From: Ewingella americana ATCC 33852
Lineage (GTDB): Bacteria; Pseudomonadota; Gammaproteobacteria; Enterobacterales; Enterobacteriaceae
Length of the DNA: 64,000 bases
Direction of reading: 5' to 3'
Assembly: GCF_000735345.1 (NCBI RefSeq)
Contig: NZ_JMPJ01000053.1
Location: 62,001 to 126,000 of the forward strand
Both the position numbers and the translations under genes were made by a program. Under the pieces are notes generated by a model. That model searched no databases and was not told the origin of the DNA. It saw only the letters and a program-made list of their open reading frames with translations. The number at the start of each line of letters is the position of its first letter. Positions within the stretch are counted from its first letter, which is position 1. This document shows, piece by piece, positions 1 through 64,000 of this stretch.

Positions 1-194
1 CTGGGAACAGTTCGATCACCATCAATGTGGAAGTGTGGGTGAAGAAGGTCTCTTCTGAGCCGATTGGTCAGCGCTACCGCGCCACCGAGGCCGTGTTTAC
101 CTACGTGGCGGTCGATGACGAAGGTAAGTCGCGCAAGCTGCCGGATGGCAGAAGCAACTTCAGCGTGGACTCTGACGGCGTGTCGCAAGACTAA
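1..194 (+). CDS. yciA: Acyl-CoA thioesterase YciA, 3' end only
   Basis: The gene is cut by the window edge; the reading frame enters at base 3 and runs 63 codons to a TAA at 192-194. The visible residues (GNSSITINVEVWVKK near the start, later TYVAVDDEGKSRKLP) are the C-terminal half of a hot-dog-fold thioesterase and resemble E. coli YciA, which hydrolyses a broad range of acyl-CoAs in the cytoplasm. It converges on tonB and shares a terminator with it, the same arrangement as in E. coli. The N-terminal catalytic part lies outside the window, so activity cannot be judged from what is visible. Confidence 0.88.
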   Translation, partial: GNSSITINVEVWVKKVSSEPIGQRYRATEAVFTYVAVDDEGKSRKLPDGRSNFSVDSDGVSQD

Positions 195-223
195 GCCGCC
201 GGTTTTAAGCCGCGCCATAAAGC

Positions 224-252
224 AAAAGGTCGCCCTCGAAGGCGACCTTTTT
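224..252. terminator. Bidirectional terminator between yciA and tonB
   Basis: An 11-bp stem pairs AAAAGGTCGCC (224-234) with GGCGACCTTTT (241-251) around a six-base loop. A-rich and T-rich flanks make it a plausible intrinsic terminator for both converging genes. Confidence 0.85.
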
Positions 253-272
253 GTTTTCACCCAGTGAAAATC

Positions 273-1022
273 TTACTCGACGGATGACCCGCCGTTGATT
301 TTGAACACCAGGTTTACCACCAGATTGTTGGCAGCTTTCGGCTCATAGCGCCATTTGCGCATCGCCTGTTTCACTTCGCGTTCAAACATATTGCGCGGCT
401 CGGCGGACAGAATGCGGATGTTATCCACCCGACCGTCGCTGTCGACGTCAAACTGCACGCGAACGCGCCCTTCTATCTGTAACGCGAAGGCTCGGGCCGG
501 ATACTGTGGCTTAGAGCGATCTAACGGGCGCGGCCCGCTGCTGGCACTTGGCGTGGACTGCGCTGGCGGCTGGGCCGCGGGCTTGACGTCCGGCTTGCTG
601 TTGTTGAACGGCGACGCGTCATCAGTGACTTTCGGCTTATCAACCTTCTGCACCGGCTTCTCAACAGGTTTAACTTTTGGCTTCGGCTTCTCAACCGGCT
701 TTTTGACCGGCTTAGGTTTTGGCTTTGGCTCAGGAAGTGCGACGGCCTCTGGCGGCGGTGGCGGCTCAGGCTTCACTTCTGGCTCGGGTTCAGGTTCGGG
801 CTCTGGCTCCGGTTGCGGCTGAATCTGTGGTTTCGGCGGCGGAGCGAAATCCGCTGGGTTCACCATAGTGACGCTCATGACCTGCTGCTCTTGTTTGGGC
901 AGTGTTACGGCGTCTTTCATGGTGACATAAAGCAAGGTGCCAATAACCGCGCTGTGGAAGGCGACAGAAAATACCAGTGGCAGTGTGACCTTGCGAACAA
1001 ATCTAAACTTTTTTAGCGGCAT
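273..1022 (-). CDS. tonB: Energy-transducing protein TonB
   Basis: TonB couples the inner-membrane ExbBD proton-driven motor to outer-membrane receptors for siderophores and vitamin B12. The 249-residue protein has one N-terminal signal anchor (about residues 12-35) carrying the Ser19/His23 pair (SVAFH) known to be needed for energy coupling. A long Pro-Glu then Pro-Lys spacer (about 60-140) follows, then the C-terminal TonB domain with [18 protein letters not shown]. The start chosen (MPLKKFRF) gives the usual N-terminus; an in-frame ATG 16 codons upstream would add an unlikely leader. A Fur-like site overlaps the promoter region, matching known iron control of tonB. Confidence 0.96.
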
Positions 1023-1059
1023 AATGAGTCTGTTTCCCCGTGAAGCCGCAAGTTTAAAT

Positions 1060-1078
1060 GCAAATAGCAATCATATTC
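1060..1078 (-). promoter_or_regulatory. Fur box upstream of tonB
   Basis: Read on the minus strand the site is GAATATGATTGCTATTTGC, matching 11 of 19 positions of the Fur consensus GATAATGATAATCATTATC. From memory it closely resembles the tonB operator of E. coli. It lies about 40 bp upstream of the tonB start. Iron-replete Fur would repress here; this is inferred by homology. Confidence 0.6.
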
Positions 1079-1236
1079 AACACCGCAATGACAACTATTC
1101 TCAAATCAAAGCTGAATTGATCCAACGCAAAGCACTTTCCTACGACTACGGGTTTCGCTATGGTGTTAACACCTGCCGTGATGACAGGCATTTTCGCGTT
1201 ATTCCCTGTTAAAGCTAATGATTTTAAAGGTGATGC

Positions 1237-1533
1237 ATGCTCTATGTAATTTATTCTGAAGATGTACCCGACTCTTTGGAAAAACGTGCCGCTGCGCGTC
1301 CTGCACACGTCGAACGTCTGCAAAAGCTTCATGATGAAGGCCGTGTGATCGTCGCTGGCCCAACGCCTGCGATTGATAGCGCAGATCCGGGCGCGGCAGG
1401 TATGTCAGGTTCCGTGGTTATCATTGAATTTGAAACCCTGAAAGATGCCCAGACTTGGGCCGATGCAGACCCTTATGTCGCCGCTGGGGTCTATAAGAGC
1501 GTGACCGTGAAGCCGTTTAAGCGCGTTTTCTAA
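1237..1533 (+). CDS. yciI: YciI family protein
   Basis: This 98-residue cytoplasmic protein has the YciI fold, a ferredoxin-like alpha/beta barrel related to muconolactone isomerases. Conserved elements seen are [16 protein letters not shown] at the N-terminus, the central [17 protein letters not shown] with its conserved His, and [23 protein letters not shown]. The biochemical role of the family is not established. The length equals that of E. coli YciI. It is transcribed divergently from tonB, as in E. coli, and ends in its own terminator. Confidence 0.93.
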
Positions 1534-1581
1534 TTCCGCACTTATTTACCCGCAATTAATTCCCCGCGCTATAAATGACAA

Positions 1582-1607
1582 AGGCCACTCATGTGGCCTA
1601 TTTTTTT
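1582..1607 (+). terminator. Terminator of yciI
   Basis: A perfect 7-bp stem AGGCCAC/GTGGCCT (1582-1599) with a TCAT loop is followed by a run of seven T. It ends the yciI transcript. Confidence 0.85.
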
Positions 1608-1705
1608 GCGGGTACTCTGGGATATGTCATAGACGCAAAAGCAATCACAGTGCGCGAGCCGTTGCTGTGATAGACTGCTTTCCCCTACCCCAGAGGTAAG
1701 CTCTT

Positions 1706-1867
1706 ATGTCATTCTTCGACGGATTGAAGTTTCTTTCTAGCCAGAAAACCAAAGTCACCTGCCCGGAATGCAAAGCAGTGAGTGAACAGATGAGCACCAA
1801 AGTGCGCAAGAACTCAACGCTGGTCTGCCCTAAATGCGGTGCTTTATTTCAGCCGAAATCACAGTGA
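1706..1867 (+). CDS. Small YnfU-type zinc-ribbon protein
   Basis: An ATG at 1706 preceded by AGAGG opens 53 codons. The protein contains two CxxC knuckles, CPEC (about residue 19) and CPKC (about residue 41), separated by a basic linker (SEQMSTKVRKNSTLV). This is a minimal zinc ribbon and resembles the YnfU family of enterobacterial small proteins, whose function is unknown. A zinc-binding or nucleic-acid-binding role is inference from the fold. The gene sits between the yciI terminator and yciY and converges on yciY with no spacer: its stop ends at 1867 and yciY stops at 1868. Confidence 0.8.
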   Translation: MSFFDGLKFLSSQKTKVTCPECKAVSEQMSTKVRKNSTLVCPKCGALFQPKSQ

Positions 1868-2050
1868 TCACGAACGCCATTCGTAAGTAACGGCATATAA
1901 AGAAAGACGTTGATGTTGCTGGTGGTGGATCTGCCGAATGCGGTAGATGTGGCGATAACGTCTTGATTGACCTTCCAGCCAGCGGCTTCTGCGGCGCTGA
2001 GACTGGCGTAGCATGCGCCAGCGACCAACTTCATTCTTACTACGTTTCAT
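1868..2050 (-). CDS. yciY: YciY family small basic protein
   Basis: The 60-residue product begins MKRSKNEVGRWRMLRQ and continues with an Arg-rich stretch (RRRSRWLEGQSRR), matching the characteristic N-terminus of E. coli YciY, which is 57 residues. Function is unknown. The start at 2050 was chosen because it reproduces the MKRS start of the family; an ATG seven codons upstream is less likely. In E. coli the gene also neighbours cls. The extreme basicity (about a quarter Arg/Lys) suggests contact with nucleic acid or membrane, which is inference only. Confidence 0.85.
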   Translation of the reverse strand: MKRSKNEVGRWRMLRQSQRRRSRWLEGQSRRYRHIYRIRQIHHQQHQRLSLYAVTYEWRS

Positions 2051-2161
2051 GCACATTGTTCCCGTTGACAACTTTCCCTGCGTTTTAAAACGCAGAATGC
2101 GTGCACATTATAGGCCGATGAAATTGTGATCCAAGCCCTGTTTCACCCTAATGTGTCAGTT

Positions 2162-2229
2162 ATCAGCTACCCTTGATGACAATCAGATGAAATTCACGGT
2201 TTCTGATAATGATTTCAGAGGTAGCTGAT
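2162..2229. repeat. 10-bp inverted repeat upstream of clsA
   Basis: ATCAGCTACC (2162-2171) and GGTAGCTGAT (2220-2229) are perfect reverse complements separated by 48 bp. They lie between yciY and the clsA start. The arms could form a hairpin in the clsA leader RNA or act as a bipartite operator; no known regulator was recognised. Confidence 0.6.
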
Positions 2230-2321
2230 TGATTGAAAGGTTTAAATTCGTTAAAAAGTTTCCCCTTTCATCGACTCTGCGTACACTCTCTCAACGGCTC
2301 GCGAACAGGACTTTTCGCCCA

Positions 2322-3782
2322 ATGACAACTTTTTATGCGGTAATTAGCTGGCTTCTTATTTTTGGCTACTGGTTACTGATTGCCGGCGTGACGCTGCGCA
2401 TTTTAATGAAGCGCCGCGCGGTGCCTTCGGCTATGGCATGGCTGCTAATCATCTATATTATTCCGCTGGTTGGAATTATTGCTTACCTGTCGTTTGGCGA
2501 ACTGCATCTCGGGAAACGCCGTGCAGAGCGCGCCAAGGCAATGTGGCCTTCTACCGCACGCTGGCTGAATGACCTCAAAGGCTGTCACCGAATTTTCGCC
2601 ACCGAAAATAGCGAGATTGCCAGCTCACTGTTCCAGCTTTGCGAACGCCGTCAGGGCATCGCGGGGGTGAAAGGTAATCAGCTGCAACTGCTGACCACCA
2701 GCGACGACACCCTGCACGCCATGATGCGTGACATCGAGCTGGCGCGGCATAACATCGAGATGGTGTTTTACATCTGGCAGCCCGGCGGTTTGGTTGACCA
2801 AGTGGCTGAATCCCTGATGGCGGCCTCGCGCCGCGGCATTCATTGCCGCCTGATGCTCGACTCCGCGGGCAGCGTGGCCTTCTTCCGCAGCCCTTATCCC
2901 GCCATGATGCGCAATGCCGGGATTGAAGTGGTCGAGGCGCTGAAGGTCAGCCTGTGGCGTGTCTTCTTACGCCGCATGGACTTGCGCCAGCACCGTAAAG
3001 TGGTGCTGATTGACAACTACGTGGCATACACCGGCAGCATGAACATGGTCGATCCGCGCTATTTCAAGCAGGACGCGGGCGTGGGCCAGTGGGTCGATTT
3101 GATGGCGCGTATGGAAGGCCCGGTCGCCACCACCATGGGTATCGTCTACTCCTGCGACTGGGAAATCGAAACCGGCAAACGCATTCTGCCGCCGGAGCCT
3201 GACGTCAATCAGATGCCGTTTGAGCAAGAGAGCGGCCACACCATTCAGGTTATCGCCTCCGGTCCGGGCTTCCCTGAGGATATGATTCATCAGGCGCTGC
3301 TCACCGCCTCCTATTCGGCGCGCGAGCAGTTGGTGATGACCACCCCTTACTTCGTGCCGAGTGACGATTTGCTGCATGCGATTTGTACCGCAGCCCAGCG
3401 CGGCGTTGACGTCAGCATCGTGATGCCGATGAAGAACGACTCGATGATGGTTGGCTGGGCCAGCCGCGCCTTCTTCAACGAGCTGCTGGAAGCCGGTGTG
3501 AAGATTTACCAGTTCGAAGATGGTTTGCTGCATACCAAGAGCATTTTGGTCGACGGCCAGCTGAGTCTGGTAGGCACCGTGAACCTTGATATGCGCAGCC
3601 TGTGGCTGAATTTCGAAATCACGCTGGTAATTGATGATGATGGTTTTGGCAACGATTTGGCGCAGGTTCAGGCTGATTATATCGCCCGTTCGCACCTGCT
3701 GGACGTCGAGGCTTGGTTAAAACGCCCATTCTGGCATCGCATTATTGAACGGCTGTTCTACTTTTTCAGCCCGCTGCTGTAA
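2322..3782 (+). CDS. clsA: Cardiolipin synthase A
   Basis: This inner-membrane phospholipase-D-family enzyme condenses two phosphatidylglycerols into cardiolipin and glycerol. Two N-terminal membrane segments (about residues 3-25 and 35-60) precede two PLD domains. Each carries an HxKxxxxD motif, seen as QHRKVVLID and [10 protein letters not shown]. The ATG at 2322 gives 486 residues, exactly the E. coli length, starting [13 protein letters not shown]. The frame is open upstream to a TTG at 2229 with an AGAGG ribosome-binding site, so an N-terminally longer form with about 31 basic residues is possible. Confidence 0.96.
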
Positions 3783-3829
3783 AAGCCGCAGCGAGAATGT
3801 TCTAATAGCGCGAGACACACTTTTACTGA

Positions 3830-4177
<348 letters not shown>

Positions 4178-4265
4178 TCCTCCTGCATCCTTCAACCTGA
4201 CTCGGCGTTGGCTGCCGGCTTGATTCAGGTCGAATGATTTTGGGTATGCAGTTAATTTATAAAAA

Positions 4266-4293
4266 GAAAAACCTGCCAATGGCAGGTTTTTTT
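4266..4293. terminator. Bidirectional terminator between yciU and oppF
   Basis: A 7-bp stem ACCTGCC/GGCAGGT (4271-4287) with a three-base loop is flanked by A-rich and T-rich tracts. It suits both converging transcripts. Confidence 0.85.
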
Positions 4294-4318
4294 ATGCTTC
4301 AACACTGACGCCAGTGGC

Positions 4319-5356
4319 TTAGAGCGGGTCCACTTTCAAGCAAGAGACGGCGTGGCGGAAGCTGCCTTCCAGCAGTGGGCGAGTTACCGCGCACTCTGGG
4401 CCAGCAATCGGGCAGCGGGTGCGGAACACGCAGCCTGACGGCGGGTTGATTGGCGACGGCAAGTCCCCTTCCAACAGCTGAATCACTTTATTGCGCTCTT
4501 TGTCTGGATCTGGCACCGGCACGGCTGACATCAATGCGCGGGTGTAAGGGTGCTGAGGATTGTGGTAAACCTCATCGTAAGTCCCTAACTCCACGGCGTG
4601 ACCGAGGTACATCACCAGCACGCGGTCGGAGATGTGTTTCACCACAGCCAAGTCGTGCGCGATGAAGATCAGCGACAGGCCCATCTCACGCTGCAAGTCT
4701 TGCAGCAGGTTAACCACCTGTGCCTGAATCGACACGTCGAGTGCAGAAACCGGCTCGTCACAGATAATCAGTTTCGGCTCGAGGATCAGCGCACGGGCGA
4801 TACCAATACGCTGACACTGGCCGCCGGAGAACTCGTGCGGGTAACGGTTGATCAGGTTTGGCAGCAGGCCAACCTTCAGCATCATCGCCTTCACTTTCTC
4901 TTTAACCTGAGAGCGAGGCATTTTCGGATGATAGGTTTTCAGCGGCTCAGCAATGATTTCGCCGATAGTCATACGCGGGTTAAGCGATGCCAGCGGGTCC
5001 TGAAAAATCATCTGGATATCGCTACGGGTGTGTTGCCACTCCGCCGCAGACATGCCCAGCAGGTCTTTACCCAACCACGCCACTTTGCCGTCGGTGGCTT
5101 TCACCAGACCGATAATGGCGCGGGCGAAGGTCGATTTACCGCAGCCTGACTCGCCTACTACGCCCAGAGTTTCCCCTTCGTAGAGACGTAGCGTCACGCC
5201 ATCAACCGCTTTCAGGGTTTTGGACGGCTGCCAGAACCACTGTTTGCCATCTTTGATATCAAAGTGGACTTTTAAATCAGCCACTTCCAGCAGAACTTTT
5301 TTGTCTGGTGGCGCTTCGTGCTTAGACGGGCTGTGAATTACTGTGTGATCTGTCAT
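4319..5356 (-). CDS. oppF: Oligopeptide ABC transporter ATP-binding protein OppF
   Basis: One of the two ATPases that power oligopeptide import through OppBC. Seen are Walker [10 protein letters not shown], the signature FSGGQCQR, Walker [13 protein letters not shown] and the C-terminal oligopeptide-type extension with Cys residues ([15 protein letters not shown]), which in related proteins binds an iron-sulfur cluster. The length is 345 residues, about ten more than E. coli at the N-terminus. The start overlaps the oppD stop by four bases (ATGA), indicating translational coupling at the end of the opp operon. Confidence 0.96.
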
Positions 5357-6378
5357 ACCAACTCCTCAACCGGCTTAAAGCAGGCGCGCAAACGCCCTTC
5401 ACCGAAACGCTCCAGCGGAGGTGCGGTGTTACAGATTTCCATCGCGTGCTGGCAGCGAGGCTGGAATGGGCAGCCTTTAGGCAAGCGCAGCAGGTTTGGC
5501 GGGTTACCGGCAATGGTGGTCATCATGCCACCCTCGGAATCCAAACGAGGAACGGCATTAAGCAGGCCGATGGAGTACGGGTGAGACGGCTGGTAGAACA
5601 CGTCGCGCGCCTGACCATATTCCATGGTGCGCCCGGCATACATCACCAGCACTTTGTCACAGATCCCAGCGACCACGCCCAGATCATGGGTGATCATGAT
5701 GATGGCGGTGTTGAACTCGCTTTTCAGCTCATTCAGCAGGGTCATGATCTGCGCCTGAACGGTCACGTCCAGTGCGGTAGTCGGTTCGTCGGCAATCAGC
5801 AGTTTTGGACGGCACAGCAGCGCCATCGCAATCATCACGCGCTGGCGCATACCGCCAGAGAACTCGTGCGGGAACATCTTCATGCGCTTGCGCGCTTCAG
5901 GCATTTTTACCGCGTCGAGCATGCGTACAGACTCATCGAAGGCTTCACGACGGCTCATGTGCTTGTGCAGCATCAGGACTTCCATCAACTGCTCGCCAAC
6001 ACGCATGTACGGGTTCAGCGAGGTCATTGGGTCCTGGAAAATCATCGAAATCTGCTCGGCACGCAGCTTGTTCAGCTCGCGTGGCGGCAGGTTGAGGATT
6101 TCACGGCCATTAAATTTAGCCGAACCGCCGATGCGGCCGTTGCTGGCCAGCAGCCCCATCAGCGCGAACGCGGTCTGAGATTTACCCGAGCCGGACTCGC
6201 CCACGATGCCCAATGTTTCACCGGCGCGCAGGTCGAAGTTCAGGTCGTTAACCGCCGTCACGTCGCCGTCTGGCGTGCCGAAAGTGACGCGCAGGTCTTT
6301 CACATCAAGCAGGATTGGCGGCACTTTGCCGTCAACGGACGCCGATGACGCCAACGTTGTATGTTCAATGGTGCTCAT
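5353..6378 (-). CDS. oppD: Oligopeptide ABC transporter ATP-binding protein OppD
   Basis: The partner ATPase of OppF. It has Walker [10 protein letters not shown], signature FSGGMRQRV, Walker [13 protein letters not shown], and the C-terminal Cys-containing extension ([15 protein letters not shown]). At 341 residues it is close to the E. coli protein (337). It follows oppC by 11 bp and overlaps oppF by four bases. It couples ATP hydrolysis on the cytoplasmic face to peptide entry. No unusual residues were noticed. Confidence 0.96.
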
Positions 6379-6389
6379 GATTGCACTCC

Positions 6390-7298
6390 TTAACGATCTT
6401 TCGGGTCGAGGGCATCACGCAGGCCATCGCCGATAAAATTGAAACAGAACAGAGTTACAACCAGGAAGCCTGCCGGGAACAGCAGTAACCAAGGTGAAAC
6501 TTCCATAGAGTTGGCGCCGTCGCTCAGCAACGCACCCCAACTGCTTAACGGCTCTTGCGTACCCAACCCTAAGAAGCTGAGGAAGGATTCGAATAAGATC
6601 ATGCTCGGTACCAGCAGGGAGGCGTAAACCACCACCACGCCCAGTACGTTTGGCACGATGTGACGCAGAACGATATTGCGGGTAGACACCCCGCTCACCA
6701 GCGCCGCTTCGATGAACTCTTTACGCTTCAGGCTCAGGGTCTGTCCACGCACGATACGCGCCATGTCCAGCCATGAAACCATGCCGATGGCGACGAAAAT
6801 CAGCAAAATGTTTTGGCCGAAGAAGGTCACCAGCAGGATAACGAAGAACATGAATGGGAAGGAGTTGAGGATCTCCAGGAAACGCATCATCGCGGAGTCA
6901 ATTTTGCCGCCAAGGTAGCCGGAAACTGTGCCGTATAAGGTGCCCAAGATAACCGCGACCAGTGCCGCCGCCACGCCAACCATCAGAGAGATACGCCCGC
7001 CGATTGCCACGCGAACCAGCAAGTCACGGCCCGAGGAGTCGGTACCGAAATAGTGGTGAGACGCAAAGTCCGGCGCAGCTGACATCATGTTCCAGTCAGT
7101 ATCTGCGTAGGCAAATTGTGAAATCATTGGCGCGAAGGTCACGAATAACGCAATCACCGCCAACACGATCAGGCTGGTAACAGCCGCGCGGTTGCTGATG
7201 AAGCGACGACGCGCGTCCTGCCATAAGCTGCGCCCTTCAACTTCCATCTTCTCGGTGAAGTTTTCCAGAGCTTCGCTGTTTTTCTTACTTAACATCAT
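6390..7298 (-). CDS. oppC: Oligopeptide ABC transporter permease OppC
   Basis: An inner-membrane permease of 302 residues with about six membrane segments and the EAA-type cytoplasmic loop ([24 protein letters not shown]) that docks the ATPases. The large loop with [14 protein letters not shown] is typical of OppC/DppC. The ATG at 7298 was chosen because GGAG lies seven bases upstream and the resulting length equals E. coli OppC; a TTG two codons upstream would sit on top of the ribosome-binding site. It follows oppB by 15 bp. Confidence 0.95.
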
Positions 7299-7313
7299 TG
7301 ACAAGCTCCAGCA

Positions 7314-8234
7314 TTAATAACGGATTTTTGGATCGATAACGGCGTAAAGCACGTCGACGATCGCATTGAACAAAATGGTCAGTGCGCCAACCAAAATGGT
7401 CAGACTCAGAACCAGCGAGTAGTCACGGTTAAGTGCGCCGTTAACAAACAGCTGGCCGATGCCCGGCAATCCGAAAATGCTTTCGATAACCATTGAGCCG
7501 GTGATGATACCGACGAAGGCAGGTCCCATATAGGACAGTACCGGCAACAGTGCAGGCTTCAACGCGTGGCGCAGAATAATGCGGCGCAGCGGCAAACCTT
7601 TAGCACGAGCTGTACGGATAAAGTTGGAGTGCAAGACTTCAATCATTGAACCGCGGGTAATACGCGCGATGCTGGCGATATAAGCCAGTGACAGAGCCAC
7701 CATTGGCAAAATCATAAATTTGATCCCACCGCCGTTCCAACCGCCGCCCGGTAACCACTTCAGGGTAATGGCGAAAATCAGCACCAATAAAGGTGCAACC
7801 ACAAAGCTCGGGATAACAACGCCGGTCATGGCTACCCCCATTACCGTGTAATCCCATTTAGTGTTCTGATTAAGCGCGGCAATCACGCCGGCGGAAACAC
7901 CAAATACAATCGCCATGATGAAAGCAGCCAGACCCAATTTCGCAGAAACCGGGAAAGAAGCGGCTACCAGATCATTAACGGTATAGTCTTTATATTTGAA
8001 CGACGGGCCGAAATCACCTTTCGCCAGTTGCCCTAAATAGTTGAAGTACTGCTTATAGATTGGATCATTGAGGTGATATTTCGCCTCAATGTTCGCCATA
8101 ACTTCTGGCGGAAGATTACGCTCACCTGAAAATGGACTTCCCGGTGCGAGACGCATCATAAAAAACGAGATGGTAATTAAGATGAATAGCGTCGGAATCG
8201 CTTCCAGACAGCGGCGTAAAATAAACTTTAACAT
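7314..8234 (-). CDS. oppB: Oligopeptide ABC transporter permease OppB
   Basis: The second channel subunit, 306 residues, as in E. coli. It starts MLKFILRRCLEAIPTLFILI, a membrane segment typical of the OppB/DppB class, and contains the EAA loop (FIRTARAKGLPLRRIILRHAL). It is the first gene after a 175-bp gap following oppA that contains two hairpins, an arrangement that often lowers expression of the membrane subunits relative to the binding protein. Confidence 0.96.
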   Translation of the reverse strand: MLKFILRRCLEAIPTLFILITISFFMMRLAPGSPFSGERNLPPEVMANIEAKYHLNDPIYKQYFNYLGQLAKGDFGPSFKYKDYTVNDLVAASFPVSAKLGLAAFIMAIVFGVSAGVIAALNQNTKWDYTVMGVAMTGVVIPSFVVAPLLVLIFAITLKWLPGGGWNGGGIKFMILPMVALSLAYIASIARITRGSMIEVLHSNFIRTARAKGLPLRRIILRHALKPALLPVLSYMGPAFVGIITGSMVIESIFGLPGIGQLFVNGALNRDYSLVLSLTILVGALTILFNAIVDVLYAVIDPKIRY

Positions 8235-8286
8235 TGCCCGTACCTGTTTCTAAGCCTGCACTACAGCTTGATAGTTTTGGCTTTAT

Positions 8287-8313
8287 CGTCGCAATAATAA
8301 AAATATTGCGACG
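8287..8313 (-). repeat. Hairpin in the oppA-oppB spacer (1)
   Basis: A perfect 10-bp stem CGTCGCAATA/TATTGCGACG surrounds a seven-base A/T loop. No T-run follows on the minus strand, so it is better read as an mRNA-stabilising or attenuating hairpin than as a full terminator. Confidence 0.7.
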
Positions 8314-8373
8314 GTGGCTCTCTGCTTCAGCGCTGAAACGGTCAGCGCCAAGAACGATACCTTTATCAAAATA

Positions 8374-8400
8374 GGCAGGGCATCTCGGGGATACCCTGCC
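8374..8400 (-). repeat. Hairpin in the oppA-oppB spacer (2)
   Basis: GGCAGGG (8374-8380) pairs with CCCTGCC (8394-8400) nine bases after the oppA stop codon. It would protect the 3' end of oppA mRNA from exonucleases or partly terminate transcription; both are inference. Confidence 0.7.
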
Positions 8401-8409
8401 AGTCACTAA

Positions 8410-10056
8410 TTAGTGTTTGATAATGTACAGATCTTTAACGTAGACGTTGTCCTGTGGATCTTTACCGGTGTAGCCACCCACGTATGGTTTCACCAGACGG
8501 GCGTTCACGTAGTAATAAACAGGAACGATGGCGGAATCTTTATCCAGTTGCTGTTCAGCTTTCTGGTACAAAGATGCGCGCTCTTCGTCAGTCTTGGCAG
8601 TCAGAGTGTCAGCAATCGCTTTGTCGAAGGCTGCGCTCTTGTAGTGAGCCGTGTTGTTGCTGCTGTCAGACAACAGCATGTTCAGGAAGGATGAAGGTTC
8701 GTTGTAGTCAGAACACCATGCCGCACGAGAAACATCGAAGTTACCCTGATGACGGGTATCCAGGAAGGTTTTCCACTCTTGGTTTTCCAGTTGAACGTTC
8801 ACACCCAGGTTTTTCTTCCAGATTGCAGCAGCGGCGATAGCCAGCTTCTTGTGCAGGTCAGAAGTGTTGTAAAGCAGTTTGAAGGTCAATGGCTTAGCAT
8901 CGGTGTAACCCGCTTCTGCCAACAGTTTCTTCGCCTGTGCGTTACGTTGATCCTGAGTCTCTTTGAACCAGGCTGGAGGCGTCAGTTTGCCGTCAGCGCC
9001 GTCAGTGTATGGCGGGGTGAAGCCGTAAGCTGGCAGGTCGCCCTGTGCTTTCACTTTATCAACAATGATGTCGCGATCCAGACCCAGTTTCAGAGCTTCA
9101 CGAACGCGCTCGTCGGTGAATGGCGCTTTCTGGTTGTTGATTTCGTAATAATAAGTACACAGATATGGGTCAACATGGACTTCAGTTGGGATTTCTTTCT
9201 TCAGTTTCTGGAACAGTTCGATCGGCATGTTGTTGTAAGTCATGTCGATTTCGCCGCTGCGGTAGCGGTTAACGTCAGTCACTTCTGAAGAGATTGGCAG
9301 GTAAGTTACCTGATTGATAACAGTGTCTTTGTTATCCCAATATTGTGGGTTACGTTCCAGAACGATGCGTTCGTTGACGGTCCAAGTTTTCAGTTTATAA
9401 GCGCCGTTGCTCACATAGTTTTCTGGTTGAGTCCATTTGTCGCCAAATTTCTCAACAGCATTTTTGTTTACCGGCTTCATCGCGGTGTGAGACAGCATTT
9501 TAACGAAGTATGGAACTGGCTCAGTCAGAGTCACTTCCAGAGTGTGGTCGTCGATAGCTTTCACGCCCAGCGTGTCAGGGCTTTTCTTGCCAGCAATGAT
9601 GTCATCGATGTTAGCGATGTGGCCATATTGCAGGTAGCTCTCGTACGGGGATGCAGTTTTCGGGTCAGCCAGACGCTGCCAGCTGTAAACGAAGTCAGCA
9701 GCGGTTACTGGGTCGCCGTTTGACCATTTAGCGTCTTTACGCAGGTGGAAAGTCCAGACTTTAAAGTCTTTGTTATCCCAAGTTTCAGCAACGCCTGGGA
9801 TCACGTGGCCGTCTGAGTTAGAGGTGTTAACCAGACCTTCAAGCAGGTCACGGATAACGTTGGACTCTGGAACACCTTCCACTTTATGTGGGTCCAGTGA
9901 TTGCACTTCAGAACCGTTGTTACGAACCAGCTCTTGTTTGTCAGCCAGTTGCACACCAGCTGGTACGGTAGCAGCGAAAGCGCTGCCCGCGGTCGCCACG
10001 CCCAACGCTGCTAAAACACAGGCAGCGAGGATAGTTTTTTTTGTGATGTTGGTCAT
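8410..10056 (-). CDS. oppA: Periplasmic oligopeptide-binding protein OppA
   Basis: This is the periplasmic receptor that delivers peptides of about two to five residues to OppBCDF. The 548-residue precursor starts MTNITKKTILAACVLAALG, a Sec signal peptide ending near AFA (about residue 29). It retains SBP family 5 hallmarks such as LVRNNGSEVQSLDPHKVEG and VWTFHLRKDAKWSNG. The start at 10056 matches E. coli; an ATG 13 codons further upstream is rejected because it would displace the signal peptide. It is the promoter-proximal gene of opp and is preceded by a long untranslated region. Confidence 0.96.
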   Translation of the reverse strand: MTNITKKTILAACVLAALGVATAGSAFAATVPAGVQLADKQELVRNNGSEVQSLDPHKVEGVPESNVIRDLLEGLVNTSNSDGHVIPGVAETWDNKDFKVWTFHLRKDAKWSNGDPVTAADFVYSWQRLADPKTASPYESYLQYGHIANIDDIIAGKKSPDTLGVKAIDDHTLEVTLTEPVPYFVKMLSHTAMKPVNKNAVEKFGDKWTQPENYVSNGAYKLKTWTVNERIVLERNPQYWDNKDTVINQVTYLPISSEVTDVNRYRSGEIDMTYNNMPIELFQKLKKEIPTEVHVDPYLCTYYYEINNQKAPFTDERVREALKLGLDRDIIVDKVKAQGDLPAYGFTPPYTDGADGKLTPPAWFKETQDQRNAQAKKLLAEAGYTDAKPLTFKLLYNTSDLHKKLAIAAAAIWKKNLGVNVQLENQEWKTFLDTRHQGNFDVSRAAWCSDYNEPSSFLNMLLSDSSNNTAHYKSAAFDKAIADTLTAKTDEERASLYQKAEQQLDKDSAIVPVYYYVNARLVKPYVGGYTGKDPQDNVYVKDLYIIKH

Positions 10057-11096
10057 TTTATATTCAACTCCAGTTTTTATTATGAACTTGCGCACGGTGG
10101 AGCAAGATAAACCCTTGCTGGGCTTTTGGTTTATCGCGGGCAGGAACGAATTACCCGATAGAAAAACCGCATGTATTAGTCGCTGTGAGTAAGACGACTA
10201 TCCCCTACTACATTTCTAACGTTTGAAATTTGAGACTGTTAATCGTCTTTCAACTTCAGAGATCCTTTAAGGAAGACCTCGCTCCTTTTGCTCGCCCTGT
10301 TTAAAAGTATTTCACGCAGAGTGGTAATACCTTTTTCAAACACGGCAGGCTAATGCTTAATTTGACTTAATATTGCAATTTCAGGCGAACACGCGCGGAC
10401 TGCGATTTTTAGCAGTCTGAAAAAATAGTATTAGTGGGAACTAATGCGCTGTGTTTCTGACTTAACCGACGACATGCATCAACAGTGCCAAAGATAGCCT
10501 TTGGGAAAAGCTGTGACACCAAGAGCGCTTTGGCTCTGAAAGGATGCAACGTTGCGACCACGACATTCTCCAAAAACAAATGAAATTGCTAATTCTAAAT
10601 CTCTTTGCAAGATCCATTCTCACTTCGGCATATGCCCGAAACAACTTTCCATTTGTGAAGACGTCCCGAAAATTATCAGAAGCCTGTTAACTGCGCCAAT
10701 AAATTTTGCGAAAATGTTACGCGTTTCTCCTTTACTGAGTATCGAAGCCTTTTAGCCATCTGGCATGCCACTGACAAGCAGTAAATCAACGCGTTGTTTT
10801 TATTAAATATTTATAAGTTTTCTTCTGGCAGTCATCCCGCGCTTCTGTTTAAAAATTCGACTGATACAAAAAGTTAACATTCTGTAGCTTTGAAGAATAA
10901 ACGGCTGTTTCTGACTGAGTAAACACTAATAACATCTCGATACAGCATGCACAAGCCCTACAGAATGATGTGATTAAATTAACATCGATTCGGGCAGAGA
11001 AAGTGATAAAAAAGGGATTTTTCGGGCGGGGAAACTTATATAAATAGCAGTTTGGGGTAGAAATATGCTTAGGAATGGAGTTTAAGCTACATTTAG

Positions 11097-11130
11097 GTGC
11101 AACTGGTCATTAATAAGTCATTAGTTGCAC
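11097..11130. repeat. Inverted repeat downstream of ychE (1)
   Basis: GTGCAACT (11097-11104) and AGTTGCAC (11123-11130) are perfect 8-bp arms around an 18-bp AT-rich loop. There is no adjacent T-run, so a terminator role is uncertain. Confidence 0.5.
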
Positions 11131-11144
11131 TATATTGAGGCATC

Positions 11145-11184
11145 CGGTTATTAGCAAAGTTAATAACGTCATTGCCAATAACCG
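11145..11184. repeat. Inverted repeat downstream of ychE (2)
   Basis: CGGTTATTAGC (11145-11155) pairs with GCCAATAACCG (11174-11184) along 11 positions, with one mismatch that becomes a G-U wobble in minus-strand RNA. It lies 35 bp past the ychE stop and may protect or end the ychE transcript. Confidence 0.5.
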
Positions 11185-11219
11185 AATGTTAAGAAAGATA
11201 AAGAGTAGATTCAGGGGTC

Positions 11220-11867
11220 TTATTGCAGCAGACCGGGGAAAATCGCCTTAATGCCGGTCACAATAAATTCAATGCCCAGCGACATCAGCAATAAACCCAT
11301 AATACGGGTAATAACGTTAATGCCGGTCTGCCCTAGCAGTCTCACCAATAAAGGTGCGGCGCGGAACAATAGCCAGCAGCTGAAAGCAAAAACCGCGATG
11401 GCGACCGTCAGCCCTAACAGATTCTGCCAGCCGTGAAAACGCGAACTCCAGACAATGGTCGAACTGATAGCGCCCGGCCCGGCCATTAAAGGCAATGCCA
11501 GCGGCACAACGCCGACGTTTTCGCGGATCGCCGTTTCCGACTTCTCTTGCTTGTTCTGCTTATCCTCACCCAACTTGCCGCTGATCATCGACATGGCAAT
11601 GGTCACCACCAGAATGCCGCCCGCGATGCGGAAAGAATCAATAGAGATGCCGAAGATATGCAGGATGGCGTCGCCGAGGAATAAAGCCGTCCACAATATA
11701 ATGGCCACCGACAGGTTGGCGGTCATATTGGTTTTATTTCTACCGGCGGCGGCTTGGTAGCTGGTCATGCTAATGAAGACCGGCAAGATCCCCACTGGGT
11801 TGACCAATGCGAAAAGCCCGACGAAGAATTTGATATAGCCTGAAAGATCTAACAGAGATTGGCTCAC
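11220..11867 (-). CDS. ychE: MarC family inner-membrane protein YchE
   Basis: A 215-residue polytopic membrane protein with about six hydrophobic segments. It has the MarC/YchE N-terminal signature FFVGLFALVNPVGILPVFI and the second half GVVPLALPLMAGPGAISSTIV. The MarC family is conserved but has no demonstrated substrate; an older link to multiple antibiotic resistance was withdrawn. It lies divergent from adhE and upstream of opp, exactly as in E. coli. Length matches the E. coli protein. Confidence 0.93.
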   Translation of the reverse strand: MSQSLLDLSGYIKFFVGLFALVNPVGILPVFISMTSYQAAAGRNKTNMTANLSVAIILWTALFLGDAILHIFGISIDSFRIAGGILVVTIAMSMISGKLGEDKQNKQEKSETAIRENVGVVPLALPLMAGPGAISSTIVWSSRFHGWQNLLGLTVAIAVFAFSCWLLFRAAPLLVRLLGQTGINVITRIMGLLLMSLGIEFIVTGIKAIFPGLLQ

Positions 11868-12397
11868 GCAGAACTCCGCACAATACGCCAGAAGAGGAAG
11901 GTTTCAATGGGCGCTAATGTACTGTAATTGTCGTTGGGATTCCACGAGACTTTTTAGCGTGTATAACCAGATTTTTTAATATAAGCAGTGATAAATGCTG
12001 ATGTTAAAAATAATAGGCGTCAATCCGACCAATAATCGCACATTTTGTTAAATATAATTGGGTTAATGATAACCAATCTCATCACCAACCTGCTGAAAGG
12101 TGTCAGCAAATCACTTTACTGATCCAGATCAAAAATAGCCTGCCTCCAAGTGAGTATGCTTTTCACGTAGTCAGTGAGTAGGCGACAGGATAAACACCTT
12201 GCAAGCTGGCGAAGTTAACTCGGTTTCTCCTACAGGATGTTCAACCTTTATAAAAGCTGTTTGAGCAAATAATGAGACAGATATAACTGACTGAAAATAA
12301 ATGTGTAAATTTGTTTCGGGCAGTGGGCTATAGCACAGCTATACTGAATTCTGGCGGATTATTTACTAAAAGAGTTTAACTTTATCAGGAGAGCATT
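11868..12397. other. adhE/ychE divergent regulatory region
   Basis: A 530-bp interval with no protein gene. It should contain the adhE promoter(s) and a long adhE leader. One FNR-like palindrome is visible at 12119-12132. A strong ribosome-binding site (AGGAGAG) precedes the adhE ATG. Confidence 0.6.
12119..12132 (+). promoter_or_regulatory. FNR-like site upstream of adhE
   Basis: CTGAT-CCAG-ATCAA matches nine of ten conserved positions of the FNR consensus TTGAT-N4-ATCAA. It lies 266 bp upstream of the adhE start. Oxygen-dependent control of adhE is known in enterobacteria, but direct FNR binding here is inference. Confidence 0.4.
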
Positions 12398-15073
12398 ATG
12401 GCTGTAACAAATGTCGCTGAATTGAACGCACTCGTAGCACGAGTCAAAAAAGCCCAGCGCGAATATGCTAACTTCACCCAAGAGCAAGTTGATAAGATCT
12501 TTAGTGCCGCCGCGTTGGCCGCCGCTGATGCCCGTATCTTACTTGCGAAACTGGCTGTCGAAGAATCTGGCATGGGGATTGTTGAAGACAAAGTCATCAA
12601 AAACCACTTCGCCTCTGAATACATTTATAACGCGTATAAAGACGAAAAAACCTGCGGTATCCTGTCACAAGATGACACCTTCGGTACCATCACTATCGCC
12701 GAACCTATCGGCATCATCTGCGGTATCGTCCCAACCACTAACCCAACTTCTACTGCGATTTTTAAAGCGCTTATCAGCTTAAAAACCCGTAACGGTATTA
12801 TCTTCTCCCCACACCCACGCGCTAAAAATGCGACCAACAAAGCCGCAGATATCGTTCTGCAAGCTGCTATCGCTGCTGGCGCACCGAAAGACCTGATTGG
12901 CTGGATTGACGAGCCAAGCGTTGAGCTTTCTAACCAACTGATGCATCACCCAGACATCAACCTGATCCTCGCGACAGGTGGTCCAGGCATGGTGAAAGCA
13001 GCTTACAGCTCTGGTAAACCAGCAATCGGCGTAGGTGCAGGTAACACCCCAGTAGTGGTTGATGAAACCGCTGACATCAAACGCGTTGTTGCTTCAATCT
13101 TGATGTCCAAAACCTTCGATAACGGCGTTATCTGTGCGTCTGAACAGTCCATTATCGTGGTTGATTCCGTCTACGACGCCGTGCGTGAGCGCTTCTCAAC
13201 TCACGGCGGTTACTTGCTGCAAGGCAAAGAGCTGAAAGCCGTTCAAGACATTATCTTAAAAAATGGTGGCCTGAATGCCGCTATCGTGGGTCAGCCAGCA
13301 ACTAAAATTGCCGAAATGGCCGGCATCAAAGTGCCTTCACACACTAAAGTATTAATTGGTGAAGTGAAAAACGTTGATGAGTCAGAACCTTTCGCTCATG
13401 AAAAACTGTCCCCTACCCTCGCCATGTACCGTGCTAAGAACTTTGAAGACGCGGTAGAGAAAGCTGAGAAACTGGTAGAAATGGGCGGTATCGGTCATAC
13501 CTCTTGCCTCTACACCGACCAAGATAATCAGCCTGAACGTGTGAACTATTTTGGCGACAAAATGAAAACCGCGCGCATCCTGATTAACACCCCAGCATCT
13601 CAGGGTGGTATCGGTGACCTCTACAACTTCAAACTTGCTCCATCACTGACTTTAGGTTGCGGCTCATGGGGTGGTAACTCCATCTCTGAAAACGTCGGTC
13701 CTAAACATCTGATCAACAAGAAAACTGTAGCGAAGCGAGCAGAAAACATGTTGTGGCATAAACTTCCGAAATCTATCTACTTCCGTCGCGGCTCACTGCC
13801 TATCGCTCTGGAAGAAGTGGCGACCGATGGTGCAAAACGCGCCTTCATCGTAACCGACCGTTTCCTGTTTAATGCCGGCTATGCCGACCAGATCACCAGC
13901 GTGTTGAAAGGTCACGGCATCGAAACTGAAGTGTTCTTCGAAGTTGAAGCTGACCCAACCCTGAGCATCGTTCGTAAAGGTGCTGAGCAGATGAACTCCT
14001 TCAAACCAGACGTGATTATCGCACTGGGTGGTGGTTCACCAATGGACGCAGCCAAAATCATGTGGGTTCTGTACGAACATCCGCAGACTCAGTTCGAAGA
14101 TTTGGCACTGCGCTTTATGGACATCCGTAAACGCATCTACAAATTCCCGAAAATGGGCGTGAAAGCGAAAATGATCGCCGTCACCACCACTTCAGGTACA
14201 GGTTCAGAAGTTACACCATTCGCCGTGGTAACCGACGATGCTACTGGTCAGAAATATCCACTGGCTGACTACGCGTTAACTCCAGATATGGCAATCGTTG
14301 ATGCCAACCTGGTGATGAACATGCCTAAGTCACTCTGTGCCTTCGGTGGTCTGGACGCAGTAACCCACGCCTTGGAAGCTTATGTTTCTGTTCTGGCTAA
14401 CGAATACTCTGACGGTCAGGCTCTGCAAGCGCTGAAACTACTGAAAGAGTTCCTGCCAGCTAGCTACAAAGAAGGCGCGAAAAACCCAGTGGCTCGTGAA
14501 CGTGTTCACAACGCTGCAACTATCGCGGGTATCGCCTTCGCCAACGCCTTCTTGGGTGTCTGTCACTCCATGGCCCACAAACTGGGTTCAGAGTTCCACA
14601 TCCCACACGGTCTGGCCAATGCGATGTTGATTGCCAACGTTATTCGCTATAACGCCAATGACAACCCAACTAAACAGACAGCTTTCAGCCAATACGACCG
14701 CCCACAAGCGCGTCGTCGCTATGCAGAAGTCGCCGACCATTTAGGTCTGAGCGCACCGGGCGACCGTACTGCACAGAAAATTGAGAAACTGCTGAACTGG
14801 TTGGATGACATCAAAGGGGAATTGGGTATCCCAACCTCTATTCGCGAAGCGGGTGTTCAGGAAGCTGACTTCTTGGCGAAAGTGGACAAACTGTCTGAAG
14901 ATGCCTTCGATGACCAGTGTACCGGTGCTAACCCACGTTACCCACTGATCTCCGAGCTGAAACAGATTCTGATGGACACTTACTACGGTCGTAAATTCAC
15001 CGAAGAAGAAGAAGCAGAAGTGGTTACTGCTGCTCCAGTAGCGAAAGCTGAAAAGAAGTCTGCTAAAAAATAA
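12398..15073 (+). CDS. adhE: Bifunctional acetaldehyde-CoA/alcohol dehydrogenase AdhE
   Basis: AdhE converts acetyl-CoA to acetaldehyde and then to ethanol, regenerating NAD+ during fermentation, and assembles into spirosome filaments. The 891-residue protein has an N-terminal aldehyde dehydrogenase domain with the catalytic Cys in NGVICASEQ (about residue 245). The C-terminal iron-dependent alcohol dehydrogenase has GGGSPMDAAK, the metal-binding GLDAVTHALEAY and HSMAHKLGSEFHIPHG. Length equals the E. coli enzyme. Codon use is biased to high-expression codons. The last 20 residues are Lys/Ala/Glu rich. Confidence 0.98.
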   Translation: MAVTNVAELNALVARVKKAQREYANFTQEQVDKIFSAAALAAADARILLAKLAVEESGMGIVEDKVIKNHFASEYIYNAYKDEKTCGILSQDDTFGTITIAEPIGIICGIVPTTNPTSTAIFKALISLKTRNGIIFSPHPRAKNATNKAADIVLQAAIAAGAPKDLIGWIDEPSVELSNQLMHHPDINLILATGGPGMVKAAYSSGKPAIGVGAGNTPVVVDETADIKRVVASILMSKTFDNGVICASEQSIIVVDSVYDAVRERFSTHGGYLLQGKELKAVQDIILKNGGLNAAIVGQPATKIAEMAGIKVPSHTKVLIGEVKNVDESEPFAHEKLSPTLAMYRAKNFEDAVEKAEKLVEMGGIGHTSCLYTDQDNQPERVNYFGDKMKTARILINTPASQGGIGDLYNFKLAPSLTLGCGSWGGNSISENVGPKHLINKKTVAKRAENMLWHKLPKSIYFRRGSLPIALEEVATDGAKRAFIVTDRFLFNAGYADQITSVLKGHGIETEVFFEVEADPTLSIVRKGAEQMNSFKPDVIIALGGGSPMDAAKIMWVLYEHPQTQFEDLALRFMDIRKRIYKFPKMGVKAKMIAVTTTSGTGSEVTPFAVVTDDATGQKYPLADYALTPDMAIVDANLVMNMPKSLCAFGGLDAVTHALEAYVSVLANEYSDGQALQALKLLKEFLPASYKEGAKNPVARERVHNAATIAGIAFANAFLGVCHSMAHKLGSEFHIPHGLANAMLIANVIRYNANDNPTKQTAFSQYDRPQARRRYAEVADHLGLSAPGDRTAQKIEKLLNWLDDIKGELGIPTSIREAGVQEADFLAKVDKLSEDAFDDQCTGANPRYPLISELKQILMDTYYGRKFTEEEEAEVVTAAPVAKAEKKSAKK

Positions 15074-15104
15074 TCTTTAAGTCGTTATAAAGAGTGATTA
15101 TGCA

Positions 15105-15132
15105 AAAACCCGCCTGATGGCGGGTTTTTTTA
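15105..15132. terminator. Terminator between adhE and tdk
   Basis: A 10-bp stem AAAACCCGCC/GGCGGGTTTT (15105-15128) with a TGAT loop is followed by T residues on the plus strand; A residues on the other side also allow use by the convergent tdk gene. Confidence 0.9.
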
Positions 15133-15177
15133 TTTGTCCTGAAGCTTGCAGGCTTACGCTGAATATCACGCGGCTTA

Positions 15178-15780
15178 TTACTCCTTAGAAGCTTTCTCAG
15201 CGCAGGTAGCCATTGCCTCTTTGAAGTGTTTACGGCACACCGAAACATAGCTCTCATTGCCGCCTATCACCACCTGTGCGCCATCGTGCATAGGCTCGCC
15301 CTGCTCATCTAAACGCAGCACCCTGTTGGCCTTACGGCCGCAATGACAGATAGTTTTCAGCTCGACCAACTTATCGGCCCAAGCCAGAAGGTATTCACTG
15401 CCTTCAAACAGCTCACCGCGGAAGTCGGTACGCAGCCCGTAGCAGAGAACCGGAATATCTAAGCTGTCGACCACATCGGTTAATTGTGCAATTTGTGCTT
15501 TAGTCAGAAACTGACTTTCATCTATTAATACACAGTGCACGGTTTGCTCACGGTGCTCGTGCGCCACCAGCCCAAACAGATCGCTATCTTTATTATATAA
15601 CTGGGCTTGGGAAGACAACCCTATGCGCGAGCTCACCTTACCCACACCAAAGCGATGGTCAAACTCTGCGGTTAATACCAGAGTGCGCATACCACGTTCT
15701 TGGTAGTTATAAGATGATTGCAGTAGAGAGGTCGATTTCCCTGCATTCATGGCCGAATAGTAGAAATAAAGCTGAGCCAT
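15178..15780 (-). CDS. tdk: Thymidine kinase
   Basis: Type II thymidine kinase, salvaging thymidine to dTMP in the cytoplasm. The 200-residue protein has the P-loop SAMNAGKST (about residues 9-17), the Mg-binding DESQFL (about 88), the lasso region and a zinc site built from CHCGRKANR and a C-terminal CRKH. It is convergent with adhE, as in E. coli. No missing catalytic residues were seen. Confidence 0.97.
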
Positions 15781-16438
15781 AAAATGGTGACTCCGTAAGT
15801 ATATTGAAAGGTTAACCGCTAAGTTGCCAATTGTATCATAAGGCTTACGCTGACTGACATTCGCTTGTTAGCGCACAGCAAGTGGCCTGAAAACAGTGCT
15901 TTATTTCAAATTTTAAAGTCACAGTTATTTACAATCCAATATTAGGATTAAGTTTAAAGTTTATAAGACGTTTGCTTTTTTTGTGGGTTTTAGACGCCGC
16001 GCCCAGACCCATATAACAGAACTAAAACAACATTTAGCCTTATTAACCACCAACCTTTAACCTCGGCGGCCTAAGCATTTAGTGTTCCTAAACTGCTCAG
16101 CGGTGGCACTAATAGACAAGAACTCGTTAAGCCAACCCTTACATTACAAGCCGCCATACACAGGGCTTAGCACCAATTTTATTTGTGAACTCTGACCACT
16201 GAGTTATAAAAACTCCCGCATCAGGTCACAAAAAAACGTCTGCCCTGATATTGAAATTTAGCTTACAGCCACCAGTTAAATAGGGCTCTTTAAGACGGTT
16301 ATATTTTTATCAGCTAATGTAATTATGCTTTTAATTGGTAAATTCGAGTGTACAAAACAAATTGGCTATTGCAGAACGCTAAAGAGCAATCTATTATTAC
16401 CTCAACGCCCCCCACCAATATAATTCGAGACTAGTATA
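15781..16438. other. Gene-free region upstream of hns
   Basis: A 658-bp AT-rich interval between divergent tdk and hns with no credible reading frame. It should carry the hns promoter and auto-regulatory H-NS binding tracts. No RNA gene or perfect long repeat was recognised. Confidence 0.55.
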
Positions 16439-16846
16439 ATGAGCGAAGCATTAAAGATTCTGAACAACATCCGTACTCTGCGTGCGCAGGCAAGAGAATG
16501 TACTCTGGAAACATTGGAAGAGATGCTTGAGAAATTAGAAGTTGTAGTTAACGAACGTCGTGAAGAAGATACTCAGGCAGCTGCTGAAATCGAAGAACGC
16601 ACTCGTAAACTGCAACAATACCGTGAAATGCTGATTGCTGATGGCATTGACCCGAACGAATTGCTGCAAACTATGGCTGCTACTAAAGCGACTGGTAAAG
16701 CGAAACGTGCTGCGCGTCCTGCTAAATACAAATACATCGACGAAAACGGCGAAAACAAAACTTGGACCGGCCAAGGCCGTACTCCAGCCGTGATCAAGAA
16801 AGCTATCGAAGAGCAAGGTAAATCGCTGGACGATTTCCTGCTGTAA
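16439..16846 (+). CDS. hns: Nucleoid-associated silencer H-NS
   Basis: H-NS coats AT-rich DNA and silences transferred genes. The 135-residue protein has an N-terminal dimerisation/oligomerisation coiled-coil region (about 1-80: [23 protein letters not shown]), a flexible linker and the C-terminal minor-groove-binding domain with [16 protein letters not shown], including the essential QGR loop. Synteny adhE-tdk-hns is that of E. coli; the usual neighbour galU is replaced by uge-ugd. It ends in its own terminator. Confidence 0.97.
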
Positions 16847-16896
16847 TCTTTCTGTTGTAATAAAGTATTACCGCTTCTGCTTAATACGTTTTGAAA

Positions 16897-16925
16897 AAAA
16901 CCTGCCTCTCGAGGCGGGTTTTTTC
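16897..16925 (+). terminator. Terminator of hns
   Basis: Stem AACCTGCCT/AGGCGGGTT (16899-16920, one T-G wobble) with a CTCG loop, followed by TTTTTT. Confidence 0.88.
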
Positions 16926-17024
16926 ATTTCTATCTCTAGATAACTTTCATTCTATGAATACTTGAGACCTGTTAACCCTTCGATGAAATATGCATCAAGG
17001 CCTAATCCCCCTAAAAGCCAGACA

Positions 17025-17052
17025 TAAAAAAAGGCCGCCGAAGCAGCCTCTT
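17025..17052 (-). terminator. Terminator of uge
   Basis: On the minus strand, AGGCTGC-TTCG-GCGGCCT (17049-17032) forms a UUCG-tetraloop hairpin with one G-U pair, followed by seven T. It ends the ugd-uge transcript just before hns. Confidence 0.88.
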
Positions 17053-17067
17053 TCGTCCGAAGGGTGT

Positions 17068-18075
17068 TTAGCGCTGATAAAACTCGCGATACCACTCCAC
17101 AAAGCGTTTCACGCCCTGCTCTACTGACGTCTCAGGACGGAAGCCAATCGCCTGATACAGTGCTTCTGTATCCGCGCTGGTGTTGAGCACATCACCCGCC
17201 TGCATTGGCAGCATGTTCTTATTCGCTTCAATGCCCAGAGCCGTTTCCAGCGCCTTTATATAGGTCATCAGGCTAATAGGATCGCTATTACCAATGTTGT
17301 ACACCACGTAAGGCGCGGAGCTTTCAGCGGTCGAGCCTTCTTCTACCGTCCACTCTTTATTGGCGACAGGAACCACGTCCTGAAGGCGAACCACGGCCTC
17401 AGCGATATCATCAATATATGTGAAGTCACGGTTCATTTTGCCGTGGTTATAAACATCAATGCTCTCTCCCGCCAGAATAGCCTTAGTAAACTTAAATAAG
17501 GCCATGTCCGGACGCCCCCAAGGGCCGTAGACGGTAAAGAAGCGTAGCCCAGTGGTTGGCACCCCATAAAGGTGCGAATAACTGTGAGCCATTAGCTCGT
17601 TGGCTTTTTTGGTCGCAGCATACAATGAAATAGGATGATCAACCGAGTCATCAGTCGAGAACGGCTGCTTTCTATTTAAGCCATAAACCGAACTGGAAGA
17701 CGCGTACAGCAGGTGCCCCACTTTATTATGGCGACAGCCTTCCAGCACATTAACAAAGCCAATCAAATTAGAATCAGCATAAGCTAAAGGGTTTTGCAGC
17801 GAATAACGCACACCGGCCTGAGCACCCAAATGAATCACGCGCTCGAACTGGTGGGTAGCAAAAAGATCCGCCATACCGCTGCGATCCGCCAGATCTAATT
17901 TAATAAATTCAAAATTTGAATTATTCGTCAGAAGCTCAAGACGGGATAATTTCAGATTAACGTCATAATAGTCATTGAGATTATCAATGCCGACGACCTG
18001 ATGCCCCTCTTCCAGCAACCTTTTGGCCACAAAGCATCCAATAAATCCAGCAGCTCCTGTCACTAAAAACTTCAT
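17068..18075 (-). CDS. uge: UDP-glucuronate 4-epimerase (NAD-dependent epimerase)
   Basis: A short-chain dehydrogenase/epimerase that interconverts UDP-glucuronate and UDP-galacturonate, precursors for surface polysaccharide. The 335-residue protein opens with the Rossmann motif GAAGFIG and has ASSSSVYG and YAATKKANE (the catalytic Tyr-x3-Lys). FTVYGPWGRPDMA and NRDFTYIDDI are typical of the CapI/Uge branch, which distinguishes it from GalE. It follows ugd by eight bases, so both form one operon: Ugd makes UDP-glucuronate and this enzyme epimerises it. The exact substrate is inferred from family and neighbour. Confidence 0.9.
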   Translation of the reverse strand: MKFLVTGAAGFIGCFVAKRLLEEGHQVVGIDNLNDYYDVNLKLSRLELLTNNSNFEFIKLDLADRSGMADLFATHQFERVIHLGAQAGVRYSLQNPLAYADSNLIGFVNVLEGCRHNKVGHLLYASSSSVYGLNRKQPFSTDDSVDHPISLYAATKKANELMAHSYSHLYGVPTTGLRFFTVYGPWGRPDMALFKFTKAILAGESIDVYNHGKMNRDFTYIDDIAEAVVRLQDVVPVANKEWTVEEGSTAESSAPYVVYNIGNSDPISLMTYIKALETALGIEANKNMLPMQAGDVLNTSADTEALYQAIGFRPETSVEQGVKRFVEWYREFYQR

Positions 18076-18083
18076 ATACTCCC

Positions 18084-19427
18084 CTATAAAACTGGATTAA
18101 TTGAGGCGCCACGGCCAATCGCGTAGTAAGTAAAGCCACGCTTAAGCAAACGCTCAGGGTCAAACAAATTACGACCATCGAAAATAACCGGATTTTTTAG
18201 CGCGTCTTTTAACACGTCAAAGTCTGGCGCACGGAAGTTTTGCCATTCGGTACAAATTACCAAGGCATCGGCACCGTGAAGCGCAGCTTCTTTGGTTCCC
18301 ATTAATTCTAAATCGTCGCGATGACCATAGATGCGTTGAGTTTCATTCATCGCCTCGGGATCATAAGCCTTAATTTTTGCGCCTGCGGCCCACAATTGTT
18401 CCATCAGTACCCGGCTTGAGGCTTCGCGCATGTCGTCGGTATTAGGCTTAAATGAAAGCCCCCACAATGCGAAGGTCTTACCTTGCAGGTCTTTACCAAA
18501 GTGGCGGTAAATAAATTCAGGCAGTTTATATTTCTGCTGATAATTAACCTGCTCAACGGCTTGCAATATTTTCGGCTGGTAACCAATCTGCTCAGAGGTG
18601 CGAATAAGCGCCTGAACATCTTTCGGGAAGCAAGAACCGCCGTAGCCACAGCCCGGATAGATAAAGTGGTAGCCAATGCGGGAATCGGAACCAATGCCCT
18701 GACGCACTTTCTCAATATCAGCACCCAGCAGCTCGGCCAAATTAGCCATTTCATTCATGAAACTAATTTTGGTCGCCAGCATGCAGTTAGCAGCATATTT
18801 CGTCAGCTCGGCGCTGCGAATATCCATCAGGATCATGCGATCATGGTTGCGGTTGAAAGGTTCGTACAGTTCGCGGATAGGGTCGATAGCGTTTGGGTTA
18901 TCAGTACCGATAACAATACGCTCAGGACGCATACAGTCGGCGACTGCCGCACCCTCTTTGAGGAATTCTGGATTGGAGATGACGTCAAAGGTAATGTCGC
19001 AGCCGCGAGCAGCAAGGGCAGCGCTCATCACTTCGCGAACTTTATCCGCGGTCCCGACAGGCACGGTGGATTTATCAATCACCACTTTTGGCGAAGTCAT
19101 GTGTTCGGCGATGGTGCGAGCTACGGCGGTGACATATTTCAAGTCGGCAGAGCCATCTTCATCCGGCGGCGTACCCACGGCGATGAATTGGATCTGGGCA
19201 TGCGCCACGCCCTCTTTGGCGTCAGTGCTAAAACGCAGGCGGCCAGCTTCATAGTTCTGTTGTACTAAAGGCGTCAGGCCAGGCTCAAAGATCGGGATTT
19301 GACCATTTTTCAGGTTTTCGACTTTTTTCGCGTCGACATCGATGCAGAGGACTTCATGACCTACTTCTGCCAAAACTGCAGCTTGTACCAGTCCAACATA
19401 ACCGATACCAAAGACAGTAACTTTCAT
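18084..19427 (-). CDS. ugd: UDP-glucose 6-dehydrogenase
   Basis: Oxidises UDP-glucose to UDP-glucuronate with two NAD+. The 447-residue protein has the N-terminal Rossmann motif GIGYVGL, the catalytic Cys in [10 protein letters not shown] and a C-terminal UDP-binding domain ([12 protein letters not shown]). It belongs to the longer (about 447-residue) bacterial group, unlike the 388-residue E. coli K-12 Ugd. The ATG at 19427 is preceded by AGGA at about eight bases; an ATG 15 codons upstream is rejected. UDP-glucuronate feeds capsule or LPS galacturonate via the downstream epimerase and also aminoarabinose lipid A modification. Confidence 0.95.
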
Positions 19428-19647
19428 TGGAAAATTCCTAGCGTAAAAATTTCTTAAGGGGATTTCGGACACCCACTATTATTACTGCCGCGCAGTATAA
19501 CAGGTTCGCTGTGTGGCGCGCCTTGAATGGTCTATTTTGCATAACAAAACAGCGGATAAGAATGAGAAAAACCAGAAAAAAGGCGTCCAAAATCTATCAC
19601 TTGGCTATTCAGTAGGCGGTTTACTTCCTACGCCTGCTGCCAGCCGA

Positions 19648-20661
19648 TTATTCATTCGAAAGCATTAACCTGAGGCGGCCACCGGCCCCCCATACTTGGC
19701 ACTGGAAGGCGTCACAGCGCTGGCTTATCTGATTCGAAAAGGTCGAGCCGGTGGTGCCCAGCGGCACGCCATTGCTCAATTGAATCTGATTACTGCCGGT
19801 ATTGACGTTGGCGTGCAGACCCGCACTGACCAAAATCAGGTTCTTTTGCTCGGCGTGATAATACCCCAACAGCAGGGGAAACTGGCCCTCAAGTCGTGCC
19901 TGTTTGAAGACTTGATTAACTTGTTTAAGCAGCGTTGACATCTGGGGAAGGCGTTGGTGCTGGTTGCTCAAGTGGTCGCGCAATAATCCGTTGAAAATCG
20001 CCCGCAGCAGCAGCGCCGCCAACACGCCATTCTCTTTGGCTCGCGTCACATCAAGGCAGTAAAATCCGAGGTCTTTTGAGGAGAGCGCCGCGATGTCCAG
20101 CACTAAGCCAGCATTTTCGGCCATGGTCAGTTGACGATAGTTAATCCGGCAGCCAGCCAAGGTTTGTTGCACCGGTGGTTGGAGCTCTTGCAGCAGTCTG
20201 GCAGCCTCATTGGGGTTACGGCACAAGGCTTCCCAGTCATTCATCAGATCGCTTTTTTGCAAAACGTCAGAAGAGAAGAGTTTTGGATAGAGGATAGTCA
20301 GCAAGGCGTCGCGCAGCCGCTGGAGGTCATTGATTGGCTTTAGCAGCACATCCTCCACGCCTAGCCTGAGCATGGTGGCGACATCGGTCATTTTATCGGT
20401 GGCGGAGATAACCAGCACTGGGATTTTTATCCCCTGTAACCGCAAATTTTCCACAAACTCAATGCCGCCCATCTCGGGCATCGCCAAATCACACAAAATC
20501 AGGTCCGGGGGATGGTCTTCCACCAGCTCAAGGGCATCGAGGCCATTGACTGCTTCCGTGTAAGTTGCCCCCAATGAGCTCACGAACCCCGCCAGCACTG
20601 ACCGGAAAACGGCTTCGTCTTCGACGATCAGAATGTGCTTGCTTGTAAGTGGCTTATCCAT
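19648..20661 (-). CDS. rssB: Sigma-S degradation adaptor RssB
   Basis: RssB is an orphan response regulator that hands the stress sigma factor RpoS to ClpXP. The 337-residue protein has an N-terminal receiver domain (phospho-acceptor Asp58 in LILCDLAMPEMGG, Lys in LLKP). Its C-terminal PP2C-like pseudo-phosphatase domain includes QPPVQQTLAGCRINYRQL and NGVPLGTTG. Length equals E. coli RssB. It lies between ugd and ychJ; in E. coli galU occupies the upstream side. Confidence 0.96.
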   Translation of the reverse strand: MDKPLTSKHILIVEDEAVFRSVLAGFVSSLGATYTEAVNGLDALELVEDHPPDLILCDLAMPEMGGIEFVENLRLQGIKIPVLVISATDKMTDVATMLRLGVEDVLLKPINDLQRLRDALLTILYPKLFSSDVLQKSDLMNDWEALCRNPNEAARLLQELQPPVQQTLAGCRINYRQLTMAENAGLVLDIAALSSKDLGFYCLDVTRAKENGVLAALLLRAIFNGLLRDHLSNQHQRLPQMSTLLKQVNQVFKQARLEGQFPLLLGYYHAEQKNLILVSAGLHANVNTGSNQIQLSNGVPLGTTGSTFSNQISQRCDAFQCQVWGAGGRLRLMLSNE

Positions 20662-20870
20662 CGGGGTCCCCCTGCGTATATTCTTCTAATAGTGGCCCAT
20701 AAAACCCGATTCTGCTTGTCAGAATTGTCAGATTCGTGCAATGACGAGTGAATGACCGAGGAAGTCGCCTCAGTAAGTGCGTTGTCAGCCAGCGAGGTTG
20801 TTAGGTAACATATCGACAACACGCATTCAATAGCGCGCTTTGCGCTGCCAAACGCCATTCAGGAGCTATT

Positions 20871-21335
20871 TTGTCACAGCCATGCCCTTGCGGGAGCGGT
20901 GAAGTATACGAAAAGTGCTGCCAGCCTTTTTTACTCAACGCCCAGATTGCCCCGACTCCGTCAGCCTTGATGCGTTCTCGCTACAGCGCTTATGCCATGC
21001 AAGACGCTGACTATTTGATTGCCACTTGGCACGCGGACTGCCAGCCGGAGCGCTGGAGAGAAAACTTAGAAGAAGGCTTTAAAAACACCCAATGGCTGGG
21101 GTTGAACGTCATTGACGCCCAGCCGGGTAAACAGGCTGACGAAGGCTATGTTGAGTTTGCCGCCCGCTTCCAAGAGCCGGATTCAGCAGAGATTCATCTG
21201 GTTCACGAGCGTTCGCGCTTTCTTCGCGTGAATGAACGCTGGTACTATATTGACGGAATTAAACCCCAGACGGGCAGAAACGACAGTTGCCCCTGCGGTT
21301 CAGGTAAAAAATATAAGAAGTGTTGCGGTCGCTGA
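20871..21335 (+). CDS. ychJ: YchJ family SEC-C motif protein
   Basis: A 154-residue protein with zinc-binding SEC-C motifs at both ends ([13 protein letters not shown] at residues 5-17 and [13 protein letters not shown] near the C-terminus) around an NTF2-like YchJ middle domain. Function is unproven; SEC-C motifs bind zinc and often mediate protein contacts, as in SecA. The start is TTG at 20871, chosen because AGGAG lies five bases upstream and the protein then begins MSQPCPCG like E. coli YchJ. It is divergent from rssB. Confidence 0.93.
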
Positions 21336-21394
21336 TTCTGCCCGCACTATTTTAACGATATCCAGTAGACGCTTAGGACAGGATCCACACCCCC

Positions 21395-22243
21395 ATGCCG
21401 CAACAAAATATACAAACTAAGGTATTACGCACCATTTGCCCTGACGCTAAGGGCCTGATCGCCAAGATCACCAACATTTGCTACAAGCACGAACTGAATA
21501 TTGTGCAAAACAACGAATTCGTCGATCACCGCACCGGGCGCTTCTTCATGCGTACCGAGCTTGAGGGGATTTTTAACGATAATACGCTGTTGGCCGATCT
21601 GGACAGCGCGTTGCCGAAAGGCTCTGTGCGCGAGTTGCACAGCACCGATCGCCGTCGCATTGTGATTTTGGTGACCAAAGAAGCCCACTGTCTGGGCGAT
21701 CTGCTGATGAAATCAGCATACGGCGGTCTGGATGTTGAAATCGCCGCGGTTATTGGTAACCACGACACGCTGCAAACGCTGGTCGAGCGTTTTGATATTC
21801 CCTTCCACTTGGTGAGCCACGAAGGCTTGACCCGCGAGCAGCACGACAGCGCGATGATGGAGCAGATTGACCAGTATCAGCCAGATTACGTGGTATTGGC
21901 GAAATACATGCGCGTGCTGACGCCGGGCTTTGTGCAGCACTATCCGCATCAGGTGATCAACATTCACCACTCCTTCCTGCCAGCCTTTATTGGCGCGCGC
22001 CCTTACCATCAGGCCTATGAGCGCGGCGTGAAGATTATCGGCGCGACGGCGCACTATGTGAATGACAGTCTGGACGAAGGTCCAATCATCATGCAGGACA
22101 CCATCAACGTCGATCACACCTATACCGCTGAAGATATGATGCGTGCCGGTCGTGACGTGGAGAAAAATGTGTTGAGCCGCGCGCTTTATCGCGTACTGGC
22201 CCAGCGCGTGTTTGTTTACGGCAATCGCACCGTTATTTTGTAA
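21395..22243 (+). CDS. purU: Formyltetrahydrofolate deformylase
   Basis: PurU hydrolyses 10-formyl-THF to formate and THF, supplying formate for purine synthesis. The 282-residue protein has an N-terminal ACT regulatory domain (KVLRTICPDAKGLIAKITN). The C-terminal formyl-transferase-like catalytic domain has INIHHSFLPAFIGARPYHQA and the catalytic Asp in VNDSLDEGPIIMQD. It is nearly collinear with E. coli PurU (280 residues). As in E. coli, a tRNA-Tyr gene lies directly downstream. Confidence 0.97.
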   Translation: MPQQNIQTKVLRTICPDAKGLIAKITNICYKHELNIVQNNEFVDHRTGRFFMRTELEGIFNDNTLLADLDSALPKGSVRELHSTDRRRIVILVTKEAHCLGDLLMKSAYGGLDVEIAAVIGNHDTLQTLVERFDIPFHLVSHEGLTREQHDSAMMEQIDQYQPDYVVLAKYMRVLTPGFVQHYPHQVINIHHSFLPAFIGARPYHQAYERGVKIIGATAHYVNDSLDEGPIIMQDTINVDHTYTAEDMMRAGRDVEKNVLSRALYRVLAQRVFVYGNRTVIL

Positions 22244-22432
22244 TTGCTCAAATTGGCGGTGTTTTCTGTACAGAGAAGCACCGCCAAGGGCAAAAAAACA
22301 ACAAACGAACATTTTTAGCGGTTTCAGGGCTTTACACCGCAGTTCCATTTGGTATTATGCGCCCCGTTCACCGCAACAGCCGAAGCGTTGAATGCAGTAT
22401 GTAGTAAACAATTCGAAATCCACGAATTTCGT

Positions 22433-22517
<85 letters not shown>

Positions 22518-22838
22518 TCTTAAATACTCCTGCATTACCTCTCAAAAAAACCAACCTAAAATAGAATATCGCGCTGGGAAGGATGGAGAAGCTTCGATTG
22601 AAGGTTCGAGCCGAGCGAAGCGAGACAGCGTTGCGCAGCAACGACCCGAAGGGCGAGGCCAGCGGCCGAGTAATCCTTCCCCCACCACCATCTCAAAGCA
22701 TCAAGTCTGAGTTCCTTCTCAACTATTAAAAACCATTCCCTAATTACTTCCGAGTCTGCTTTTTTCTCTGATTTTATTTCATACTCACCGTAATCCAAGC
22801 CTTCCCCCCAATCCCGAAGAGAAGACCTGATTCAATCC
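22518..22838. other. Spacer between tRNA-Tyr and the exporter genes
   Basis: A 321-bp stretch without a credible protein gene. It contains the interrupted copy of the tRNA-Tyr 3' end (22601-22693) and an inverted repeat GGGAAGGAT (22576-22584)/ATCCTTCCC (22673-22681) that would fold the whole insert into one structure. No clear terminator for the minus-strand exporter gene was seen. Confidence 0.55.
22601..22693 (+). repeat. Duplicated tRNA-Tyr 3' end interrupted by a 63-bp GC-rich palindromic insert
   Basis: AAGGTTCGA (22601-22609) and ATCCTTCCCCCACCACCA plus TCT (22673-22693) together reproduce the last 27 bases of tRNA-Tyr and three bases beyond it. They are split inside the T-loop by 63 bp (22610-22672). 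The insert has stacked small palindromes such as CGTTGC-GCA-GCAACG and CCC-GAA-GGG. It recalls the E. coli tyrT locus, where repeats beginning with the terminal 19 bp of tRNA-Tyr follow the tRNA. Confidence 0.85.
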
Positions 22839-24938
22839 CTATCCGAGCTTAATCACCCGGTCTGCCGTTTCTATGGTGGAAGGCCGATGGGCGATGAAGA
22901 TGCGGGTGATATCCAGTTCCCTGATGGCCTGATTGATTTTGGATTCATTATCCAAATCCAAATGGCTGGTCGCTTCATCAAGGAACAGAATTGCCGGGCG
23001 GCGATAGAGCGCGCGGGCAATCAATAGCCGCTGTTTCTGCCCGCCGGACAAGCTGTTGCCGAGTTCGCTTATCAGCGTTTCATAGCCCATCGGCATCTTT
23101 TCGATATCAGCATGAATGTTGCAGCGGCGGGCACAGTCAACAATCCGCGCCTCATCCTTCTGCTCATCAAAGCTGGCAATATTCTCGCCAATCGAACCGG
23201 CAAACAGCGTGTCGTCCTGCAACACGCAGGCTATGCAGCTGCGGTAATTATTTAGACCGGCGGTGGTGATATCCATGCCGTTAATCAGCACCCGGCCCTG
23301 CGTCGGAGCCAGCAACCCGGTCATGATCTTCATTAGCGTGGTTTTACCCTGTCCCGACGGCCCGACAATTGCCACGCTCTCGCCCGCCGCGACGGACAGA
23401 TTCAGGCCGTTGATTAATGGCGCAGATAGGCTGTCATACTGGAAAACCAAATCGCGCACGTCGAGCGACGCCGCCTCGCCGCCGCGCAGTAACTCGCGCT
23501 CCGGCAGGCTTTTCTCGGTGTCAGTCAGCGCAATATCCGCAATACGGTCGCGATGCAGCGAAAGCATCCGCAGCTGTAAAACCATGTTGAGCAGGTTGGC
23601 CGCACGTTCGGAGAATTGGCCGCGATAGGTGTTGAAAGCGACGAACATCCCCAGCGTCATATGGCCGTCAATCACCTGACTCGCCCCCAGCCACAGCAGC
23701 GCCACCTGATCGAGAGTGGCAATCAGCGTGTTGCCGCCGGTGAACATCATCTCGAACTTGGTTTTGCGCACCGTGGCGTTGGCGTTATCAATGTTCATGT
23801 TGAGCCAGAAGTTAGCGCGCGTCTTCGACAGCCCCAGCGCCTTCAGCGTACTGATGCCATACAGGGTTTCCATAAAGTGGGAACCGGCACGGGCGCTTTT
23901 GACGATTTGCTCCTCGGACACCTGCCGATAGGCGTTATAAGTGGAAAGCCTAAAGATGACGTAAATTGCGGTGAAGCCAAGAATCACCCAAATCAGCCAG
24001 CCGCCGTACAGCACCATCATCACAATCAGGCCGATGGACATGATGCCGTCGATAATACTGTTGACCACGTTGGTGGTCAGCGTGGTGCGCAGCGTGTCGA
24101 GAGAGGTAAAGCGCGACTGAATATCGCCGAGTTTGCGCTTCTCGAAATAGTCCAGCGGCAGCTTGAGCAGGTGGTCAAACAGCCGCGCTTTCCACTGCAC
24201 GTCAATCAGCGTACTCATCACCAAAGAGGTCCAAGCACGCAGCATGCTCACGCCTGTGCGGAAGATGATAAAGAACAGCAGCCCGAGGCAAATCAGAGTC
24301 AGCAGGTCGGGGTCTTTGGCCGGGATCACGTGGTCCATTACCAACTGCATGCCCACCGGCAGCAGCAGGTTGACCGACTCGATCATCAGCGACAGGCAGA
24401 AGATCTTGGTCAGCGCGGGGATTAAGCCGCTGACATTGCCCATCATTTTGCGCAGATTTAGGCGAACGCGCGGCTTTTCCGAAGTAAATCCGCTGTCCGG
24501 CCACAGCTCCAGCGCCACGCCGGTGAAATGCTCCGACACCTCGCGGATACCCAGCGAGCGCTGGCCAAAGGCCGGGTCGTGAATAATCACTTTGCCCTGC
24601 TTCACCGCCACCAGCACCACGAAATGGTTAAGATCCCAGTGCAGAATGCAGGGGGTTTTCAGCGCATTCAGCTCATCAATGTCGAGCTTCAGAGCGCGGG
24701 ATTTCAGCTCCACCGAGGTGGCAATATCCATCAGGGTACGCAGGGTCGCGCCACGGGATGAAATGCCAAAACGCTGGCGCAGACTCTGCAAATCAACATG
24801 CTTGCCGTGGTAACCGCAGACCATCGCCAGACAGGCCAACCCGCACTCGGCGGCCTCGGTTTGGATGATTTGCGGGACTTTATGACGGAAGCCGAAATGC
24901 AGACTGTTTGCCAGTTCGCGCACGTTATCGAGATTCAT
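22839..24938 (-). CDS. C39-peptidase ABC exporter (CvaB/MchF-like) for a leader peptide
   Basis: A peptidase-containing ABC transporter that cuts double-glycine leaders and exports the mature peptide. The 699-residue length matches CvaB (about 698). The N-terminal C39 protease has oxyanion Gln26, catalytic Cys32 (QTEAAECGLAC), His105 (LNHFVVL) and Asp121 (IHDPAFG), all intact. A membrane domain of about six segments follows, then an ATPase with Walker A GPSGQGKTT (about 526), signature LSGGQKQR (about 630) and Walker B ILFLDEATSHLD (about 650). It overlaps the upstream fusion-protein gene by 14 bp, so the two are co-transcribed. TolC would be the outer-membrane partner, encoded elsewhere. Confidence 0.95.
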   Translation of the reverse strand: MNLDNVRELANSLHFGFRHKVPQIIQTEAAECGLACLAMVCGYHGKHVDLQSLRQRFGISSRGATLRTLMDIATSVELKSRALKLDIDELNALKTPCILHWDLNHFVVLVAVKQGKVIIHDPAFGQRSLGIREVSEHFTGVALELWPDSGFTSEKPRVRLNLRKMMGNVSGLIPALTKIFCLSLMIESVNLLLPVGMQLVMDHVIPAKDPDLLTLICLGLLFFIIFRTGVSMLRAWTSLVMSTLIDVQWKARLFDHLLKLPLDYFEKRKLGDIQSRFTSLDTLRTTLTTNVVNSIIDGIMSIGLIVMMVLYGGWLIWVILGFTAIYVIFRLSTYNAYRQVSEEQIVKSARAGSHFMETLYGISTLKALGLSKTRANFWLNMNIDNANATVRKTKFEMMFTGGNTLIATLDQVALLWLGASQVIDGHMTLGMFVAFNTYRGQFSERAANLLNMVLQLRMLSLHRDRIADIALTDTEKSLPERELLRGGEAASLDVRDLVFQYDSLSAPLINGLNLSVAAGESVAIVGPSGQGKTTLMKIMTGLLAPTQGRVLINGMDITTAGLNNYRSCIACVLQDDTLFAGSIGENIASFDEQKDEARIVDCARRCNIHADIEKMPMGYETLISELGNSLSGGQKQRLLIARALYRRPAILFLDEATSHLDLDNESKINQAIRELDITRIFIAHRPSTIETADRVIKLG

Positions 24939-26211
24939 TTATCGGCCCCACCACACTTTTCTTCATGCTGTAATACGGAGATAGCATCCACTGATAGAGC
25001 GGGCGTTTTTCGAGGAACATCGTAGACTCCGCTTTCATGCCACTGGATAAATTGAGCGTTTCGCCATGCCAGTTGAGCTGGCTTTTATCTAAGGAGACGA
25101 TCACTTTGTAATAAGGCCCGCTGACCGTGCCATTGGGGTTTTTCGGCGCGCTGGAGTAGGAATTCAGCTCCTGCTCGGAGACCGGCGCGGAGGAAACAGA
25201 TTCTACACGCCCGGGGAACTGGCCATATTTTTCAAATGGATAGGCTTCATAGCGAATATTGATCTCTTCCCCTGGTTTGACGTAAGGCACGCTCTCATTT
25301 GGCAACCATGCCACCAAGAAGAAAGGCGAATTCTTGGCCGGAACCAGCTGCGCCAGACTGTCACCGGCATTGACCATCTGCCCCGGCGTCACGCTGAGTG
25401 AGGAGATCTTGCCGTCGGTCGGCGCGGTGATCAGCAGCGAGCCTTTGGCATCGGCCTCGGCCAACTGGCGGTCTAAATCATTGCGCTGCACGCCGTATTG
25501 CGAAATTTGATTGTCGAAATCGGCGGCGCGGGTCACCAGCTCGCTGCGCAAGTTGGTTATCTGCAATGACTCTTGGATAGATTGGGTGTTGAGGCTCTGG
25601 AACGAGGTTTGTTGCTGGTAGAACAGGTAGCGCTGGTTATTGAGCTGATCGGTGTTAATCAGCCCTTTACGCTGATAAGCGCCGTAGTTCTGCATGCTTT
25701 GCTTCATCGCATCCAGCCCCTGCTGCGCCGACGCCACCATGTCCTGGGACACCTTGTGCGCCTTCTCATACTGCTCGAGCTGCTGCTGCAAATTGTCCAG
25801 CGTCGTGCGCTTGTTGTTTTGCAGTTGAGTGATGATGGTGTCTATCTGGTCGCGCTGTTTATTGATTGCTGACAGCGTGGTGGTGCTGACATTACCGGCC
25901 TGCGTCACCCGGCTGACATCAATTTGATACAGCGGCTGGCCCTTTTTGACCGTTTTGCCGGTTTCCACCATTAAATTGGTCACCACGCCCTGCTCCGGGC
26001 TGAATAAATTAATGCTGTGCGGCTGGGTGATCACTTCACCACTGACATTAATTCGGCGAGTGTAATTGGAGAAAATCAAGAAACTAAGCAGTGCGATAAG
26101 AAATAGCGCGGTCAATGAGGTGACTACCCAAACGGGCCATCCCGCTAATAGCAGCGCCTTACCGGCCCAGTGGTTTTGTTGATGTTCATTCACTTCTTTA
26201 CGAAAGAGCAT
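24925..26211 (-). CDS. HlyD/CvaA-type periplasmic membrane fusion protein
   Basis: This protein links the ABC exporter to an outer-membrane channel. The 428-residue protein starts MLFRKEVNEHQQNHW, a typical CvaA/MchE-like start. It has one membrane segment (about 28-50), a split lipoyl domain (SPEQGVVTNLMVETGKTVKKGQ and ITAPTDGKISSLSVTPGQMV), a long coiled-coil hairpin (about 115-260) rich in Gln and Leu, and a C-terminal beta-barrel. It is the first gene of the two-gene export operon and is divergent from the leader-peptide gene. Substrate is inferred from the neighbour. Confidence 0.93.
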   Translation of the reverse strand: MLFRKEVNEHQQNHWAGKALLLAGWPVWVVTSLTALFLIALLSFLIFSNYTRRINVSGEVITQPHSINLFSPEQGVVTNLMVETGKTVKKGQPLYQIDVSRVTQAGNVSTTTLSAINKQRDQIDTIITQLQNNKRTTLDNLQQQLEQYEKAHKVSQDMVASAQQGLDAMKQSMQNYGAYQRKGLINTDQLNNQRYLFYQQQTSFQSLNTQSIQESLQITNLRSELVTRAADFDNQISQYGVQRNDLDRQLAEADAKGSLLITAPTDGKISSLSVTPGQMVNAGDSLAQLVPAKNSPFFLVAWLPNESVPYVKPGEEINIRYEAYPFEKYGQFPGRVESVSSAPVSEQELNSYSSAPKNPNGTVSGPYYKVIVSLDKSQLNWHGETLNLSSGMKAESTMFLEKRPLYQWMLSPYYSMKKSVVGPINESR

Positions 26212-26224
26212 CTAGCTTAACCCT

Positions 26225-26264
26225 CAATGAACATGATGTTGAAACCTCTGGATAATGTTCATTG
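26225..26264. repeat. 10-bp inverted repeat in the exporter leader
   Basis: CAATGAACAT (26225-26234) and ATGTTCATTG (26255-26264) are perfect arms around 20 bp, beginning 13 bp upstream of the fusion-protein start. Position suits an operator overlapping the promoter or an RNA hairpin upstream of the ribosome-binding site. Confidence 0.7.
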
Positions 26265-26299
26265 AAAGATAGTCAGCAGTTGGATAACTGGCAACTGTG

Positions 26300-26320
26300 A
26301 TTCATCTGAAATAGATGAAT
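26300..26320. repeat. 8-bp inverted repeat upstream of the exporter operon
   Basis: ATTCATCT-GAAAT-AGATGAAT is a perfect palindrome with a five-base centre. It resembles a dimeric-regulator operator; no family was recognised. Confidence 0.5.
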
Positions 26321-26692
26321 TTATTGGTAAAGTTGACCACTGCTCTGTTTATCGCCAATGTCATAATATCTTCCCAGCAATCCAATCACGCAGCGTTAAT
26401 ATTTCCTTTGCTGATTATCTGCTAAGTAATAGCGAAATATTTATATCCACACAGACTTAGAAATAAATAACAACACTTGGCGCTGGGCGGTTAAAAATAG
26501 AACTTTGCGTAACGTTCTCATCAGGTTACTTAATAATCATCAATAGTGATAAATGGCGGGTAAATATAAAAACTCAAAAATGTTTAATTTTAATTTATTA
26601 CATATCAACAATTTACATAAATATTACATTTATGGAGATTATTCCTAATCACCTCAGCCGCTGAGTGTCCTAGGCTTAAGTCACATGAGGAC

Positions 26693-26773
26693 ATGAGTAC
26701 GAAAACAAATATCTTTCTTACTCCTGTATTCATCGGATCTCAGGAAGTCGGGATCTCAGTTTTCACAAACTAA
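26693..26773 (+). CDS. Possible 26-residue peptide upstream of the microcin-like gene
   Basis: ATG at 26693 with GAGG two bases upstream (a tight spacing) opens 26 codons (MSTKTNIFLTPVFIGSQEV and seven more) ending 14 bp before the leader-peptide gene. It has no double-glycine leader and resembles nothing recognised. Proximity suggests translational coupling if real, but a frame of this size can arise by chance. Confidence 0.2.
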   Translation: MSTKTNIFLTPVFIGSQEVGISVFTN

Positions 26774-26787
26774 GAGGATGACCCAAG

Positions 26788-26979
26788 ATGAAACAGTTAA
26801 CAGAACGTGACATTGAAATGGTTAATGGTGCTGGTTGGTCGGAAGATGTAAATAAAGTTGCTGACCGCCTGTCAAACTTTGGTCAAAAAGCGGTAGATGA
26901 TACCGGCAATGCGGTGAATAAGGCTTACGGCCAAATTTCAGACGCGCTGGGTAGAGCTAACGATTACCTGACCTCCTAG
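26788..26979 (+). CDS. Double-glycine-leader peptide precursor, putative microcin-like
   Basis: The 63-residue precursor starts MKQLTERDIEMVNGA-G. This fits the class II microcin/bacteriocin leader pattern M(K/R)xLxxxxIxxVxG(G/A), with cleavage predicted after Ala15. The predicted mature part is about 48 residues and starts GWSEDVNKVADRL. It has no Cys, net charge about -2 and an amphipathic helical pattern, with no long hydrophobic stretch. AGAGGA precedes the ATG by about nine bases and a strong terminator follows. It lies divergent from a C39 exporter and its fusion protein. No known family was recognised; antibacterial activity is unproven and signalling or adhesion are alternatives. Confidence 0.8.
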   Translation: MKQLTERDIEMVNGAGWSEDVNKVADRLSNFGQKAVDDTGNAVNKAYGQISDALGRANDYLTS

Positions 26980-27042
26980 TCTGACGGTAAATAGTATCTA
27001 AACCTAATAGCTCACAACCTGAGTTTATAATTGGGTTCATGC

Positions 27043-27071
27043 AGGCGCTCACCTCGGTGAGCGCCTTCTTT
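27043..27071 (+). terminator. Terminator of the leader-peptide gene
   Basis: A 9-bp perfect stem GGCGCTCAC/GTGAGCGCC (27044-27065) with CTCG loop followed by TTCTTTTT on the plus strand only. Confidence 0.88.
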
Positions 27072-27115
27072 TTGGTGCATGTTTTTACCGCACCTTTTTG
27101 CCGCAAAGCAATTCG

Positions 27116-28183
27116 CTAAACCCCAACATTGCGTTTGTCGGTTTTGGTCATGCTGGCCTTGAGTTTGCCGATTAACTCACTGCGAAAATCCCCCAGCTTC
27201 GGCTTATCCCCTTCCAGCCAAGGCAGCGGGCGGCAAAGCTCCATGGTCTTGATACCCAAACGGGCGGTCAGCAGCCCGGCACCAATCCCCTGAGCCGCAC
27301 GGGCCGAGAGGCGAGCCGCCAAGTCTTGCGACATCCAGTCCATGCCGACTTCGCGCACCAGCTCAGAAGCCCCGGCAAAAGCGATATTTAACAGCACCAG
27401 TCGGAACAGGCGCAGTCGGCTGAAATAGCCCAACTCAATGCCGTACAGCACCGCGATGCGATTCACCAGACGCAAATTGCGCCAAGCGATAAAGGCCATA
27501 TCCACCAGCGCCAGCGGGCTGACGGCGATCATCAGCGCCGACTCGGCCGCCGAGTTGCTGATTTCGCGTCGCGCCTGAGCGTCCAATACTGGCTGAACCA
27601 GCCGGGCGTAAAGCTCGACCACTTCGCGATCATTCTGGGTTTCATGCAGAGAAGCCTGCCAGCGCTGCAAGGCCGGATGGCTTTTATCCAGCCCGGCCTG
27701 CCCGGCCAATTTTTCGCAGAACGCGCGCCCCTGCCCTAAACCGTGGCTGTGCAGCAAATCGCGAGCAACGTCGCGCTCGTCGGCACGCTGGCGCAGGCGA
27801 TACAAACGCCGCCACTCGGTGAGCAGTGAACCCACGCCCGCCACCACGATCAGGCCACCGGCGGTGCAAGCCCCCAGCGCTACCCAATCCTGCTGAACCC
27901 ACGCGGTATGCACCCATTCTACACCCTGAGCTATCACGCTGACGCCAAACACGGCGGCACCGAGACGCACCATTTTGCCCCACAGGCTGCGGCGCGGCTT
28001 CAGCGCGCGGTTAATCACCGCCTCGGCTTCGCCCTCTTGCTGCTCAATCTCAGCCTCGCTGGAAACCGGCAGAAAGCGCTCGGCCTGAACGCCGTCAAAC
28101 GCCTGCCCAGCGCGCAGAACCGGCTGTTCCGGCTCCTTAATACTCTGTTCGAAATCGATACGCGGTTTGATAGGTTCGCTCAT
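27116..28183 (-). CDS. ycjF: YcjF family inner-membrane protein (TIGR01620/DUF697)
   Basis: A 355-residue membrane protein, close to E. coli YcjF (353). The N-terminus is acidic and Pro-rich ([13 protein letters not shown]), with two membrane segments around residues 70-125. The DUF697-like C-terminal half contains [22 protein letters not shown]. Function is unknown; it is the last gene of the psp-linked operon and is induced with Psp in E. coli. Its start overlaps the ycjX stop by four bases (ATGA). Confidence 0.93.
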
Positions 28184-29577
28184 CGCATTTTATCTCCCAG
28201 TAAAAACTCCATCACGGCGTCCAGCCGAATGTGCGGCAAAGGCGCGTCCACGCTGGTTTCGCGCGGGCGGAACTCATCAAAATGGAACCCCTGCTGCTGC
28301 CAGAACGCCGCGCCCGGCAGTCTGGCAGGCACTTCTCCGGGGAACACGGTCAGCGGCGCGCCGTCTTGCAGGCGATGGCCCTTCAAGGCAGGCACTGACT
28401 GCCCCTGATATTCCACAATCCCAGTTTCGGTGGCCTGCACCGAGGCCAAGCCCGCGCAGTCCATACTGATCCCTTCAAAGGCGGCGTTCTGCCACGCCTC
28501 CTGCACCAACTGCTGGAGCAGCGACACCAGATTGGCATGCTGATCGCCCGTAATATGGTCAGCCTTGGTGGCGGCAAACATCAGTTTGTCGATGCAAGGG
28601 TTGAACAGGCGGCGGAACAGCGTGCGTTTGCCATAGTGGAAACTCTGCATCAGCTGCGTCAGCGCCAGCCGCATGTCGTTAAAGGCCTGCGGCCCGCTGT
28701 TTAAGGGCTGGAGGCAGTCCACCAACACTATTTGGCGGTCAAAACGGACAAAATGGTCTTTATAGAAGCCCTTGACCACTGACTGGCAGTAATAGTCAAA
28801 CCGCGCGCGCAGCATGCCCAAATTACTGTTCTTGTCAGCCTGCGCCAGTTGGGCGTCGCTGTACTTTTGCATCTCAGGCCAGGGGAAGAATTGCAGCGCC
28901 GGTGCGCCGGCCAAGTCACCCGGCAGCACGAAGCGCCCCGGCTGAATGAAGTGCAAACCTTCCTGTTTGCAGCGATGCAGGTAGTCGGTGTAAGCCTGCG
29001 CAATAGCCGCCAGCTGGTTTTCGTCCGCCGGAGCCAAAGGGTCACATTGCTGACAGAGTGCTAACCAAGGCTTGGCCCATTCGGCGCGATCCCCTTGCAA
29101 CAGGCCCGCCATCTGCCGCGACCAGTCGAGATAGTTCTGCTCCAGCATCGGCAAATCCAGCAGCCATTCGCCGGGATAGTCGACAATTTCCAAATAAAGG
29201 GTGGAAGTATCTTTGAAGTGGCGCAACAGCGACTCGTTGGAGCGATAGCGCAGGGCCAATCTAATCTCACTGACGCCGCGCGTTGGGGTCGGCCAGTTCG
29301 GCGGCGTGCCGTGCAGCTGGGCGATGCCTTCATCATAGGTAAAGCGAGAGATACCGAGGTCGCGCTGCGGCACGCGCTTGACGCCAAGCAGGCGCTCTTC
29401 GCGCGCGGCGGAGAAAAGGGGTAAACGTGCGCCGCTGTGTAAGTGCAGCAGCTGATTGACGAAGGCGGTAATAAAGGCGGTTTTGCCGCTACGGCTAAGA
29501 CCGGTCACCGCGAGACGCAGGTGCCGGTCCATACCGCGATTGACCAGTGAATTAAACTCGTTTTGTAGTCTTTTCAT
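28180..29577 (-). CDS. ycjX: YcjX family P-loop GTPase-like protein
   Basis: A 465-residue DUF463 protein with the P-loop [10 protein letters not shown] (about 30-38) and conserved blocks [36 protein letters not shown] and FAATKADHI, the last resembling a G4 guanine-specificity motif. GTPase activity is reported for a family member; the cellular role is not clear. The ATG at 29577 (MKRLQNEFN) gives exactly the E. coli length and has GGAGAG just upstream. It overlaps pspD by 26 bp. Confidence 0.94.
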
Positions 29578-29800
29578 TGCTCTCCGTGGCGTAGCGCCCA
29601 AATAACGCGGTCAAAATTCTTTTGAACAGGGGCTCTAATAATAGTGCTAAAACATAGCGCAGTGGACCTTTTCCTACCACGCCCAGCACGCGAGCGGCCA
29701 TCCCAGCGGGCACGAAAGTCAGTGCGACCATGACGGCGAATCTGAACACTTTCTTCAGCAGGCTGCGATTGCCCGGCAGCGAGGAAGTCAGAGTACGCAT
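29552..29800 (-). CDS. pspD: Phage shock protein D
   Basis: A small 82-residue membrane-associated protein of the Psp envelope-stress operon. Hydrophobic segments (FAVMVALTFVPAGMAARVLG and PLRYVLALLLEPLF) match the layout of E. coli PspD (73 residues), though sequence identity is modest. The ATG at 29800 is preceded by AAGGAG at about eight bases; an earlier in-frame ATG lacks such a site. It lies 87 bp after pspC and overlaps ycjX. Its biochemical role is unknown. Confidence 0.82.
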   Translation of the reverse strand: MRTLTSSLPGNRSLLKKVFRFAVMVALTFVPAGMAARVLGVVGKGPLRYVLALLLEPLFKRILTALFGRYATESNEKTTKRV

Positions 29801-29887
29801 AAATACACTCCTTTTGCGGGGAAAACCCTTAGCGGATGGAAGGAAAGGCCCGAAGCCGCCGCACGGCAGCTTCGGCAAATAGGGACA

Positions 29888-30247
29888 TTACAACTGGCGG
29901 AAACGGCTGCGAACGCCAAAGGTTTCCGAGGTCACGTAACGCTCAACCTGGCGTAAACGCTGCTCGCTGGCTTTTAATTCGCGGTCGGCTTCATCCAGCA
30001 AATTTCTTGGTGACGGCTGATTTTCATCATCAAACTCGTGGGCTGGTGCCGGTTCTAGCACAAAGCACAGCACGATGTAGGCCACCACGGTAAACATAAA
30101 CAGGCCGAAGAAAATCGACAGTACGGCCATCACGCGCAGCAGCATTACCGGCACGCCAAGGTAGTGAGCAAGCCCGGCCAGCACGCCTTTAAACACGCCC
30201 TCTTCCGGCACGCGGTACAGCTTACGTTCTGCAAGACTTCTCGCCAT
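29888..30247 (-). CDS. pspC: Phage shock protein C
   Basis: PspC is an inner-membrane sensor and toxin-like partner of PspB that recruits PspA under secretin or membrane stress. The 119-residue protein has the PspC domain KLYRVPEEGVFKGVLAGLAHYLG and a strong membrane helix (MLLRVMAVLSIFFGLFMFTVVAYIVLCFVLEP), followed by a charged C-terminal tail with a leucine-zipper-like stretch (ELKASEQRLRQVERYV). Its first base coincides with the last base of pspB. Confidence 0.95.
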   Translation of the reverse strand: MARSLAERKLYRVPEEGVFKGVLAGLAHYLGVPVMLLRVMAVLSIFFGLFMFTVVAYIVLCFVLEPAPAHEFDDENQPSPRNLLDEADRELKASEQRLRQVERYVTSETFGVRSRFRQL

Positions 30248-30474
30248 TATGACTGCCTCCAGCTTGGGTGCTCGGCATCCAGAATCTCTTCCAGCGCCTG
30301 AATTCTTTCGCGCATGCGGCGCGCGTCTTGGGTTAACTGCGCGAGATTTTGCTTCTCATGCTGGGTTAACTGATTACCACTTTGCGATCGGTTGCTGTAG
30401 TGCAGCCACAACCAGATAGGTGCGACAAAAAGCACAAAGATGGTCAGTGGAATGGCTAAAAACAGGAAGCTCAT
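30247..30474 (-). CDS. pspB: Phage shock protein B
   Basis: A 75-residue protein with one N-terminal membrane helix (MSFLFLAIPLTIFVLFVAPIWLWLHY) and a cytoplasmic coiled coil (HEKQNLAQLTQDARRMRERIQALEEIL), as in E. coli PspB (74). With PspC it senses membrane stress and releases PspF from PspA. It is separated from pspA by 87 bp containing a strong hairpin and is immediately followed by pspC. Confidence 0.96.
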   Translation of the reverse strand: MSFLFLAIPLTIFVLFVAPIWLWLHYSNRSQSGNQLTQHEKQNLAQLTQDARRMRERIQALEEILDAEHPSWRQS

Positions 30475-30526
30475 TGCATCTCCTTATGAGTCTTATTACT
30501 GCCGGGAACGACATTTATCCTGCAAC

Positions 30527-30550
30527 AACCTGCCTGCGAACAGGCAGGTT
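30527..30550 (-). repeat. Strong hairpin between pspA and pspB
   Basis: A perfect 10-bp stem AACCTGCCTG/CAGGCAGGTT with CGAA loop. On the minus strand it is followed only by GTTGC, so it is likely an attenuator or mRNA stabiliser that lets pspA exceed pspBCD; T residues follow on the other strand. Confidence 0.75.
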
Positions 30551-30561
30551 TTTCAAGCGAA

Positions 30562-31233
30562 TTACGCGTCCTGATTGCCTTGCATCTTAGCTTTCAATGC
30601 CGCGATTTGCGCACTGATTTCATCGTCAGCTTTCAACTCAGCAAACTGCTGGTCCAGCGACTTCTTTTTACCAATGCTAACGCTTTCTGCTTCAGCTTCC
30701 ATGTGGTCGATACGGCGTTCGAACTGCTCGAAACGCGCCATGGCTTCATCAATCTTACCGCTGTCTAACTGGCGGCGAACGTCGCGTGAAGAAGAAGCTG
30801 CCTGATGGCGCAGCGTCAGCGCCTGCTGGCGTGCACGGGTTTCGGTCAGTTTATTTTCCAGCTCACCAATTTCCGACTTCATGCGATCCAGCGTCTCTTC
30901 AACCACGGTAACTTCATTTTTCAGCGTGGCGACCAAGTCAGCCAGCTTTTGCTTTTCAATCAGCGCGGCGCGAGCCAAATCGTCTTTGTCTTTACGCAGA
31001 GCCAGCTCGGCTTTGTCCTGCCATTCGGCCTGCTGCGCTTCACCCTGCTCGATACGGCGGTTCAGCTGTTTCTTTTCCGCTAAGGCGCGAGCCGAGGTAG
31101 AACGCACTTCCACCAGCGTATCTTCCATTTCCTGAATCATCAGGCGCACCAGCTTCTGTGGATCTTCGGCTTTGTCCAACAGGTTGTTGATGTTGGCATT
31201 TACGATGTCAGCGAAACGAGAAAAAATACCCAT
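30562..31233 (-). CDS. pspA: Phage shock protein A
   Basis: PspA is the ESCRT-III-related effector that binds stressed inner membrane and, when free, inhibits PspF. The 223-residue protein starts [25 protein letters not shown], its amphipathic membrane-binding helix. The rest is a long coiled-coil bundle. The start at 31233 matches the family; an in-frame ATG 17 codons upstream is rejected. Upstream is a near-consensus sigma-54 promoter and divergent pspF, the E. coli arrangement. Confidence 0.97.
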
Positions 31234-31362
31234 AGTCAAAATTCCTCTTTGATTCTGTTGTCCTCCGGTAACCCCGGGCAACAAGTCATAAAACGTCCGG
31301 CCAAGTGTTACCGGTGAATACTGCCAGCCATTAATCAGTTAACGACTGCGTGTAATACCTAT

Positions 31363-31379
31363 ATCAAATCCCGTGCCAA
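31363..31379 (-). promoter_or_regulatory. Sigma-54 promoter of pspABCD
   Basis: Minus-strand sequence TTGGCAC-GGGAT-TTGAT fits the -24/-12 consensus TGGCAC-N5-TTGCW apart from one base in the -12 element. It lies about 130 bp upstream of pspA and faces it. PspF, encoded divergently, is the activator. Confidence 0.85.
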
Positions 31380-31523
31380 CTTTTTTAATTCTTATATCAT
31401 ATTGAATTATAGCGATTTTTATTTTTCCGTCCATTTAGCGATATTTGACGTATGATTAAATTAACTAAAAATTAGTTTTTTTCACCACCTCAAAACCGCC
31501 AATTAGCATCAAAGGGAGCAAGG

Positions 31524-32534
31524 ATGGCCGAAACTACCGACAACCTATTGGGCGAAGCCAATGCGTTTATCGAAGTATTGGAGCAGGTTTCTCAATTGGC
31601 GAAGCTTAATAAGCCGGTGCTGGTGACCGGCGAGCGCGGCAGTGGCAAGGAGCTGATCGCCCACCGCCTGCACTATCTGTCTCCGCGCTGGCAGGGGCCG
31701 TTTATCTCCTTGAACTGCGCGGCGCTGAATGAAAACCTGCTCGACTCCGAGCTGTTTGGTCACGAGGCGGGCGCCTTTACTGGCGCGCAAAAGCGCCATC
31801 TTGGGCGATTCGAGCGCGCCGACGGCGGCACCCTATTTCTTGACGAGCTAGCCACCGCGCCAATGCTGGTGCAGGAAAAGCTGTTGCGAGTGATTGAGTA
31901 TGGGCACTTGGAGCGCGTGGGCGGCAGCCAGCCGCTACAGGTGGATGTGCGTCTGGTCTGCGCCACCAACGACGACCTGCCCGCGTTAGCCGCCGAGGGG
32001 AAATTCCGCGCCGACCTGCTCGACAGGTTGGCTTTCGACGTGGTCCAGCTGCCGCCATTGCGCGAGCGCCAGCAGGACATCATGCTGTTGGCCGAGCACT
32101 TCGCCATCCAGATGTGCCGCGAGCTGTCTCTGCCGCTGTTCCCCGGCTTCACCCCTCACGCCAAGCACACTCTGCTGACCTATCGCTGGCCGGGCAACGT
32201 GCGTGAGCTGAAAAACGTGGTGGAGCGCTCGATGTACCGCCATGGCAGCAGCGACTTCCCGCTCGACAACATTATTCTTAACCCTTTTGCTCGCCATAAC
32301 GCGGCCTCTGAGGAGCCTGCACCTGAGACTTCCTCCGCCAGCGCTTTACCCACCCTGCCGGTGAATTTGAAGCAGTGGGTCAACACGCAGGAGAAGCAGT
32401 TAATTGAGCAAGCCTTGCAGCAGGCGCGATTTAATCAGCGCAAAGCCGCCGATTTGCTGGATGTGACTTATCACCAGCTGCGCGGAATGCTGAAGAAACA
32501 TGATATTCAGGTGAAGGGCGAGGAGAACGGCTAA
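31524..32534 (+). CDS. pspF: Sigma-54 enhancer-binding activator PspF
   Basis: PspF is a AAA+ activator of psp that lacks a receiver domain and is instead inhibited by PspA. The 336-residue protein has Walker A GERGSGKE, the sigma-54-contacting GAFTGA loop (EAGAFTGAQKR), Walker B GGTLFLDEL and an arginine-finger region. A C-terminal Fis-like helix-turn-helix (FNQRKAADLLDVTYHQLRGML) follows a linker. It is divergent from pspA with 290 bp between them for activator sites. Confidence 0.96.
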   Translation: MAETTDNLLGEANAFIEVLEQVSQLAKLNKPVLVTGERGSGKELIAHRLHYLSPRWQGPFISLNCAALNENLLDSELFGHEAGAFTGAQKRHLGRFERADGGTLFLDELATAPMLVQEKLLRVIEYGHLERVGGSQPLQVDVRLVCATNDDLPALAAEGKFRADLLDRLAFDVVQLPPLRERQQDIMLLAEHFAIQMCRELSLPLFPGFTPHAKHTLLTYRWPGNVRELKNVVERSMYRHGSSDFPLDNIILNPFARHNAASEEPAPETSSASALPTLPVNLKQWVNTQEKQLIEQALQQARFNQRKAADLLDVTYHQLRGMLKKHDIQVKGEENG

Positions 32535-32542
32535 AAAGAGGC

Positions 32543-32570
32543 AAAAAAAAAGCCAGCACCCGAGCTGGCT
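32543..32570 (-). terminator. RyhB terminator
   Basis: The 7-bp stem AGCCAGC/GCTGGCT (32551-32570) with a six-base loop is followed on the minus strand by eight T. It also lies 16 bp past the pspF stop and may affect pspF mRNA. Confidence 0.88.
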
Positions 32571-32640
32571 AAGTAATACTGGAAGCAATGTGAGCAATGT
32601 CGTACCGATTAAGCGAGGCCCAAGCAGGTCTCCCTCAAGC
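32544..32640 (-). ncRNA. ryhB: RyhB iron-responsive small RNA
   Basis: On the minus strand the core CGACATTGCTCACATTGCTT, continuing CCAGTATTACTTAGCCAGC, is the conserved seed and 3' part of E. coli RyhB. It is followed by the terminator hairpin AGCCAGC-TCGGGT-GCTGGCT and a T-run (32550-32543). A Fur box lies just upstream, with a -10 like TATCAT at 32655-32650. The start at about 32640 is estimated from that -10. RyhB pairs with Hfq and represses iron-using protein mRNAs in iron starvation. The 5' part differs from E. coli. A second copy may exist elsewhere, as in Yersinia. Confidence 0.9.
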
Positions 32641-32651
32641 GATGAAAGGAT

Positions 32652-32670
32652 GATAATGGTTATCAGTATC
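32652..32670 (-). promoter_or_regulatory. Fur box of ryhB
   Basis: GATAATGGTTATCAGTATC matches 16 of 19 positions of the Fur consensus GATAATGATAATCATTATC. It overlaps the predicted ryhB promoter, as in E. coli. Confidence 0.88.
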
Positions 32671-32766
32671 GTCTGTAAAGTGGTTTGTTGAGAATTTTTC
32701 TCATTACCACACTAACCATGCAACTACTTGTTTCTTTTGAACTAATAGCCCTAATGTCCCTGTGGA

Positions 32767-33954
32767 TCACCACTCCGGGAAGGGATCGGCCATTTCTAGC
32801 CATCTATCAATGCCTTCCGCCATTTGCTCGACGCTCAACAGGCAGTCGTCGAGCCTGCGCACGATCTCTTCCTTATTTAAGTTCTGCCCGATAAACACGA
32901 TCTCTTGGCGCATATCGCCAAACGGCTCCTGCCACTTTTCCATAATATGGGCTCGGGTTTCTTCATCTTGCGGCCAGTCGCGCTCCGGCAAGGCTTTCCA
33001 GAAGGTGCCCGCCAGACCATAGCGCGCGATGCCCCCGGCCTGACTCCAGTTTCCCGCGTGGCGCGGGCGAGTGGCAAGCCAGAAGAAGCCTTTGGAGCGC
33101 AATAAGGTGCCGCCGCCCCAGTCGCCATGTACCACGCGATAGAACTTATCGGGATCAAACGGCCTGCGCGCGGTGTAGACAAAGCTGCTGATGCCGTACT
33201 CTTCGGTTTCCGGCGTGTGCTCGCCGCGCAGCTCTTTTAGCCAGCCCGGGGCTTGCTGCGCTTTGGCAAAATCAAAGCGATGGGTGTTGAGCACGCGGTC
33301 CAGCGGCAAGGTGCCCGGCGCAATCGGAATAATGTCAGCTTCTGGATTGAGGCTTTGCAGCAGCGCAATCACCTCGCGCTGCTGGAAGCTGTCGAGCAAG
33401 TCGGTTTTGCTCACCAGCAGCACGTCGCAGAATTCGATTTGGTCGATAAGCAGGTCAGTCACGCTGCGCTCGTCATCTTCGCCGAGGCTCTCCCCCGCCT
33501 CCTGCACGCTGCGCGCCTCTTGATACTGCTGCATAAAGTTGACGCCATCGACCACCGTCACCAGCGTGTCGAGACGGGCAAATTTCGACAGGCTCTGCCC
33601 CTCTTCGTCTTCAAAGGTGAAGGTTTCAGCCACCGGCAGCGGCTCAGAAATGCCGCTCGACTCAATCAATAGATAATCAAACCGCCCGGTCTGCGCCATC
33701 TCGCGCACGGAAATCAGCAAATCCTCGCGCAGGGTGCAACAGATGCAACCATTGCTCATCTCCACCAGCTTCTCCTGCTGGCGGTCAAGAGTGATCTCAT
33801 TGGAGACTAGCGCGGCATCAATATTCACTTCACTCATATCATTCACGATAACCGCTACGCGCAGCCCTTGGCGGTTATTCAAAATATGGTTGAGCACGGT
33901 GGTTTTACCTGCGCCAAGAAAACCTGACAGCACGGTAACGGGTAATAACGCCAT
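32767..33954 (-). CDS. COG0523 (CobW/ZigA-type) GTPase, putative zinc metallochaperone
   Basis: A 395-residue G3E-family GTPase with Walker A GFLGAGKTT (11-19), the metal-binding GCICC motif (Cys70, Cys72, Cys73), the Glu motif SSGISEP, and the nucleotide-specificity block VSKTDLL. A C-terminal CobW_C domain lies around YTARRPFDP. Members under Zur control (ZigA, YeiR-like) are proposed to deliver zinc to client enzymes when zinc is scarce. A perfect Zur-like palindrome lies 58 bp upstream, supporting that role. It is not part of the E. coli psp-sap interval. Confidence 0.92.
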   Translation of the reverse strand: MALLPVTVLSGFLGAGKTTVLNHILNNRQGLRVAVIVNDMSEVNIDAALVSNEITLDRQQEKLVEMSNGCICCTLREDLLISVREMAQTGRFDYLLIESSGISEPLPVAETFTFEDEEGQSLSKFARLDTLVTVVDGVNFMQQYQEARSVQEAGESLGEDDERSVTDLLIDQIEFCDVLLVSKTDLLDSFQQREVIALLQSLNPEADIIPIAPGTLPLDRVLNTHRFDFAKAQQAPGWLKELRGEHTPETEEYGISSFVYTARRPFDPDKFYRVVHGDWGGGTLLRSKGFFWLATRPRHAGNWSQAGGIARYGLAGTFWKALPERDWPQDEETRAHIMEKWQEPFGDMRQEIVFIGQNLNKEEIVRRLDDCLLSVEQMAEGIDRWLEMADPFPEW

Positions 33955-34011
33955 AAAGACCTCGAAAGAAATGATGCAGGCCGCAACGGTTCAACCTACA
34001 TTATGATGAAT

Positions 34012-34026
34012 TGTTATATTATAACA
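34012..34026. promoter_or_regulatory. Zur-like operator upstream of the COG0523 GTPase
   Basis: TGTTATATTATAACA is a perfect 15-bp palindrome matching the core of the gamma-proteobacterial Zur box (TGTTATA-N-TATAACA). It lies 58 bp upstream of the GTPase start and 156 bp upstream of sapA. Zinc-dependent repression is inferred. Confidence 0.82.
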
Positions 34027-34181
34027 TTACAATTGACGTAGAATTTCAAGGCCTTTATTTCACGTCGTTGCATTAAATTGCGTGAAGTCTCGACAGATCA
34101 ACCGGAGTTTGACGCAATGGATTGGGGAGGCTGGCAGAGTACGGTACACTTAAGCCATTGCTACTTAACATTGAAGCCCTT

Positions 34182-35852
34182 ATGCGTCGTCTAACATTGT
34201 GGATGCTATTACTGGGTGGTTTCGCGAATGCGGCGATTTCTGCCACACCGCCCGAACAGCCACCCGTCACCAGCCCGCGCCCCGTGGTGCAAAACGCCGA
34301 TATCCGCCAGAGCGGTTTCGTCTATTGCGTGAATGGCATGGTGAATACTTTTAACCCGCAGAAAGCCAGCAGCGGCCTGATTATTGATACCCTTGCGGCG
34401 CAGCTGTATGACCGGCTGTTAGACGTTGACCCTTATACCTACCGGCTGATCCCGGAGTTGGCACAGAGCTGGGAAGTGCTGGATGACGGCGCGACCTATC
34501 GCTTCCACCTGCGCAAAGACGTGCCGTTCCAGACCACAGCGTGGTTCACCCCGACGCGTAAAATGAACGCGGATGACGTGGTGTTCAGCACCCAGCGCAT
34601 TATCGATCCGCAGAATCACTATCACAGCGTCAACGGCGACGATTATCCCTATTTCGACAGCCTGCAATTCGCCCACGCGGTGAAAAGCGTCAAAAAGCTG
34701 GATGACTACACGGTGGAGTTCCGCCTGAACAAGCCGGACGCCTCTTTCCTGTGGCATTTAGCCACCCACTACGCGCCTATTCTGTCGGCGGAGTACGCCG
34801 ATGATTTGCAGAAAAAAGGCAATGAAGAGCAGATTGACCGCCAGCCAATTGGCACCGGTCCCTTCCAGCTCAGTGAGTACCGCACTGGGCAATATGTGCG
34901 TCTAGCGCGCAATGGCGAATACTGGAAAGGCGTGCCGCGCATGGCGCAAGTGGTGATTGACATGGGCGTCGGTGGTACCGGGCGTCTGTCCAAATTGCTC
35001 ACCGGCGAGTGCGACGTGCTGGCCTATCCGGCGGCCAGTCAGCTCTCTATTTTGCGCGATGACCCACGGCTGCGGCTGACCCTGCGCCCCGGCATGAACG
35101 TGGCTTATCTGGCCTTCAATACCAATAAAGCGCCGCTCAACGATCCGCGCATTCGTCAGGCGATTGCCCTGTCTATCAACAACCAGCGCCTGATGCAGTC
35201 GATCTATTACGGCACGGCCGAGACGGCGGCGTCTATCTTGCCACGCGCCTCTTGGGCCTATGACAGCAACGCCACGGTTACCGAGTACAACCCGGACAAA
35301 GCGCGGCAAATTCTCAAAGATCTCGGTCAGGAAAAACTCACCCTGCGCCTGTGGGTGCCGACCGTTTCGCAGTCTTACAACCCTAGCCCGCTGAAAACCG
35401 CCGAGCTGATCCAAGCGGATTTAGCTCAGGTGGGGATCAAAGTGATTATCGTGCCGGTCGAGGGGCGTTTTCAGGAAGCCCGGTTGATGGAGATGAACCA
35501 TGATCTGACGCTGGCGGGCTGGGCGACGGACAGTAATGACCCGGACAGCTTCTTCCGCCCGATGCTGAGCTGCGCGGCAATCCGTTCGCAGACCAACTAT
35601 GCTCATTGGTGTGATCCTGACTTCGACCAGCTGCTGCGCCAAGGCTTGCTGTCTCAGCAGCTTTCCCAGCGCATTGAGTATTATCAGCAGGCGCAGCACA
35701 TCCTTGAAGAGCAGTTGCCGGTGCTGCCGCTGGCCTCCTCGCTGCGCCTTCAGGCTTATCGCTACGACATTAAAGGGCTGGTGCTGAGTCCGTTTGGTAA
35801 CTCCTCGTTTGCCGGGGTATTCCGCGATACCGAAACCAAGGAAGCGCCATGA
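34182..35852 (+). CDS. sapA: Periplasmic peptide-binding protein SapA
   Basis: SapA is the binding component of the Sap ABC transporter, linked to antimicrobial-peptide resistance in several pathogens and to putrescine export/potassium uptake functions in E. coli. The 556-residue precursor has a signal peptide ([20 protein letters not shown]) and SBP family 5 features ([39 protein letters not shown]). The ATG at 34182 was chosen because it starts the signal peptide; an ATG-free 20-codon extension upstream in the same frame is unlikely to be used. It overlaps sapB by four bases. Confidence 0.95.
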
Positions 35853-36814
35853 TTATCTTCATTTTACGGCGTTTGCTGCTGCTGATGATCACCCTGTTCT
35901 TACTGAGCATGGTGGCCTTCAGCCTGAGCTATTTCACGCCGAATGCGCCACTGCGCGGAGCATCCTTATGGGACGCCTATCGCTTCTACTTCACCAGCCT
36001 GTTCCAGTTTGACTTCGGCGTCTCGAGCATTAATGGCGAGAACATCAGCAGCCAGCTGAAAGCCGTGTTCCCGGCGACCATGGAGCTGTGCGTTCTGGCA
36101 TTCACGCTGGCCTTGTTGGTGGGTATTCCACTAGGGATCACCGCGGGCGTGATGCGCGGCAAATGGCCCGACGTGGCCATCAGCACGCTGGCCCTGCTCG
36201 GCTTCTCCATTCCGGTGTTCTGGCTGGCCCTGCTGCTGATGCTGTTCTTCTCGCTACAGCTCGGCTGGCTGCCAGTATCCGGGCGGCTGGATTTGCTCTA
36301 TCAATTGAAAACGGTGACCGGACTGACGCTGGTTGACGCCTGGATGTCAGACTCGCCTTATCGCCATGAGATGATAGTCAGCGCCATTCGCCATATGATC
36401 CTACCTATCGCCGCGCTGGCGGTGGCACCGACCACCGAAGTGATCCGCCTGATGCGCATCAGCACCGACGACGTGCTAACCAAAAACTATGTCAAAGCCG
36501 CCGCCACTCGCGGGCTGTCGCGCTTGACCATCATTCGCCGCCACGTGCTGCACAACGCCCTGCCGCCGATTATCCCTAAGCTGGGCCTCCAGTTCTCCAG
36601 CATGCTGACGCTGGCGATGATCACCGAAATGGTCTTTAACTGGCCGGGAGTTGGCCGCTGGATGATTAACGCCATTCGCCAGCAGGATTACGCCGCCATT
36701 TCCGCCGGGGTGATGATTGTTGGCAGTCTGGTGATTGTGGTCAACGTCCTGTCCGACATCCTCGGTGCATTAACCAACCCATTGAAACATAAGGAATGGT
36801 ATGCCCTTCGATAA
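35849..36814 (+). CDS. sapB: Sap ABC transporter permease SapB
   Basis: A 321-residue inner-membrane permease of the OppB/DppB class, same length as in E. coli. It starts [20 protein letters not shown] and has the EAA loop ([22 protein letters not shown]) for ATPase docking. Its start overlaps the sapA stop (ATGA) and its end overlaps sapC by 14 bp, showing tight translational coupling within sapABCDF. Confidence 0.96.
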
Positions 36815-37691
36815 CGTATACCGTGAAAAACAGATGCCAAGCCCGTTCCGCCAGATGTGGGGGATTTTCTATCGTGACACCTTGTCGATGATTGGCTTTT
36901 ATGGCGTGCTGGGTTTGCTGTTCTTATGTATTTTTGGCCACCTGCTGGCACCTTATGCCCTCGACCAACAGTTCTTGGGCTCGCAGCTGCTGCCACCTTC
37001 ATGGTCGCGAAACGGCAACGTGGCCTTCTTCTTGGGCACGGACGACCTTGGCCGCGATTTGCTGAGTCGCATTTTAACCGGCGCGGCCCCGACCTTCGGC
37101 GGCGCAGTGCTGGTGACGCTCGCCGCCGCCTTCTTCGGGGTGATTATCGGCGTGCTGGCTGGCATTACCCGCGGGCTGAAGTCGGCGGTGCTTAACCATA
37201 TTCTCGACACCTTACTGTCTATCCCGTCGCTGCTGCTGGCGATCATCGTGGTGGCCTTTATCGGCCCGAAACTTGAACACGCCATGCTCGCGGTCTGGAT
37301 GGCGCTGTTGCCTCGCATCGCCCGTACTATCTATAGCGCGGTACACGACGAGCTGGAAAAAGAGTATGTCATCGCGGTGCGACTGGACGGCGCGTCGACT
37401 TGGCAAATCCTGCGTTACGCGGTGCTGCCAAATATCGTGGCGGTGTTAGTCACCGAGTTTACCCGCGCGCTGTCGATGGCGGTGCTGGACATCGCGGCGC
37501 TGGGCTTCCTTGATTTAGGCGCGCAACTGCCGTCGCCGGAATGGGGAGCCATGCTCGGGGATTCGCTCGAACTGGTCTATGTTGCTCCTTGGTCGGTGAT
37601 GCTGCCGGGCGCGGCGATTTTGGTCAGCGTGTTGCTGATAAACCTGCTGGGTGACGGTATGCGTCGGGCAATTAATGCGGGAGTGGAATAA
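36801..37691 (+). CDS. sapC: Sap ABC transporter permease SapC
   Basis: A 296-residue permease equal in length to E. coli SapC. The OppC-type features seen are [15 protein letters not shown] in the first periplasmic loop and the EAA loop [24 protein letters not shown]. It starts at an ATG inside the sapB 3' end and its last base is the first base of sapD. It forms the channel with SapB. Confidence 0.96.
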
Positions 37692-38683
37692 TGCCGTTAC
37701 TCGATATCCGCAATCTGACCATTGAATTTATGACCTCCGACGGCCCGGTAAAAGCCGTCGACCGAGTGAGCATGACGCTCAACGCCGGCGAAATTCGCGG
37801 GCTGGTGGGCGAGTCTGGCTCAGGCAAGAGCCTGATAGCCAAAGCTATTTGCGGCGTCACCAAAGACAACTGGCGGGTTACCGCCGACCGTATGCGTTTC
37901 GACGACATTGACCTGTTGCACCTGTCGCCGCGCGAACGCCGCCGCCTGATTGGTCAGAACATTTCGATGATTTTCCAAGAGCCGCAGTCCTGTCTCGACC
38001 CGTCCGAAAGCATCGGCAAGCAGCTGATGCAGGCGATCCCCGGATGGACTTACAAAGGCCACTGGTATCAGCGTTTCGGCTGGCGCAAGCGCCGCGCCAT
38101 TGAGCTGCTGCACCGCGTCGGGATTAAAGATCACAAAGACATCATGGCGAGCTTCCCCTATGAGCTGACCGAGGGTGAATGCCAGAAAGTGATGATTGCC
38201 ATCGCGCTGGCCAATCAGCCACGGCTGCTGATTGCCGACGAACCGACCAATGCCATGGAGCCGACCACGCAGGCGCAGATTTTCCGCCTGCTTTCGCGGC
38301 TCAACCAGAACAACAACACCACCATTTTGCTTATCAGCCACGACCTGCAAATGATGAGCAAGTGGGCCAATCGGGTTAACGTGTTGTATTGCGGGCAAAC
38401 GGTGGAAAGCGCCATTTGTGAAGACCTGCTGGTGGCGCCGCATCACCCTTATACCCAAGCCTTAATCCGCGCCATGCCGGACTTTGGCCGCTCGCTGCCG
38501 CACAAAAGCCGCCTAAACACCCTGCCCGGCGCCATTCCCTCGCTGGAGCATCTGCCGGTGGGTTGCCGTTTGGGGCCGCGCTGCCCTTATGCACAAAAGA
38601 AATGTATTGAGACACCGCGTCTGCGAGTGGTTAAGACTCACGCCTTCGCCTGCCACTTCCCGCTCAACATGGAGGAGCAATGA
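37691..38683 (+). CDS. sapD: Sap ABC transporter ATP-binding protein SapD
   Basis: A 330-residue ATPase with Walker [10 protein letters not shown] and Walker [13 protein letters not shown]. The signature is degenerate (LTEGECQKV instead of LSGGQ), as also in E. coli SapD. In E. coli SapD alone, independent of the rest of Sap, confers ATP-dependent stimulation of Trk potassium uptake (reported). The C-terminal Cys-containing extension ([15 protein letters not shown]) is present. It overlaps sapF at its stop. Confidence 0.95.
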
Positions 38684-39498
38684 TGGTTGAGACCCTGCTT
38701 GAAGTTCGCAATCTGAGCAAAACCTTCCGTTATCGCACCGGACTGTTCCGCAAAATGGACCTTGATGCCGTGAAACCGGTGAGTTTCACCCTGCGCGAGC
38801 GCCAAACGCTGGCGATCATTGGTGAAAACGGTTCCGGCAAGTCGACGCTGGCCAAAATGCTCTCGGGGATGATAGAACCGACGGGCGGCGAGATCCTGAT
38901 TGATGACCAGCCGCTGAACTACGGCGATTACCGTTTCCGCAGTCAGCAAATCCGCATGATTTTTCAGGACCCGAGCACCTCGCTCAACCCGCGCCAGCGT
39001 ATCGGCCAACTGCTGGAAGCCCCGCTGCGCCTAAACGGCGAGCTGGACGGCCCGCAGCGCGAGCAGCGCATCAACCAGACTTTACGTCTGGTGGGCATGC
39101 TGCCGGACCACGCTTATTATTATCCGCACATGCTGGCCTCCGGGCAGAAGCAGCGCGTGGCGCTGGCCCGCGCGCTTATCTTGCAGCCAAAGGTGATTAT
39201 CGCCGATGAAGCCTTGGCCTCGCTGGACATGTCGATGCGTTCGCAAATCATCAATATGATGCTTGAGTTGCAAGAGAAGCAGGGTATCTCCTACATCTAT
39301 GTGACTCAGCATCTGGGCATGATGAAGCACATCAGCGATCAGGTGATTGTGATGCACGGCGGTGAAGTGGTGGAGCGCGGAAATACCGCCGAAGTGCTCG
39401 CCGCGCCGCTGCATGACCTGACCAAACGGTTAATTTCCAGCCATTTCGGTGAAGCATTAAGCGCTGACGCATGGCGACGCGATGGTGGGAAAAGCTAA
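38683..39498 (+). CDS. sapF: Sap ABC transporter ATP-binding protein SapF
   Basis: The second Sap ATPase, 271 residues, with Walker A GENGSGKST, signature LASGQKQRV and Walker B VIIADEALASLD. Two consecutive ATGs (38680 and 38683) are possible; the second gives the E. coli-like start [15 protein letters not shown] and better spacing from AGGAG. It ends the sapABCDF operon and is followed by a terminator. Confidence 0.95.
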   Translation: MVETLLEVRNLSKTFRYRTGLFRKMDLDAVKPVSFTLRERQTLAIIGENGSGKSTLAKMLSGMIEPTGGEILIDDQPLNYGDYRFRSQQIRMIFQDPSTSLNPRQRIGQLLEAPLRLNGELDGPQREQRINQTLRLVGMLPDHAYYYPHMLASGQKQRVALARALILQPKVIIADEALASLDMSMRSQIINMMLELQEKQGISYIYVTQHLGMMKHISDQVIVMHGGEVVERGNTAEVLAAPLHDLTKRLISSHFGEALSADAWRRDGGKS

Positions 39499-39559
39499 AG
39501 TAAACTTCATATCCAGTGAAATTAAGCAAAAATTTGCGTTAGTGCGCAGCGAATAAGAG

Positions 39560-39593
39560 CCGGCGGTAAATTTTTTACTGGCCGGTTTTTTTA
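39560..39593 (+). terminator. Terminator of the sap operon
   Basis: CCGGC (39560-39564) and GCCGG (39581-39585) enclose a second AT stem (GGTAAA/TTTACT) and are followed by seven T. Confidence 0.8.
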
Positions 39594-39752
39594 TTCTCTG
39601 CCAGTAGAAAGCCCCGCCTTATGGCTTTCTGTCGCGATTCCTTAGCTTTCTATTCTTTTTAGCTATTATTTATCGCTTAACATTATTTTATATGGCAACG
39701 CGTATCAGCAAGGATAGGGTCTGAAATTTTGCCTCATGCAAAGGACCCGATC

Positions 39753-40964
39753 ATGGAACAACAGCGCCGAGCCGTTCATAACGGCTGGTATCACGAAACA
39801 CAATCCAGTCAGCATGGTCATTTGCCGCATGACCCGCACGCTGCTCTTGTGCAAGATCGTTTTCTTCTTGGGCTAGATGCCCAACTCGACCCAACATTAC
39901 GTCGTCTTTTTGCCGAACACTCCGGCTTGCTGGAAGGCTCGCGCGCGGCCTATGACGCGCTATTCCCGGAAAAAGTGGTTTTATCGCGCACTGAAACGCT
40001 GTCTCTCTACGACCGTTTAAGCAGCGCGCTGACCGTCGCTCAGGTGACCGGGGTGCAGCCACTTTGTAGCCATTACGCTGCTCGCCTCGCCCCCCTCTCC
40101 AGCCCAGACGCCTCCCGTGAAAGTAATATCCGCCAAACCCACATTACCCAGTTCGCCCGCCTGTTGGCGACCCACCCGACGCTTATCACGCCGCCGATGC
40201 TCACCCAACTGACCGAAGTCGGCCTGAGCACCAAGGATATCGTCACCTTTACCCAGCTGATCGGATTTGTTAGCTATCAGGCGCGGGTACTGGCGGTGTT
40301 GGGTGCCCTGCGCGGGCGCGTGGCTGCCGTGCTTCCCGGTTTCCCGGCGCCTGAAAACTGCGCGCAAAACGGTTTCTCACTGACCCTGCGCCAGTGGCAA
40401 TCTCGTCTGCCAGAAGTAGATTTGGAGAAAGCCAATAAGTACCAGTTGGACGTGCTGGACCTGATCGCGCCAGACGCGCGCTCATCCTCCTTCTACCGGC
40501 TGTTAGTGCAGGATGCGCCCTGTCTTAGCGAATTCTCCGCCGTGTTTAACCACGTGATGCACGCCCGCGAGCAGCAAAAAGCCACCTGGCGCGAGCTGGC
40601 GGCGGTGACCACTTCACGGCTCAATGGCTGCCTGCACTGTGCCAGCATCCACGGCCGCTTCTATCTGGAAGCCGGTGGCGAAAAAGGTCTTATCGAGTCA
40701 CTGTTTGATGAAGAGTGCGATGTCAGCAAACCCGGTGCTTTAGCCGCCAAAGCGCCTGTAGACGCCTCGCCGGAGCAAATTCTGTTGCACACCACCGCGT
40801 CGCTGACTCGCACCCCGGAACGCTTTAATGTTGAAGCCTTGCAGGCGCTTTCTGACGCAGGCTACAGCGCGGCGCACTCTCTGGATATTCTGCTGACCAG
40901 CGCCCTTTTCGCTTGGTCAAATCGCCTGATCCAGACGCTAGGCGACACCACCGAGCAAGGTTAA
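39753..40964 (+). CDS. Two-domain CMD/alkylhydroperoxidase-like protein
   Basis: A 403-residue protein made of two tandem all-alpha carboxymuconolactone-decarboxylase (AhpD-like) domains. The first (about 20-190) lacks a CxxC. The second (about 215-400) has the redox motif CLHCASIHGRFY (CxxC plus downstream His), the AhpD-type active site. This looks like a fusion of two proteins usually described separately (CMD domain Avi_7170 and alkylhydroperoxidase Avi_7169 types, recalled from memory). A peroxidase or thiol-redox role is inferred. The ATG at 39753 has AAGGA eight bases upstream. It stands alone between sapF and dtpA and has its own terminator. Confidence 0.82.
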   Translation: MEQQRRAVHNGWYHETQSSQHGHLPHDPHAALVQDRFLLGLDAQLDPTLRRLFAEHSGLLEGSRAAYDALFPEKVVLSRTETLSLYDRLSSALTVAQVTGVQPLCSHYAARLAPLSSPDASRESNIRQTHITQFARLLATHPTLITPPMLTQLTEVGLSTKDIVTFTQLIGFVSYQARVLAVLGALRGRVAAVLPGFPAPENCAQNGFSLTLRQWQSRLPEVDLEKANKYQLDVLDLIAPDARSSSFYRLLVQDAPCLSEFSAVFNHVMHAREQQKATWRELAAVTTSRLNGCLHCASIHGRFYLEAGGEKGLIESLFDEECDVSKPGALAAKAPVDASPEQILLHTTASLTRTPERFNVEALQALSDAGYSAAHSLDILLTSALFAWSNRLIQTLGDTTEQG

Positions 40965-40992
40965 GACGCCTTTTTACCCCGCGCTATTTTCA

Positions 40993-41031
40993 AAGCTATC
41001 GGCAGAGTTTTAACCTGCCGGTAGCTTTTTT
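40993..41031 (+). terminator. Terminator of the CMD-domain gene
   Basis: A 13-bp stem AAGCTATCGGCAG/CTGCCGGTAGCTT (one wobble, 40994-41027) followed by T residues. Confidence 0.85.
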
Positions 41032-41545
41032 GTTACAGCCTTTTCCCTTCATAACCGCTATTAGTCGTATTAATCTTATTTCCTAGCGAAAATTTAGTGT
41101 TAAAAAGTGAAGTAGATCACACTACAATCGCCGCCGTCTTTGTAAAGACTCTCCCTGCACATCCTCATAAATACAATAAACTAGCTAAAAAACCTTACGC
41201 GGCGTTTATGCACGGTTTATTCATTGAAAATCAAACACATTCACTATCAAAACTAATCAACCCCATATATTAGGTGGATAATTTATTAGTTTGTTATTTG
41301 AACGATAGAATCATTTGCTGCACGACAAAAACATAATTTTTAATTCTGCATAACATTTCGAACACAGTTTCATCAGCATGGCCGAGTTATATGTAACAGA
41401 AGATGTCAAACTCCTTGCCTCGTTTACGAAGATAGGGAACATTACCCGCCGTCATCCCATCTTATAACAATGCAAAGGGTGCTTATTTCGCGCCACTTAT
41501 GTGTCTCCTGTCGTTCAGGGCAGGGAGTGATAAACCGAGGTTCTA
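41032..41545. other. Long upstream region of dtpA
   Basis: About 510 bp with no gene. A CRP-like site AGTGA-AGTAGA-TCACA (41106-41121, nine of ten conserved bases) is followed two bases later by a possible -10 TACAAT (41123-41128), leaving a leader of about 410 nt before dtpA. The rest is AT-rich and unremarkable. Confidence 0.45.
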
Positions 41546-43063
41546 GTGTCAACAGCAAACAAAAACACATCCAAAGAAGAAAGCGTCAGTTTGAACGCTT
41601 TCAAACAACCTAAAGCGTTCTACCTGATCTTCTCTATCGAGTTGTGGGAGCGTTTTGGTTACTACGGCCTGCAAGGGATCATGGCCGTCTATCTGGTCAA
41701 AATGCTTGGCCTCAGCGAAGCGGACTCCATTACCCTCTTCTCTTCCTTCAGCGCGCTGGTCTACGGTTTCGTGGCTATCGGTGGCTGGTTAGGGGATAAA
41801 GTTCTCGGCTCGAAACGTGTGATTGTTCTCGGTGCTATCGTTCTGGCGCTTGGCTACTCATTCGTTGCCTATTCTGGCCACGACATCTTCTGGGTCTACT
41901 TAGGTATGGCGACTATCGCCGTCGGTAGCGGCCTGTTTAAAGCAAACCCATCCTCATTGCTTTCAACCTGCTACGAAAAAGATGACCCGCGTCTTGATGG
42001 CGCATTCACCATGTATTACATGTCGGTGAACATCGGCTCCTTCTTCTCTATGCTGGCGACGCCTTGGTTGGCGGCGACTTACGGCTGGAGCGTCGCGTTC
42101 TCCCTGAGCGTGGTGGGTATGCTGATCACCCTGCTGAACTTCATGTTCTGCCGCAAATGGGTTAAGCGCCAAGGTTCTAAGCCTGACTTCCAACCGCTGC
42201 AATTCAAAAAATTGCTGATGGTGCTGGTTGGCGTGGCGGTGCTGGTGTTTATCTCCAGCTGGTTGCTGCATAACCAAACTATTGCCCGTCTGGTGCTGGC
42301 AGTGGTGTCTGTGGGTATCATTATTGTCTTCGCCAAAGAGACATTTGGTATGCAAGGCATTGCCCGTCGCAAGATGATTGTCGCGTTCATTCTGATGTTA
42401 GAAGCCATTGTGTTCTTCGTGCTCTACAGCCAGATGCCGACCTCTCTGAACTTCTTCGCTATCCATAACGTCAATCACGACCTGCTGGGCATTAACTTCC
42501 AGCCGGAGCAGTTCCAGGCGCTGAACCCGTTCTGGATCATGGTGGCTAGCCCGATTCTGGCGGCGATTTACACCAAAGTCGGCGACAAAATGCCAATGCC
42601 GCACAAGTTTGCGATTGGTATGGTGCTGTGTTCTTGTGCATTCTTGGTTCTGCCTTGGGGCGCAACCATGGCGAGCGAGCAAGGCATCGTCTCTGTTAAC
42701 TGGCTGGTGCTGAGCTACGCGCTGCAAAGTATTGGCGAATTGATGATTTCCGGTCTGGGTCTGGCGATGGTGGCACAGCTGGTTCCACAGCGCCTGATGG
42801 GCTTCATCATGGGTGCGTGGTTCCTGACTACCGCGGCGGCGGCGATCATAGCTGGTTACGTTGCGGGTCTGACTGCGGTTCCTGCCACTGACATCACGGA
42901 CAGCCACGCTTCACTGGCGATTTACAGCCACGTGTTTATGCAAATCGGTATTGCTACTGGCGTGATTGCACTGCTGATGCTGCTAACAGCGTCTAAACTG
43001 CATCGCATGACGCTCGATCGCGAAGATGACAATAAAGAGCACGAGCTGGCTGCTGCCCGCTAA
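41546..43063 (+). CDS. dtpA: Dipeptide/tripeptide permease DtpA (POT family)
   Basis: A proton-coupled importer of di- and tripeptides in the inner membrane. The 505-residue protein has 14 predicted segments and the POT signature [15 protein letters not shown] (ExxER near residue 33). The second POT signature lies around [15 protein letters not shown]. Start is GTG at 41546 with GAGG six bases upstream; E. coli dtpA is recalled also to use GTG. Its usual upstream neighbours in E. coli (nth, rsx) are absent here, and a six-gene accessory block separates it from gstA. Confidence 0.96.
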
Positions 43064-43092
43064 TCACGTACTCTCTATCCAGATGGTTGACG

Positions 43093-43119
43093 AACGCCTC
43101 CGCAAGGAGGCGTTTTTTA
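43093..43119 (+). terminator. Terminator of dtpA
   Basis: A 9-bp perfect stem AACGCCTCC/GGAGGCGTT (43093-43114) with a GCAA tetraloop, followed by T residues. Confidence 0.9.
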
Positions 43120-43130
43120 TTGCCTGAACC

Positions 43131-44117
43131 TCAGTTCACATAGAAATCCGCCACCGCGCGGAACACCTGCCAGCGATTTTTCTCCATCAGCATCATGTGC
43201 GTCGCCTCGCCGATTTCCACCCAGCGCCTTTCCGGCGACGAGGTGAATGAGGTGAAGTAAGGCGTCATCAACTTCAGCGGCACGTCGGCATCCCACTCTC
43301 CGTGGACCAGCAGCACCGGCCGCGTAATGTCCTGCGGGCGATAAAACGGCCGATTGGCTCCCCAGTAGTCGCGCACATCCTGAATGGTGCCGTTGACCGC
43401 GCGCAGCGTCGGTGGCTGGGTCTGCTGGCTTTGTGGCTCTTCGGCCAGCGAGGCCGCCGCCCACGCCTCAAACCAGCCGTCTGGGATCAGGTCATGGCGA
43501 TGCGCCTCGGGTGCGGCGTTAACCCAGCGCGGCCTGCTCTCTCCCACCGCCACTCGGCGATAAGCTCCCAGTTGCCCGCCTTCGTCCAGCCGCGAACCTC
43601 CTTCATTTACCCACTGCGGTGCCAGCACCACCAGCCGATTCACTTTTTCATTATTCTGGCTGGTATAGGCCGCCGCCACGCTGCCGCCCCACGACATGCC
43701 AAACACCTGCACGCGCTCCAGCCCGAGTTTTTGCCGCACCCAGTCCACCGCGCTACCCAAGTCACGCACGCCAGTTTCAGTGCCAAACAGCGGCGGGTTG
43801 TCGAGCGGCGGCGCGTCCATTTCGGCCGGGCGAGTTGAATGGCCGTAGCCGCGCACGTCGACGGCGTAGACATTCAGACCGCGCAGCGCCAGCGCGTCCA
43901 TAAAGGAGACGCCGTCGAGCCTGACGTCATACAAACTGCCCGAGGAGTAAGTCGCGCCGTGCACCATCACCAGCGTGTTGTCGGCAGTAAAAGCATTTGT
44001 CGACGGTAAATATTTGTGGCGCAGGTGCAGACTGATCCCCGGCGTGTCGCTATTAATCATCAGGGATTCGCTGTGGATCTCATCCACCCGCGCCTGATTG
44101 TGATCTTGTGATTTCAT
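43131..44117 (-). CDS. Alpha/beta hydrolase
   Basis: A 328-residue serine hydrolase. It has the oxyanion-hole VHGATYSSG (about 52), nucleophile elbow GMSWGGS (Ser142), an acid in HGEWDADVP and a catalytic His in EATHMM near the C-terminus, so the triad is intact. Substrate is unknown; the lid region (about 190-250) is Gln/Arg-rich and unlike common families. The start at 44117 was chosen because it lies after the upstream gene's stop with GAG nine bases before; an ATG at 44156 is possible. It follows the metallo-hydrolase gene by 17 bp, so the two probably form an operon. Confidence 0.85.
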   Translation of the reverse strand: MKSQDHNQARVDEIHSESLMINSDTPGISLHLRHKYLPSTNAFTADNTLVMVHGATYSSGSLYDVRLDGVSFMDALALRGLNVYAVDVRGYGHSTRPAEMDAPPLDNPPLFGTETGVRDLGSAVDWVRQKLGLERVQVFGMSWGGSVAAAYTSQNNEKVNRLVVLAPQWVNEGGSRLDEGGQLGAYRRVAVGESRPRWVNAAPEAHRHDLIPDGWFEAWAAASLAEEPQSQQTQPPTLRAVNGTIQDVRDYWGANRPFYRPQDITRPVLLVHGEWDADVPLKLMTPYFTSFTSSPERRWVEIGEATHMMLMEKNRWQVFRAVADFYVN

Positions 44118-44134
44118 CTGGTTATTCTCAATGA

Positions 44135-45037
44135 TTAGGCTTGAAGAAAGGTCCACTGGAAGTCATTCCCCCGCTGGGTAACGCGCCCCACAGAGCTGTC
44201 GGCGAAGTGGGTTGAAAACCAGGTCACCCGCTTATCCGCCGCGTGGTGCAGCGCCCACAGGCGCGAGGCCCGCGCAATGCCTTCGAAGTCGCAATACATT
44301 GAATTCAGCTCCGGGTAGTAAACCTGTAGCGGATGGTGCAGCAGGTCCCCGGCGAAAAATGCCTCTTCCCCCTGTGACTCAATGCTAATCGACATATGGT
44401 CAATGCTGTGGCCCGGCGTTGGCGTAAAGCGGATGCCCTCCAGCACTTCTCCACCGCCCGCAGGTACCAGTTGGAACTGCCCGGCGTCGATGATTGGCTG
44501 CACGCTGTCGGCAAATACCTGACGATTGCCCACCACCGCCGGGTTATCGCTTTCGCTATCGCCATAGAACTGGGCCTCGGTTTGCGAGAAGAAATAGGTG
44601 GCGTTGGGGAATGTCGGCTGCCACTTGCCGTCCAGCAGTCGGGTGTTCCAGCCCACGTGGTCAACGTGCAGATGGGTCAGCAGCACATAATCGACCGACT
44701 CCGGCGCGACGCCCGCGCGCTCTAGCTGGGCAAGAAAGTCGGTCTGCAGACGGTGGAAAATCGGTTTATTTGGTCGCTCTTTATCATTGCCCGACGCGGT
44801 ATCCACCAGCAGGGTGAAGTGAGGCGACTGCACCAGCCATGCGTGGGTGCTCTGGATCAGCTTGCCGCTGGCGAAGTCGAAGTTTTGCGGGCTGAGCCAG
44901 TGGCGGTGCTGCTCTAAGGCTTCGGGCTGCCAATCGCCCACGAACAACACCTCGGGAGCCGTGCCGGTCAGGGTTAACTCATCAAGGCGGGTTATGGTTA
45001 AATCGCCGACGTGAAACACATTATTTGTACGTTTCAT
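44135..45037 (-). CDS. Metallo-beta-lactamase-fold hydrolase
   Basis: A 300-residue enzyme with the dinuclear metal motif THLHVDHVG (His122, His124, Asp126, His127), GHSIDHMS for a further metal His and FFAGDLLHHPLQ for the bridging Asp. The layout is similar to the AHL-lactonase/methyl parathion hydrolase-like branch (LLVDTASGNDKERP, HRLQTDFLAQLERAGV). No signal peptide, so cytoplasmic. The substrate could be a lactone or ester; quorum quenching is only a possibility. It is divergent from the LysR regulator with 74 bp between. Confidence 0.88.
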   Translation of the reverse strand: MKRTNNVFHVGDLTITRLDELTLTGTAPEVLFVGDWQPEALEQHRHWLSPQNFDFASGKLIQSTHAWLVQSPHFTLLVDTASGNDKERPNKPIFHRLQTDFLAQLERAGVAPESVDYVLLTHLHVDHVGWNTRLLDGKWQPTFPNATYFFSQTEAQFYGDSESDNPAVVGNRQVFADSVQPIIDAGQFQLVPAGGGEVLEGIRFTPTPGHSIDHMSISIESQGEEAFFAGDLLHHPLQVYYPELNSMYCDFEGIARASRLWALHHAADKRVTWFSTHFADSSVGRVTQRGNDFQWTFLQA

Positions 45038-45111
45038 TGCATACCTTCACTTGTGGAGTCAGTAAAAGCATCGTATAAACAGTAGAACCATTACTCAAAT
45101 CGATACCAAGC

Positions 45112-46059
45112 ATGAAGACTATCGACCATTTCAATTTACGTAATTTTGACCTGAATCTGCTGATTGCTTTCGACGCGATGATGGAGGAGCTGAACGTCAC
45201 CCGCGCCGCCGCCCGGCTGAAGATCCAGCAACCGGCGATGAGCCATGCTTTGAAAACCCTGCGCATGCTGTTTGACGACGAGCTGTTTGTGCGCGTGGGG
45301 CAAGTGATGAAACCGACCTCGCGGGCGATAAGCCTCGCCAGCCGAGTGCGCTCGGTGCTGCAAAAGGCCGAAGACGCCCTCTCCTTCAGTGAACAGTTCT
45401 CGCCGCTGACCGAGCAGCGCACCTTCCGGCTGGGCTTCTCCAGTGAGCTGGAAGTGCATCTGCTGCCGGAGCTGATGACTCATCTGCGCAAGGTCGCACC
45501 CGGCGTGCGGGTTATCGCCAGCTATGCCGGGCGGCAGAATCTGCACGGCCTGCTGGAGCGCGGGGAGATAGATTTGGCACTCGGCTGCTTTGGCGAGCAG
45601 GGGCAGTGGCATCGCAGTGAAGTGCTGTTCGCCGAGCAGTTGGCCTGCTGCTTCAACCCAGCGCTGATGCCCTTCAGCACGCCTTTGTCGCAGGACGATT
45701 ATCTCAACCAGCCTCACGCGCTGATGTCATTTTCGGGCAATTTGATGGGCTGCGTGGAGAATGCCTTTAACCGCGCCGGGGCGACGCTGAACGCGGTATT
45801 TTCGGCACAAAATTTCTTGGCTCTGCTCTCTTTCGCACAGAATTCGCCGGTGCTGGTGACCCTGCCGAATCGCATTGCGCGCCGCTACTGCGCCATGTTC
45901 GGACTGGTCTATTGTGAAGTGCCGCTACAGCTTGAAGTCTTCCCTAATTCGATTGTCTGGCCGGTGAATGCCGAGAACGATCCGGCGCTAGAGTGGTTAA
46001 GAGAGCAAATAAGGGCCGTTAATCAACGAATTGAATCCGCTGACGTCATGTTACATTAA
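45112..46059 (+). CDS. LysR family transcriptional regulator
   Basis: A 315-residue regulator with an N-terminal winged helix-turn-helix (FDLNLLIAFDAMMEELNVTRAAARLKIQQPAMSHALKTLR) and a C-terminal periplasmic-binding-like effector domain. The N-terminal style (LRNFDLNLL) is that of the NodD/PcaQ-like group. It is divergent from the metallo-hydrolase/alpha-beta-hydrolase pair, the standard arrangement in which a LysR protein controls the opposing operon in response to a pathway compound. Ligand unknown. Confidence 0.93.
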   Translation: MKTIDHFNLRNFDLNLLIAFDAMMEELNVTRAAARLKIQQPAMSHALKTLRMLFDDELFVRVGQVMKPTSRAISLASRVRSVLQKAEDALSFSEQFSPLTEQRTFRLGFSSELEVHLLPELMTHLRKVAPGVRVIASYAGRQNLHGLLERGEIDLALGCFGEQGQWHRSEVLFAEQLACCFNPALMPFSTPLSQDDYLNQPHALMSFSGNLMGCVENAFNRAGATLNAVFSAQNFLALLSFAQNSPVLVTLPNRIARRYCAMFGLVYCEVPLQLEVFPNSIVWPVNAENDPALEWLREQIRAVNQRIESADVMLH

Positions 46060-46179
46060 TGCGATAATGAGACGTTTCTATCTGCGCTCGACCCAGCAAT
46101 AATTAACCAAAGTCTGTAGTAATGTCATGTCGGATGCAGCGTTGCATCTTTTCTCCCAACGAATACCAGGAAAGCAGTG

Positions 46180-46443
46180 ATGGAAAAAAATAAGGTCCTG
46201 GATGAAGGGCGGCAGTTAAAACGACTTAATGCGGAAATTCGCCGCCAATCGCACATGCATAAATGGTTTGCCATGGTGGCGGCATTGGATTGCGTATTAG
46301 TCATTTTCTATGACCAAGATATGCGCAATATCATCTTCTCCGCTGGGGTTTGTATTGTCTGTACTTATTTATGGCTGAAAGGCCGCCGCCAGTCGCGCAA
46401 ATATCGCCGCGAGTGGGATGAGAAGTATGGCCCGAAGCCATAA
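46180..46443 (+). CDS. Small two-helix membrane protein of unknown function
   Basis: An 87-residue protein with charged ends (MEKNKVLDEGRQLKRLNAEI and RRQSRKYRREWDEKYGPKP) and two closely spaced hydrophobic segments (about 28-42 and 48-63). The ATG at 46180 has AGGA eight bases upstream; an overlapping GTG three bases before is possible. No family was recognised. Positive charges flank the helices, suggesting both ends face the cytoplasm. It lies between the LysR gene and a c-di-GMP protein with its own spacing on both sides. Confidence 0.75.
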   Translation: MEKNKVLDEGRQLKRLNAEIRRQSHMHKWFAMVAALDCVLVIFYDQDMRNIIFSAGVCIVCTYLWLKGRRQSRKYRREWDEKYGPKP

Positions 46444-46658
46444 CGCTTAAGCGGCTGTTATATCGCCATATATTATCTGGCACACCCGACTTAAGTCGCG
46501 ATAACTGATTGAAATAGCAAATTTAAAAACAACCGTAATCTTCCTACAGCAATGTAGGCAATAATCAGAATTCTTAACGATTTTTAAGGTCACTCTTATT
46601 TCGCGTTGGTCTTATTAAACGCCACGATCTCTTCATTTTCCGTCAGGGTTTTTAACTC

Positions 46659-48332
46659 ATGTTTACTGATATTGCGATATGCCAGGCAGTTCTCGACGCG
46701 CTTACTGAAGCCACCGTCTTGAAAGATGATCAGCGCAAATTGGTCTTTCTTAATCAGAAAGCCTGTGAGTTATTTGGCCGGCGGCGTGAAGATCTTATTG
46801 GCCGCGACGTCTCCTTCTTCACCGAAGAAAACCAGTCGGCGCGCCAGCGAGAGAGAGATATTGAAGTGCTGACCAGCGGCATTAAAAACGTCAGCGAAGA
46901 GATGTTGATTGATGCCAATGGCAAGATTCGCAATGTTCTCGTGCGCAAATCCCGCGTGACGCTGGAAAGCCGCCACTATATTTTGACCTCCATTATGGAT
47001 ATTTCATTGCAGCGCAGCTCCGAGGCGCAGATTCGCTATTTGGCGCGCCACGACGTGCTCACCGGCCTGCCAAACCGCACCGCGCTCAATGAAGACCTCA
47101 GCCAGATCGCCGCCCAGCGGATGTACCGTCCCGAGCCCTACGCCTTGTTTCTGCTCAATCTGAATGAATTTAACTATATCAATGACACCTACGGCTACCA
47201 GGCTGGCGACGCCATCCTGTGCGAATTCGGCCAACGGCTGCGCAATGAGATTGGCAGCAGCGGTACGGTGTCGCGCATTGGTGGCGATGAGTTCGCGATT
47301 ATTCTGCGCAACAGTCCGACGCAGGAACAGGCTAATAATCTGGCGTTAGAAATTCTGGTGATGATGCGCCAGCCTTTTAGCCTGACGCGGGCCAATCCGA
47401 TGGTGACGCTCTCGCTGGGTATTGTGATGTTCGGTGCGGAAAATATTACGGCCGGTGAAATCATGCGCCGGGGCAATACTGCCCTGCTGGAAGCCAAGCA
47501 GCGCGGCAAAAATATGTTCTCGTTTTATTCCGAATTGCTGGATGCCAGCAGCGTGAGTAAGCGAATTATGGTGAAAGCGCTGGCGGAATCCCTCTCCCGC
47601 CAAGGGGATTTGACCTGCGTCTATCAGCCGATTTTGCGCAGTTCCGATGAGAAAGTGGTGTGCGTCGAAGCCCTCGCCCGCTGGAATCACGGCGTGCTGG
47701 GGGCAGTTTCTCCGGTACAGTTTATCGCGCTGGCGGAAGAAACCGGCTTGGTTATCCAACTGGGTGAAATCATTCTGCGTCAAGCCTGTCAGGATATTCT
47801 CGGCCTTGAAGAACTGAATCTGGCGATTAACGTCTCTGCCGTGCAACTGGGCGAAAGCAACTTTGCCGACCGAATTCTGACCCTGCTCGAAGAAGAGGGT
47901 TTCCCGGCTAATCGCCTTGAGCTGGAACTGACCGAAACCTCGGTGATGAATGCCAACTGCACCAGCCTGACCCATCTGGTTGAGCTGCGCAAAGCCGGGG
48001 TGAAAATCTCTCTCGACGACTTCGGCACCGGCTATTCCAGCCTCAGCCTGCTGAAGGATATTTCGGTAGATAGCGTGAAAATCGACCGTTCTTTTGTTCA
48101 GTACGTCACAGAAGTGAATGATACAGCGGCCATCGTTTCAGCGGTTTCCCAATTGGGTAATAAGATGAAATTAAACGTGATTGCCGAAGGCGTGGAAAAT
48201 CAGCTGCAAAAAACTTTCTTAATATCAGCGGGATGTTCGCATCTTCAGGGCTATTTGTTCTCTCGCCCGGTGCCAATCGAAGTATTGCGCACCTTGCTGG
48301 ATAGCTCACTAAATATGCAAAACGAAGCCTGA
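46659..48332 (+). CDS. PAS-GGDEF-EAL protein, probable c-di-GMP phosphodiesterase
   Basis: A 557-residue cytoplasmic protein. It has an N-terminal PAS domain (about 5-118), a GGDEF domain (about 125-290) and an EAL domain (about 300-550). The GGDEF loop itself is intact (Gly208-Phe212). However, the first metal Asp of the usual DLD motif is Asn167 (LLNLNEF) and the conserved GH is GY (Tyr180), so cyclase activity is doubtful. The EAL side looks active: VEALARW (337-339), NVSA, ELTETS, LDDFGTGYSSL, KIDRSF and AEGVEN are present. No membrane segments. It likely lowers c-di-GMP in response to a PAS-sensed signal. Confidence 0.93.
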   Translation: MFTDIAICQAVLDALTEATVLKDDQRKLVFLNQKACELFGRRREDLIGRDVSFFTEENQSARQRERDIEVLTSGIKNVSEEMLIDANGKIRNVLVRKSRVTLESRHYILTSIMDISLQRSSEAQIRYLARHDVLTGLPNRTALNEDLSQIAAQRMYRPEPYALFLLNLNEFNYINDTYGYQAGDAILCEFGQRLRNEIGSSGTVSRIGGDEFAIILRNSPTQEQANNLALEILVMMRQPFSLTRANPMVTLSLGIVMFGAENITAGEIMRRGNTALLEAKQRGKNMFSFYSELLDASSVSKRIMVKALAESLSRQGDLTCVYQPILRSSDEKVVCVEALARWNHGVLGAVSPVQFIALAEETGLVIQLGEIILRQACQDILGLEELNLAINVSAVQLGESNFADRILTLLEEEGFPANRLELELTETSVMNANCTSLTHLVELRKAGVKISLDDFGTGYSSLSLLKDISVDSVKIDRSFVQYVTEVNDTAAIVSAVSQLGNKMKLNVIAEGVENQLQKTFLISAGCSHLQGYLFSRPVPIEVLRTLLDSSLNMQNEA

Positions 48333-48356
48333 TATTAGCCTGACAAATAACTCAAA

Positions 48357-48415
48357 ACCCGCGATAAATTCTTTCAATTGGCGTTGCCCCCCGATCTCCT
48401 GACATGATCGCGGGT
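48357..48415. repeat. 9-bp inverted repeat between the EAL and DapA-family genes
   Basis: ACCCGCGAT (48357-48365) and ATCGCGGGT (48407-48415) are perfect arms around 41 bp, ending 29 bp before the lyase start. Could be an operator or leader hairpin; the long loop makes a terminator unlikely. Confidence 0.5.
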
Positions 48416-48444
48416 AATAATCACGCCGTCGAAGGAAGTAAATC

Positions 48445-49311
48445 ATGCCATCTTTTTCAGGTATTTGGGTTCCGCTAGTCACACCATTCCATCAGGGAGA
48501 GATTGATTTCCCGGCTCTGCGCAAGCTTTGTGTTCATTTGCTGAAACAGGGGGTGGACGGCGTTGTGGTATGTGGCACGACCGGCGAATCCCCGATGCTG
48601 ACCAAAGATGAGCAGCTGCAAGTCCTCGATACCGTGCTAGAAATTGTGCCGGGTTCTCAAGTGATGATGGGCCTGTCGGGCACTCACCTGCCGACCGTCA
48701 GAGCCATGCAGGATGCCATTCAGCAGCGCCCTATTGCTGGGGTCTTGCTGCCCGCCCCGTACTATATCCGCCCGTCACAGGCCGCCCTCAGCGCTTGGTT
48801 TACCGAGCTGGCTAACCACTCCAGCGTGCCTATCGTGCTGTACAACGTGCCTTACCGCACCGGAATTCACCTTGAACTGGCGACCCTGCGCGAACTGGCT
48901 GCTCACCCACGCATTGTGGCAGTAAAAGACTGCGGCGGAAGCTGGGATCTGACGCTGTCACTGATTGCCGACGGCCAGCTGGACGTGCTGTGTGGCGAAG
49001 ACGCGCAGATCCTCGCCACCCTTAGCCACGGCGGCACCGGGGCGATTGCCGCCTCTTCACATCTTTATACCGATGAGTTCGTGCGTTTAGTGAAAGAGGT
49101 GAAATCTTCCGATTTGGCTGCCGCACGCCAAACCTTCTTCAAGCTACTGCCGATGATCCGTTTGATGTTCAGCGCCCCTAACCCGGCAGCGATAAAATAC
49201 GCGCTCTCCCTCTCCGGGATGATGCACAACGAGCTTCGCGCCCCGCTGCTGCCCGCGCCGGAGAGCGTCGAACGCGCAGTCCGTGACCACTTGAATCAGC
49301 ATTCTCGCTAA
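48445..49311 (+). CDS. DapA/NanA-family (beta/alpha)8 lyase or synthase
   Basis: A 288-residue class I aldolase-like enzyme of the dihydrodipicolinate synthase family. It has GTTGE (44-48), catalytic Tyr133 (YNVPYRTG), Schiff-base Lys161 (IVAVKDCGG) and GGTGAIAASSHL. Length and motifs fit DapA, but this is a stand-alone copy outside lysine-gene context and its true substrate (pyruvate plus an aldehyde) cannot be told. It may be a paralogue of the housekeeping dapA. It is preceded by GGAAG ten bases before the ATG. Confidence 0.85.
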   Translation: MPSFSGIWVPLVTPFHQGEIDFPALRKLCVHLLKQGVDGVVVCGTTGESPMLTKDEQLQVLDTVLEIVPGSQVMMGLSGTHLPTVRAMQDAIQQRPIAGVLLPAPYYIRPSQAALSAWFTELANHSSVPIVLYNVPYRTGIHLELATLRELAAHPRIVAVKDCGGSWDLTLSLIADGQLDVLCGEDAQILATLSHGGTGAIAASSHLYTDEFVRLVKEVKSSDLAAARQTFFKLLPMIRLMFSAPNPAAIKYALSLSGMMHNELRAPLLPAPESVERAVRDHLNQHSR

Positions 49312-49448
49312 CATCACGATTCTGTCACTGACATTTGTCAGCGGTAGATCTAGGATAGCGGCAGCTTTATTTTTCCCGCGGCGCTGAGGCTTATTTCAGC
49401 TCAGGTCGCGGGTCTGCACGCTACTCAAGGTAACCTCACGGAGTCACT

Positions 49449-50054
49449 ATGAAACTTTATTACAAACCCGGCGCTTGTTCCCTTTCTCCGCATATCGTTC
49501 TGCGCGAAGCCGGTCTGGATTTCAGTATCGTCAAAGTCGATTTGGCGACCAAGAAAACCGAACACGGCGATGACTTTTTTGCCGTTAACCCTAAAGGCCA
49601 GATCCCGACTCTCGAACTGAACGACGGCACATTGCTGACCGAAGGCGTGGCTATCGTGCAGTATCTGGCTGACCAGAAGCCAGACCGCAACCTGCTGCCA
49701 GAGTTTGGCACTCTTGCGCGCTACCACGCGCTAGAGTGGCTGAACTACATCGCGACCGAGCTGCATAAAGGCTTCAGCCCGCTGTTCAACCCTAAGACGC
49801 CGGATGACTTCAAAGCCGTGACCCGCGAAGCGCTGATGAAGAAATTCGCCTACGTCAACGAAGAGCTGCAAGGCCAGCAATTCCTGCTGGGCGCGCGCTT
49901 TAGCGTGGCCGACGCTTACCTGTTCACCGTCATGGGCTGGGCCAAAGCCCTGAAGTTTGATTTGAGCGCCTTCACCGACTTGAACAGCTATCTGGATCGC
50001 GTTGCTGCGCGTCCGGCGGTAGATGCCGCGCTGACTGCCGAAGGCCTGAAGTAA
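49449..50054 (+). CDS. gstA: Glutathione S-transferase GstA
   Basis: A 201-residue beta-class glutathione transferase, same length as E. coli GstA. It has the N-terminal thioredoxin-like domain with Cys10 and His15 (MKLYYKPGACSLSPH) used by bacterial beta-class enzymes, the NPKGQIPTL cis-Pro loop and a C-terminal helical domain with LLGARFSVADAYLF. It conjugates glutathione to electrophiles in the cytoplasm. It converges on pdxY across a shared terminator, the E. coli order. Confidence 0.96.
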   Translation: MKLYYKPGACSLSPHIVLREAGLDFSIVKVDLATKKTEHGDDFFAVNPKGQIPTLELNDGTLLTEGVAIVQYLADQKPDRNLLPEFGTLARYHALEWLNYIATELHKGFSPLFNPKTPDDFKAVTREALMKKFAYVNEELQGQQFLLGARFSVADAYLFTVMGWAKALKFDLSAFTDLNSYLDRVAARPAVDAALTAEGLK

Positions 50055-50081
50055 GAGGTTTGGCCCTAAGCTTAAGGCAAT

Positions 50082-50118
50082 AAAAAGCCCCGCACAGTCT
50101 GCACTGGCGGGGCTTTTT
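50082..50118. terminator. Bidirectional terminator between gstA and pdxY
   Basis: GCCCCGC (50087-50093) pairs with GCGGGGC (50107-50113); AAAAA before and TTTTT after extend the stem and supply T-runs on both strands. Confidence 0.88.
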
Positions 50119-50141
50119 TATATTCTAAATGCAGCGGAAAT

Positions 50142-51002
50142 TTACAGCTTTACCGCCGCGAAATGGTGCTCTGGCGTGACCATCTTGTCTTGCGCTGCGA
50201 CCACCTGAAGCTCATATTCGCCCATCGCGTGGGTCGCCAACATCACTTCATAGACTGCCGCAGTGACGTGCTCCAAGGCTTTATCCAGAGCTTCGCCTTT
50301 TAGCAAGTTCACCAGCAGCAGGCCGCTGGTCAAGTCGCCGACGCCAACCGGCTGGCGCACGCCGAAATCCACCAGAGGGCGGTCGATGTGCCAAGCTTCT
50401 TCGGCGGTCACCAGCAGCATTTCGAAACGGTCGGTGTGATAGCCCGCGCGGCTCAGATGCTTAACCAGCACGATTTTCGGTCCTTTGGCAATCAGCTCGC
50501 GCGCCGAGGCAACGGCCTCTTCGACGTTTTGCACCGAGTGACCACTCAACAACTCCAGCTCAAGCAGGTTTGGCGCGATAATATCGCAGTTCAACAGCGC
50601 CTGATTGCAGTGGAACTCCGCCACGCCCGGCGCCACGATACAGCCTTTCTCCGGGTGACCCATCACCGGGTCGCAGAAATACCATGCGTTCGGATTGGCC
50701 TCTTTTACCTGACGGACAATCTGCAAAATGCTCTGGCCCTGCTCCGGCGAACCGATGTAGCCACTGAGCACCGCGTCGCAATCCTTCAGACGATCGATAT
50801 CGGCAATTCCCTGAGCAATTTCAGTCAGATGGCTGGCAGGCATCACGCAGCCAGTCCATTTACCATATTGCGTATGGTTGGAGAATTGCACCGTGTTGAG
50901 AGGCCAAACGTTTGCGCCCATGCGGCGCATTGGGAATTCTGCTGCACTGTTTCCGGCGTGTCCAAAAACGGTATGCGACTGGATAGAAAGGATATTTTTC
51001 AT
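50142..51002 (-). CDS. pdxY: Pyridoxal kinase PdxY
   Basis: A ribokinase-family enzyme that phosphorylates pyridoxal to PLP in the vitamin B6 salvage pathway. The 286-residue protein has the conserved start [21 protein letters not shown], the ATP-site stretch [11 protein letters not shown] and the anion-hole/catalytic Asp region [11 protein letters not shown]. It follows tyrS by 115 bp on the same strand with a partial terminator between; tyrS-pdxY co-transcription is reported in E. coli. pdxH, a second B6 gene, is just upstream of tyrS. Confidence 0.96.
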
Positions 51003-51077
51003 TTGGAATGTCCGATAGCAACGTCATCGGTGGATGGCGCATATAAAGATGATGAAACACTGCCTTTGGCGGAATAG

Positions 51078-51102
51078 ATAAAGGGGCCCAAAAGCCCCTT
51101 TT
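51078..51102 (-). terminator. Terminator downstream of tyrS
   Basis: Stem AAGGGGC/GCCCCTT (51081-51100) with a six-base loop; on the minus strand it is followed by TATC rather than a T-run, so read-through into pdxY is likely. Confidence 0.6.
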
Positions 51103-51117
51103 CTTACTGCTGCTCTC

Positions 51118-52392
51118 TTAGTTCCAGATAAGCAGGCTGTAGTTCTTTTTACCACGACGCATCAGGGCATAGCGGCCAAACAGACGGTCGCTGTCGCTGA
51201 AGCGGAACTCAGGATCGGTCTGCTTTTCGCCGTTCAGGGTGATAGCGTTAGAGGAGATCATGGTGCGAGCCTGACCGCGAGACGGCGCCAAACCACCGGC
51301 GACCAGCGCCTGTTGCAGGTCAGCGTCCGCTTCCAGATTCACTACCGGCATCCCGTCTTGCTCCAACTGAGCCAGGTCAGCCTCGGTCATGTCGTTCAGC
51401 GCGCCAGAGAACAGGCTTTCGGTGATACGGCGAGCCGCCGCCAAACCTTCTTCGCCGTGAACCATGCCGGTCACTTGCTCTGCCAACACGTACTGGGCGC
51501 GTGGCGCTTTGCCGCTGGCCTTGTCTTCTTCTTCCAGCGCATTGATCTCTTCAAGGCTCAGGAAGGTGAAGAATTTCAGGAAGCGATAAACGTCGGCATC
51601 CGCGGTGTTGATCCAGAATTGGTAGAATTTGTACGGGCTGGTTTTCTTCGGATCCAGCCACACTGCGCCACCTTCGGTTTTACCGAATTTGGTGCCGTCA
51701 GACTTGGTGATCAATGGAACGGTCAGGCCGAATGCTTGTTGCTGATGCAGACGACGGGTCAGGTCGATACCTGACGTGATGTTGCCCCACTGGTCGGAAC
51801 CGCCGATTTGCAGAACAACTTTATGGCGGTTGTACAGCTCAGCAAAGTCATAACCCTGAAGCAGGTTGTAAGAGAACTCGGTGAAGGAGATGCCGCTGTC
51901 GTCACGGTTCAAACGCTGCTTAACCGCTTCTTTGTTGATCATCTGGTTAACGGAGAAGTGTTTACCGATGTCACGCAGGAAGGTCAGCACGTTCATGCCG
52001 CCAAACCAGTCGTAGTTGTTGGCAGTGATCGCGCTGTTGTCGCCACAGTTGAAATCAAGGAAAGGCGACACTTGCTGGCGGATTTTCTCTACCCACTCGT
52101 TAACCGTTTCGTTGGTATTGAGCTTACGCTCGGTGGCTTTAAAGCTTGGGTCACCAATCAAACCGGTGGCTCCGCCGACCAGCGCAACGGGCTTATGGCC
52201 GTCTAACTGGAAGCGCTTCAGGCAAAGCAAAGGCACCAGATGACCCAAATGCAAGCTGTCTGCGGTAGGATCGAAACCGCAATAGAGTGCAATTGGCCCT
52301 TGCGCCAGTCGCTCTGCTAACGCTTGTTCGTCCGTCACCTGGGCAATGAGGCCCCGCTCTTGCAGTTGTTTAATCAAGTTGCTGCTTGCCAT
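51118..52392 (-). CDS. tyrS: Tyrosyl-tRNA synthetase
   Basis: Class I synthetase charging tRNA-Tyr. The 424-residue protein, same length as E. coli, has the HIGH-type motif HLGH (about residue 47), the tyrosine-binding Tyr and Asp residues, KFGKT as the KMSKS motif and a C-terminal S4 RNA-binding domain ([18 protein letters not shown]). The ATG at 52392 has GGAG six bases upstream; an ATG four codons earlier is rejected. Confidence 0.97.
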
Positions 52393-52544
52393 CAAAAACT
52401 CCATTAATTTTGTGCATCACGTCGATGCAACATCACGCCTGACATCATGCTGCGCATGTGCCCGTTCTCTCGCCTTTACAGGGGAATGGCATAGAATAAA
52501 GCGCCCGCGACGCGAGCGCTAGGATTTAGCATTTTTTTTCGTGG

Positions 52545-53222
52545 TTATGGCGCGAGGCGGTCTATTTTCCAACCAGTTGCTGGCTGACCGGCGGTTGAAA
52601 CAGTTTCACGCTGGTAGATAAAGCGGTCATGCAGGCGATGCTCGCCGCCCTGCCAGAACTCCATCGAGTCCACGCTGACCCGGAAACCGCCCCAGAAGCT
52701 CGGCAATGGCACTTCGCCCTGACTGAACTTCTGCTTCAATTCGAGGAATTTGCTTTCCAGCACGCCACGGGCCGAAATGCGGGTCGACTGCTGCGACACC
52801 CAAGCACCGATTTGACTGTCTTTCGGGCGGCTGGCGAAATATTTCATCACTTCCAGCGTTGATAAACGCTCGGCGCGGCCAATCACCGCCACCTGACGGT
52901 CCAGCATATGCCAAGGGAACAGCAAGCTGATGTGGCTATTGTTGGCTAACTGCTGGGCCTTGCGACTGCCGAGGTTGGTGTAGAACACCAGCCCTTTTTC
53001 ATCGTAATGCTTGAGCAACACGATGCGCTGATACGGCTGGCCGTTCTCGTCAACCGTCGCCACGACCATCGCCGTAGGGTCGGCGAGCTTGGCTTCGCAA
53101 GCCTGCTTCAGCCAGTGTTCAAACAGCGGCAGAGGCTCGGCCGGTAAATCGCCACGACGCAGCCCGCCACGGGTGTATTCACGCCGCGAGGCTGACACAT
53201 CAAATTCATTATTATCAGTCAT
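52545..53222 (-). CDS. pdxH: Pyridoxamine 5'-phosphate oxidase
   Basis: An FMN enzyme that oxidises PNP and PMP to PLP, the last step of vitamin B6 synthesis. The 225-residue protein has the FMN-binding block [18 protein letters not shown], the [12 protein letters not shown] region and the C-terminal family signature ([15 protein letters not shown]). It lies 152 bp upstream of tyrS on the same strand, as in E. coli. Confidence 0.96.
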
Positions 53223-53321
53223 ATGAAGTTCTGTACGCGAGAAAGTGTGGTGGGGCTATTCTGCGCCTGACGCGTTGGGATCTCAATCACCCAACGCGCC
53301 AGTTAGGAGGCAAAGTGAAGA

Positions 53322-53630
53322 TTATTTTTGTACGCAGTCGTTAAGGATGATGTCATCGCCGCGCTGCACAAAGGCCTGCGGCCCTTTCGACCAGAAGGTG
53401 TAATTGCCGTCGCTGTAACGCGTGCCGGAGGCGGCGGCAACCTGTTTCAGTTTCAGCTGATTGCCGTCGAGCAGGAAATCAACCTGCTGCGCCGGTTTGT
53501 CCAGCGTGACGGTCAGCGGCGTGGTGCCGCACTGGTAGTGCAGTTGCTCGGTGGTGGCTTCCTGCTGATGGTGAAACTGGCTACAACCAGCCAAGGTTAA
53601 CGTCGCCAAAGCGAAAATCGCCTTTTTCAT
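53322..53630 (-). CDS. mliC: MliC family lysozyme-inhibitor lipoprotein
   Basis: A 102-residue precursor with a lipoprotein signal peptide and lipobox LTLAGC (Cys at about 16), followed by a small beta-barrel typical of MliC/PliC, which inhibits C-type lysozyme at the cell envelope. Conserved family features include YQCGTTPLTV, YSDGNYTFWSKG and a C-terminal NDC forming a disulfide with the first Cys. The start (MKKAIFALATL) is required for the signal peptide. It lies between anmK and pdxH, as does E. coli mliC (ydhA). Confidence 0.9.
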   Translation of the reverse strand: MKKAIFALATLTLAGCSQFHHQQEATTEQLHYQCGTTPLTVTLDKPAQQVDFLLDGNQLKLKQVAAASGTRYSDGNYTFWSKGPQAFVQRGDDIILNDCVQK

Positions 53631-53743
53631 CCTGATGTTCCTCATGAGTCTTGGTTTAGTCCGTTTAGTACCACGCCTGACGGCGTAGCACATTGAGATT
53701 AAACCGATAACGTCATAAGTGGCCTCAAGAGAGGCCGCAGGCT

Positions 53744-54865
53744 TTAGCGCGAAAGGCTGTTCGGCACCGGGTAAATCGCCCCCAGCACGGTTTCTTGCGA
53801 CGCGCCGGTGACTGACGGCAAATTGCCCGCTTTGCCCGACAAGGTGCGAAACGCCAGCCACGCGAAGGCCAGTGCTTCCATGTCATCGCCACTGATGCCA
53901 AAGCTGTCGGTAGTAGAAACTTCGGTGCCCGGCAGCATCGCCGACAGGCGCGCCATCACCAGCGGGTTGCGCGCCCCACCGCCACAGACCATCAGGCGAT
54001 CGCAGCTTCCCGCCAGTTGAACTTGCTCGGCAATGCTCACGGCGGTCAGTTCGGCAAGCGTGGCCTGTACATCTTCAGGAGCCAGCTCGTGAACCTTGCT
54101 GAGTTGCTTCTCAAGCCAGGCAATATTGAAATATTCTCGCCCAGTGCTTTTCGGCGCAGGCTCGGCGAAATAAGGGTCTGACAGCATCTGCTGTAACAGC
54201 GTCAGGTTGACTCTGCCGCTGTTGGCCCACTCGGCGTTTTTGTCATAAGGCTGGGCGCGATGACGCCAAATCCAGGCGTCGAGCAGCATGTTGCCTGGCC
54301 CGGTGTCGTAGCCGCGAATCGGCTGGCCCGGCAGCAGCAGGGACAAGTTGGCGATGCCGCCGATATTCAAAATCATCCTGCGTTCAGTCGGGTGTGCCAG
54401 CAAAGCCTGATGGAAAGCGGGCACCAAAGGCGCGCCCTGCCCGCCAAATGCCATATCGCGGCGGCGGAAGTCGCCGATGGTGGTTACGCCGGTCATGGCG
54501 GCAATGCGATTGTTATCGCCCAATTGCATCGAGAAGGTGGCGTCGCCCTTTGGCTGATGCCACACCGTCTGCCCATGGCAGCCGATGGCGGTCACCTCTT
54601 CAGCAGTGATCCCAGCCTGTTTCATCAAACCTAATACCGCCTCGCCAAACAGTATGCCCAGCCGGGTATCGAGATCGCCGACCTGTGCCAGTGTCACCTG
54701 TTGGCCCTGACACATACCTAAAATGGCGTTTTTCAATTCAAGAGGAATAGGATGAGAGTAGCTGGCCTGCTGCGCCACCATGCGTTCATCAATCGCGGCC
54801 AGAACCACGTCGACCCCGTCAAGACTGGTGCCAGACATCACGCCGATATAGCGCCCTGATTTCAT
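53744..54865 (-). CDS. anmK: Anhydro-N-acetylmuramic acid kinase
   Basis: AnmK hydrolyses and phosphorylates anhydroMurNAc to MurNAc-6-P in peptidoglycan recycling. The 373-residue protein opens [19 protein letters not shown], the family phosphate-binding motif, and has GCHGQTVWH, the [19 protein letters not shown] block and GGGARNPL. The ATG at 54865 (MKSGR) was chosen to match E. coli; an ATG three codons upstream is also possible. It lies between mliC and divergent slyB. Confidence 0.96.
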
Positions 54866-55304
54866 AGATAACATCCTCGAATCTCCCGTGAAAAGGCCGG
54901 TGAAGGCGGTCCACTTAAATAAAAATAACTCATTTAACTTAACCAGAATTCATCTTGCAACGCTATGAGTTGCACAGGTTTTATTGCGCTATGTGATTGG
55001 TGTATTTGTTTTTTGTTAATCAGAGAGGATTTTGGGAACCAACCGGAAATAAAAAGTGACTAACAGTACAATTGACTTGCCGACGGCCTTATCCCCAGAC
55101 AAAGCTGTCTAAAACCTAAACCACCGTTTATTATTAGTTGAACAGGCCTAATGTAGTATCAGCGTTATGCACCTTAGCCCTAGTTCGCTATAAACAAGAC
55201 TCGACACCCTCGACAGGATGTTGAAATGTGGAATGCATCATCTACGCTATTGCTGGTTATATGATATGACGCTGCGATGACGTGACTTTAAACAGGAGCA
55301 ATTT
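54866..55304. other. Regulatory region between anmK and slyB
   Basis: A 439-bp divergent region with no protein gene. A PhoP-box-like direct repeat lies at 55125-55141. No other element was recognised. Confidence 0.5.
55125..55141 (+). promoter_or_regulatory. PhoP-box-like direct repeat upstream of slyB
   Basis: CGTTTA-TTATT-AGTTGA resembles the PhoP box (T/G)GTTTA-N5-(T/G)GTTTA (nine of twelve positions). A possible -10 TAGTAT starts 12 bp downstream, the usual PhoP spacing. slyB is a PhoP target in E. coli and Salmonella. Confidence 0.4.
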
Positions 55305-55775
55305 ATGATTAAGCGTTTTCTGGCTGTCGCCCTTGCGGGTGTGACTCTTGCTGGTTGTGTCAGCGACAACACTGCCTCTGGCGATGTGTACTCATCCTCT
55401 CAGGCGAAACAAGTTCAACAAGTCTCTTACGGCACCATTCTTTCTACGCGTGCGGTACAGATTCAAGGCGGCGATGACAGCAACATCATCGGTGCACTGG
55501 GTGGTGCGGTGCTGGGTGGCTTCCTCGGTAACACCATCGGTGGCGGCGCAGGTAAAAGCCTGGCAACAGCCGGCGGTGCGGTCCTGGGCGGCGTAGCCGG
55601 TCAGGGTGTACAGAGTACGCTTAACCGTTCTAACGGTGTTGAGCTGCAAATTCGTCGTGACGACGGCAGCACCATTCAGGTGGTACAGAAAGTTGGCCCA
55701 ACCAAATTCAGCGTCGGCCAGCGTGTTAGCTTAGCGACCAGCGGCAGCACCGTGACGGTATCTCCAAGCGCCTGA
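55305..55775 (+). CDS. slyB: Outer-membrane lipoprotein SlyB
   Basis: A 156-residue lipoprotein with signal peptide and lipobox VTLAGC (Cys at about 18) and a glycine-zipper membrane domain (GALGGAVLGGFLGNTIGGG and LATAGGAVLGGVAGQ). In E. coli SlyB is induced by PhoPQ and forms oligomers that stabilise outer-membrane proteins under stress. A strong AGGAG precedes the ATG. It is convergent with slyA through a shared terminator. Confidence 0.96.
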   Translation: MIKRFLAVALAGVTLAGCVSDNTASGDVYSSSQAKQVQQVSYGTILSTRAVQIQGGDDSNIIGALGGAVLGGFLGNTIGGGAGKSLATAGGAVLGGVAGQGVQSTLNRSNGVELQIRRDDGSTIQVVQKVGPTKFSVGQRVSLATSGSTVTVSPSA

Positions 55776-55801
55776 TAATATCGGCACGGAGTTAACCCAA
55801 T

Positions 55802-55837
55802 AAAAAAGCCGGGAGTGGAAGCTCCCGGCTTTTTTTT
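55802..55837. terminator. Bidirectional terminator between slyB and slyA
   Basis: A 9-bp perfect stem AGCCGGGAG/CTCCCGGCT (55807-55830) with T8 after and A6 before. Confidence 0.9.
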
Positions 55838-55938
55838 GTTCGGTTTTGTTCGGCAAATAGGCCGCATGAACAAAAAAGAGTGTGCTGTATGCAAAAATAA
55901 AGCAGAAAGCCGTTTATTCAACGGCGGGTATTAATGAT

Positions 55939-56376
55939 TTATTGTGATTTACTTTGTAAAGAAGCGATGTTTTGTTCGAGTCGCGCCAACATTCCAGACA
56001 GCTGTTGGATATCCGACTGAGACATGCCGCTGAGGATCTCTTTGCGGGTTGAATCAATCACTGACTCCATCGCATTGATGATCGGCGAGGCTTCTTCGGT
56101 CAGTTTAATGCGTTTCGCACGGCGATCGCTGGCGCAGGTTTGACGGGTGATCAGCCGCTTTTCTTCCAGTTGGTCGAGCGTTCTCACCAAGGAAGGTTGC
56201 TCAATGCCAATGGCTTTGGCGAGCTGAATCTGCGACTGTTCTGGCGGTAACATGTTGATATTATGCAACGTTACCCAATGGGTCTGCGTCAACTCCAGCG
56301 GCTTTAAGCGTTCATCAATCAATGAGCGCCACGCACGAACTAATCGTGCTAGATCTGATCCAAGGTTCGATTCCAA
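55939..56376 (-). CDS. slyA: MarR-family regulator SlyA
   Basis: A 145-residue dimeric winged-helix regulator that counters H-NS silencing. It starts [21 protein letters not shown] and has the recognition helix [19 protein letters not shown] plus the wing [15 protein letters not shown]. Length matches E. coli SlyA (144). It is divergent from ydhIJK, which SlyA-family proteins (RovA, Hor) often regulate locally; that is inference. Confidence 0.96.
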
Positions 56377-56558
56377 TTATCCCCTCCTTATAATTAGCAT
56401 GCTAAGATAACTCCCCAGAGTTTAGCCTAGTTTTCGGAATTTTAATCGTGTAATTACATTTCTATATATACTGGATCTTATTACCGTCAGCTCAGGAGCC
56501 AGCTTCAACTCCCTGATTGACCTTGTTTATAACACAATCACCCGCAGAGATTAATATT

Positions 56559-56795
56559 GTGGATGCGCAAATCTTTCATACAGGCTACCCGCTCACGGAT
56601 TTAGTCTTAGGGGCTTCGCTTTATTTCCCTCCGATCTTCAAAGCCATTTTACTGGGATTGCTTTTTTGGATTTTAATCCACCACCTTTTACGCGATTGGA
56701 TCTATTCCGGCGAAGTGTGGCATCCGACCTTGATGGACTTATCTCTTTTCGTCATTTCTATTTGTGGTGCCCTGCTACTGCTGATCAACGAGTAA
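56559..56795 (+). CDS. ydhI: DUF1656 membrane protein YdhI
   Basis: A 78-residue two-helix inner-membrane protein ([35 protein letters not shown] and [15 protein letters not shown]), the small partner found with AaeAB/EmrKA-type efflux systems. GTG at 56559 was chosen as start: it has AGAGA eight bases upstream and gives exactly the E. coli length. A TTG start at 56517 would add 14 residues. First gene of the ydhIJK operon. Confidence 0.88.
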
Positions 56796-56799
56796 AAAA

Positions 56800-57657
56800 A
56801 TGAAATTCAAAACGCTTAAATATTTCTCCACGGTGTTGGTCTTTGCGGTAGCGCTTTGCGCCGGTTGGTGGATGTGGAATTACTACATGCAGTCGCCGTG
56901 GACCCGTGACGGCAAGGTGCGCGCCGAATTAGTCGACATTACGCCAGAAGTCTCAGGGCGCATCATTGGCATCAATGTGCATGATAATCAGCTGGTTAAG
57001 GGCGGAGATCTGCTGTTTACTCTCGACCCGCAGCCTTTCCAGATAGCGCTGGATAACGCGCAGGCCGCGCTGGCCAAAGCCTCCGCCGACCTTGATAAAG
57101 CCAATCATGAAGCGCAGCGCCGCCGTGGTCTGGGTGCCGGAATTGTCTCAGCCGAAACGCTGGATGAGTCCAATATCGCCGCCAAGGCGATGAAAGCGCA
57201 GTATGAAGCCGCGCAGGCCTCTCTTGAGCAAGCCAAGTGGAACCTGAGCAAAACCAAGATCTTTGCGCCAACCGACGGCTATATCACCAATCTGCAAACC
57301 CGCCGTGGCAACTACGCCACCACCGGCACGCCGCTGGTCGGGCTGGTTGATACTCACTCCTTCTACATTTTGGGCTATTTCGAAGAGACCAAGCTGCGCC
57401 ATATAAAAGAGGGCAGTTTGGCGAATATCACCCTGTATAACGGCGACATTCCATTGCAGGGTCAGGTTGAAAGCATCGGGCGCGCTATCTATGACCAGAG
57501 CGTGGATCCTTCTGCCGACTTGCTGATGAATGTGAAACCCAACGTGCCTTGGGTCAGGCTGGCCCAGCGCGTGCCGGTGCGCATTAAGCTGCTCAACGTG
57601 CCCGCCAACGTAGTGTTAGTCGCCGGAACCACCGCCACTATCTCCGTACACGACTAG
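56800..57657 (+). CDS. ydhJ: HlyD-family membrane fusion protein YdhJ
   Basis: A 285-residue periplasmic adaptor with an N-terminal membrane anchor ([20 protein letters not shown]), lipoyl halves ([23 protein letters not shown] and [22 protein letters not shown]), a short coiled-coil hairpin and a beta-barrel. It is similar to AaeA, the adaptor of the aromatic carboxylic acid efflux pump. Length equals E. coli YdhJ. It lies four bases after ydhI and eleven before ydhK, so the three are one efflux unit. Confidence 0.93.
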
Positions 57658-57667
57658 GGCCGGTGAC

Positions 57668-59719
57668 GTGAATCTCTCTTGGCTCGAATGGAAAAATACC
57701 CCTTGGGGTAAAGCCACCGGCGGCCAGTGGCGCTATGCCCTGCGCAACTCGATTGCCATGTGCCTGTCGCTGTACATCGCCTTCGTGTTACAGCTCGATG
57801 ACCCTTACTGGGCGCTAACCTCCGCCGCCGTGGTGAGCTTCCCCACCGTCGGCGGGGTGATCAGTAAAAGTATCGGCCGGGTGATTGGCAGCCTGCTCGG
57901 CGCACTGGCCTCGGTGCTGATTGCCGGGCACTGCCTGAATGAACCTTGGTTGTTCACCTTTGCCATTGCCGCTTGGCTGGGGCTTTGTACTTACGTTTCC
58001 AACCATTATCAGAACAACGTCTCCTACGCCTTCGCACTGGCCGGGTACACCGCAGCCATCATCGCGTTTTCCACCGTTAACGTGACTGACACCGGCAAGA
58101 TTTTCGACATCGCGCAGGCCCGCGTGTGTGAAGTGATCACCGGCATCCTGTGCGGCGGCTTTATGATGATGATCCTGCCGAGCACCTCTGACGGCGACGC
58201 CCTGCTCACTTCCCTGCGCAAGATGCACGCCCAGTTGCTGGATCACGCCAAGCTGCTGTGGCGACCGGACATTACCGAGCAAATTCGCACCTCGCACGAA
58301 GGAGTGATTGGGCAGATCCTCACCATGAATTTGCTGCGTATTCAGGCGGTCTGGAGCCACTACCGGCTGCGTCGGCAAAATAATTTGCTCAACTATCTGC
58401 TCCACCAGCAGCTGCGCATGACCAGCTACATCTCCAGCCTGCGCCGCATGTTGCTCAACTGGCCGCAGCCGCCCGAGCATCTTTATGAGACGCTGGAAAC
58501 GCTGATTGAGGCGCTGCGTGACCCGGAAAGCAATAAGTACCAGATTGCCCGCATCCTCAGCCAAATCAAGCCGCACGACACCTCGGATTATCGCTATCAG
58601 GCGTTTTGGAAACGGCTGCGCGACTTCTGCTGGCTCTATTTGCATAACGAACGCTGGCTGCGTCGGGTGGAAAACACCAACGCCGCGCAGGTGGAGTTCT
58701 TGCAGCCGCCTCGCGCCAGCCGCCTCACCGAGCACACCGACACCTACGAAGCGGCCTACAACGGCCTGCGCACCTTTTTGTGTATCGTGATTGCCTGCGC
58801 CTTCTGGATGAGCACCCAGTGGAGCTCCGGCACCTCGGCGGTGGCGCTGACCGCCGTCAGCTGCGTGCTCTACTCCTCCACAGCGTCGCCGATCAGCAGC
58901 ATTACCCTGCTGATCAAATCCCTGCTTCTGCTGTTTGTCGGCTGCTTTATTCTCAAGTTCGGACTGATGATCCAGTTGAATGATTTCTGGGTGTTCTGCG
59001 CCTTCTTGCTGCCTATTTTGGTCACCATGCAGATGATGAAGTTGCAGTATAAAAAGTACGCCGGGCTGTGGGGGCAACTGCTGGTGTTCAGCGGCTCGTT
59101 TTTGGCGGTGACTAACCCGCCGAGCTATGACTATGGCGCATTTATCAATGATGGGATTGGCAGAATCGTTGGCGTAATGCTGGCTGGCGTGGCTTTCCAA
59201 GTGCTGCGACCAAGCTCGGATAAGCGCAAAAGTCGGCGCATTATCCGCGCCCTGCGCCGTGACTTTATTGACCAGCTAAGCCGCAAACCGCAGCTCAGCC
59301 ATTTGCAGTTTGAGTCGCTGATCTATCATCGCATCAACCAGTTAAATCAGAGTAAAGATCAGGTTTCGCGGACTTGGCTGCTGCGCTGGGGCGTGGTGCT
59401 GCTCAATTGCAGCCATATCGTCTGGCAGCTGCGCGAGTGGGAGATTCGCTCAGATCCGCTCTCTGCGGTGCGCGACGTCTGCATTCACTGCCTGAAAGGC
59501 ATCATGACCGAACGCGGCGTTAGCCACACGGTGCTGGATTCAAGTTTGGCGGAGCTATCGCGGATCAGCGAATCCTTGGCACATCATCCTGATGAATCAG
59601 CGCGGGAACTGGCGGGGATTATTTGGCGGCTCTACTGCTCGCTGTCACAGCTACAGCAGGCGATTTCTATTGAGGAAGTGGCGGCTGAGAACAGTAGCAC
59701 CCAGCCGATTAGAACTTAA
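57668..59719 (+). CDS. ydhK: FUSC-family efflux protein YdhK
   Basis: A 683-residue inner-membrane protein of the FUSC/AaeB type, with two blocks of about five membrane segments (roughly 25-190 and 360-515) separated and followed by cytoplasmic helical domains. The conserved start region [35 protein letters not shown] is seen. Start is GTG with a weak ribosome-binding site, probably coupled to ydhJ. Substrate unknown; aromatic acids are likely by analogy with AaeB. An ERIC-like repeat follows. Confidence 0.93.
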
Positions 59720-59729
59720 CTCAAAGACA

Positions 59730-59828
59730 TTGGTGCTGTAGCAAGGCAGCAAATGAGTTCATCCCGATGAGCTGACACAGGTCAGTGATTCGGGTGAACG
59801 AATGAAGCTAACGCCGCTACAGCGCCAA
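59730..59828. repeat. ERIC-type intergenic repeat
   Basis: A 99-bp nested palindrome. Outer arms are TTGGTGCTGTAGC/GCTACAGCGCCAA (59730-59742/59816-59828), middle arms GTTCATCCCG/CGGGTGAAC and the inner hairpin CTGAC-ACAG-GTCAG. The segment 59779-59801 matches 18 of 23 bases of the ERIC2 consensus ending GTGACTGGGGTGAGCGA. It sits between convergent ydhK and ydhF and may act as a bidirectional terminator or RNA-stability element. No other copy was noticed in the window. Confidence 0.85.
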
Positions 59829-59838
59829 GGACGAAGAG

Positions 59839-60735
59839 TTATGGGACGTCGTAGCCCAAAGCAGCCTTTCTAATTCGGAACCACTGCTGGCGCGTCATCT
59901 CAAGTGACAATGACTTCCACGCCGACTTCACGCGGTCGATTTTGCCAGAACCAATAATTGGCAGCGGCTGAGAAGGCAGGCGCAGCACCCACGCATACAC
60001 CACCTGCTCAATACTTTCCGCACCAATCTCCTCGGCAACCTGTTGCAGCTCGTCGCGCAGCGGCTGGAACTCAGCATCGCTAAACAGGCGGCCGCCGCCC
60101 AGACAGGACCAAGCCATTGGCTTGATGCGCAGCTGTTGGCAAAGGTCTAAAGAGCCGTCAAGAATGGCTGGCTGATGGATTGGGGAGATCTCCAGTTGGT
60201 TGGTCACCAGCGCGAACGGCAGGCGAGACTGCAACAGGGTGAACTGCGCCGGAGTGAAGTTAGAGACGCCGAAATGCTTCACTTTGCCGCTTTTGTGCAA
60301 GGCGGTGAAGGCTTCAGCGACCTCGTCGGCATCCATCAACGGGTCCGGGCGGTGGATCAGCAACAGGTCGAGACGATCGGTGTGCAGATTGGTCAGCGAC
60401 TTCTCGGCGCGCTCAATAATGTATTTACTGTCCGTGATGTAGTGGCCGATTTTATTCGCCGGGTCCGCCTTGGTGGCGATACCGCATTTGCTCACCAGCT
60501 CCATCTTTTCACGCAGCGCGGGTTTCAGACGCATCGCTTCGCCAAACGCCGCTTCACAGGCGTATCCGCCATAGATATCCGCGTGGTCCGCCGTGGTAAT
60601 GCCCAGCTCAACGTGCTCTTCAATAAAGCTCAGCAGCTGTTGCGGCGTCATGTTCCACTCCATCAGACGCCAGTACCCGCTAATCATGCGAGAGAATTCC
60701 GGGCCCTGTGTGGAGAGTAAGGTACGAGGATCCAT
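59839..60735 (-). CDS. ydhF: Aldo/keto reductase YdhF
   Basis: A 298-residue NADP-dependent (beta/alpha)8 oxidoreductase, same length as E. coli YdhF. The tetrad residues are in DHADIYGGYACE (Asp/Tyr), VSKCG (Lys) and LLIHRPDP (His); LPIIGSGKIDRV is the cofactor-binding C-terminus. Substrate unknown. It is followed on the minus strand by the ERIC repeat and preceded by ydhL. Confidence 0.94.
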   Translation of the reverse strand: MDPRTLLSTQGPEFSRMISGYWRLMEWNMTPQQLLSFIEEHVELGITTADHADIYGGYACEAAFGEAMRLKPALREKMELVSKCGIATKADPANKIGHYITDSKYIIERAEKSLTNLHTDRLDLLLIHRPDPLMDADEVAEAFTALHKSGKVKHFGVSNFTPAQFTLLQSRLPFALVTNQLEISPIHQPAILDGSLDLCQQLRIKPMAWSCLGGGRLFSDAEFQPLRDELQQVAEEIGAESIEQVVYAWVLRLPSQPLPIIGSGKIDRVKSAWKSLSLEMTRQQWFRIRKAALGYDVP

Positions 60736-60865
60736 GTTATTACCTCTATCGATAGGTTATTGAGTTATTAGTTAAAGGCTGAATGATTTAAGCATACAGA
60801 ATTGCCAGCGGCCTGTATTGATCTCCGCCATACGAGCAAGTTGAAAGGTGAGCTGGTGCTAAAAA

Positions 60866-61108
60866 CTAAAAAAGAGTGGGCTGTTCTGGCTGGGCGTCGT
60901 CGTCGGGTTTCTTGGCCGCGCGCTGCAAACGCAGCAGGCGCTGGTGACACAAGCGCAGCACGTGGCGCTTCTCGGTGTCGGTCATGGTCATCCAGCCAAA
61001 ACGCTCTTCGCGGCTGCGCAGGCAACCACGGCAGAATCCTCGATTATCTGCCTGACAGATACCGCGGCACGGGCTTGGAATGTCAAAAAACTCTAACTGT
61101 TGAGCCAC
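60866..61108 (-). CDS. ydhL: DUF1289 family small Cys-rich protein YdhL
   Basis: An 80-residue protein with the DUF1289 motif SPCRGICQADNRGFCRGCLRSREER (four conserved Cys, about residues 13-29), probably a small metal-binding unit. Function unknown. The C-terminus PEQPTLF equals that of E. coli YdhL in style. It lies upstream of ydhF and divergent from nemR, the E. coli order. Confidence 0.92.
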   Translation of the reverse strand: MAQQLEFFDIPSPCRGICQADNRGFCRGCLRSREERFGWMTMTDTEKRHVLRLCHQRLLRLQRAAKKPDDDAQPEQPTLF

Positions 61109-61246
61109 AGTGACTCCCTATCGAGCATTGAACTCTTATTGAAGACGCTTTGCGCCGTTCCCGCAACCCCCTTTTACACTTCACCACGTTGCTCTTATTC
61201 GCAGCAACGTGTCAAAATGTGCTCTACTCCACATTTAGGGTTGACC

Positions 61247-61262
61247 TAGACCGACCGGTCTA
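61247..61262 (+). promoter_or_regulatory. NemR operator upstream of nemR
   Basis: TAGACCGACCGGTCTA is a near-perfect palindrome 14 bp before the nemR start and matches the known NemR box (TAGACCG-N2-CGGTCTA type). NemR represses its own operon until electrophiles or HOCl modify it. Confidence 0.85.
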
Positions 61263-61276
61263 ATACTCTCAGAGCC

Positions 61277-61885
61277 ATGAACAAGATGACACATCCACAT
61301 AGCGATACACGCGAACATTTGTTGGCAACCGGCCAGGAACTCAGCTTACGTCTGGGCTTTAACGGCATGGGGCTGACTGAACTGCTGAAAAAGGCCGAAG
61401 TGCCTAAAGGCTCGTTCTATCACCACTTCCGCTCAAAAGAGGCGTTTGGTGAGGCAATGATTCAGCGTTATTACGACGGCTATGATGCGCATCTGCTGGC
61501 TATGTTCAGTGCGCCGCACGGCAATCAGCGTCAGCACATCCTGAACTATTACGCACAAACCATTACCAACTTCTGTGCTAGTGAAAACTACAACGCCTGT
61601 TTGTCGGTGAAGCTGTCGGCAGAGGTTAGCGACCTGTCAGAGCCAATGCGCCACGCCCTTGAACAAGGCACGGTGCGGGTGGTAGGTCGCTTAAAAGATG
61701 CGGTAGAAAAAGGCATTGCCGAAGGTTCACTTAAGGTGCCTTTCTCCCCAGCGGCCACAGCGTCAGCCCTCTACTCTATGTGGCTGGGTGCGTCATTACT
61801 GGCTAAGATCAAACGTTCTGTCACCCCGCTGGCTACTGCGGTAGAGACGATAGAAACGTTTTTGCAGGACCCGAATAAATCCTGA
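61277..61885 (+). CDS. nemR: TetR-family electrophile sensor NemR
   Basis: A 202-residue repressor of the nemRA-gloA detoxification genes. It has an N-terminal helix-turn-helix (GMGLTELLKKAEVPKGSFYHHF) and a ligand domain with a conserved Cys108 (YNACLSVKLSAEV). This corresponds to the redox-sensing Cys106 of E. coli NemR, which reacts with HOCl, methylglyoxal and N-ethylmaleimide. A second NemR-like site lies before nemA, suggesting nemA can be controlled separately. Confidence 0.95.
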   Translation: MNKMTHPHSDTREHLLATGQELSLRLGFNGMGLTELLKKAEVPKGSFYHHFRSKEAFGEAMIQRYYDGYDAHLLAMFSAPHGNQRQHILNYYAQTITNFCASENYNACLSVKLSAEVSDLSEPMRHALEQGTVRVVGRLKDAVEKGIAEGSLKVPFSPAATASALYSMWLGASLLAKIKRSVTPLATAVETIETFLQDPNKS

Positions 61886-61986
61886 TTGTCGCAAGAGAGT
61901 CAGGGTAATGCGTCAAGAGCGCGGTGAGTTGCCGCGCAGTAAACTTAATCAGGTCAAATGTTTGACCTCTTTTTTAAGATATGAAT

Positions 61987-62002
61987 CAGACCGACCAGTC
62001 TA
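61987..62002 (+). promoter_or_regulatory. Second NemR-like operator upstream of nemA
   Basis: CAGACCGACCAGTCTA resembles the nemR operator (14 of 16 bases identical) and lies 21 bp before the nemA start. In E. coli a single operator before nemR is described; a second site here suggests a separate or additional nemA promoter. Confidence 0.7.
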
Positions 62003-62023
62003 TTACTGAGGAGTTTTTAGAAA

Positions 62024-63115
<1,092 letters not shown>

Positions 63116-63191
63116 AAACGGCGAGTCCGTATAAAACGAAGAGTAACTAACTGGTTGGTTTAAAAGCCATTAGTGCAAAAAATCAACCATT

Positions 63192-63224
63192 GCGGCAGCC
63201 GCCCCTCCGGCTGCCGCTTTTTTT
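63192..63224 (+). terminator. Terminator of nemA
   Basis: A perfect 10-bp GC stem GCGGCAGCCG/CGGCTGCCGC (63192-63217) followed by seven T; it separates nemA from gloA, implying gloA also has its own promoter. Confidence 0.9.
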
Positions 63225-63288
63225 GCCTGAATCCCCATAATCAGTTAGTCTGTTATCTATTACCTACCCCCTGCATTCAGAGGACATT

Positions 63289-63696
63289 ATGCGCTTACTT
63301 CATACCATGCTTCGTGTTGGCGACCTGCAACGCTCCATCAATTTCTACACCGATGTTTTGGGCATGCGCCTGCTGCGTACCAGCGAAAATACTGAATACA
63401 AATACTCCCTGGCCTTCGTCGGTTACACCGATGAGAGCGAAGGTGCGGTTATCGAACTGACCTACAACTGGGGTGTGGAAAGCTATGATCTGGGCTCGGC
63501 CTATGGTCACATCGCCCTTGGCGTAGACAACGTTGCCCAGACTTGCGAAGACATCCGCAAAGCCGGTGGTAACGTGACTCGCGAAGCTGGCCCGGTGAAA
63601 GGCGGTTCTACCATCATCGCTTTCGTCGAAGATCCAGACGGTTATAAAATCGAGCTGATCGAATCCAAACACGCGGGTCAGGGTCTGGGTCACTAA
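63289..63696 (+). CDS. gloA: Lactoylglutathione lyase (glyoxalase I)
   Basis: GloA converts the methylglyoxal-glutathione hemithioacetal to S-lactoylglutathione. The 135-residue protein, same length as E. coli, is a two-module VOC-fold protein with nickel ligands His5 (MRLLHTML), Glu56 (VIELTYNW), His74 (YGHIAL) and Glu122 (YKIELIES). AGAGGA precedes the ATG. It lies between nemA and rnt, as in E. coli. Confidence 0.97.
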
Positions 63697-63713
63697 TCCC
63701 GCTTTCCGCTAAC

Positions 63714-63737
63714 AAGGGCGCATAAGCGCCCTTTTTT
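63714..63737 (+). terminator. Terminator of gloA
   Basis: Perfect 8-bp stem AAGGGCGC/GCGCCCTT (63714-63733) with ATAA loop, followed by T residues. Confidence 0.9.
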
Positions 63738-63819
63738 GTTGCCCTTTTTTCCTCCCCTCCTGCAACTGACAGAAAAATTTGTCATAATGCCGGCTGAATT
63801 CGATGAAGATAAGAAGCTA

Positions 63820-64000
63820 ATGGCCGAGAATAGTGACATTAACGCCCTGAGAGGCCGATTTCGTGGTTTTTATCCCGTAGTTATCGATGTTGAAACCGCA
63901 GGATTTAATGCCCAAACCGATGCGCTGCTAGAAATTGCCGCCATTACTTTAAAGATGGATGAAGAGGGTTGGCTGGAGAGCGACGAAACGTTGCACTTCC
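63820..64000 (+). CDS. rnt: Ribonuclease T, 5' end only
   Basis: An ATG at 63820 opens a frame that runs off the window after 60 codons. The residues [39 protein letters not shown] contain the DEDD exonuclease motif I (DVET) and match the N-terminus of E. coli RNase T, which trims the 3' ends of tRNA and 5S rRNA. The gene order gloA-rnt agrees. The ribosome-binding site is weak (AAGAAG). Confidence 0.93.

Follow-up and report, generated by a model that had tools for sequence, protein, structure and literature searches.

A conserved, probable leader-peptide export cassette with an RcsB-type promoter in Rahnella and its near kin

Results

Architecture and neighbourhood of the cassette

The window, i.e., the whole stretch of 64,000 nucleotides analysed here, contains a compact export cassette with the following features:

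22433-22517: tRNA-Tyr, neighbour of the cassette in the window
22839..24938, minus strand: C39-peptidase ABC exporter (PCAT) of CvaB/MchF type, 699 aa, assigned by Pfam domains and catalytic residues
24925..26211, minus strand: HlyD/CvaA-type membrane-fusion protein, 428 aa, 14 bp overlap with the exporter gene
26266..26294, minus strand: putative promoter of the fusion-protein/exporter operon, TTGCCA-17-TATCTT, a promoter-like match with a conserved -10 region
26296..26309, minus strand: weaker RcsB-like site TCAGATGAATCACA upstream of this promoter, with five of the box bases conserved and CTATCTT at a distance of 23 bp
26634..26647, plus strand: RcsB-type box GGAGATTATTCCTA before the peptide gene, 11/14 to the published RcsAB consensus
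26671..26676, plus strand: putative -10 element TAGGCT of the peptide gene, 22-bp spacing from the box, as in rprA
26788..26979, plus strand: peptide gene, an open reading frame of 63 codons, divergent from the exporter and fusion-protein genes
26788..26832, plus strand: leader of double-glycine type with a Gly-Ala end, 15 codons, MKQLTERDIEMVNGA, compared with 18 other leaders in an alignment
26833..26976, plus strand: 48-residue core peptide, predicted hydrophilic amphipathic helix (GRAVY, helical moment, dN/dS)
27043..27066, plus strand: intrinsic terminator of the peptide gene, 10-pair stem followed by a T-run

An earlier note on this DNA had described a C39 exporter with intact Q26, C32, H105 and D121, a fusion-protein gene overlapping it and, in divergent orientation, a gene of 63 codons with a leader, together amounting to all export machinery but TolC, and our analysis bears this out. 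The four residues are present along with Walker A, LSGGQ and Walker B, and are common to the exporters of 30/30 relatives (L031-L060). Peptidase_C39, ABC_membrane and ABC_tran all exceed their Pfam cut-offs; the exporter unites C39, transmembrane and ATPase domains in a single polypeptide and is of the PCAT/CvaB type. It is about 57% identical to plasmid-borne MchF and CvaB and matches the solved bacteriocin transporter 4ry2 (E 4.3e-87) and the solved ComA 8hf4 (E 2.2e-76) over nearly the full length. In the fusion protein, HlyD_D23, HlyD_3 and Biotin_lipoyl_2 exceed the Pfam cut-off, and TolC-type proteins (TIGR01844 over cut-off) are encoded at two other places of the genome (C65 and C56). 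At the position of the terminator, relatives also show hairpin-like sequence by eye. We conclude that the locus is very probably a leader-peptide export cassette whose exporter secretes the neighbouring peptide.

The cassette abuts ycjX-ycjF in 9/9 relatives (L031-L039), and in the window these genes lie behind pspC, a psp envelope-stress neighbourhood. The tRNA beside the cassette, which the same note had pointed out, is indeed there, but it is an incidental neighbour, whereas ycjX-ycjF is the constant one: probes for the tRNA and purU gave no match in L033-L038 within 6 kb downstream of the exporter, and in L036 a porphobilinogen synthase gene comes next after the exporter. A mobile element at the tRNA was ruled out since ycjX-ycjF is kept in 9/9 relatives while the other neighbour varies. 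A partial repeat of the tRNA end corresponds to the known RtT RNA.

Properties of the leader and core peptide

In all ten cassettes the leader ends in NGA before the core. The core is hydrophilic with a GRAVY of -0.70, whereas 27/30 other cores have positive values; one other candidate core of the same genome is more hydrophilic (-0.88). Its helical moment peaks at 98.5 degrees and is exceeded by 0/5000 shuffles, close to the 98.2 degrees per residue that give the 11-residue period of 11-mer helices. Significant amphipathic moments are also found in 12/30 other cores, so the predicted helix does not set this peptide apart, and its uniqueness was ruled out as a distinguishing mark. Searches of the peptide against Pfam and NCBIfam returned no convincing match, and no copies were found in the plasmid collection. 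A peptide in G074 matches the precursor distantly (E 3.5e-4, positions 1-59), a match to which the leader may contribute.

Conservation of peptide and exporter

The peptide is present in 6/6 genomes of the genus, own genome included, and in 8/8 Rahnella-type exporter loci, two samples that overlap and hence are not independent. For the co-occurrence count we used the 50 of 197 relatives that have the exporter at E<=1e-130. All 7 relatives with an exporter identity of at least 94% carry the peptide at E<=1e-27 (G005 is cut by a contig end), as opposed to none of the 43 remaining ones, with exporter identities of at most 70%. Exporter loci were also scanned on the contigs of the best 80 of 580 relatives, yielding 79 loci, 30 of which were analysed (L031-L060); ORFs judged to be chance matches in L033, L037, L049, L054 and L060 were left out of the counts. 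The peptide adjoins 9/9 scanned exporters with at least 83% identity and 0/21 with at most 75%, although some analysed loci stop near the exporter and a peptide farther out may be missed.

The peptide gene evolves under purifying selection, with a dN/dS of 0.11 over nine sequences that is nearly the same for leader (0.109) and core (0.113). Precursors are 79-86% identical (50-54 of 63 residues) where exporters are 93-96% identical; in the sister cassette, which belongs to a different exporter of this genome, precursors share just 58-65% at 95% exporter identity. The earlier note had named an exporter conserved without the peptide, and a peptide frame free of purifying selection, as outcomes that would speak against it; instead, the peptide tracks close exporters, is missing beside distant ones and is under selection. 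Given the recurrence in 6/6 genomes and 8/8 loci together with this dN/dS, the locus is more than a chance arrangement.

An RcsB-type promoter before the peptide gene

The main new result of this analysis, a feature that the earlier note had left unmentioned, is an RcsB-type promoter before the peptide gene. Boxes were scored as matches out of 14 to the RcsAB-like consensus TaAGaatatTCcta as given in PMC4325325. The peptide promoter consists of an RcsB-type box, 22 bp and then CTAG at the -10 position, and this is the geometry of the genus's rprA promoters, where in 6/6 genomes 22 bp separate a 14-base box (consensus score 9-12 of 14) from CTAGTATT. In the window, the peptide promoter is the single site where a box scoring at least 10/14 stands 22/23 bp before CTA. 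By this rule, which was set after seeing the site, box and spacing combine 8 times in 909,570 bases (both strands), and 8/8 occurrences lie before this peptide gene. A box at rprA distance (11/14, 22 bp) is found in the window and in 7/8 Rahnella-type loci; in L032/L181 the site is degenerate. Upstream of the R. aceris peptide, whose leader is nearly the same, no box at rprA spacing was found; a 10/14 box match lies 63 bp before the peptide ATG at another spacing, and the exporter operon there is preceded by TAAGATTATTCGTG and 23 bp.

On the exporter side, the looser rule of five box bases and 23 bp is also satisfied in 10/11 further loci; it finds three sites in the 64-kb window, so that the exporter-side site is no rarity by itself. 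Likewise, 1.2 kb searched for a fusion-protein promoter contained two promoter-like sites where shuffled sequences averaged 3.1, and the match alone means little; the -10 region of the exporter operon is conserved among relatives. For sibling peptides and exporters of other genera, the combination of box and spacing occurred in none of the regions scanned, which covered up to 300 bp upstream of 20 fusion genes (L040-L060, L057 excepted), of 16/19 leader peptides of L040-L060 and of five from L146-L148. The genome encodes RcsB (457 bits against a 235-bit cut-off), and in E. coli, RprA is described as being under direct RcsB control (PMC7418988). From the promoter sequences, we consider it likely that Rcs controls the cassette. 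The peptide promoter shares with the rprA promoter of the Rcs phosphorelay the 14-bp box, the 22-bp spacing and CTAG in the -10 region, with 11/14 matches before the peptide gene compared to 9-12 of 14 in rprA. The products differ, a small RNA for rprA and a peptide with an export leader here.

Discussion

Class II microcin systems are described as having five components, with TolC as the fifth, and a signal sequence whose last residues are GG or GA (PMC9746304). All these export parts are available to the cassette: a GG/GA-type precursor, a C39 transporter (Cys32, His105, Asp121), a fusion protein and TolC. Moreover, its leader fits the microcin pattern (compare MRTLTLNELDSVSGG and MREITLNEMNNVSGA of the control locus). 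Like colicin V (microcin V) and microcin H47 export (CvaAB, MchEF), it combines the C39 exporter with an HlyD-type partner, with TolC again as fifth component (PMC9746304). The export side of the microcin-type system proposed in the earlier note thus stands, whereas the microcin reading itself is weakened. Unlike colicin V and H47, the cassette has an RcsB-type promoter, a peptide encoded as a separate unit on the strand opposite to that of the exporter, a hydrophilic core conserved genus-wide at a fixed locus, with sister-cassette precursors diverging faster, and no adjoining immunity gene that we could find. We therefore regard as rather unlikely that the peptide kills or inhibits relatives, with immunity placed elsewhere, residing in the exporter or unneeded in a producer that lacks the receptor.

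In this weighing the immunity gene counts for little. The published microcin survey looked for the cognate immunity protein among the three closest genes to either side, considering those of 30-250 aa (PMC9746304). Our strict scan found an immunity-like ORF beside the peptide in 0/10 cassettes; the relaxed scan found none in the window and stray ORFs in 4/10 cassettes, none common to all. At the colicin V-family control locus, the strict scan detected an unannotated 51-aa membrane ORF and missed the annotated cvi, whereas the relaxed scan found both. A PspD-like ORF of 108 aa, the third gene downstream, 2.6 kb off and below its family cut-off, literally passes the survey's size rule. Sibling leader peptides of the exporter group have an adjoining non-leader, immunity-like membrane ORF in just 2/26 cases (strict scan), which makes its absence here weak evidence, and we dropped it as proof against a microcin.

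The exporter might also act as a hub common to several of the genome's leader peptides, with the neighbour as just one substrate and the hub as the part that is conserved. A leader profile indeed finds seven plausible leader peptides on six contigs, four of them on contigs of this draft assembly other than the exporter-bearing C53, C66 and C76, and the peptide on C18 has a nearly identical leader end (EIEMVNGAGL). A further hit, C40:74123, was dropped since it lies inside a 348-residue frame, which we take to be FliG-like. However, two more exporters elsewhere in the genome could serve the other peptides, and the neighbour strictly co-varies with this exporter, so a hub appears improbable. That the exported peptide is a signal sensed by the same species, like the leader-peptide pheromones of Gram-positive bacteria, would suit its conservation within the genus without an immunity-like gene, but is very doubtful: pheromones are generally shorter than a 48-residue helix, no dedicated receptor gene was seen beside the cassette, whose neighbours are of ycjF/ycjX and purU types, and the peptide ORF alone recurs in all ten cassettes.

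We hence favour an Rcs-controlled export cassette with a peptide that acts at the surface, matrix or membrane, and give this reading a probability of roughly 0.5. It builds on the genes, the catalytic residues, the leader, co-conservation, selection and the promoter boxes with rprA geometry; for the peptide, a role other than that of a microcin appears about as probable as not. RcsB, the envelope-stress response regulator, would turn on expression of the peptide and, probably, of the exporter operon as well. The C39 domain would cut the precursor after Gly14-Ala15, and exporter, fusion protein and the genome's TolC would release the 48-residue peptide by type I export. As a weakly hydrophobic, full-length amphipathic helix, the peptide would most likely work at an interface outside the cell. 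Amphipathicity with weak hydrophobicity is also described for helices of the Perilipin 4 type with 11-residue periodicity (PMC5889406, PMC8064757), an analogy without a claim of homology; a strict 11-residue repeat is missing from our peptide.

A parallel for a non-killing role is provided by Synechococcus elongatus, where C39 export serves the biofilm: EbfG1-4 are small double-glycine proteins that need the C39 peptidase transporter PteB to be secreted (PMC4997328). We liken the systems by description, not sequence; the cyanobacterial one comprises four co-transcribed proteins under other control (PMC4997328).

Genome mining that relies on nothing but leader and exporter may list non-bacteriocins among the microcins. 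Conserved throughout a genus, the cassette offers a directly testable case for a further use of microcin-type machinery, in envelope stress or surface biology. Tentatively, Rahnella and near kin may have made a microcin-type exporter an arm of the Rcs response, with a hydrophilic amphipathic-helix peptide that would be made and exported upon envelope damage to coat or modify their own surface, matrix or vesicles and that would stand for a wider Enterobacterales class of immunity-less, helix-type leader peptides filed as microcins.

The cassette and its surroundings

The cassette is real, the observation in the earlier note was right, and all three genes lie where it placed them. Together with its neighbors, the stretch contains the following features:

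22562-22690, plus strand, RtT RNA (RF00391, 110 bits), immediately after tRNA-Tyr
22839-24938, minus strand, exporter with C39 peptidase, ABC membrane and ABC ATPase domains (Pfam)
24925-26211, minus strand, fusion-protein gene with HlyD-type domains (Pfam)
26788-26979, plus strand, divergent 63-codon peptide gene
27043-27066, terminator hairpin of the peptide gene
27116-32534, phage-shock run beside the cassette (DUF697 gene, YcjX-like gene, PspD-like ORF, PspC, then presumably pspB, pspA and divergent pspF)

The exporter residues Gln26, Cys32, His105 and Asp121, previously described as intact, are indeed so, and all four are identical in 30/30 relatives (loci L031-L060). TolC-type proteins and RcsB are encoded in the same genome, away from the cassette. 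Among the matches listed (40 of 1060 records), the exporter is about 57% identical to plasmid copies annotated CvaB or MchF, with which it groups as judged by sequence; its solved relatives include PCAT and ComA. The cassette would work like class II microcin machinery. The peptide itself gave no convincing match in Pfam and NCBIfam.

Two genes that we take to be ycjX and ycjF (Pfam families DUF463 and DUF697) precede the cassette in all nine of its relatives L031-L039, i.e., eight Rahnella-type loci and Rouxiella aceris. Upstream of them, the run continues in the window with a PspD-like ORF below and PspC above the family cut-off, followed presumably by pspB, pspA and divergent pspF. The cassette hence sits directly behind a phage-shock, or envelope-stress, gene run. 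The other flank varies. tRNA-Tyr and purU are found in the window, L031 and L039; in L032 purU is found and the tRNA gave no match; neither was found on that flank in L033-L038, with a porphobilinogen synthase gene at this position in L036. The tRNA reported beside the cassette is therefore present in the window but is no constant neighbor, and not part of the system. The RtT RNA repeat duplicates the 3' end of the tRNA and explains the tRNA-like repeat without need of an integrated element.

Distribution, selection and further leader peptides

For the exporter in named genomes, the best 80 of 580 relatives yielded 79 loci, of which 30 were examined (L031-L060). All 8 loci with 93–96% exporter identity carry the peptide (titles Rahnella, 'Hafnia psychrotolerans' and one uncultured Enterobacterales); their precursors are 79–86% identical to that of the window, and their cores at 36–39 of 48 residues. 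Rouxiella aceris (exporter 83%) also has it, with one leader residue different and a diverged core. Among the remaining 21 loci (exporter at most 75%), 14 have same-type leader peptides with other cores, 19 peptides in total, and in 7 the leader pattern found none. In a second comparison with at most five candidates scored per genome, the exporter occurred at E<=1e-130 in 50 of 197 relatives. The co-occurrence of peptide and exporter was borne out here: the peptide accompanies all 7 exporters at least 94% identical (one of them, in G005, interrupted by a contig end), and at E<=1e-20 it was found with none of the 43 at most 70% identical. In two genomes (G000, G001), a second cassette has exporters 95% identical to each other and carries two peptides in each genome; these are 58–65% identical as precursors and 50–58% as cores.

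The peptide is present in 6/6 genomes of the genus, own genome counted. Strong matches (E<=1e-30) occur in 12 of 392 family genomes: besides these 6, a second genus contributes 5 and a third contributes 1. Five further genomes gave weak matches (E 3.5e-4 to 0.0064), four covering only profile positions 1-17 or 1-27, the leader region, and the fifth (G074) positions 1-59. Across nine sequences (Nei–Gojobori; pairs not independent), leader and core have dN/dS values of 0.109 and 0.113, compared with 0.031 and 0.046 for exporter and fusion protein, so that the peptide frame is under purifying selection.

The genome holds two further exporters of the family, on contigs C76 and C66, 65% and 61% identical to that of the cassette. 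Two glycine-rich leader peptides with quickly diverging cores lie at C66; none was found by leader pattern at C76. A profile of 19 leaders hit eight places in the genome at E<=10, one of which, inside a long frame, was dropped. Seven plausible leader peptides on six contigs remain, including the cassette peptide and the two at C66, and the cassette exporter may hence carry more than one substrate. Four of the candidates lie on contigs (C67, C18, C40, C73) without any of the three exporters; that on C18 has the leader end EIEMVNGAG, compared with DIEMVNGAG in the window. In a Serratia sp. locus (L041), four leader peptides lie between two exporters within 14 kb, one of which is truncated where the locus ends.

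Promoters

The peptide gene has an upstream region of its own, and its RcsB-type promoter is a result added to the earlier note. Otherwise diverged DNA before the ATG contains a conserved island, GGAGATTATTCCTA, 22 bp and CTAGGCT. The published RcsAB consensus is TaAGaatatTCcta (PMC4325325), and in E. coli RcsB acts directly on rprA (PMC7418988). We used rprA as in-genus control. Its Rfam model matched 6/9 genomes, all six of the genus (five above cut-off), and in each a 14-base box stands exactly 22 bp before CTAGTATT. These boxes (TAAGAGTATTCTTA twice, TAAGACAAATCTTA three times, TGAGACAAATCTTA once) match the consensus at 9 to 12 of 14 positions.

A rule of at least 11/14, 22 bp and CTA, a threshold that would miss 4/6 rprA boxes, gave 8 matches in the window and 30 loci (909,570 bases, both strands counted), every one before the peptide gene, in the window and 7/8 Rahnella-type loci. 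These loci are related, not independent, and the rule was set after the site was seen, so that this is a test of specificity and not a blind one. The site in L032 is degenerate (10/14, TTAGG instead of CTAGG), and at the peptide gene of R. aceris a box with this spacing is absent. Of 11 loci in a further set that shares some genomes with the first, 9 reach 10/14 or better at this spacing.

At the putative fusion-protein promoter (TTGCCA-17-TATCTT) lies a looser site that keeps the five box bases conserved best. By eye, it reads TCAGATGAATCACA plus 23 bp in the window, TCAGAGTAATCGCG plus 22 bp in 5/9 relatives L031-L039, and TAAGATTATTCGTG plus 23 bp before the exporter operon of R. aceris; close variants occur in L031, in L035 and, with one of the five bases altered, in L032. 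By rule it occurs in 10/11 loci of the further set. Since the loose rule finds three sites within the 64-kb window, conservation alone supports this site.

Immunity gene and core peptide

Relatives have a hairpin-like stretch of different sequence (by eye) at the place of the terminator. Apart from the two large genes, the 10 cassettes hold 103 small ORFs of at least 30 codons, and the peptide ORF is the only one to recur in 10/10. The next-best groups reach at most 7 of 10 and are the end of ycjF, ORFs past the exporter, ORFs of 36–39 codons or less that run antisense to the peptide gene or to the promoter of that gene, and opposite-strand ORFs at the fusion-gene start. A strict scan for a small, immunity-like membrane protein (ATG, ribosome-binding-like motif, 40–250 codons with a hydrophobic stretch, at most 600 bp away) gave 0/10 cassettes. 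At a colicin V-family control locus it recovered an unannotated 51-residue membrane ORF beside the bacteriocin gene and missed the annotated cvi, recovered by a relaxed scan only. At 18 other loci, it found such an ORF beside 6/26 leader peptides, four being leader peptides themselves. The relaxed scan gave 13/26 elsewhere as against 4/10 cassettes, none in the window, with no ORF common to the cassettes. Given the missed cvi and the few ORFs at other loci, a missing immunity gene is a weak argument.

The cassette peptide might be an unusual microcin, our second choice, as the likeness of its exporter to CvaB and MchF among the matches listed would suggest, although the strict-scan result speaks, weakly, against it. 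Filing it under class II microcins is not justified, because one defining feature was not found within the limits given, and activity is putative. Many Enterobacterales exporter loci among L040-L060 have amphipathic or glycine-rich leader peptides without an adjacent immunity-like ORF (strict scan), perhaps a wider non-microcin class.

The window core has a GRAVY of -0.70, and the 10 family members range from -0.57 to -0.72. For 30 other leader-peptide cores it is positive in 27, near zero in two (-0.09, -0.07) and -0.88 in one candidate of the own genome with much Gly, Asn and Arg. Over its full length, the window core has its helical moment peak at 98.5 degrees; the peak is at 98.0 for L035 and at 100.0 for R. 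aceris, where it is kept though the precursor is just 53% identical; 0/5000 shuffles reached it for each. Eleven residues per three turns correspond to a period of 98.2 degrees. For 12/30 other cores, too, the moment exceeds that of 999 or more of 1000 shuffles. Amphipathic helices are hence frequent in this group, and low hydrophobicity and conservation are what distinguishes the cassette core.

Functional reading

"Rahnella" is absent from the main text of three microcin surveys or screens (PMC9746304, PMC13174018, PMC11494933) and of a Serratia paper (PMC13101503). It is named as a target genus in PMC11634061, and PMC10946135 describes an antiSMASH cluster in a Rahnella strain as similar to microcin E492; this cluster could not be matched to the cassette locus. 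RcsB on DNA is treated in PMC5829831; among the papers listed on microcins, the Rcs phosphorelay and type I secretion, no title deals with a microcin cassette under Rcs control. A precedent for a non-killing role comes from Synechococcus, where leader proteins exported by a C39 transporter have a part in biofilm development (PMC4997328). As first choice, we infer that the cassette peptide would act on the surface, matrix or membrane under envelope stress.
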